This document shows, one piece after another, positions 1 to 32,781 of a DNA stretch of 32,781 nucleotides; position 1 is the stretch's first letter, and each line of letters opens with the position of its first letter. This DNA comes from Deltaproteobacteria bacterium (GTDB lineage: Bacteria; Desulfobacterota; Binatia; UBA9968). The stretch is taken from positions 1 to 32,781 of the forward strand of contig JACPAM010000108.1 in assembly GCA_016180805.1 (NCBI GenBank), written 5' to 3'. Under the pieces are notes generated by a model. It ran no database searches. It was not told the DNA's origin and saw only the letters and a list, made by a program, of their open reading frames with translations. The position numbers and the translations under genes were made by a program.

Positions 1-1
1 C

Positions 2-295
2 GGCGTCATCAACTCGGTTCCGAGAGAGGACCGGGGATTCGCCTCCGGCACGCTCCACCTGATGTTCGGGATCGGCAACGTCTCGGGCATCGCGTTGGGA
101 AGCTTTCTCATGACCTCCGCCATGGGACGAACCGCCGGCACGCACGGCACGGGTATCGGGACCGAAGATCCCGCCGGATTCGTGGCCGCGCTCAACACCA
201 CTTTTCTGGTAGCCACGGCGATCAGCGGCGCGGGGCTCGCCACCTCGATCATCCGCGGAGCGAAGATGCCCAAAGCCCCACAGCACAACCGATGA
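2..295 (+). CDS. MFS transporter, C-terminal fragment (5' truncated by window edge)
   Basis: The frame is open from base 2 ([36 protein letters not shown]...). Hydrophobic TM segments and a pattern typical of drug-efflux MFS C-termini; stop TGA at 293-295. Confidence 0.7.
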
Positions 296-346
296 AAACT
301 TGTGGCCTCTAAACTGGAGGAAGGAGGGAAAACTAAGAAGGGAATT

Positions 347-1315
347 TCAGGCGCCTTTGCGCTTTTTGAGATCGTCAATGAGCTGCGGCACCACTTTGAA
401 GACATCGCCGACCACTCCCAGATCGGCGACCTGGAAGATCGGCGCTTCGGGATCTTTGTTGATCGCAATGATGGTCTTGGAGCCTTTCATCCCGGAGAGG
501 TGCTGGACGGCTCCCGAAATACCGCACGCGATATAGAGGTCGGGCTTCACCGTCTTCCCCGTCTGCCCAACTTGCAGCGAGTACGGCACCCAGCCCGCAT
601 CGACCACAGCCCGGGTCGCGGCCACGGCGCCGCCCAGGAGATCCGCGAGCTGGCGCAGTAAAGAAAATTTCTCCGCCTCCCGCAGACCACGCCCGCCGGC
701 GACAATCACGCGGGCGCCCTCGAGGTCCGGCCCCTCCTGCTCGACCGCAACGCGATCGGTAACGCGAGCCTTACGGACGCTGGGATCCGAGGGCGCCTCG
801 ACATCCTCCACCGAAGCGGTCTGGGGTCGCGCCTTGGGCTCGAAGGACTTGGGTCGCACCAGCAGGATCTTCGTCCCGGAGCCGGCCAGCGTGGTAGTAT
901 TGAGATAACTCCCACCCAAAGCCGGTATGGAGGCTTCGACCCTGCCGTCCTTGAGGACAAAATCGCCGACATCGGTGATGGCCCCCGAATCCAGCACGAC
1001 GCTCAGCGCAGCGGCGAGGTCCCGCCCCGCATAGCTGGAAGCAAAGAGCATCAGCTCCGGATGGTGTTTCTCGATCAACCCGGCGATCGTTTTGATCGCG
1101 GGAAGCGTGAGACAGTCGTGAAAGACCGGATCGGGCGAGCGGTAAATCTTGCCGGCGCCGTAGTCCCCGAGCGTCTTGACGGCGTCGTCCGGCGCAGGCC
1201 CGAGGAGAATCGCCTCTGCCGTGCCGACTTCGGCAGCCTTGGAGAGAATCTCTAGCGTGGTCGGTGTGATCTTTCCTTCGACCACCTCCGCATAGACCCA
1301 AATCAGTTCGGCCAC
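347..1315 (-). CDS. etfA: Electron transfer flavoprotein alpha subunit
   Basis: 322 aa. C-terminal FAD-binding pattern (VIVAGGRGL..., [47 protein letters not shown]) diagnostic of EtfA/FixB. Confidence 0.96.
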
Positions 1316-1459
1316 CTAACTACCCCAATTCAAAATGCAAAGTGCAAATTGAAAAATGCAAAACTTACAGGGGACCGCTTCGAAATCCGAGCCAGTAGCG
1401 GTTGATCTTGTGAGATTTTGACTTTTAAATTTCGCAATTTTCATTCTGCCTTGTCGTAT

Positions 1460-2239
1460 TCAAATCACCTTTAACTCAACGAGAAAGTCGGCGATCTGCT
1501 TGCCGCCCTCGCCCTCATCGGTAACGATCTTGCCAGCCTGTCGCACCGGGGGTCGCCCGATACTCAACACTTTCTCGCGCGCCCCTGCGCTTCCCACCTG
1601 CTCCGGCTTAAGCCCCAGATCCGCCGCCTTGCACTGCTTGATCTCTTTTTTCTTGGCCGCCATGATCCCCTTGAGCTGCGGGTAACGCGGCTCATTGATG
1701 CCGCTTGCGACGGCGACCAGAGCCGGCAACTCGGCCTCGACGACGTCGTAGCCGCTTTCGCTTTGGCGCTTGATCGTGATCTTTTTGCCCTCGACCGTGA
1801 TTTCCTTGGCGAAGGTGAGGGGCGCGATGCCCAAGAGCTGCGCGAGCTGTCCGGGAACAATTCCCGAATAACTGTCGCTGCTCTCGGCCGCGCACAGGAC
1901 CAAGTCGAAGGATTCCTTCTTGATCGCCGCCGCGAGAGCCCTCGCGGTCGCCAGCGTATCCGAGCCCGCAAGGGCATCATCGAGAATGTGGACCGCGCGG
2001 TTAGCGCCCATGGCCAGGGCGTTTCGTATTCCGGTCGTCACCTCGTTGATCCCCATGGTGACGACTGTGACTTCGCCGCCCTGTTTCTCGACCAACCGCA
2101 ACCCCTCTTCCAGGGCGCTCGCGGCCGCGGGATCCAACTCGTGGGCGACCCCCTTGCGCACCATGCATTTGGTGTTGGGGTCGATTTCGATGGTTACGGA
2201 GCTGGCGGGAATGACCTTAGCACAGACGACGATGTTCAA
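1460..2239 (-). CDS. etfB: Electron transfer flavoprotein beta subunit
   Basis: 259 aa. EtfB/FixA hallmarks (MNIVVCAKVIPAS..., ELDPAAASALEEGLRL, SDSYSGIVPGQLAQLLGIAPLTFAKEI). Confidence 0.96.
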   Translation of the reverse strand: MNIVVCAKVIPASSVTIEIDPNTKCMVRKGVAHELDPAAASALEEGLRLVEKQGGEVTVVTMGINEVTTGIRNALAMGANRAVHILDDALAGSDTLATARALAAAIKKESFDLVLCAAESSDSYSGIVPGQLAQLLGIAPLTFAKEITVEGKKITIKRQSESGYDVVEAELPALVAVASGINEPRYPQLKGIMAAKKKEIKQCKAADLGLKPEQVGSAGAREKVLSIGRPPVRQAGKIVTDEGEGGKQIADFLVELKVI

Positions 2240-2374
2240 AACGTCACCTCCGTGGCACGCAATTCGAAATGCTTACATGACAACAAGAGCTCTTTGGCGA
2301 CCGCAGCGCCTTTGCGCAGAGTCGCTACGCGGTGGCGCGCCGGAGGAATGATCCTTCGGAAGGGTAATCCTTTC

Positions 2375-2563
2375 CTACTTCAGCCACTCCGAAACTTTCC
2401 CTTCCAAAACCACGTCCAGAATCTCTTTGCAGTCTCGAATCGCCTTGTCGACGATCTTGGGGTCGCCGACATGAGGCATGGCCCAATTAACGGCGCCATG
2501 GAGCGCTTGGATGACCTCTTTGAGGTGCTCGTCTAACTCGACGGTATGGGGCGCTTGGGGCAT
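2375..2563 (-). CDS. Small (62 aa) conserved-looking helical protein of unknown function in the ETF operon
   Basis: Tightly packed between etfB and the ferritin-like gene on the same strand. Sequence MPQAPHTVELDEHLKEVIQALHGAVNWAMPHVGDPKIVDKAIRDCKEILDVVLEGKVSEWLK. Confidence 0.6.
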   Translation of the reverse strand: MPQAPHTVELDEHLKEVIQALHGAVNWAMPHVGDPKIVDKAIRDCKEILDVVLEGKVSEWLK

Positions 2564-2587
2564 CGAATCTCTCCTGTAAACGTACTC

Positions 2588-3304
2588 TTATACATACAGC
2601 CGGCCCCCGTGGGGATCCGGCACTTGAAGGCCGATCCGCTCGATCAAAGGATTGACCTCTTTGATGTACTCTTGCCGCGCCTGGGCGTTCGTGCGCCGCT
2701 TGAGCCCCCAGTAACAATACCGCTCGGAGCGCCTGGAGATGGAGCGGCCGAACATATCGAGCGCCTTGATGTACCAGGAGTCGAGAGCCTTCTGAACCTT
2801 TTCCCGGCTCTCCCCGCCCTTGGCCGCGAGTTCCGCGGTCTTGTTGGTACCATAGCTGATGTGGCCTTCCTCCTCCGTAATGATATCGGGGAGCATGCGC
2901 TCCAGAGGAGCGTAGGTGCAGCCGATGAACTCCTCGAGCTGGTAGCGCCCGATTCGATCGATGAGGAAGCCGAAAACCGCGAAGTCTTCCCAGGTCGTAA
3001 TCGTTCCCCGAAACGCTTCGACAAAACGCTTTTGGTTGGGCTGGCTGAGCACGAACGAAGTGTCCACGCCGATCTCCCCGGCCAGACGGGCCATCTTGCG
3101 GTAGTGATCGATCTCCTCGGCCGCCGTGCGAGCGATAACCAGCTGATCGACCTTGGTCGGCGCGGTGGGCAACACATGCTCGACATAGAGGTGGGGTCCG
3201 CCGATCTCACAGTCCGCCTGGATCGTGAGGACCCGACCCAGGAGCTCCTTGTATTCCGGATCCATCTTGTCGAAATCTTTACGCTCGACTTTGTCTCTGA
3301 ACAT
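2588..3304 (-). CDS. Ferritin-like diiron protein of the phenylacetyl-CoA epoxidase PaaA/PaaC type
   Basis: Likely start MFRDKVERKDFDKM (the 3358 start of the ORF track looks over-extended). CEIGGPHLYVEHVLP, EEIDHYRKMARLAGEIGVD and ITEEEGHISYG carry carboxylate/His pairs typical of PaaA/PaaC ferritin-like proteins. Confidence 0.75.
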   Translation of the reverse strand: MFRDKVERKDFDKMDPEYKELLGRVLTIQADCEIGGPHLYVEHVLPTAPTKVDQLVIARTAAEEIDHYRKMARLAGEIGVDTSFVLSQPNQKRFVEAFRGTITTWEDFAVFGFLIDRIGRYQLEEFIGCTYAPLERMLPDIITEEEGHISYGTNKTAELAAKGGESREKVQKALDSWYIKALDMFGRSISRRSERYCYWGLKRRTNAQARQEYIKEVNPLIERIGLQVPDPHGGRLYV

Positions 3305-3406
3305 GCAGATCCCTCCTCTTTGCCTCCCCGAAAGCGTGAATTTACACACGTTTAACAAATCATCCCGGCAAAATCAATACTCTCGCGCCGCTGAATTTCG
3401 CTTTAC

Positions 3407-3427
3407 TTAGTGTCATTTCTACACTAA
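3407..3427. promoter_or_regulatory. Perfect 7-bp inverted repeat TTAGTGT-N7-ACACTAA, candidate operator
   Basis: ttagtgtcatttctacactaa lies 33 bp upstream of the nicotinate phosphoribosyltransferase start, in a divergent intergenic region. Confidence 0.5.
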
Positions 3428-3460
3428 ACTACGCCCCGACATCTCGACCAAGGAGTTTCC

Positions 3461-4813
3461 GTGGAACACACCAACAATCTCGCCTTGCTGACCGACCTGT
3501 ACCAACTGACGATGGCCCAGAGCTACTTCGCAAGCCGCAAATTCGAGCCGGCAACCTTCAGCCTTTTCATCCGCAATTACCCTCCCAACCGCGGCTATTT
3601 CGTCTCAGCGGGCCTGGAAGACGTCCTGCGTTTTCTCACCGATTTTACCTTCGACGCCGCGTCGCTGGACTACCTTCACTCCTGCCGTCTCTTCGCTGAC
3701 GAGTTCCTCGACTTTCTCAAGGGGCTTCGTTTTACCGGCGAGGTGTGGGCAATTCCCGAAGGCCGCCTGCTTTTCCAAGACGAGCCGATCGTGGAAATCA
3801 CGGCCCCCATTATCGAGGCGCAGATCGTTGAGACCTTCATCATCAACCAGATCAACCTGCAAACCCTGATCGCGAGCAAGGCCGCCCGTTGTGTCCACGC
3901 GGCCGAGGGTCGCGCGGTGGTGGACTTTTCGCTGCGGCGCGCGCACGGGATCGATGCCGGCTTGAAGGTGGCGCGCTCCAGCTACCTGGCCGGATTCGTT
4001 GCTACCAGCAACGTTTTGGCGGGTCAACGCTACGGCATCCCGATTGTCGGAACCATGGCCCACTCCTTCGTGTCCAGCTTCGAGCGCGAGATCGATGCCT
4101 TTCGAAGTTTCGTCTCCAGCTTCCCCGATAACGCGATTCTCCTCATCGATACCTATGATACGTTAGCTGGGGCACGCAGCGCCGTGGAGGTGGCGCGGGA
4201 GATGGCCGCTCGGGGCGGCCGTCTGCGCGGGGTCCGCATCGACAGCGGCGACCTCGCCGTGCTGGCCCGCGAGGTGCGCGCGATCCTGGACCAGGCGGGC
4301 CTGAGCGACGTCAAAATCATCGGCAGCGGCGGCTTGGACGAATACGACCTGGCAGCGCTCTCGGAGATCAAGGCTCCCTACGACAGCTACGGCGTGGGGA
4401 CGAAGATGGGAGTCTCGGCGGATGCCCCCTGGTTCGATATGGCGTACAAGCTGGTCGAGTACGATGGACGCCCCGTGCTCAAACTCAGCACCGGGAAGGC
4501 GACCGTGCCGGGAAGAAAACAGGTATTCCGCTTCGTTGATGTAAATGACCGGCTCGAAAAAGACTTGATTGGGCTGCGCGGCGAAGCCGTCTCCGGCGCC
4601 GAACCGCTGCTCCAAAAGGTCATGGAGCGCGGCCGCCCGACTGGCGGCTATCCCTCGCTGAACGAGATCAGGAAGCGGTTTACGGAGGAGTTTCGCCGCC
4701 TCGATGAAAAAACCAAGGCGATTCGGAACCCAAGATTTCACCCGGTCGGATGGACCGTGAAACTTACGCAGCTCAGGGACGCGGTTGAGCAGCAGGTCAT
4801 CCACACCCAGTAA
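3461..4813 (+). CDS. pncB: Nicotinate phosphoribosyltransferase
   Basis: 450 aa, GTG start preceded by aaggag. LLTDLYQLTMAQSYF, DFSLRRAHGIDAGLKVARSSYLAGFVATSNVLAG, GTMAHSF, RIDSGDL, GSGGLDEY. Confidence 0.95.
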   Translation: MEHTNNLALLTDLYQLTMAQSYFASRKFEPATFSLFIRNYPPNRGYFVSAGLEDVLRFLTDFTFDAASLDYLHSCRLFADEFLDFLKGLRFTGEVWAIPEGRLLFQDEPIVEITAPIIEAQIVETFIINQINLQTLIASKAARCVHAAEGRAVVDFSLRRAHGIDAGLKVARSSYLAGFVATSNVLAGQRYGIPIVGTMAHSFVSSFEREIDAFRSFVSSFPDNAILLIDTYDTLAGARSAVEVAREMAARGGRLRGVRIDSGDLAVLAREVRAILDQAGLSDVKIIGSGGLDEYDLAALSEIKAPYDSYGVGTKMGVSADAPWFDMAYKLVEYDGRPVLKLSTGKATVPGRKQVFRFVDVNDRLEKDLIGLRGEAVSGAEPLLQKVMERGRPTGGYPSLNEIRKRFTEEFRRLDEKTKAIRNPRFHPVGWTVKLTQLRDAVEQQVIHTQ

Positions 4814-4827
4814 TTCCGCCCACGGAG

Positions 4828-5823
4828 CTAAAACCGGATGACCGCGGCGCCCCAGGCGAAACCGGCGCCGAACGCGTTCAGGAGAACGATATCGCCAGGC
4901 TGGATTCGACCCTGGCGGCGCGCCTCATCCAACGCGACCGGCACAGAGGCGGCCGACGTGTTGCCGTACTTGTCCACGTTCACCACCACTTTCTCCAGCG
5001 GCAAGCCCAGGCGATCGGCCAGAGCCGTGATGATCCGACGATTCGCCTGATGGGGAATGACCAGAGAGACCTGATCGATGCTCACTCCGGCATCGCTTAG
5101 AGCCTCGCGGCTGATCTCTTCCATCGAGCGAACCGCGACTTTGAACACCTCTTTCCCGTTCATGGTAATCGTATGCTCGTTGCGCTGCACGCTCTGGATG
5201 CTGGCGGGCTTGAGCGAACCGCCAGCGGGAACATACAAGGTCTTGGCGTAAGAGCCGTCCGTGCGCAGCCGCGTGCTTAGGACTCCCCGTCCGTCGTCCT
5301 CGGACGCCCCGAGAACCACGGCCCCCGCGCCATCGCCGAACAGGATACAGGTCGCGCGATCCTGCCAGTTGAGCAGCCGGCTGAGCGCGTCCGAGCCCAC
5401 CACGAGGGCGCTCCGGATCTTGCCGGTTCGGATGAACGCGTCTGCCACAGCCAAGGCATTCAGAAACCCGGAGCACGCGGCGTTGACATCGAAAGAGAAG
5501 ACATCCCGGGCGCCGAGCATGTGCTCGAGAACGCAAGCGGAACTCGGAAAAGGATAATCCGGGGTGACTGTGCCGACGATGATCGCCTGGAGGTCTCTTG
5601 CCTCCACGCCCGCATCCTCCATCGCTCGCAGCGAGGCGTGGTAGGCCATGTCGGCGCTGCCTTTACCGTCCTCCAGAATCCGCCGCACCTTGATCCCGGT
5701 GCGGACCGTGATCCATTCGTCGGAGGTGTCGACGAGCTGCTCCAAAGCCGAATTGGTCAAAACTTTCGAGGGGAGCTCAGAGCCGGTGCCCAGAACCACA
5801 CTCCTCGGTTGTGAATGGCTCAC
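4828..5823 (-). CDS. fabH: Beta-ketoacyl-ACP synthase III
   Basis: 331 aa. Active-site context [21 protein letters not shown] and N(A)FGAGFAWGA. Start overlaps the fabF stop (ATGA). Confidence 0.95.
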
Positions 5824-7064
5824 TCAGCCCTCCTGAAGATGACGCAGGCGTTGGTCCCGCCGAAGCCGAAAGAGTTGGAGAGCGCCACCCGGATGTCGGC
5901 CTCGCGCGCCCGGTTGGGCACATAATCCAAGTCGCACTGAGGATCTGGGTTCTCATAATTGATGGTCGGGGGAAGAATTCCCTCCTTCAGCGCGAGAACG
6001 GAATAGATCCCTTCCACGGCCCCTGCCGCCCCCAGCAGGTGACCGGTCAGGGACTTGGTGGAGCTCACCGGGATCTTGTACGCCCGCTCGCCAAAGACTT
6101 TTTTTATCGCCTGGGTCTCGTTGATGTCGTTGTATTCGGTAGAGGTCCCGTGCGCGTTGATGTAGTCCACCTCTTGCGGCGCTATGCCCGCATCCTTCAA
6201 CGCCAGCGCCATGCACCGCGCTGCCCCTTCGCCTTCGGGCGAGGGCGCGGTCATGTGATAGGCATCGGCGTTGGCGCCGTAGCCGATCACCTCAGCATAG
6301 ATCTTCGCCCCCCGCCTCACCGCCTTCTCGCGCTCCTCAAGGATCATCACGCCCGAACCTTCGGCCATGACAAACCCGTCGCGCTCCTTGTCAAACGGCC
6401 GGCTTGCCCGCTCCGGCTCATCGTTGCGCGTGGAGAGAGCCCTCATGGCGCTGAAGCCGCTGATGCCGAGAGGCGTGATGGCAGCCTCGGCTCCGCCGGC
6501 GATGACGGCGTCTTGAAGCCCGCCGCGGATCAGGTGAAAAGCCTCGCCGATTGCATGGTTTCCCGAAGCGCACGCGGATGTGGGCGTCCAGTTGACTCCC
6601 TTGGCGCCGTGCCGTATCGCGATCTGGCCCGGCGCCAAATTCGAGATGACTTTGGGGATAAAGAAAGGTGAGACTTTCCGCGGCCCGCCCTCGAGAAGGG
6701 CGCGATTGTAATACTCGATGGTTTCGATTCCGCCCAGGCCGACGCCGATGATCACGCCGACCCGCTCGGCTTCTTCAGGGCCGATTTTCAAACCGCCGTC
6801 TTGGAGCGCCATCCCGGCCGCGGCCACGCTGTACTGGATGAAGAGGTCCATCTTCTTGATCTCTTTGGGCTCGATGAAATCTTCGGCGCGGAAATCCGGA
6901 ATTTGGCCCGCAATGCGGGTTGGAAAGAACTCCAGTCCGGAGAAACGGGTGATTGGCGCGATCCCCGAGCGGCCGGCGACCACAGCTTCCCAATTCTTGT
7001 GCACCCCGGTGCCTAAAGGCGTAACCAGGCCGAGACCGGTTACGACTACTCTGCGTGGCTCCAT
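5820..7064 (-). CDS. fabF: Beta-ketoacyl-ACP synthase II
   Basis: 414 aa. [14 protein letters not shown] active-site Cys, [40 protein letters not shown]. Confidence 0.96.
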
Positions 7065-7105
7065 GATCTGCTAACCTACTCTGCGTGGCTCCATGATCTG
7101 CTAAC
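7047..7105. repeat. Two-copy ~30-bp tandem direct repeat spanning the fabF start codon
   Basis: tactctgcgtggctccatgatctgctaac occurs at 7047-7075 and again at 7077-7105. Confidence 0.97.
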
Positions 7106-7163
7106 TCACGCTGACTGCCAAAGAGGCCTAAAAATAAACCAGCACGCGCGGAGCGTCAATAGC

Positions 7164-8195
7164 TCATCCTGACCAGTAGGGCTCCTGGATCCTAAGGACT
7201 TTGCGCACGAGGGGTTCGATTGCTTCCCCTCCGTGGCTCGAAGGCAACTCCGTCTTTTCCGGCTCGCGCATCCGCGCAAGCACGCCGGCCACCGAACGTC
7301 TGAGCGCGGCCAGATCATAGCCTCCCTCGAGCAAGAAAGCGATTCTTCCGCCGGCATGGCGCGCCGCGAGGTCGAGCAAAGCCGCGGCCATGGTCGCAAA
7401 CCCGCTCTCGGTTACATCCATTCCGCCGAGAGGATCACGCCGGTGCGGGTCAAAGCCCGCCGACACCAGAATCCAATCGGGCGCAAACCTCGACCCGATG
7501 GGAAGGATGATGTGGTTAAAAACCCGCGCATATTCCGCGTCGCCGCAACCCGCGGGGAGAGGAACGTTAACCGTAAAACCTTCACCCTCCCCGGCGCCGA
7601 TTTCTTCGGCAGCTCCGGACCCGGGATAGTAGGGGTACTGATGGGTGGAGGCGTAGAGAACCGAAGCGTCGCGCTCGAACGCCTGTTGGGTGCCGTTTCC
7701 ATGATGGACATCCCAGTCCATGATGAAAATCCTCTTGGCGCCGCAGCGGCGCTTGAGGTGATGGGCACCGACGGCCACCGTGTTGAACAAACAAAAACCC
7801 ATTCCCCGATCCCTGAGGGCGTGATGGCCAGGCGGGCGCACCAGCGCAAAGCCGTTCTCGAGTTCCCCCGACGCCATCGCGTCCAGCAGGTTGAGAAAGC
7901 CCCCAACGGCCAGTAACCCTACGCCGAAGGAATCCCGGCATGTGACCGTGTCCCCATCCAGGGCATAACGGTTAACCTCGGACGTGGCCTGGAGCAGTTC
8001 GAGATAGCCCGTGCTATGGCAGGCTTGGATCTCTTCTCTCGAGGCCGGGCGAGGAGGCAAAAGCCGGAACTCCCGGTTATCGAGCTCTTCGGCAAGATCC
8101 AGGAGGATTTTGAGCCGCTCCGGCCTTTCCGGATGAAAAGGCCCGGGATCATGCTTGAGGTAATCTCGATCGATCACGATGCCAGACCGGACCAT
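7164..8195 (-). CDS. Histone deacetylase family protein (class II HDAC/AcuC/AphA-like deacetylase)
   Basis: 343 aa. RPPGHHA, MGFCLFNTVAVGAHHLK, DWDVHHGNGTQ, YPGSG, SAGFDPHRRDPLGGM, EGGYDL. Confidence 0.93.
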   Translation of the reverse strand: MVRSGIVIDRDYLKHDPGPFHPERPERLKILLDLAEELDNREFRLLPPRPASREEIQACHSTGYLELLQATSEVNRYALDGDTVTCRDSFGVGLLAVGGFLNLLDAMASGELENGFALVRPPGHHALRDRGMGFCLFNTVAVGAHHLKRRCGAKRIFIMDWDVHHGNGTQQAFERDASVLYASTHQYPYYPGSGAAEEIGAGEGEGFTVNVPLPAGCGDAEYARVFNHIILPIGSRFAPDWILVSAGFDPHRRDPLGGMDVTESGFATMAAALLDLAARHAGGRIAFLLEGGYDLAALRRSVAGVLARMREPEKTELPSSHGGEAIEPLVRKVLRIQEPYWSG

Positions 8196-8236
8196 ACGTA
8201 ACCTTTTTCTCTACCATCACCAGCCCGGAAAAGTAA

Positions 8237-8340
8237 ACCCCGTACCACGGACTTGCGCCTGTGGCCTTGGGAACTGCCCTTCGGGGATTTCAGAGCATTA
8301 GGCCATGTACTCACGCACAGGGCGTGCTGTGGTACGGGGT
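8237..8340. repeat. 12-bp perfect inverted repeat (ACCCCGTACCAC / GTGGTACGGGGT) in the divergent intergenic region
   Basis: Arms at 8237-8248 and 8329-8340, with a further GTACCAC copy shortly downstream. Confidence 0.8.
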
Positions 8341-8411
8341 AAAGCTTCGCTTTGCCGCCCTTGCGCTTGCGTACCACCAGGAAATGGAATAGCTTACAGA
8401 CGGAGACCGCG

Positions 8412-8672
8412 ATGTTCGGCATTGGCATGCCGGAGTTGATCTTGATTTTGGCTCTCGCCCTCATCGTATTGGGCCCGCGCAGGCTTCCGGAGATCGCGCG
8501 CGCTTTGGGCAAGGGCCTGGCAGAGTTTCGCCGTGCCACAGACGAGATAAAGGAGGAGTTCCGGCAGGTCGAACAAGAGATCGAGGAATCCTCTTCCGAA
8601 ACTCCGGCCGACGAGAAGGGCTCCGCCACCTCAACTCCCACCCCAGAAGAGCGTGAGAAAAACCCCAGGTAA
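8412..8672 (+). CDS. Sec-independent translocase TatA/TatB-family subunit
   Basis: [50 protein letters not shown]. Single TM plus amphipathic helix, upstream of tatC. Confidence 0.92.
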
Positions 8673-9402
8673 AGGGCATCCCGATGATGCCCGCATGCCC
8701 TTCACCGCCCACCTGGAGGAGCTCCGCTCCCGTCTCATCCGATCCCTGCTCGCCGTCGTCGCCGCTTTCTCCCTCTCTTTCACGTTTGCCGAACAGATCT
8801 TCGCGATCCTGACCGCTCCTTTGCTCCGGCTCCAGGCCCCAGGGCTAACCCTGATCGGAACCGGGGTGCCCGAGGCCTTCTTTACGAAGATCAAAGTTGC
8901 CGTGATCGCGGCCCTTTTCCTCGCCTTTCCGGTCATCCTCTGGGAGTCCTGGCAGTTCGTGGCGCCCGGCCTCTACGAGCACGAAAGGCGCTACGCCCGC
9001 AGCTTTGTTTTCTTCGGGACCGTGCTTTTTCTCGTCGGGGCCTACTTCTGCTACGCCGTCGTCTTCGAGATAGGATACGTTTTTTTTCTCAAGCGCTACG
9101 AGGCCCTGGGTGTGCGCCCCGCCATCCGCGTCGGCGAATACCTGTCGTTCGCCTCACAATTGCTGCTCGCCTTCGGCGTCATCTTCGAGCTGCCCGTTGC
9201 CGCTTTTTTCCTCACGCGGATCGGCGTCCTCGACCATCGGTTCCTGATCCATCAGTTCCGCTACGCCGTCATCTTCCTCTTTATCCTCGCCGCCGTCCTC
9301 ACCCCTCCCGATATCGTCTCTCAGATTCTCCTTGCCGTGCCCCTCATCCTCCTATACGGCGTCAGCATCCTTGTCGCCTATCTGGCCGGACAAAGGGAAT
9401 AG
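8653..9402 (+). CDS. tatC: Sec-independent protein translocase TatC
   Basis: [20 protein letters not shown], six predicted TM segments, [27 protein letters not shown]. The start may be the internal ATG at 8695. Confidence 0.95.
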
Positions 9403-9578
9403 TTTTGAGTCAAGGGCCAACTAATCTGTTCGCGACCGAGGAGAGCGCGAGCGAGGCTGCGGACGTCCGATTACAGACGCTACGACTCATGGCAGAGGCC
9501 CATCGGCCGCGGCCGAGAGCGCGCTCCCGAGGGAGCCTAGTCCATGAACCAAGAATTCAAAATGTAAAACTGAAGGGG

Positions 9579-10145
9579 TTATTTGCCTTCCGGGGCGTTA
9601 TCGTCGTTGATAAAAACGGCGGCGGCAAATACGGTGGTCCAGAGCCCTTCTTTATTGCCGATGGCAGACTGGGTGATGTTGGTTGTTCGCACGATCTTCC
9701 CGGACATTTTGAAGATCTGTTCCCTCTCGTCCCAGTCGAGCTCCGAGTTGAATTCAATTCCCACGGTGGTCGCCAACATGCTGGCGGCGAGATCCTCGGC
9801 ATATTCCCCGGCTTTTTCATCGGTCTCCCCAAACGCATGGTGCTCCGAAAGATAACCATGCATGGACGGATCCGCCGGGATGGCCAACCCTACGGAGGCG
9901 GCGATGAGACGGTTGGGTTCGTTGGTGTTTTCGCGATCGTAAACGGCGAAAACAATCTCGCCGGGTCTGAGCAGCTTCAGCCCGTCCTCTTTCGAGATGA
10001 TCTTGCAACCGGGGGGATAGATGCTGGAGACCAAAACCAAGTTACAGTGCGCCAGTCCGGCAGTCCGTAGCGCCAGCTCGAAAGAAGCGAGCCGCTCCTT
10101 GTGAACTCCGACTCCTTTGGTAACAAAAACTTTTTTCGGGACCAT
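9579..10145 (-). CDS. Pyruvoyl-dependent arginine decarboxylase
   Basis: Likely start [47 protein letters not shown] (Ser-Ser self-processing site); C-terminal [13 protein letters not shown]. Confidence 0.88.
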
Positions 10146-10204
10146 CCCTGGAGTTCTATAACACGAATCCGACAACCTGACAAGAAAATTTTTCGCGACC
10201 GAGC

Positions 10205-10708
10205 CTATTCGACCACGAGGAGAACAGCTCCCGCCTCGGCGGCGTCGCCAGCCTTCACTCGGATCTCCTTAACCTCGCCGCTAATCGGAGACCGCACCTC
10301 GTTTTCCATCTTCATGGCCTCGACGATCACGAGCCCTTGACCTTTTTCCACCCGGTCCCCTTCCGCGACGAGGACGGCGATGATTTTCCCCGGCATCGGC
10401 ACCGAAATCTCCTGCCGCCCCTCGACCAGAATCCCCGCCTGTAGCCCGCCCAGCCGCATGCGCCGCTCGTCGACCAGCTCAACGTGATAGCTCCTCCCGT
10501 CCACGAGGACACTGTACTCGTCCTCCGCCACGTCGACATCGACCTCAAAGGAGCGGTTATCGACGATCAGGGAGTAGCCACTCAGGCCGGTCTTTTTCCC
10601 GTCGACCAGAAATTCATTGCCGTCAACGGAAACCCGGTAGTGTGACCTGCCGATCTCTTCGATCTCGACCGTGAACGTTTGATCGCCCAGCCTGGCGATG
10701 AAAGCCAT
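10205..10708 (-). CDS. Biotin carboxyl carrier protein of an acyl-CoA carboxylase
   Basis: 167 aa. Biotinylation motif [23 protein letters not shown] at the C-terminus. Confidence 0.93.
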
Positions 10709-10717
10709 AACTCTCCT

Positions 10718-12256
10718 CTATCTTCTCCGGCCGCGGCCCGAAAAACCGCCCCTCTGCCTGAGCGGCTCGAGTTTTCCGGCCTCTCGCCACAACGACCTTT
10801 CGCCCGCCCCCTTCTCCAGGAGTCGCAACGCCCGCTCTTGCTCCCGATGCAGGGCCGCGATGGCCGCGGAGGCCAGGGCGATATCCTTATGCGGGTAAAG
10901 CTCCTCTTTCTGTGCCGAGCGATACTCGTCGTCAATGAAACCGGTGTTGAAATCACCGGCCATGAAACGGGGGTGGCGCAAGATCCATTGGTGGAACGGG
11001 ATATTGGTCTTGATGCCCCGCACCTGGTATTCCCTGAGCGCCCGACGCATACGCATGATCGCCTCGATGCGGTTTTCTCCCCAGATGATCAGCTTGGCGA
11101 TCATCGGGTCATAGTAGATGGGCACCGCGGCCCCCTCGTAAACGCCGCAATCGTTTCGTATACCCAGGCCCTCGGGAAGCCTGAGCCCCTCGATCTTCCC
11201 CGGACAGGGCATGAAGTCGTTCTCGGGATCTTCGGCGTAGATGCGGCACTCGATGGCATGGCCGGTGTGGCTGATGTGGCGCTGACGCCACGGCAAATAG
11301 CCGCCGGCCGCGACTTCGATCTGCGCCTTAACCAGATCGATCCCCACGACTCTCTCCGTGACCGCGTGCTCCACCTGCAGGCGGGTGTTCATCTCGAGAA
11401 AGTAAAAATCTCCGTCTCGGTCGACGAGAAACTCGAGCGTCCCGGCGCCGACGTACCGAAGGGCGCGGGACCCACGGACCGCAAGCTTTCCGAGCCGCCG
11501 GCGCATCCGGTCGTCCAGCGCAGGCGCGGGACACTCTTCGATGATTTTTTGGTGGCGCCTCTGAATGGAGCATTCCCGATCGTACAGATGAACCACCTTG
11601 CCGTACTGATCAGCCAGAATCTGAACCTCAACATGCCGCGCCCGCTCGAGGTATTTCTCGATATAAAGCCGCGGGTCGCCAAAAGACGAGGCGGCCTCGG
11701 AGCGGACCGCCCGGTAAGCGGACCGAATCGCCCGCGGAGAGCGAACCAGCCTCAGCCCCTTACCCCCGCCGCCAGCGACCGCTTTCAGCATAAACGGATA
11801 GCCGATGGTTTCCGTCGCCTGGGCGACTTCTTCCTCTGAATTCAATACCCCATCGGAGCCGGGAACGACCGGAATTTCCGCCGCCTTCATGAGCGCGCGC
11901 GCTTTGACCTTATCCCCCATCTGCTCGATCGCTTCGGGCGACGGCCCGATAAAGACGATGCCATGCTCTCTGCACGCGCGCGCGAACTCCGGGTTCTCGG
12001 CCAAGAATCCATACCCCGGGTGGATCGCTTCGACACCGCTCTTCTTGGCCACTTCCAGTATGCGGTCCATCGCCAGGTAGCTTTGCAGCGAGGGAGCGGG
12101 GCCAACCGGATAGGCGTAATCCGCGTATTTGACGTGGAGGGAGTCGCGATCGGCCTCGGAGTAGATGGCAACGCTTTCGATATCGAGCTCGCGGCACGCG
12201 CGCGTGATCCGAACCGCGATTTCACCCCGGTTGGCAATCAGAATGCGCTTAAACAT
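10718..12256 (-). CDS. accC: Acetyl/propionyl-CoA carboxylase biotin carboxylase subunit
   Basis: 512 aa. FKRILIANRGEIAVRITRACRELDIESVAIYSEAD, KAVAGGGGKGLR, EMNTRLQVEHAVTE. Confidence 0.95.
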   Translation of the reverse strand: MFKRILIANRGEIAVRITRACRELDIESVAIYSEADRDSLHVKYADYAYPVGPAPSLQSYLAMDRILEVAKKSGVEAIHPGYGFLAENPEFARACREHGIVFIGPSPEAIEQMGDKVKARALMKAAEIPVVPGSDGVLNSEEEVAQATETIGYPFMLKAVAGGGGKGLRLVRSPRAIRSAYRAVRSEAASSFGDPRLYIEKYLERARHVEVQILADQYGKVVHLYDRECSIQRRHQKIIEECPAPALDDRMRRRLGKLAVRGSRALRYVGAGTLEFLVDRDGDFYFLEMNTRLQVEHAVTERVVGIDLVKAQIEVAAGGYLPWRQRHISHTGHAIECRIYAEDPENDFMPCPGKIEGLRLPEGLGIRNDCGVYEGAAVPIYYDPMIAKLIIWGENRIEAIMRMRRALREYQVRGIKTNIPFHQWILRHPRFMAGDFNTGFIDDEYRSAQKEELYPHKDIALASAAIAALHREQERALRLLEKGAGERSLWREAGKLEPLRQRGGFSGRGRRR

Positions 12257-12257
12257 G

Positions 12258-12313
12258 AATAGGCATAAGGCAATAGTTCTGAAGCCCCTGTTGCCTACTG
12301 CCTGTTGCCTTCC
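12258..12313. repeat. Degenerate palindromic spacer element (AGGCATAAGGCAATAG ... CTGTTGCCTACTGCCT)
   Basis: Inverted arms between the biotin carboxylase and carboxyltransferase genes; a related sequence recurs near 17709-17776. Confidence 0.5.
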
Positions 12314-13864
12314 TTAGAGGGGGATATTCCCATGTTTCTTGGGCGGGTTTTGATCCCTTTTGTTCTTTAACATCTCCAGGGAGCGAATCAGCATAGGTCG
12401 GGTCTCCTCCGGATAAATGACGGCATCCACGTAACCGAGCTCTGCTGCCTTGAAAGGGTTGGCGAAGTTGCGGCGGTAGTTCTCGGTGAGCTCCTCCCGA
12501 GTTCTGACCGGGTCTTGAGATTTTTCCAGGGCGTCGCGAAAGATGATATTGATCGCGCCTTCGGGACCCATGACCGCAATCTCCCCTGTGGGATAAGCCA
12601 GATTGACGTCCCCCCTCAGATGCTTGCTCGACATGACGATGTAGGCGCCGCCGTACGCCTTGCGGGTGATGACCGCCACCTTGGGCACGGTCGCCTCGGC
12701 GTAGGCGTAGAGCAGCTTCGCCCCGTGGCGGATGATGCCCTGATATTCCTGCGCCGCTCCGGGCAAGAAGCCGGGGACATCGACAAAGCTGAGGAGCGGG
12801 ATATTGAAGCAGTCGCAGAAGCGGATGAAGCGGGCTGCCTTGGCGGAGGCGTCTATGTCCAGGCAGCCGGCGAGATGGGCGGGCTGATTCGCGACCAAGC
12901 CTACGGGCCTTCCTCCCAGCCGGGCAAAGCCGATGATGATGTTGCGGGCAAAGTCACGTTGCACCTCGTAGAAGTAGCCCTCATCCACCACGGCCAAGAT
13001 CAGCTCCTTCATGTCGTATGGCCGGGTGGGATTATCCGGAATCAGATCATTGAGCCTCCGGTCGCGTCTGAGCGGATCGTCGTCCGTCGGATGAAACGGC
13101 GGGTCCTCCTGGTTGTTGCTCGGCAAAAACCCCATCAGCTCCCGAATCATCACAAGGCATTCCTTCTCGCTCTCCGCGGCAAAATGCGCGACCCCGCTTT
13201 TTGCATTGTGCGTCTGACTTCCACCCAGATCTTCCTTCGTCACCTCTTCATGAGTCACCGCCTTGATCACGTCCGGACCGGTGATGAACATGTAGCTGTT
13301 GGCCTTCACCATGAAGATAAAATCCGTGATCGCCGGTGAGTAAACCGCCCCCCCGGCGCACGGGCCCAGGATGGCCGAGATTTGCGGGATAACGCCGGAG
13401 GCCAGGACGTTGCGTAAAAAAATATCGGCGTAGCCGGCCAGACTCACCACTCCCTCCTGGATCCGCGCGCCGCCGGAATCGTTGATCCCCACGATCGGCG
13501 CACCGTTCTTCATTGCCAGATCCATCACCTTACCGACCTTCTCCGCCACGACCCCGCTCAAGCTGCCGCCAAAGACCGTGAAATCCTGAGAGTAGACGTA
13601 AACGAGCCTGCCATCGATGGCGCCGTAGCCGGTCACGACGGCGTCGCCGGGGATTTTTTTCGCTGCCATGTCAAAGTCGGCGCAGCGGTGGGTCTTAAAA
13701 CGGTCCAGCTCGACGAAACTCCCGTGGTCGAGAAGGATCTCGAGCCGCTCGCGCGCCGACAGTTTTCCCTGCTCATGCTGCCGCCGGATCCTCTCTTCTC
13801 CACCACCCGCTGCGGCCTGCCGGTTAAGCTCGCGAAACCGCTCCAAGTTATCTTTCAGCGCCAT
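12314..13864 (-). CDS. Acyl-CoA (propionyl/methylcrotonyl-type) carboxylase carboxyltransferase subunit
   Basis: 516 aa. [82 protein letters not shown]. Confidence 0.95.
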
Positions 13865-14036
13865 GCAAAAATGTTTCTCCGCAAAGAGTGCGAAGCACTA
13901 AGCGAGGAATCATAACAAAAGGGGCCGCCCTGTCAACCGAAACTGCCAATACCCTGCCGGCCCTGGACCGCAGCTTGAAGTCGCACAACAAAATTGCTAC
14001 GGTTTTTCGCAAACGCCAAACCACCCTTGGCCCAAA

Positions 14037-15212
14037 GTGGCACGACGGAAAAAGAACCAGCCTGCCAAGAAGACCCGATCCATCCCGCCGGGCGCAAGAG
14101 CATTGCTGATCTACTCGACCAGCGAGGGAGATTCCAACATGCTCTACGCCACCGGCTTTTTCGTTCCGGACCCCTTCATCTTCCTCAAGCACCGGGGCAG
14201 GAAATACGTGGTCATGAGCGACTTGGAGATCGATCGCGCCAAAAAGCAGGCGCAGGTCGATCACGTCTTACCTCTGTCGTCCTACCAGGAGCGGCTGCGG
14301 AAGTCGGGGAAAACTAGCCCCACGACAGGGGACGTCCTGGAACTGCTCTTCCGGGAGCGCTCCGTTAGGTTGCTCCTGATCCCGCCGAATTTCCCCGTGC
14401 AGCTCGCTGACGACTTAAGGTCGAGAGGCTTCCTCGCGCACATCAACGATCCGATCTTTCCGGAGCGCGAGCGAAAAAGGGCGGAGGAGATCAAAAGTAT
14501 TCGCGAGTCACTCAGGGTGGCCGAGCTGGGACTCCATGCCGGAATCCAGGCTCTGCAGCAAGCCACGATCGGTCCCGACCGCTATCTCTATCTGAACGGC
14601 TCCCGCCTGACGTCGGAGAAACTCAAAAGCATCGTGAACACGGCCATCATGGCTCAGGGTTGGGTTCCTAGCCACACGATCATCGCCTCGGGAAACCAAT
14701 GCTGCGATCCCCATCATGAGGGGAGCGGCCCGATCAAAGCGGACACCTCCATCATTTTCGACATCTTTCCCCGCTCGCAAAAGACCGGCTATTTCGGGGA
14801 CCTGAGCCGTACGGTCGTCCGGGGACAGGCATCCGAGCGTCTCAAGGAAGCCTACGCCGCGGTTTTGGCAGGCCAGGAGCTCGCCTTCCGGCTGATTCGG
14901 GACGCGGTGAGCGGCAACGAAATTCATCAGAAGATCCTCGCGCTCTTCGACAAGCGCGGTTTTCGGACCGGCAAGATCGGCGGCCGCATGCAGGGGTTTT
15001 TCCACGGCACCGGACACGGCCTCGGTCTCGATATCCACGAGCCGCCGCGTATCTCGCAAGCGCAGGCGACGCTGCGCGCCGGCCATGTGGTTACGGTCGA
15101 GCCCGGTCTTTACTATCCTGGCATGGGAGGAGTGCGCCTCGAGGACGTCGTCGTGGTGACCAAAAGAGGAAGCCGCAACCTCACCCGGTATCCGAAGTTC
15201 TTGGAGATATAG
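14037..15212 (+). CDS. M24-family aminopeptidase (Xaa-Pro peptidase-like)
   Basis: 391 aa, GTG start. DIFPRSQKTGYFGDLSRTVV, FFHGTGHGLGLDIHEPPRI, GHVVTVEPGLYYPGMGGVRLEDVVVV. Confidence 0.9.
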   Translation: MARRKKNQPAKKTRSIPPGARALLIYSTSEGDSNMLYATGFFVPDPFIFLKHRGRKYVVMSDLEIDRAKKQAQVDHVLPLSSYQERLRKSGKTSPTTGDVLELLFRERSVRLLLIPPNFPVQLADDLRSRGFLAHINDPIFPERERKRAEEIKSIRESLRVAELGLHAGIQALQQATIGPDRYLYLNGSRLTSEKLKSIVNTAIMAQGWVPSHTIIASGNQCCDPHHEGSGPIKADTSIIFDIFPRSQKTGYFGDLSRTVVRGQASERLKEAYAAVLAGQELAFRLIRDAVSGNEIHQKILALFDKRGFRTGKIGGRMQGFFHGTGHGLGLDIHEPPRISQAQATLRAGHVVTVEPGLYYPGMGGVRLEDVVVVTKRGSRNLTRYPKFLEI

Positions 15213-15236
15213 GATACCGTGTAGTTTCCGGACTCA

Positions 15237-16064
15237 GTGGCTAAACAGATTCACCAGCTTGCTTTTTTCATCGGATCCAAGCCCAGAATCATCGGGCACC
15301 GCGGAGCCATGGGAATCGCTCCGGAAAACACCCTGCCTTCTTTTCAGCGGGCGTTCGACGACGGGGCCGCGCTCATCGAGATCGATGTCAGAGGGACGAA
15401 AGACGGCCACGTCGTGATTATCCACGACGAGACGTTGAATAGGACCACGAACGGGCGGGGCCCGGTCAATCAGCGGACATTGAACGAACTCAAGGCGCTC
15501 GACGCCGGACACTGGTTCACTCCGGACGGAGGCATCAGTTACCCGTTTCGGGGAAAGAAGATCGAGATCCCAACCTTGGAAGAGCTTTTCCTCGCCTCGC
15601 CGCAAGCGCGGGCGATCGTTGAAATCAAGCCCGGCTTACCCCCAATCACCAAAAAAGCCGTGGAGATCCTCCGTCGGCTTGGGCAGGAAAACCGGGTGCT
15701 CTTGGCCACGGAGGATGATCAGATCATGAAGGACATCAGAGCAGAGATCGGAGCAGCCCACCTGACGGTCGCCACCGGATTCTCTTACGGCGAAGTAGCT
15801 GCCTTCATCCAGTGGGCGGCGAGCGGCAAAAGAACCGATTTTACTCCGCAGGGCCAAGCCATGCAGATCCCCTGTGAGTATCGGGGCACGACCCTGGTCA
15901 GCGAAGCAACGGTCAGCGGTGCTCACCAGTTGGAGGTTGAGATGTTTGTCTGGACAGTCAACGATACCGACGAGATGGCGCGGCTCCTCACGCTAGGGGT
16001 GGACGGGATCATCACCGACTACCCGGCCCGCCTGCGTGGTCTGATCCAATCAGACCGGCCGTAA
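15237..16064 (+). CDS. Glycerophosphodiester phosphodiesterase
   Basis: 275 aa, GTG start. IIGHRGAMGIAPENTLPSFQRAFDDGAALIEIDVRGTKDGHVVIIHDETLNRTTNG; C-terminal VDGIITDYPARL. Confidence 0.94.
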   Translation: MAKQIHQLAFFIGSKPRIIGHRGAMGIAPENTLPSFQRAFDDGAALIEIDVRGTKDGHVVIIHDETLNRTTNGRGPVNQRTLNELKALDAGHWFTPDGGISYPFRGKKIEIPTLEELFLASPQARAIVEIKPGLPPITKKAVEILRRLGQENRVLLATEDDQIMKDIRAEIGAAHLTVATGFSYGEVAAFIQWAASGKRTDFTPQGQAMQIPCEYRGTTLVSEATVSGAHQLEVEMFVWTVNDTDEMARLLTLGVDGIITDYPARLRGLIQSDRP

Positions 16065-16111
16065 AAAATGCTTTACCATCGCCTACCAAAAAGAGTAGAA
16101 TAGGTTTTCTT

Positions 16112-17344
16112 ATGGCCAACTCTGCTGTTTCGCCCAACTCCAGGCTTGACAAGAAGCACACGGTCATCATTCTCCAGTGGTTGATCGTGATCGTGACCTC
16201 GTATCTCATGCTTTTCAGTGAGGGCCAGGTTTCAGAGGATCTTCTCGTTTACAGCCTGGTGGTTGTCCTCTTCACGAGCGCTTTGGTTCTCTATCGTCTC
16301 CCTGCCCAGTTCTTTGACCACCGCTACTTTGACACCACGCTGTTGGTCGCCGACACCATCCTCATCTCCACGGCGATCTATATGAACCGCACGATCCCGT
16401 GGGATCTTTTCCTTATTTACTTTTTCATCCTACTCCTCGCGGCGATCGGGACAAGCCTTTTGCGAATCGTTATCGGCTCGGCCGCGGTAAGCCTGATCTA
16501 TCTAGCCCTCCTGGTGCACGAAGGTAAAGCGATGCCCCAAATCACCACGGACTTGGTGATCCGCATCCCTTTCCTTTTCGGGGTCTCCGTGCTCTACGGC
16601 TACCTCTCGGAGAACGCCAACCGCGAGCGGAGGAGGGCCGAGATGGCGGAACAGAAAGAGCGCGTGAAGATGGACTTGGTATCAAGCCTGGCCCACGATA
16701 TCAAGAACCCGCTCGGGATCATCATGGGATACGCGGAGATGTTGACGGAGTTTCTCGAGGAGCGCAACGGCGAGAAAGAGCATCTGAACCTGCTTGAGCG
16801 CATTCAGACCAGCGGCCAGAGAATCGTCAATCTGGTTACAGGATTTCTCGATGCGAGCAAGGCAGAGGCCGGAAAACTGGAGATCGCGCACCGCCCGGTT
16901 TCCTTCAACACACTGCTTAAGGACGTGGTCCGCCAGCAGGAGGCCGAGCTGCAAAGGAAGCAGCTCACCATCGAACTCAACCTGGACGAACAGTTACCGG
17001 AAGTCATGGGAGATGCCGCCCAACTCGACCGGGTTTTCTACAACCTGATCGGCAACGCGATCAAGTTCACGCCGACAGGAGGCAAAGTTTGCGTTTTCTG
17101 CAAACGCGAAGACGGGCACATCTCGGTGGCGGTACAGGACACGGGAATCGGCATTTCTCAGGAGGAACTTCCCCTGCTCTTCACTCAGTTTAAGCGGCTG
17201 AAAGGCGCGGCCAAGATCGAGGGCACGGGCCTTGGCCTTTTCATCGTCAAGACGATCGTAGAGGCACACAAAGGCTCCGTTCGCGTGGAAAGCGTGGACG
17301 GCCAGGGTTCCACCTTCACGGTTCGCATTCCGATCCGCTCTTAA
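16112..17344 (+). CDS. Membrane-bound sensor histidine kinase
   Basis: 410 aa. Multiple N-terminal TM helices, H-box SSLAHDIKNPLGIIMGYAEML, N-box NLIGNAIKFTP, G-boxes DTGIGIS and GTGLGLFIVK. Confidence 0.95.
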   Translation: MANSAVSPNSRLDKKHTVIILQWLIVIVTSYLMLFSEGQVSEDLLVYSLVVVLFTSALVLYRLPAQFFDHRYFDTTLLVADTILISTAIYMNRTIPWDLFLIYFFILLLAAIGTSLLRIVIGSAAVSLIYLALLVHEGKAMPQITTDLVIRIPFLFGVSVLYGYLSENANRERRRAEMAEQKERVKMDLVSSLAHDIKNPLGIIMGYAEMLTEFLEERNGEKEHLNLLERIQTSGQRIVNLVTGFLDASKAEAGKLEIAHRPVSFNTLLKDVVRQQEAELQRKQLTIELNLDEQLPEVMGDAAQLDRVFYNLIGNAIKFTPTGGKVCVFCKREDGHISVAVQDTGIGISQEELPLLFTQFKRLKGAAKIEGTGLGLFIVKTIVEAHKGSVRVESVDGQGSTFTVRIPIRS

Positions 17345-17370
17345 AACCAGCGCGCCGCTTCACTTTGGTC

Positions 17371-17417
17371 AAAAAAAGGGCCTGCCGAACGCGATGAACG
17401 CCGTTCAAGGCAGGCCC
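17371..17417 (-). terminator. Strong Rho-independent terminator
   Basis: Minus strand: GGGCCTGCC-TT-GAACG-loop-CGTTC-GGCAGGCCC followed by TTTTTTT. Confidence 0.9.
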
Positions 17418-17560
17418 TCGGTGAACTGAGGGGATCTACCAGGCTCTGAGCCTGAATCCCCTTCAAAGATTCAGCTCGAAGCCTAAGTCTCAGTCACCTC
17501 GCAGTCCCTACATTTTTCTATCACGGCTGGACCACCTCCTTTCCCTGCTGAGCCCTAAGT
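17418..17560 (-). ncRNA. Candidate short structured transcript / leader upstream of the terminator, with extended anti-16S pairing and a 13-aa ORF
   Basis: Minus strand contains GAAAGGAGGTGGTCCAGCCG followed by a GTG ORF, then competing hairpins (TGAATC/GATTCA versus GGGGAT/ATCCCC enclosing CAGGC/GCCTG), then the terminator. Confidence 0.5.
17483..17524 (-). CDS. Candidate 13-aa peptide MIEKCRDCEVTET
   Basis: GTG start about 10 nt after a very strong Shine-Dalgarno (AAAGGAGGTGG); contains CxxC; stop TAG. Confidence 0.4.
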   Translation of the reverse strand: MIEKCRDCEVTET

Positions 17561-17772
17561 TTACCCCGATCCGACAAAAATAATCAAGCAAAAATTACAA
17601 CGGAACCCTACAGATCCCGACGCGCAGTCAATTATTCCTGCTAAGGTGAATGGTTTGGATCGGGGTTTACGGAAGCGGTCCCTCCCTGTCAATAAAAAAG
17701 TGGCTTTCAGGAACAAGGCATCAGGCACTATGAAAAATCCCACTCCCCTACTGCCTATTTGCCTATTGCCTT

Positions 17773-18588
17773 TTAGGAGAGCCACCCGATGAAGCTCATC
17801 TGATGGCCGGTTTTTCCTCGTTCCCTTCGGTAGGAGAAGAAATCCTGTTCGGCGCAGCTCGTGCAGGGCCCTACGAGGTAGGTCTTCTCCGGCAGGACTC
17901 CGGCTTTTTCCAACTGCAATCGGTTGAGTTCCCGCAGATCGAGAAAAGTTTTGCCGTTTGAAAAGCGAAGCGCTTTCTCAGCCAGCGCGTGCCATCGTTG
18001 GGTCATGGGAACAGAGACATCGGGACCAACCTCGTAACAGCAAGGACCGACCGATGGCCCTAGGGCGGCCTCGACCGAAGAGGGGTCAACGCCGTAACGC
18101 TCGGCGAGATCACCCACCGCCTTGGCCGCGATTCCTGACAACGTGCCCCGCCATCCCGCGTGCGCCGCTGCGGCAATCTTGCGTTCGGGGACCGTAAGGA
18201 GAATCGGCACGCAGTCCGCCGTAAGCACTCCAAGAAAGACCTCTTTTGCGGCGGTCATGATTCCGTCGGCCTCACCCGCCTGCTTCAGGTGGTTGTCTTT
18301 GACCTCCAGGATCCCATCCCGATGGACCTGCTTCATCGTGACAATCCTGAGGTCATGCACGCCCACGGCCTTTTTCATGTCGCAGAGATTATCTTTGACA
18401 ATCTGCGGATCATCGCCCACGCCGAACGCAAGGTTGAGGCTTGCATAGGGGCCGAGGCTCCTTCCTCCTCGCCTGCCCAAAAAGCCGTGCAGCAACCCGT
18501 GTTGATTTTCCCACTCAGGCACCTTGAGCCAAACCAGTTCCATCGTTGCCTGATTATGTTCGCATCCCCCCGCCCTTGCAACACCCAC
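17773..18588 (-). CDS. pgeF: Peptidoglycan editing factor / laccase-domain YfiH family protein
   Basis: TADCVPILLTVPERKIAAAAHAGWRGTLSGIAAKAV and LGPSVGPCCYEVGPDV. The true start may be the internal ATG at 18543 (MELVWLKVPEW). Confidence 0.92.
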   Translation of the reverse strand: MGVARAGGCEHNQATMELVWLKVPEWENQHGLLHGFLGRRGGRSLGPYASLNLAFGVGDDPQIVKDNLCDMKKAVGVHDLRIVTMKQVHRDGILEVKDNHLKQAGEADGIMTAAKEVFLGVLTADCVPILLTVPERKIAAAAHAGWRGTLSGIAAKAVGDLAERYGVDPSSVEAALGPSVGPCCYEVGPDVSVPMTQRWHALAEKALRFSNGKTFLDLRELNRLQLEKAGVLPEKTYLVGPCTSCAEQDFFSYRRERGKTGHQMSFIGWLS

Positions 18589-18700
18589 CGGGAAATGATC
18601 AGGGTTGACAAAGCCGGAGGCCCACGAGCAAAATCTCTATCAATCGCTGCTACGGGGTTGAGCAGCCGCGGCGTCCTTGAAGCGCGAAGACTATAATCCG

Positions 18701-20785
18701 ATGGAAGAAAATCAGCCTTGGGCAACCTGCTTATTCGCGGATATTCTTCTGACTTACGTCGAGGAAGCGCTGGGGAGGCGGGATATTGACCTCACTGGCC
18801 TCTTCAGAGGTATCGAGGGGTTCGAAATTCCACCGGACCCTAGATCGTTCTTGAAAGGTGCCAACAACTGGGTGCCGCTGGCGGTTCTAAGAGAGCTTCT
18901 CGCCCAGTGCGAGAGACTCTCGGGAAGAAAGGACGTCGCCTACCGCGCGGCCAGGGCGTACTTCGACCGGCGGAAAGGGCACTTTCCCTCTCTGTTCGAG
19001 ATCGTGGTTCGCGTCCTGAACGACGTCCGTTCCGTCTTCATATGTGCGAACCTATGGGGCGCCGTCCAAACCAATTACCTAAAATTGCAATCCTTCGCCG
19101 ACGAACAGGCAAAGCCTGCGCTCTATATGCTCGCTCAGTTCGACGAGAAGGCGAAACCGACAATCGGCGCCCTCGAACTCCTACGGGGGATCTGCGAGGG
19201 GTTTCCCCGTCTGTATCCCTTCATCGAGGACGTTCAATGCATCGAAGAGATCTCGCAGCTCAAGATCGCCGACATCGCCGTGGAATTTCCCGACTTCCAC
19301 ATGGAGGCCAAAGGCGAGGAGATCGTTTTGTTCCCCCGGGGCTCGACGGAGCCGGTGGTGAGAGCGAGAAAAGTGTTTCTGAAATCCGAGACCGTTTCTT
19401 TGTCCGCCGAATTTCTGCGCAACATTCCCTCCGCAGTGGTCGCCCCCGGAGACGGTGCGATCCGGGTCCTCATGCAAACGGAAGAGACGGAGAAGGAAAA
19501 ACAAGCGTCCGGCTGCCAAGCGTACAGAATCATCCAAGCGGGAGTACTCACCCATCAGAAGCTCGCCTATCCCATGGACGAGGGCCGGATCTACAACGCT
19601 CCCTATTCCAGATTCCGCTTCCTTTGGGAAGAAAACCCGAAACCCGAGGACCAGGCTTCGGTCGAAGAGGTCCGAAAGGAGATTTCCCAACTCCTCTTTA
19701 GCCATCTAAGGCAGACGCGGGACGCCCACATGCTGACGGTAGAGCAGCACATCGAGAAAAGCCGCCTCACACTGGAAAATCTCTATCTAAGAAAGGAAAT
19801 CGAACGCGAGTACGGGCTTGGGGGGATCATCGGCAAAAGCCCGAAGATGAAAGAGCTATTCGACCTTGTGCGCTCGGTCGCCGAAACCGACATGACCGTG
19901 CTGATCCAGGGAGAGACAGGAACCGGAAAGGAGCTTATCGCGAGGGCGATCCACTACAACAGTCCGCGCAAGCCGAAGCGATTCGTCGCGATCAATTGCG
20001 GCGCGCTCGCGGAGACTTTACTGGAGAGCGAGCTTTTCGGCCACGAAAAAGGCGCTTTTACCGGAGCCACGATCCAGAGAAAAGGGATCTTCGAGGCCGC
20101 CGATGGCGGCACGCTTTTCCTCGACGAGATCGGGGAGACCACGCCTAGCACTCAGGTCAAGCTTTTGCGCGTCCTCCAGGACGGGGAATTCCAGCGAGTG
20201 GGTGGCACGGAGCCAATCAAGGTCGACGTAAGGGTCATCGCCGCTACCAATCAGAACCTTGAAGGGCTGGTCCAGAACAGCCGATTCCGACAGGACCTTT
20301 ACTATCGCCTCAACGTGTTTCCTCTAAAGATCCCTCCTTTGCGAGAGAGATCCGACGACATCCCCCTCCTGGTCTCCCATTTTATCGACAAAGCGAAAAA
20401 GAGCCTGCACAAAGCCGTAAGCGGAGTGAGCTCCCGGGCAATGGCCCTGCTGATGGCTTATCCCTGGCCGGGTAATGTGCGGGAGTTGGAGAACGTAATC
20501 CAGCGAATGATGGTGGTCGCGAAAGCAGAGCTTCTCGATACAACCGACCTGCCTCAGGAGATCCTCGGCAAGCGCGAAACGGGAGCACAGCCCAAGGATC
20601 TCAAAGAGATCGCCCGAGAGTCCGCCGAATTGATCGAGAGGCACGCCATCCTCGACGCGCTCTCCAAAACCAAGGAGAATGTGACTCAGGCAGCCAAGAT
20701 CCTGGGCATCAGCCGGGCCACGCTCCAAAATAAGATGAAGCTCTACGGGCTGCGCTCCACCAAAAAGGAAAAGCACGACCGCTAG
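18701..20785 (+). CDS. Sigma54-dependent transcriptional activator (AAA+ and Fis HTH) with a non-receiver N-terminal sensor domain
   Basis: [56 protein letters not shown]-terminal [25 protein letters not shown]. The ORF-track start at 18677 is TTG; ATG at 18701. Confidence 0.93.
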
Positions 20786-20894
20786 AGCAACGGCGCTCCG
20801 GTTTTTGCAAGATGACCGTGCCACGTTCCCGGAGCTTTTCCGGCCGTAAAGTGTCAAAGGGACCGGGCATCCGGCCATGAGGAGAGCGACGGCG

Positions 20895-21839
20895 ATGATC
20901 GACGCACACGTCCACCTCGCAGCCCTTCCGGAAGGCGATAACGGCTGCTATCTCTCGCCAAGAATGTTACGCCATCCGCTCTTGCGCTTCTTGGCCTGGA
21001 GGCTCGGCTTGGACCTTCGGAACCCAACGCTGGCCAACGCCGTTTATTTGGAGCGGCTGAGAGGGGAGCTTGCCCGCTCCGCGAAGGTCCAAAGGGCAGT
21101 CCTCCTCGGGATGGACGGAGTCTATGACGATCGGGGGACCCTTGACCTCGGGCGGACGGATTTTCTCATTTCCAACCGCTACGTTCTTGAGGTCGCCAAA
21201 AGATACCCGGAGGAATTTCTTGCCGGAGTCTCGATCAATCCTCGGCGTCGGGACGCTTTGAACGAGCTTGATCGCTGCGCGAGCGCAGGAGCGGTCCTGG
21301 TGAAAGTGCTTCCCAATTCCCAGTGCTTCGATCCATCCGAAAGCCGCCACATCCCTTTTTACCGCGCCCTCGCCAGATACCGTATGCCCCTGTTAAGCCA
21401 TGTCGGATATGAGTTCAGCCTGATGGGAAAAGACCAATCGGCTGGGGACCCCGCACGCCTGCGCGTGGCACTGGATGAAGGAGTCTACGTGATCGCGGCC
21501 CACGCCTGCAGTTACGGCCTGCTCGTCCGCGAACCCTATTTCAAAGTCCTCAAAGAGTTCGTAAGGGCCTACCCGAACTTCTACGCCGACGCCTCCGCAC
21601 TGACCCTGCCGAACCGATCCCGTATGCTCTTTCTCCTGCGCCGATGCCCGGAGCTATACGACCGCCTGCTCTTCGGCACGGATTACCCGCTTCCGGTTTT
21701 TCCCTGCCCCGTTGTAGGCAAAAATTTTACCAAGGTGACACGAGCTAGGAACAGTTTTGATCGCCACGCGCTCGTGCTTGAAAGCCTGGGGATTCGCTGC
21801 ATGGATTTTTCCGTGCTCCTGGCGAAAATCAGGCCATAG
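20895..21839 (+). CDS. Amidohydrolase-2-type TIM-barrel metal-dependent hydrolase
   Basis: MIDAHVHLAALPEGD, HVGYEFS, AAHACSYG and LLFGTDYPLPVFPCP metal-site motifs. Confidence 0.85.
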   Translation: MIDAHVHLAALPEGDNGCYLSPRMLRHPLLRFLAWRLGLDLRNPTLANAVYLERLRGELARSAKVQRAVLLGMDGVYDDRGTLDLGRTDFLISNRYVLEVAKRYPEEFLAGVSINPRRRDALNELDRCASAGAVLVKVLPNSQCFDPSESRHIPFYRALARYRMPLLSHVGYEFSLMGKDQSAGDPARLRVALDEGVYVIAAHACSYGLLVREPYFKVLKEFVRAYPNFYADASALTLPNRSRMLFLLRRCPELYDRLLFGTDYPLPVFPCPVVGKNFTKVTRARNSFDRHALVLESLGIRCMDFSVLLAKIRP

Positions 21840-22109
21840 CAGTCTACCTAAGCAGATGATTTGCCGCTGCCAAAGCCTTTAGGCACCTCACCCGTTGAGT
21901 TGATTAACCCTCTAGACGGATCTCCCTTTGCGTCCCCAGGGTCGAACCACCGGAGTTTCATAATGGCGTGAATACGCAACGGAATCTGACCGCTCGCCAA
22001 CTTACCGGCGGAACTATTCTCGTGGCATCCGTTTTGCTCCAAGGCCGCTTGGGGGCTAACGAAAGCAATAGCCGCCCATCGAATCAAAGCTAAGAAGGGA
22101 GGCAGGACC

Positions 22110-22829
22110 ATGGGTACCATCGAAATTCACACTTTCAAGAAGGCACCGACCGGAAGTTGGCCTGGCAGAATCCTTGCGGTGCTCGCCCTTGCGCTGTTCG
22201 CTCCGGGCTGTGCTGTGACAGCTCCGGTCCTTCCGGTGAGCGCTGAGACGGTCAGCGCTGGATTTCCACAGGAAGGGACCAACTGGGTGTACTCCTCGAA
22301 GACCCACGTGGGAGCGAGGACGACCATGACCTTCACTGCTTTAGGGGAAACGACGTTCAACGGGAAAGTTTACTACCGTGTTGGCGCGGGCCTAGATGAT
22401 CTCCTCTACGACAAACCGACGGGGAACCTGGGTGCCAGCCTTCGCATGGGCAAGGAAGTAATGACCATGGCGCCCCACGACGGCACGTTCGCTTTCCCTC
22501 TGTACGTAGGCAAGTCATGGGTCGCACGGTATGCCTTTCATGACCGAATCCGTGGATTTAGCCATGACCCCGTCGAGGTTAACTGGAAGGTTGAAGAGTA
22601 CGAGGAGGTGACGGTTCCCGCCGGCACCTTCAAGGCCTTCAAACTTAAATCTTCCATTGCCCCGGCCAACGCGTTCACGACCCTCTGGTATGCCCCGGAG
22701 CTTCACCTCATGGTCAAGCGAATCGATGAGAGAACCGCGCGCCATCCGCTGGGTTATGAGAGGCGGGTCACCGAGATGACGGAGTACCATGCGGCCTCGA
22801 AGCGCATGGCGGGAAAACACAGCATCTAA
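22110..22829 (+). CDS. Putative lipoprotein, function unknown
   Basis: 239 aa. N-terminal hydrophobic segment and lipobox-like LFAPGC; WKVEEYEEVTVPAGTFKAFKLK and LWYAPELHLMVKRI resemble secreted beta-rich proteins. SD gggagg upstream. Confidence 0.75.
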   Translation: MGTIEIHTFKKAPTGSWPGRILAVLALALFAPGCAVTAPVLPVSAETVSAGFPQEGTNWVYSSKTHVGARTTMTFTALGETTFNGKVYYRVGAGLDDLLYDKPTGNLGASLRMGKEVMTMAPHDGTFAFPLYVGKSWVARYAFHDRIRGFSHDPVEVNWKVEEYEEVTVPAGTFKAFKLKSSIAPANAFTTLWYAPELHLMVKRIDERTARHPLGYERRVTEMTEYHAASKRMAGKHSI

Positions 22830-22914
22830 CCCGGGGAGCCTGGATTGAGAAAGCAGGCCAAAATAGGATAGCCTCCCCACCAGATGGAGACGTGAACACC
22901 TTAGGGGAAAGACG

Positions 22915-25900
22915 ATGGCAGACGGGAAATACAGAGAGCTTCTCAAATCTCGCGGTTTTCCTTGCCTCCTGCTGGCGCAGTTCCTCGGCGCCCTGAACGA
23001 CAACCTTTACAAGATGGTTGTCTCGTTGCTCGCCGTCACAGCGGGGATAACCGCGGGCGGACCGAGCGCGCACCTTTCCCTTGTCGGCGCCATCTTCATC
23101 CTGCCGTTTTTCCTTTTTTCGGGTTACGCAGGACACGCCGCCGACGTCGTTAGCAAACGGAACGTTCTGGTGGCCTCGAAGCTGCTTGAAGCCGTGGCCA
23201 TGAGCTTGGGGTTCTTCGCGTTTCTCTCCGGGCGCTTCGAGGCTATGTTGGGTGTGCTCTTTCTCATGGCCCTGCACTCCACCTTCTTTGGTCCGGCCAA
23301 ATACGCGCTTCTGCCCGAAATTCTTTCCGACAAAGATCTATCGCGCGCCAACGGTTTGCTCGAGATGAGCACGTTCTTGGCCATCATCTTCGGGACTTCG
23401 ATCGGTAGCCTCATGTTTGCTGCCTGGAAGGAGCATCTCAGCCTGATCGCCGTGATCCAGATCGCGATTGCCCTCGCTGGCGTTGCGGCCGTCTTCGGCG
23501 TTCCCCGTGTGCCCCCGTCAGGCGCGAAAAAGCCTTTTGCTCCGAATCCTTGGGCCGAAATCGGCGCGGGGCTTCGGCGCCTTTATGGGGATCGGTCCTT
23601 GTGGCTTACCGTAGTCGGGATCTCCTACTTCTGGTTCTTGGGCGCGCTCCTCCAGCTAGACCTCATGCTTTTTGGCAAGGAGCTCATGCAGCTAGACGAC
23701 CTGCGCATCGGGCTGCTGCTAACCTCGCTCGCCATCGGCATCGGCTCCGGGAGTCTCGCGGCGGGACGGCTTTCCGGAGACAAGGTCGAGCTTGCTTTGG
23801 CGCCGCTCGGTTCCATCGGCATCGGCGTCTTTTCCTTACTCTTTGCCTTCTCTGCCTCTTCCTACCTCCGGTCGGCTATTTGCCTTGCTCTATTGGGGTT
23901 CTCCGGAGGTCTTTTCATCGTTCCCCTCAATGCCTTTCTGCAACAGAGAAGCGGACGCGAGGAAAAGGGGCGTCTCATTGCCACCAACAATTTTCTAAAC
24001 ACTGTAGGCATATTGCTTGCGTCCGGCATCCTCTGGCTCCTGCGCGACCTCTTTCAAGTCCAGGCGGATGTAATCATCTTGATTTTTGGACTGCTCACAT
24101 TCGGCGCCACAGCCTACGCTCTGAGCATCCTCCCCGACTTTCTCATCCGCTTTACCCTATGGATGCTCACGCACACGGTCTACAGGATTCGGATTGTCGG
24201 CCAGGAGCATGTCCCCTTCCGCGGCCCCGCGCTCTTGGTGTGCAATCACATCTCTCACGTGGACGCTCTTATCGTCGGCGCCTGCGTGCAACGTTTCATA
24301 CGGTTCATGGTCTATCGACCTTACTACGAGCTTAAGGCGTTGAATTGGCTGTTTCGCCTGATGAAAGCCGTTCCCGTCTCCGGCCGAAACCGACGAGACG
24401 TTGTCGAATCCATCGAGCGAGCCCGCGACGAGCTCGGCCAGGGTCACGTGGTATGCATCTTCGCTGAAGGGGCAATCAGCAGGACCGGAAACCTCCTCCC
24501 GTTTAAGAGAGGCTTCGAGAGGATCATCGAAGGGCTGGACGCCCCGGTCATTCCCGTCTACCTCGACGGCCTATGGGGAAGCATATTTAGCTTCGCCGCG
24601 GGCCGTTTTTTTTGGAAATGGCCGCAGCGCATCCCCTATCCGGTGACGGTGGTCTTCGGAAAACCGCTCGACTCCAAGGTCTCTGCCCGGGATGCCCGCC
24701 AGGCCATCCTGGAGATGGGCAGCGATGTCGTCCGGTACCGGCGGACCCCGCGCGACCTGCTTCATCTCCGGTTCCTCAAGACGGCGAAGCGGCGCTGGTT
24801 CTCCTTTTGCATGGCCGACTCCACGGGCAGACGGCTTCGTTACGGGAGCGTGCTTACGGCAAGCCTGCTTCTTGCCCGCCGGCTACGGGAGAAGGATCCG
24901 GAAGAAGCCATGGTGGGAATCATGCTGCCCGCTTCGGTGGCCGGAGCGCTCGCGAATATCGCCGCTCTTCTGGCGGGTAAGATTCCCGTCAACCTCAACT
25001 TCACCGCAGGCAAAGAGGCCGTGACCTCGGCGATCGAGCAATGCGGGATCAGAACCATCCTCACATCGCGACTTTTCCTCACCAAGGCAAGACTCGAAGA
25101 GATCGAGGGTATGATCTTTCTCGAAGAGATCATAAAAAAAATCCCTACCCGCGAAAAGGTAAAAACCGCGCTGTTCGCGTTGCTGCTCCCGTCTCCTCTC
25201 GTTACGTCCCGCTACTCGGATAAAGAGCAAAACCCGGATTCTCTGGCGACGGTGATCTTTTCCAGCGGAAGCACCGCAGTCCCCAAAGGCGTGATGCTGT
25301 CCCATCACAATCTCCTCTCGAACATCGAGGGAATGGCCCAGCTCTTTTGGGTGACCAAAAAAGACCGGATCATGGGTGTCCTGCCGCTGTTCCATTCCTT
25401 CGGTTTCACCGCGACGCTGTGGTTCCCCCTCGTGGCCGGCTTTGGCGTCGTGTATCACTCCAATCCCACGGACGCGAAAACGATCGGTGAGCTGGTCCAT
25501 AACTACCAGGGCACCATTCTGATCAGCACCCCGACCTTCTATGCGCTCTACACCCGCCAATGTGCGCCCGAACAGTTCGCCACCTTGCGGTACACCATAG
25601 TCGGGGCTGAAAAGCTGCGCGACTCGGTCGCCGCCGCCTTCAAGGAAAAATTCGGCTTGGATCTTCTGGAGGGTTACGGTTGCACCGAGATGGGTCCGGT
25701 GATTTCCGTCAACGTACCCGATATCGAAGAGGGACGCGAGCGCCAAAAGGGACACAAACCCGGTACTGTCGGCCACCCGATTCCGGGAGTTGCGGTCAAA
25801 GTGGTCGATCCGGAAACGCTCGCGCCGCTGGCGAATGGCGCGGAAGGCCTCCTCCTCGTCAAAGGACCCAACCGAATGCTTGGCTATCTCGGCCAACCTG

Positions 25901-26316
25901 AGAAGGACGCAGGGGTCCTGCGCGACGGTTGGTACGTCACCGGGGACATCGCTTCCGTCGATGAGGACGGGTTTATCCGGATAACCGATCGCCTTGTCCG
26001 CTTCAGCAAAATCGCCGGCGAGATGGTTCCCCACATCAAGCTGGAGGAGGCGGTAAACCAGATCGTCGGTCAACCGGGCTGCGCCGTCACCTCGATCCCT
26101 GACGAGCAAAGGGGCGAACGGTTGGTCGTCTTTCACAGCCATGCCGAGATGACATGCGAGGAGATCTGGAGTAGCCTCGGTCACACGGCACTCCCGAAGC
26201 TCTGGATTCCAAGGCCAGAGAACATTCTTTACATCGAGACCCTACCGCTGCTCGGAAGCGGAAAAGTGGATTTTAGAAAGCTAAAGCTTTTGGCCCAGGA
26301 GAGAGACCATGGCTAA
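22915..26316 (+). CDS. aas: LplT-Aas-type fusion: MFS lysophospholipid transporter + PlsC-like acyltransferase + AMP-forming acyl-ACP synthetase
   Basis: 1133 aa. MFS domain (FLGALNDNLYKMVVSLL), acyltransferase NHISHVDALI/FAEGAISRTGNLLPFKRG, AMP-binding FSSGSTAVPKGVMLSHHNLLSNIEG, GYGCTEMGPV, WYVTGDIASVDEDGFIRITDR. Confidence 0.93.
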   Translation: MADGKYRELLKSRGFPCLLLAQFLGALNDNLYKMVVSLLAVTAGITAGGPSAHLSLVGAIFILPFFLFSGYAGHAADVVSKRNVLVASKLLEAVAMSLGFFAFLSGRFEAMLGVLFLMALHSTFFGPAKYALLPEILSDKDLSRANGLLEMSTFLAIIFGTSIGSLMFAAWKEHLSLIAVIQIAIALAGVAAVFGVPRVPPSGAKKPFAPNPWAEIGAGLRRLYGDRSLWLTVVGISYFWFLGALLQLDLMLFGKELMQLDDLRIGLLLTSLAIGIGSGSLAAGRLSGDKVELALAPLGSIGIGVFSLLFAFSASSYLRSAICLALLGFSGGLFIVPLNAFLQQRSGREEKGRLIATNNFLNTVGILLASGILWLLRDLFQVQADVIILIFGLLTFGATAYALSILPDFLIRFTLWMLTHTVYRIRIVGQEHVPFRGPALLVCNHISHVDALIVGACVQRFIRFMVYRPYYELKALNWLFRLMKAVPVSGRNRRDVVESIERARDELGQGHVVCIFAEGAISRTGNLLPFKRGFERIIEGLDAPVIPVYLDGLWGSIFSFAAGRFFWKWPQRIPYPVTVVFGKPLDSKVSARDARQAILEMGSDVVRYRRTPRDLLHLRFLKTAKRRWFSFCMADSTGRRLRYGSVLTASLLLARRLREKDPEEAMVGIMLPASVAGALANIAALLAGKIPVNLNFTAGKEAVTSAIEQCGIRTILTSRLFLTKARLEEIEGMIFLEEIIKKIPTREKVKTALFALLLPSPLVTSRYSDKEQNPDSLATVIFSSGSTAVPKGVMLSHHNLLSNIEGMAQLFWVTKKDRIMGVLPLFHSFGFTATLWFPLVAGFGVVYHSNPTDAKTIGELVHNYQGTILISTPTFYALYTRQCAPEQFATLRYTIVGAEKLRDSVAAAFKEKFGLDLLEGYGCTEMGPVISVNVPDIEEGRERQKGHKPGTVGHPIPGVAVKVVDPETLAPLANGAEGLLLVKGPNRMLGYLGQPEKDAGVLRDGWYVTGDIASVDEDGFIRITDRLVRFSKIAGEMVPHIKLEEAVNQIVGQPGCAVTSIPDEQRGERLVVFHSHAEMTCEEIWSSLGHTALPKLWIPRPENILYIETLPLLGSGKVDFRKLKLLAQERDHG

Positions 26317-27001
26317 AAAAGCGGTCGCTCATCTACAAATCCTGTCGCTCATTTTTTCACTACCCCTATGCGCCTTTTCGTCTTTACTGAAGTCCGTCTT
26401 TGCGGCTGCGCCCGATATAGTCATCATGCACGCAGGGAACAAAAAAATCCCCCTGGAGCCCGAGGACACAAGGGCGATATCGGCCAGGCCGCTGGCCAAG
26501 ACCCGGGATCGGCTCAACGCAAAGTTCAAAAGAGAGATCATTTTCCTCTACAAGATAAAAGCCCCTGAAGGCTCCTCCCTCGTAGGCCGCTACAAACTTG
26601 AAGACGGTCCGTTGCGAATTACCGTCTACGAAATAACCAAAAAACCGGATTCGGCGAGGCAACTCAGAGTCGTGCGGACGAGGTTTTGCCAAAAAGGCGA
26701 GAGCGTCGAGTTTAGAACAGTCACAAAAAAGTTCGATGAACAGGTCTATCTGGTCACGGCGGAAGCCGTGACCTCACAGACCGAACTTAATCCCCATCTC
26801 AGGTACATGAATTCGCAAAACAACGAGATCACGCTTGCTGGGTTTAGCACCAACTGGAATTTGAGCACTCTGCGGGTTCACCTGCTAGGCAAGGAGGAAG
26901 CCGAAAAGAACGAAGTCGAATTCACGAAGGATGCAGACCTATTGGTGAGCCACCTCATCAACCCTCAGTGGATAGTTTCCATTCGCGTCGAGTCGTTGTA
27001 G
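26309..27001 (+). CDS. Exported protein of unknown function
   Basis: 230 aa with N-terminal signal-like segment (LQILSLIFSLPLCAFSSLLKSVFAAAP). Overlaps the end of aas by 8 bp. Confidence 0.75.
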   Translation: MAKKAVAHLQILSLIFSLPLCAFSSLLKSVFAAAPDIVIMHAGNKKIPLEPEDTRAISARPLAKTRDRLNAKFKREIIFLYKIKAPEGSSLVGRYKLEDGPLRITVYEITKKPDSARQLRVVRTRFCQKGESVEFRTVTKKFDEQVYLVTAEAVTSQTELNPHLRYMNSQNNEITLAGFSTNWNLSTLRVHLLGKEEAEKNEVEFTKDADLLVSHLINPQWIVSIRVESL

Positions 27002-27007
27002 AGGGTT

Positions 27008-27124
27008 ATGTTGGCTCGCGATCCTTTTCCCCCGCTCCTGTTGCTCGTGGGCCTGGCGCCCATCTTCATCTGGTCGGCCATCAATCCTCGAGACCCGCTC
27101 ACGTGGTGTAAGGCAGCAGGATGA
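27008..27124 (+). CDS. Small 38-aa membrane protein ORF, translationally coupled to plsY
   Basis: MLARDPFPPLLLLVGLAPIFIWSAINPRDPLTWCKAAG*. Stop overlaps the plsY start (ATGA); one TM segment. Too short for the supplied ORF track. Confidence 0.45.
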   Translation: MLARDPFPPLLLLVGLAPIFIWSAINPRDPLTWCKAAG

Positions 27125-27741
27125 ACTTTACGGCCGGAGAAATCACTCTGCTCGTCGCTAGCTACGCTCTGGGTTGCTGCTGTGCGGGTTACTACCTTGT
27201 CCGTTTCCGAAGCGGTCGGGATATTCGAGAACACGGTAGCGGCAGCGCAGGGGCCACCAATGTCGCAAGGGAGCTCGGTGTTGCAGGCTTTGCCCTCACC
27301 TTTCTTGTGGATCTTGCGAAAGGAGCCTTAGCCGTCTGGAGTGCGACCTATTTCGGCCTTGAACCGGATAAAGCCGTGCTCGCAATGCTTGCGGTGGTCG
27401 CAGGGCACATCTGGCCCGCGCAGCTACGTTTTCACGGAGGAAAGGGGATAGCGACCGCAATCGGGGCTATCCTCGTGTTTGATTATCGGCTCGCCTTGGG
27501 TGTGTTCTTACTGTCCGGCCTTCTGTTTGCTCTATCGCGAAGGCTGGCGCTTGCAGGATTGGCCGCCGTTGCGGTATCCCCTGTCGTCATGGCCGTTCTC
27601 GGGCGCACGCGTGGCGCCATAGCCGGCACGACGGCGCTTGCCGCCATGATCTTGATCGCACACCGCACAAATATCCGTCGCACCTTGGGAGAGATGCGAT
27701 CCCGGACCAGGCCAAAGCGAGGTCAAACACCGGGCCTGTAG
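27121..27741 (+). CDS. plsY: Glycerol-3-phosphate acyltransferase PlsY
   Basis: GCCCAGYYLVRFRSGRDIREHGSGSAGATNVAR, VAGHIWPAQLRFHGGKGIATAIGA. Confidence 0.93.
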   Translation: MNFTAGEITLLVASYALGCCCAGYYLVRFRSGRDIREHGSGSAGATNVARELGVAGFALTFLVDLAKGALAVWSATYFGLEPDKAVLAMLAVVAGHIWPAQLRFHGGKGIATAIGAILVFDYRLALGVFLLSGLLFALSRRLALAGLAAVAVSPVVMAVLGRTRGAIAGTTALAAMILIAHRTNIRRTLGEMRSRTRPKRGQTPGL

Positions 27742-27752
27742 GAGGTCTTCAC

Positions 27753-29366
27753 ATGCGCCTGGCACCTGCCCTGACGTTCAAGATAGCATCTGAGGAAGGG
27801 GAATTTGACCAAATTCACAGGCTCAACTACGCCACCTTCGTACAAGAAATTCCGCAGCACGAGCCAAGCCTGAATGAGAAGCTGGTCGATAAATTCCACG
27901 GCGAGAACAAATACATCATCTGTCTGCGGAACCACCTAGTCATCGGTATGATTGCGGTCCGCGGCAAAAGGCCATTCTCACTGGACGAGAAGCTCGAGAA
28001 CCTGGACACCTATTTACCTCGCGGACGCTCCGTCTGCGAACTCCGCCTGCTCTCCGTGGAAAGAAACCACCGCACCGGCGTCGTTTTGAGGGGACTCCTC
28101 GAGCACATGTACCAGCATTGCAGGGGCCTGGGCTACAACCTCGCTGTCATTTCCGGTACCGTTCGCCAACAAAAGCTGTATCGGCATCTGGGCTTCGTTC
28201 CTTTCGGTCCCTTGGTCGGAACCCCCGAGGCCAGCTATCAACCGATGTACTTGACCCTCGAGAGTTTCGTGGGCAAGGCTTCCAGCCTATTCCGGCGGTC
28301 ATCGCGATCCACGACCGCACAATCCTCCGTAATCCTTTTACCGGGACCCGTCAGCATCAGACCGGACGTTCGACGGGCCTTGAGCGATCATCCCGTTTCG
28401 CATCGATCGGTGAGCTTTGCCGAGGACTTCAAGCAGACCAAACAAGCCCTTTGCGCCCTTGTCGGATCTCGTAACGTGGAGATCTTTATGGGTTCGGGAA
28501 CACTCGCGAACGACGTCATCGCCGCACAGATGTCTCTGGATCCTAAACCCGGTCTTATCCTCAGCAACGGGGAATTTGGCGAGCGGCTGATAGACCACGC
28601 ATCCCGGTTTGGTCTCTCTTTTGAGGCCCTCCGATATGACTGGGGTCGTCCCTTTGATCCCGACGACATCAAGCGTTGCCTTGATCGAACCCCGAGCATC
28701 GAATGGCTGTGGGCGGTCCATTGCGAGAGCTCGACCGGGCTTCTCAACAATCTGTCCATGTTAAAGGGGCTTTGCGCTAAAAAGGGCATACGGCTCTGCC
28801 TCGATTGCATCAGCTCCGTGGGCACAGTTCCTCTGGATCTGAGTGACGTCCATCTCGCCTCCGGAGTCAGCGGCAAAGGCCTCGCCGCGTTTTCAGGGCT
28901 CTCGATGGTATTTTATAATCACACCGTCCGCCCAGCGGCCGAGAGGTTGCCCAGGTACCTAGACCTGGGTCTCTACGCGAGCAACGACGGCATACCTTTT
29001 ACAGTTTCGTCAAACCTCGTCCACGCGCTGCAAAAATCCCTGACGGATTTCCAGCCCGAGACCCATTTTAAAAACCTCCAGGATCTCTCACGCTGGCTGA
29101 GGTCAACTCTTCACAGCATGGGGTTTCGTCTTGTGACGCGCGACGAACACGCCTCCCCGGCCATCATCGCGATCGCTCTGCGCGAGGAAATCCAGTCGGA
29201 GAATTTAGGGAGCCAGCTCGAGGAGGCCGGATACTTCCTGAGCTACAAAAGCCAATACCTGATCAATCGCAACTGGATACAAATATGCCTCATGGGAGAA
29301 TGCTCTCGGGAAAAACTTGCTCCCCTGCTCGACCTGCTGTGGCAACTCTATCCTCTTGCGCCGTAG
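27753..29366 (+). CDS. Fusion: N-terminal GNAT/N-acyl-amino-acid-synthase-like domain + class V PLP aminotransferase
   Basis: N-terminal ~175 aa GNAT-like (CELRLLSVERNHRTGVVLRGLLEHMYQHCRGLGYNLAVISGTVRQQKLYRHLGFVPFG). C-terminal class V aminotransferase (LLPGPVSIRPDVRRALSDHPVSHRSVSF, GSGTLANDVIAAQM, DCISSVGTVPLD, SGVSGKGLAAFSGLSMVF). Confidence 0.85.
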   Translation: MRLAPALTFKIASEEGEFDQIHRLNYATFVQEIPQHEPSLNEKLVDKFHGENKYIICLRNHLVIGMIAVRGKRPFSLDEKLENLDTYLPRGRSVCELRLLSVERNHRTGVVLRGLLEHMYQHCRGLGYNLAVISGTVRQQKLYRHLGFVPFGPLVGTPEASYQPMYLTLESFVGKASSLFRRSSRSTTAQSSVILLPGPVSIRPDVRRALSDHPVSHRSVSFAEDFKQTKQALCALVGSRNVEIFMGSGTLANDVIAAQMSLDPKPGLILSNGEFGERLIDHASRFGLSFEALRYDWGRPFDPDDIKRCLDRTPSIEWLWAVHCESSTGLLNNLSMLKGLCAKKGIRLCLDCISSVGTVPLDLSDVHLASGVSGKGLAAFSGLSMVFYNHTVRPAAERLPRYLDLGLYASNDGIPFTVSSNLVHALQKSLTDFQPETHFKNLQDLSRWLRSTLHSMGFRLVTRDEHASPAIIAIALREEIQSENLGSQLEEAGYFLSYKSQYLINRNWIQICLMGECSREKLAPLLDLLWQLYPLAP

Positions 29367-29539
29367 GCAGCCTCTGCCAGCATCCGATCAGGTCATTGTC
29401 GTCGTCAAGAACGGAGTCAAAAGGCACGGGCCAGAAAAGCGAACGCGCACGGGCACGAATGAGTTCAACGCGCGTATTCGGGGAAAAGTTGCAAGTCGAT
29501 GCTATGCGTGTTAGAAGCATAACTCTTTGGGAGGTGCGA

Positions 29540-30517
29540 ATGGACTACGAGAGCTTGGCTGCGAAGTCTCTCAGAGGAGAGCTGATCTCGCGGGAAGAGA
29601 TGCGAGCGGTCCTCAACGCTTCCGACGAGCGGTTGGCGGAGCTTCTGGACGGCGCTTTCAAGGTTCGGCGCCATTACTTCGGCAAGCGCGTTCAGATCCA
29701 TGTCCTCATGAACGCAAAGAGCGGGCTTTGCCCCGAAGACTGCCACTACTGCTCCCAATCCTCGATCTCCAAAGCTCCGATCGACAAATATCCGCTTCTA
29801 CCCAGGAAGAGGCTTCTCGAAGGCGCCTTTGAAGCCAAGGCTGCCGGGGCTGTACGCTACTGAATGGTCAACAGCGGCCGGGGGCCGACACACAAGGAAA
29901 TCGAGGAGATGGCCGAGGTGGTAAGGGAGATCAAGGAAAACGTCCCCATCAACATCTGCTGCTCGCTCGGCCTGATGAACCAAGAGAAGGCAGGAATTCT
30001 CAAGCAGGCTGGCGTGCAGCGCATCAACCATAACCTCAACACGAGCCGGCGTTTTTACGGAGAGATCTGCACCACGCACTCGTACGACGACCGTGTCGAG
30101 ACCGTCGCCAGCGTGCGGGCGGCGGGGCTTTCCCCGTGCTGCGGCGGCATCATCGGCATGGGGGAGACCGACGACGACATCATGGACATGGCGACGGCCC
30201 TGAGAGAGCTGGACGTGGATTCCATTCCGGTGAACTTCCTCCATGCGATCGACGGAACACCGCTGGCGGGGATGAATCATCGGAACCATCTTACGCCGCA
30301 GCGTTGTCTCAAAACGCTTTGCCTTTTCCGTTTTGTCAACCCGACCAAAGAGATTCGGGTCGCCGCGGGAAGGGAAATCAATCTTCGCTCGCTTCAGCCG
30401 ATGAGTCTCTACCCGGCCAATTCCATCTTCGTGAACGGCTACCTGACCACACCCGGTCAGAGGGCCACAGAGGCCCACCGGATGATCGAAGACCTGGGAT
30501 TTGAAATCGAAGAGTAA
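29540..30517 (+). CDS. bioB: Biotin synthase interrupted by a single in-frame TGA (29861-29863) at the [2Fe-2S] Cys position: selenoprotein candidate or point-mutated pseudogene
   Basis: Radical SAM CxxxCxxC (SGLCPEDCHYCSQS) in the first half; NHNLNTS, SPCCGGIIGMGET, DSIPVNFLHAIDGTPL, AAGREINLRSLQPM in the second. Both halves are in the same frame (29540 to 29864 = 108 codons). SD gggagg upstream. Confidence 0.93.
29875..29887 (+). promoter_or_regulatory. Compact hairpin CGGCC-GGG-GGCCG downstream of the bioB TGA (bSECIS candidate)
   Basis: The loop G residues lie 17-19 nt after the TGA. It may be incidental because it encodes the conserved SGRGP. Confidence 0.35.
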
Positions 30518-30526
30518 TAAAGGCAA

Positions 30527-30571
30527 CCCCCTCTTTCATCTCCCCCTTGGCAAGGGGGAGAAAGAGAGGGG
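30527..30571. repeat. Long palindromic hairpin element after bioB (possible bidirectional terminator / interspersed palindrome)
   Basis: ccccctctttcatctcccccttggcaagggggagaaagagagggg: near-perfect ~20-bp arms. Confidence 0.85.
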
Positions 30572-30595
30572 ATTCAGAGCGAGTAGCGACGCGTA

Positions 30596-31948
30596 TCACT
30601 CTATTCCCAATTTTTTCATCAACGTCACAAGGTACTTTTCGTGCAGGCCGAGAGTTCTTGCCGCTGTAGCGCGGTTCCCGCCGCTCTGGGAAAGGGCCCG
30701 GACAATCACTTCTCGTCTGCAAACCTCCAAGACCCTGCGGTAGGAGAGGTTTGCCGTGGGAGTCGCGGGCCCGGTCCCGACGATTCTAGAAGGAAGATCC
30801 CGGAGTTCAATCATTGGCCCGTGTCCCAAGACGACCGCTCTCTCAATGACATTGGCGAGTTCCCGGACGTTGCCGGGCCATTCATAGGCGGCCAGCTTCT
30901 CTAAGGCCTCTTGGCTGATCTCGCTGAAGGTTTTTTTGGCTTCCCGCGAGAAGCGCCTCATAAAATAGTGGGTGAGAAATGAAATGTCTTCCTTCCTTTC
31001 TTTCAAAGGAGGGAGGGTAACGGGGATGACGTTGAGACGATGATACAGGTCCGGGCGGAAGCGGCCCTCTGAGACTGCTTGTTCGAGGTCACAATTGGTT
31101 GCGGCGACGATCCTGACATCTACGCTTATCGATTTGGTGCCTCCGACCCGCTCGAATTCCCGTTCTTGCAGGAACCTTAATAGTTTCGTTTGGAGTTCCG
31201 GAGAGATGTCGCCGACTTCATCAAGAAAAACGGTCCCACCATGGGCAAGCTCCATCTTTCCCTTCTTTAGCTCCTGAGCTCCGATGAAAGCCCCCTTTTC
31301 ATGGCCGAACAGCTCGCTCTCAAGCAGTTCTTTGGAGAGGCCCACGCAGTTGATGGCAATAAAAGGCAGGTCCTTTCGCTCGCTCCAATTATGGATTGAG
31401 CGCGCAAAAATCTCTTTGCCCGTTCCGCTTTCGCCGAGGAGTAAAACAGTTGACTTGCTGGCGGCTGCTTTTTTGGCGGTCTCCACCGCTTCGTTCATCC
31501 TTGCGCTCTTGCCTACGACCAGGTGATAGCGCCTGTCCACCTCTTCCGCGAGGATCTCGACGTCCCTTCTGAGCCGGTCCCGCTCCAGGGCTTTCCGCAC
31601 TACGATCTCGAGATGCCTGGGATCGAAAGGCTTGAGAACAAAGTCGTAGGCGCCCTCCTTCATCGCATCCACGGCGCTTTCGACGGAACCGTGCGCGGTG
31701 ATGACGATAACCGGGAGATCAATCCCGTCCCGCCGGATTGTCCGGAGCACCTCCATGCCACCCATGCCGGGCATCTGGAGATCCAGAAGCACTAGGGCCG
31801 GCGTCTCTCGCCGGATGGCGGACAGCGCTTCCCGCCCATCGGCGGCCATCACCACCTCGCATTTCAAGGCGCTGAGCCGCACCTCTAGCAGCTCTCGCGA
31901 CGCGGCATCGTCATCGACGATCAGGACCCGTGCTCCAGTTATTTCCAT
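30596..31948 (-). CDS. NtrC-type response regulator (REC-AAA+-Fis) with GAFIGA loop variant
   Basis: 450 aa. [75 protein letters not shown]-terminal GNRATAARTLGLHEKYLVTLMKKLGI. Confidence 0.95.
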   Translation of the reverse strand: MEITGARVLIVDDDAASRELLEVRLSALKCEVVMAADGREALSAIRRETPALVLLDLQMPGMGGMEVLRTIRRDGIDLPVIVITAHGSVESAVDAMKEGAYDFVLKPFDPRHLEIVVRKALERDRLRRDVEILAEEVDRRYHLVVGKSARMNEAVETAKKAAASKSTVLLLGESGTGKEIFARSIHNWSERKDLPFIAINCVGLSKELLESELFGHEKGAFIGAQELKKGKMELAHGGTVFLDEVGDISPELQTKLLRFLQEREFERVGGTKSISVDVRIVAATNCDLEQAVSEGRFRPDLYHRLNVIPVTLPPLKERKEDISFLTHYFMRRFSREAKKTFSEISQEALEKLAAYEWPGNVRELANVIERAVVLGHGPMIELRDLPSRIVGTGPATPTANLSYRRVLEVCRREVIVRALSQSGGNRATAARTLGLHEKYLVTLMKKLGIE

Positions 31949-31990
31949 TCGGCGTCTCTCACTTTCGTCTTCTCTATTCCCAGGTTTTCT

Positions 31991-32395
31991 CTAGGTCTGC
32001 TGTGGATTTCCTTTCTCCCTCTCCCTGCCAGGGAGAGGGCTAGGGTGAGGGTTACTTAGAGCCTCCGCGATTACTTGTAGGACCGCTTCGATCTCTTCCG
32101 TTATATCGCTGTCCCAAAAGCGCAGCACCCGATAACCACGGCGCACCAGAAACGCAGACCGTCTCCGATCCGCTTCAGCTTGCACAGCATGCTGACCACC
32201 ATCCAACTCAACCACCAGGTGGCGTTCCACACAGCAAAAGTCAGCAATATAGTTGCCGATAGGGTGCTGGCGACGGAATTTTGCCCCGCAAAGCCGTCGC
32301 GCACGTAGACGTGCCCAAAGCCTGCGCTCCACATCGGTCTGATCACGGCGCAGCCGGCGAGCGCGATCCCGAAGTCTGGAGATTTTCGGCTTCAT
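31991..32395 (-). CDS. DUF559 domain protein (Vsr-like endonuclease-fold family)
   Basis: 134 aa. LRRDQTDVERRLWARLRARRLCGAKFRRQHPIGNYIADFCCVERHLVVELDGGQH...RRGYRVLRFWDSDI. The C-terminal HPSPLPGREREKG is encoded by the flanking repeat. Confidence 0.9.
   Translation of the reverse strand: MKPKISRLRDRARRLRRDQTDVERRLWARLRARRLCGAKFRRQHPIGNYIADFCCVERHLVVELDGGQHAVQAEADRRRSAFLVRRGYRVLRFWDSDITEEIEAVLQVIAEALSNPHPSPLPGREREKGNPQQT
32017..32051. repeat. REP-like palindrome + tail, copy 1
   Basis: CCCTCTCCCTGCCAGGGAGAGGGCTAGGGTGAGGG. Confidence 0.9.
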
Positions 32396-32404
32396 GGAAC
32401 TATC

Positions 32405-32437
32405 CCCTCACCCTAACCCTCTCCCAACGGGAGAGGG
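32405..32437. repeat. REP-like palindrome + tail, copy 2 (inverted relative to copy 1)
   Basis: CCCTCACCCTAACCCTCTCCCAACGGGAGAGGG, the reverse complement of the copy-1 consensus. Confidence 0.9.
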
Positions 32438-32498
32438 AAACAGGAGACACGCCTAGTGACACGGATTCCTGAAGAAGCTTATCTCTGCACAGGACACC

Positions 32499-32781
32499 TT
32501 AGGCTCCGCCCTTGTTGCCTAAGTGCATGGCGATCTCTCGCAAGAACGTCGTCTTGTCAATTGGCTTTGTGATGTAACCCACGCAGCCCGCTGCCGCGGC
32601 GCTTTCTCGATCCCCCTTCATGGCGTAGGAGGTCACGGCTACCACCGGGATGTCTCGCGTAGCCGGATTCTCCTTCAATTTCTTCGTCGCCTCCAGGCCA
32701 TCCATTCCCGGAAGCTGAATGTCCATCACGATGAGGGCAGGCCGCTCCGTTTTGAGGACCTCGAAGGCTTCCTCGGCAGTG
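32499..32781 (-). CDS. CheY-like response regulator receiver domain (5' truncated by window edge)
   Basis: The frame is open to the window edge (TAEEAFEVLKTERPALIVMDIQLPGMDGLEATKKLK...VVAVTSYAMKGDRESAAAAGCVGYITKPID). Confidence 0.92.
   Translation of the reverse strand, partial: TAEEAFEVLKTERPALIVMDIQLPGMDGLEATKKLKENPATRDIPVVAVTSYAMKGDRESAAAAGCVGYITKPIDKTTFLREIAMHLGNKGGA

Follow-up and report, generated by a model that had tools for sequence, protein, structure and literature searches.

An in-frame TGA at a cluster-ligand cysteine codon of a biotin synthase gene: a single-genome selenoprotein candidate from a selenocysteine-decoding lineage

The biotin synthase gene (bioB) on contig JACPAM010000108.1 of a Deltaproteobacteria bacterium (GCA_016180805.1; Binatia, UBA9968) is interrupted by one in-frame TGA, at the codon where its relatives encode a cysteine ligand of the [2Fe-2S] cluster. 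This raises the question of whether the codon is read as selenocysteine (Sec) or marks a damaged or miscalled gene. We examined the locus within a window of 32,781 nucleotides (the whole stretch of DNA analyzed), together with the source genome (G000; 4.46 Mb, 339 contigs, 91% complete) and its relatives, of which the nearest named are "Deltaproteobacteria" or Candidatus Binatia metagenome-assembled genomes. On the sequence comparisons presented here, the proposal that the TGA is read as Sec to give a full-length Sec-BioB stands in even balance, as a single-genome candidate. The probabilities given to this and other readings are judgements, not calculated posteriors. The relevant features of the window are as follows.

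29530-29534, plus strand: GGAGG, Shine-Dalgarno-like, 5 nt ahead of the ATG (from the sequence)
29540-30517, plus strand: bioB, frame complete except for one TGA (TIGR00433, radical SAM/BATS, 1R30 alignment)
29729-29752, plus strand: radical-SAM CxxxCxxC codons Cys64, Cys68 and Cys71, intact (invariant in 41 sequences)
29861-29863, plus strand: in-frame TGA at the equivalent of E. coli Cys97, a [2Fe-2S] ligand (alignments, homologue codons)
29864-30517, plus strand: open frame after the TGA, ATG-initial, 217 aa, possible reinitiation product (from the sequence)
29875-29887, plus strand: candidate SECIS hairpin CGGCC-GGG-GGCCG (lax published model; background-level)
29957-29959, plus strand: Cys140, equivalent of E. 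coli ligand Cys128, intact (alignment)
30137-30139, plus strand: Cys200, equivalent of E. coli ligand Cys188, intact (alignment)
30356-30358, plus strand: Arg273, equivalent of E. coli ligand Arg260, intact (alignment)

The preliminary description reported a 978-nt bioB frame with a single TGA, and this is what we find: 29540-30517 (plus strand) holds 325 codons plus TAA, and its only internal stop is the TGA at codon 108 of 325, in the context ...AGAVRY-TGA-MVNSGRGP.... The read-through product is a full-length biotin synthase BioB with radical SAM and BATS domains, and scores 404.1 bits against TIGR00433 (cut-off 225). Aligned with HMMER to E. coli BioB (1R30), codon 108 falls on chain residue 120, which would be E. 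coli Cys97 on the assumption of a 23-residue tag in the chain; by the same count, codons 140, 200, and 273 correspond to Cys128, Cys188, and Arg260. Three of the four type I [2Fe-2S] ligands (Cys97, Cys128, Cys188, and Arg260) are present, and the Cys97 equivalent is UGA. The 1R30 alignment and the homologues (105 of 105 with Cys) agree with the original placement of the TGA at this ligand, and the radical-SAM motif, the other cluster cysteines, and the arginine are intact in the alignment, as first noted. A search of the source genome for a second bioB returned weak radical-SAM matches only, which disposes of an intact second copy as a complication. Elsewhere in the window, 10205-13864 reads, by sequence motifs, as biotin-dependent carboxylase genes. 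Two unrelated features were also noted: a FeeM/GNAT-type acyltransferase domain fused to a class-V aminotransferase domain (27753-29366, plus strand), and a short repeat (about 32016-32054) that has dozens of copies on both strands of G000 and its congener G298 and that sits here inside a stretch reading as a DUF559 gene (31991-32395).

Aligned with 40 relatives, the bioB product retains all of the 57 otherwise invariant positions downstream of the TGA and 27 of the 28 upstream. This and the reading of the frame uphold the earlier statement that the gene has no other lesion, and the lack of decay elsewhere in the frame means that any real lesion must be very recent. Ninety-four single substitutions in bioB create a stop, 20 of them a TGA, and 11 of those 20 fall at Cys codons; that a TGA lesion should land on Cys is thus unremarkable. 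A random nonsense lesion would produce TGA at a cluster-ligand Cys ~6% of the time, so the observed position is beyond single-lesion chance, though for one gene picked from many this is not overwhelming.

Comparison with relatives gives the Sec reading no recurrence. The equivalent of codon 108 is TGC or TGT in each of the 105 type-I-like homologues (identity of roughly 50% upward) in which it was read, and residue 108 is Cys in 40 of 40 aligned relatives. Outside this genome, no TGA was found at this codon among 151 genomes of the class, 297 of the phylum, and 80 GTDB loci; the proposed check for independent genomes sharing it was negative, and close relatives all have Cys. Among the bioB genes of 151 genomes of the class, 297 of the phylum, and 26 of the family, a search for in-frame stops yielded few cases. 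Besides the window TGA, these are the bioB of family member G302 (L148), whose frame is intact but for a TAA at aligned residue 307, and the decayed copies of G368 and G369. The G302 TAA is a real lesion or a sequence error. A TAA in G335 was considered as an internal lesion and rejected, as it is the ordinary stop codon. Neither bioB nor its neighborhood was found in the congener G297, and in G298 a 4339 bp contig stops within the neighboring regulator gene, breaking before bioB. The regulator gene adjoining the window bioB is 93% identical to that of G298, which indicates that the bioB contig belongs to the lineage. No BioB relative was found on viral contigs.

The genome is equipped to decode Sec, as all of tRNA-Sec, SelA, SelB, and SelD are present; selA, selB, selC, and selD, whose presence had been put forward as a check on the proposal, were each recovered. 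The tRNA-Sec has anticodon UCA and scores 78.8 bits (cut-off 47). There are two SelD genes (L129, G000:C185; L130, G000:C23), each with an in-frame TGA; one adjoins selB, and G298 likewise has two SelD genes. The formate dehydrogenase alpha subunit (FdhA) also has one in-frame TGA. Binning error as a source of the Sec genes was considered and rejected: SelB is 90-92% identical to that of both congeners and SelD has a TGA throughout the family wherever its N-terminal region is covered, so the Sec trait is the lineage's own.

To place the bioB TGA among other interrupted genes, we carried out a census of gene-internal stops in G000, covering 1.17 of 4.46 Mb taken in stretches and selecting stops flanked on each side by coding potential in the same frame. 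Most hits proved to be junctions of neighboring genes (judged by eye, with 30 unclear ones resolved by Pfam). Nine gene-internal TGAs were confirmed, all at Cys positions (SelD twice, FdhA, AhpD-like twice, CopZ/MerP-like, peroxiredoxin-like, ThiD, and BioB), and none was confirmed at a non-Cys residue in the 1.17 Mb; other selenoprotein genes, a further check proposed at the outset, are thus found in this genome. The only other confirmed internal stops in the same 1.17 Mb were one TAG and no TAA. The TAG lies in a hydantoinase/oxoprolinase C-terminal domain (L299, G000:C72, 2798, minus strand) and is a real nonsense lesion or an error. These counts serve as a guide and give no rate, since the method is insensitive and the contigs carrying FdhA and SelD were chosen deliberately. 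Four of the genes are likely further selenoprotein genes of known types: the adjacent AhpD-like CxxU genes (L257, G000:C30, 4448 and 5111, minus strand), a CopZ/MerP-like UxxC gene (GMTUAFC; L274, G000:C47, 2331, minus strand), and a SelL-related peroxiredoxin-like UxxC gene (YWUAKC; L302, G000:C75, 13969, plus strand). The ThiD gene (L230, G000:C1, 14246-15208, minus strand; TIGR00097, 358 bits) has a single in-frame TGA (14408-14410) where HTHGTG[C]TFSAAIAA has its conserved Cys (read HTHGTGUTFSAAIAA). ThiD is absent from a published inventory of 119 selenoprotein families (PMC13188914). Its hairpin, GGCCA-GUU-UGGCC with the loop starting 25 nt downstream, resembles the lineage's other SECIS elements, and ThiD is a better SECIS case than BioB.

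The bioB hairpin has a 5 bp stem and a GGG loop, a distance of 16 nt from UGA to loop, and a stability of -7.0 kcal/mol when folded alone. A published bacterial SECIS model specifies a loop of 3-9 nt, a stem of 4-16 bp, and a G in the first two loop positions, with a spacing of 16-37 nt and an MFE of -7.5 or lower (PMC13188914). Set against this lax model the bioB hairpin gives GGG, 5 bp, 16 nt, and -8.3, and background sequence and Cys homologues agree with the model as often. In the window's genes, 37% of random codons are followed by a lax-model structure of equal or greater stability. Under a stricter test (stem of at least 5 bp, G[G/U] loop), 13.5% of random codons pass, as do 17 of 105 Cys-coding bioB genes, two of them with the identical stem-loop; for this protein sequence and codon usage, the bioB hairpin has a 9% chance of arising. 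A GU-containing loop on a stem of at least 5 bp occurs in seven of the eight other recoded G000 genes, and 23 of 23 scored SelD sequences of the family also have GU in the loop; the bioB hairpin has none. One AhpD-like recoded gene has a 7-bp stem and no GU loop, which shows that the GU rule has exceptions. After the background and homologue controls, the hairpin was rejected as proof of a SECIS: it does not rise above background and differs from the other SECIS elements of the lineage.

The TGA, its position, the intact flanking frame, the complete Sec machinery, and the other TGA-interrupted genes of selenoprotein type are direct observations. In the Sec reading, the TGA would be decoded by the organism's own SelA, SelB, SelC, and SelD, and the product would be a full-length BioB in which Sec stands in for one of the three Cys residues that hold the [2Fe-2S] cluster, the sacrificial sulfur donor. 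SelB would presumably be recruited by the short hairpin directly after the UGA; the selenolate would bind Fe in the thiolate's place, and the enzyme would still work. A likely route would be that TGC or TGT recently became TGA in a lineage rich in Sec, where GC-rich Ser-Gly-Arg-Gly-Pro codons may already have made a usable stem-loop before the change. Recoding is favored by the ~6% lesion chance together with a Sec-rich genome and an intact frame, by census TGAs that all fall at Cys, and by a sole bioB alongside what read as biotin-dependent carboxylase genes; the lack of recurrence, the lack of a convincing SECIS, and the real lesions in the family pull against it. Of the checks first proposed, those on sel genes, other selenoproteins, a second bioB, and further lesions support the interpretation; those on recurrence and close relatives do not, and neither does the hairpin.

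A point lesion or a base-call/assembly error is a substantial possibility, if on the doubtful side. It would require one C/T-to-A change from TGC or TGT and could be a recent nonsense mutation in cells able to take up biotin, or exist in the assembly only; translation would stop after 107 residues. One base is enough, over half of the TGA routes lie at Cys codons, all relatives have Cys, the hairpin is at background level, and true lesions are known (the G302 TAA, the decayed G368 and G369 copies, the G000 hydantoinase TAG). Against this explanation are the census, with one TAG and no TAA versus nine TGAs all at Cys, the low frequency with which random stop lesions reach a cluster ligand, and the undecayed remainder of the frame, which leaves only a very recent lesion. 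A split gene seems improbable. Here translation would stop at the UGA and restart at the adjacent AUG (UGAAUG), and products 1-107 and 109-325 would assemble into a biotin synthase without the Cys97 ligand. The ATG does follow the TGA directly, both halves are conserved, and 8VDW and 8VCW, presumably type II biotin synthases, have Ser here, so the residue is not universal. The same ATG, however, is present in the Cys relatives L019 and L143 and so did not arise for reinitiation, no Shine-Dalgarno-like sequence lies close 5' of the ATG at 29864, and Cys108 is invariant among type-I-like relatives. Least probable of all is decoding of the UGA as Cys or another standard residue, in place of Sec, by a suppressor or near-cognate tRNA. 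Such decoding needs no SECIS and so agrees with the weak hairpin, but in the sampled contigs (about a quarter of the genome) the UCA anticodon occurs only in tRNA-Sec, tRNA-Cys is the usual GCA form with no suppressor tRNA-Cys(UCA), and TGA also serves as an ordinary stop in G000.

If the Sec reading is correct, biotin synthesis in the source organism depends on selenium, Sec is a ligand to a cluster taken apart and remade with each turnover, and nature has supplied a variant with which to probe sulfur handover by BioB's sacrificial cluster; the range of enzymes known to acquire Sec would also widen. A broader claim, that a Sec-ligated [2Fe-2S] BioB in a lineage with Sec also at ThiD's conserved Cys reflects the spread of Sec into non-redox enzymes of vitamin synthesis, is in our view nearly as apt to be right as wrong. 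If the Sec reading is incorrect, the locus shows how easily a one-base lesion mimics a selenoprotein in a truly Sec-decoding genome. The BioB of G000 may be the first biotin synthase to contain selenium: the initial description knew of no other, the 119 prokaryotic selenoprotein families inventoried in 2026 do not include Sec-BioB (PMC13188914), and none was found in the non-subscription literature searched. That absence from the inventory, and the mostly redox nature of known selenoproteins, count against Sec-BioB (PMC13188914), and under the rule of a Sargasso Sea study, which treated single-sequence cases as candidates only, owing to sequencing error (PMC1088965), it stays a candidate.

Relative to type I BioB (E. 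coli, 1R30; TIGR00433), the window gene shares the CxxxCxxC motif, the BATS domain, and the equivalents of Cys128, Cys188, and Arg260, and differs in having UGA at the Cys97 equivalent, as does no relative examined. The best PDB sequence matches of the window BioB are 8VDW and 8VCW, which we take to be type II enzymes. These have Ser at the codon 108 site, whereas the window has UGA and its relatives Cys; as Cys is kept everywhere else in the lineage, the window BioB groups with type I at this site. Biotin synthase types, including type II with a [4Fe-5S] cluster, have been described (PMC11099021). Among predicted selenoproteins with Fe-S or metal ligands are the (2Fe-2S)-binding CopZ family (GxUC, CU) and NADH:ubiquinone oxidoreductase subunit E (PMC13188914). 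As in Sec-BioB, Sec is predicted there in a 2Fe-2S-binding protein, but the folds differ and the BioB cluster is a sulfur source consumed in the reaction. Radical-SAM selenoproteins are also known, in the TIGR04167 family and TrsS (PMC13188914). They share the radical SAM superfamily and an in-frame Sec codon with the window BioB, but belong to other families with other motifs and are not biotin synthases. In work by Bui et al. in 2006, E. coli BioB reportedly makes selenobiotin, the enzyme working with selenium in a cluster position; there the selenium would replace the inorganic cluster sulfide, whereas in Sec-BioB it would belong to a protein ligand.
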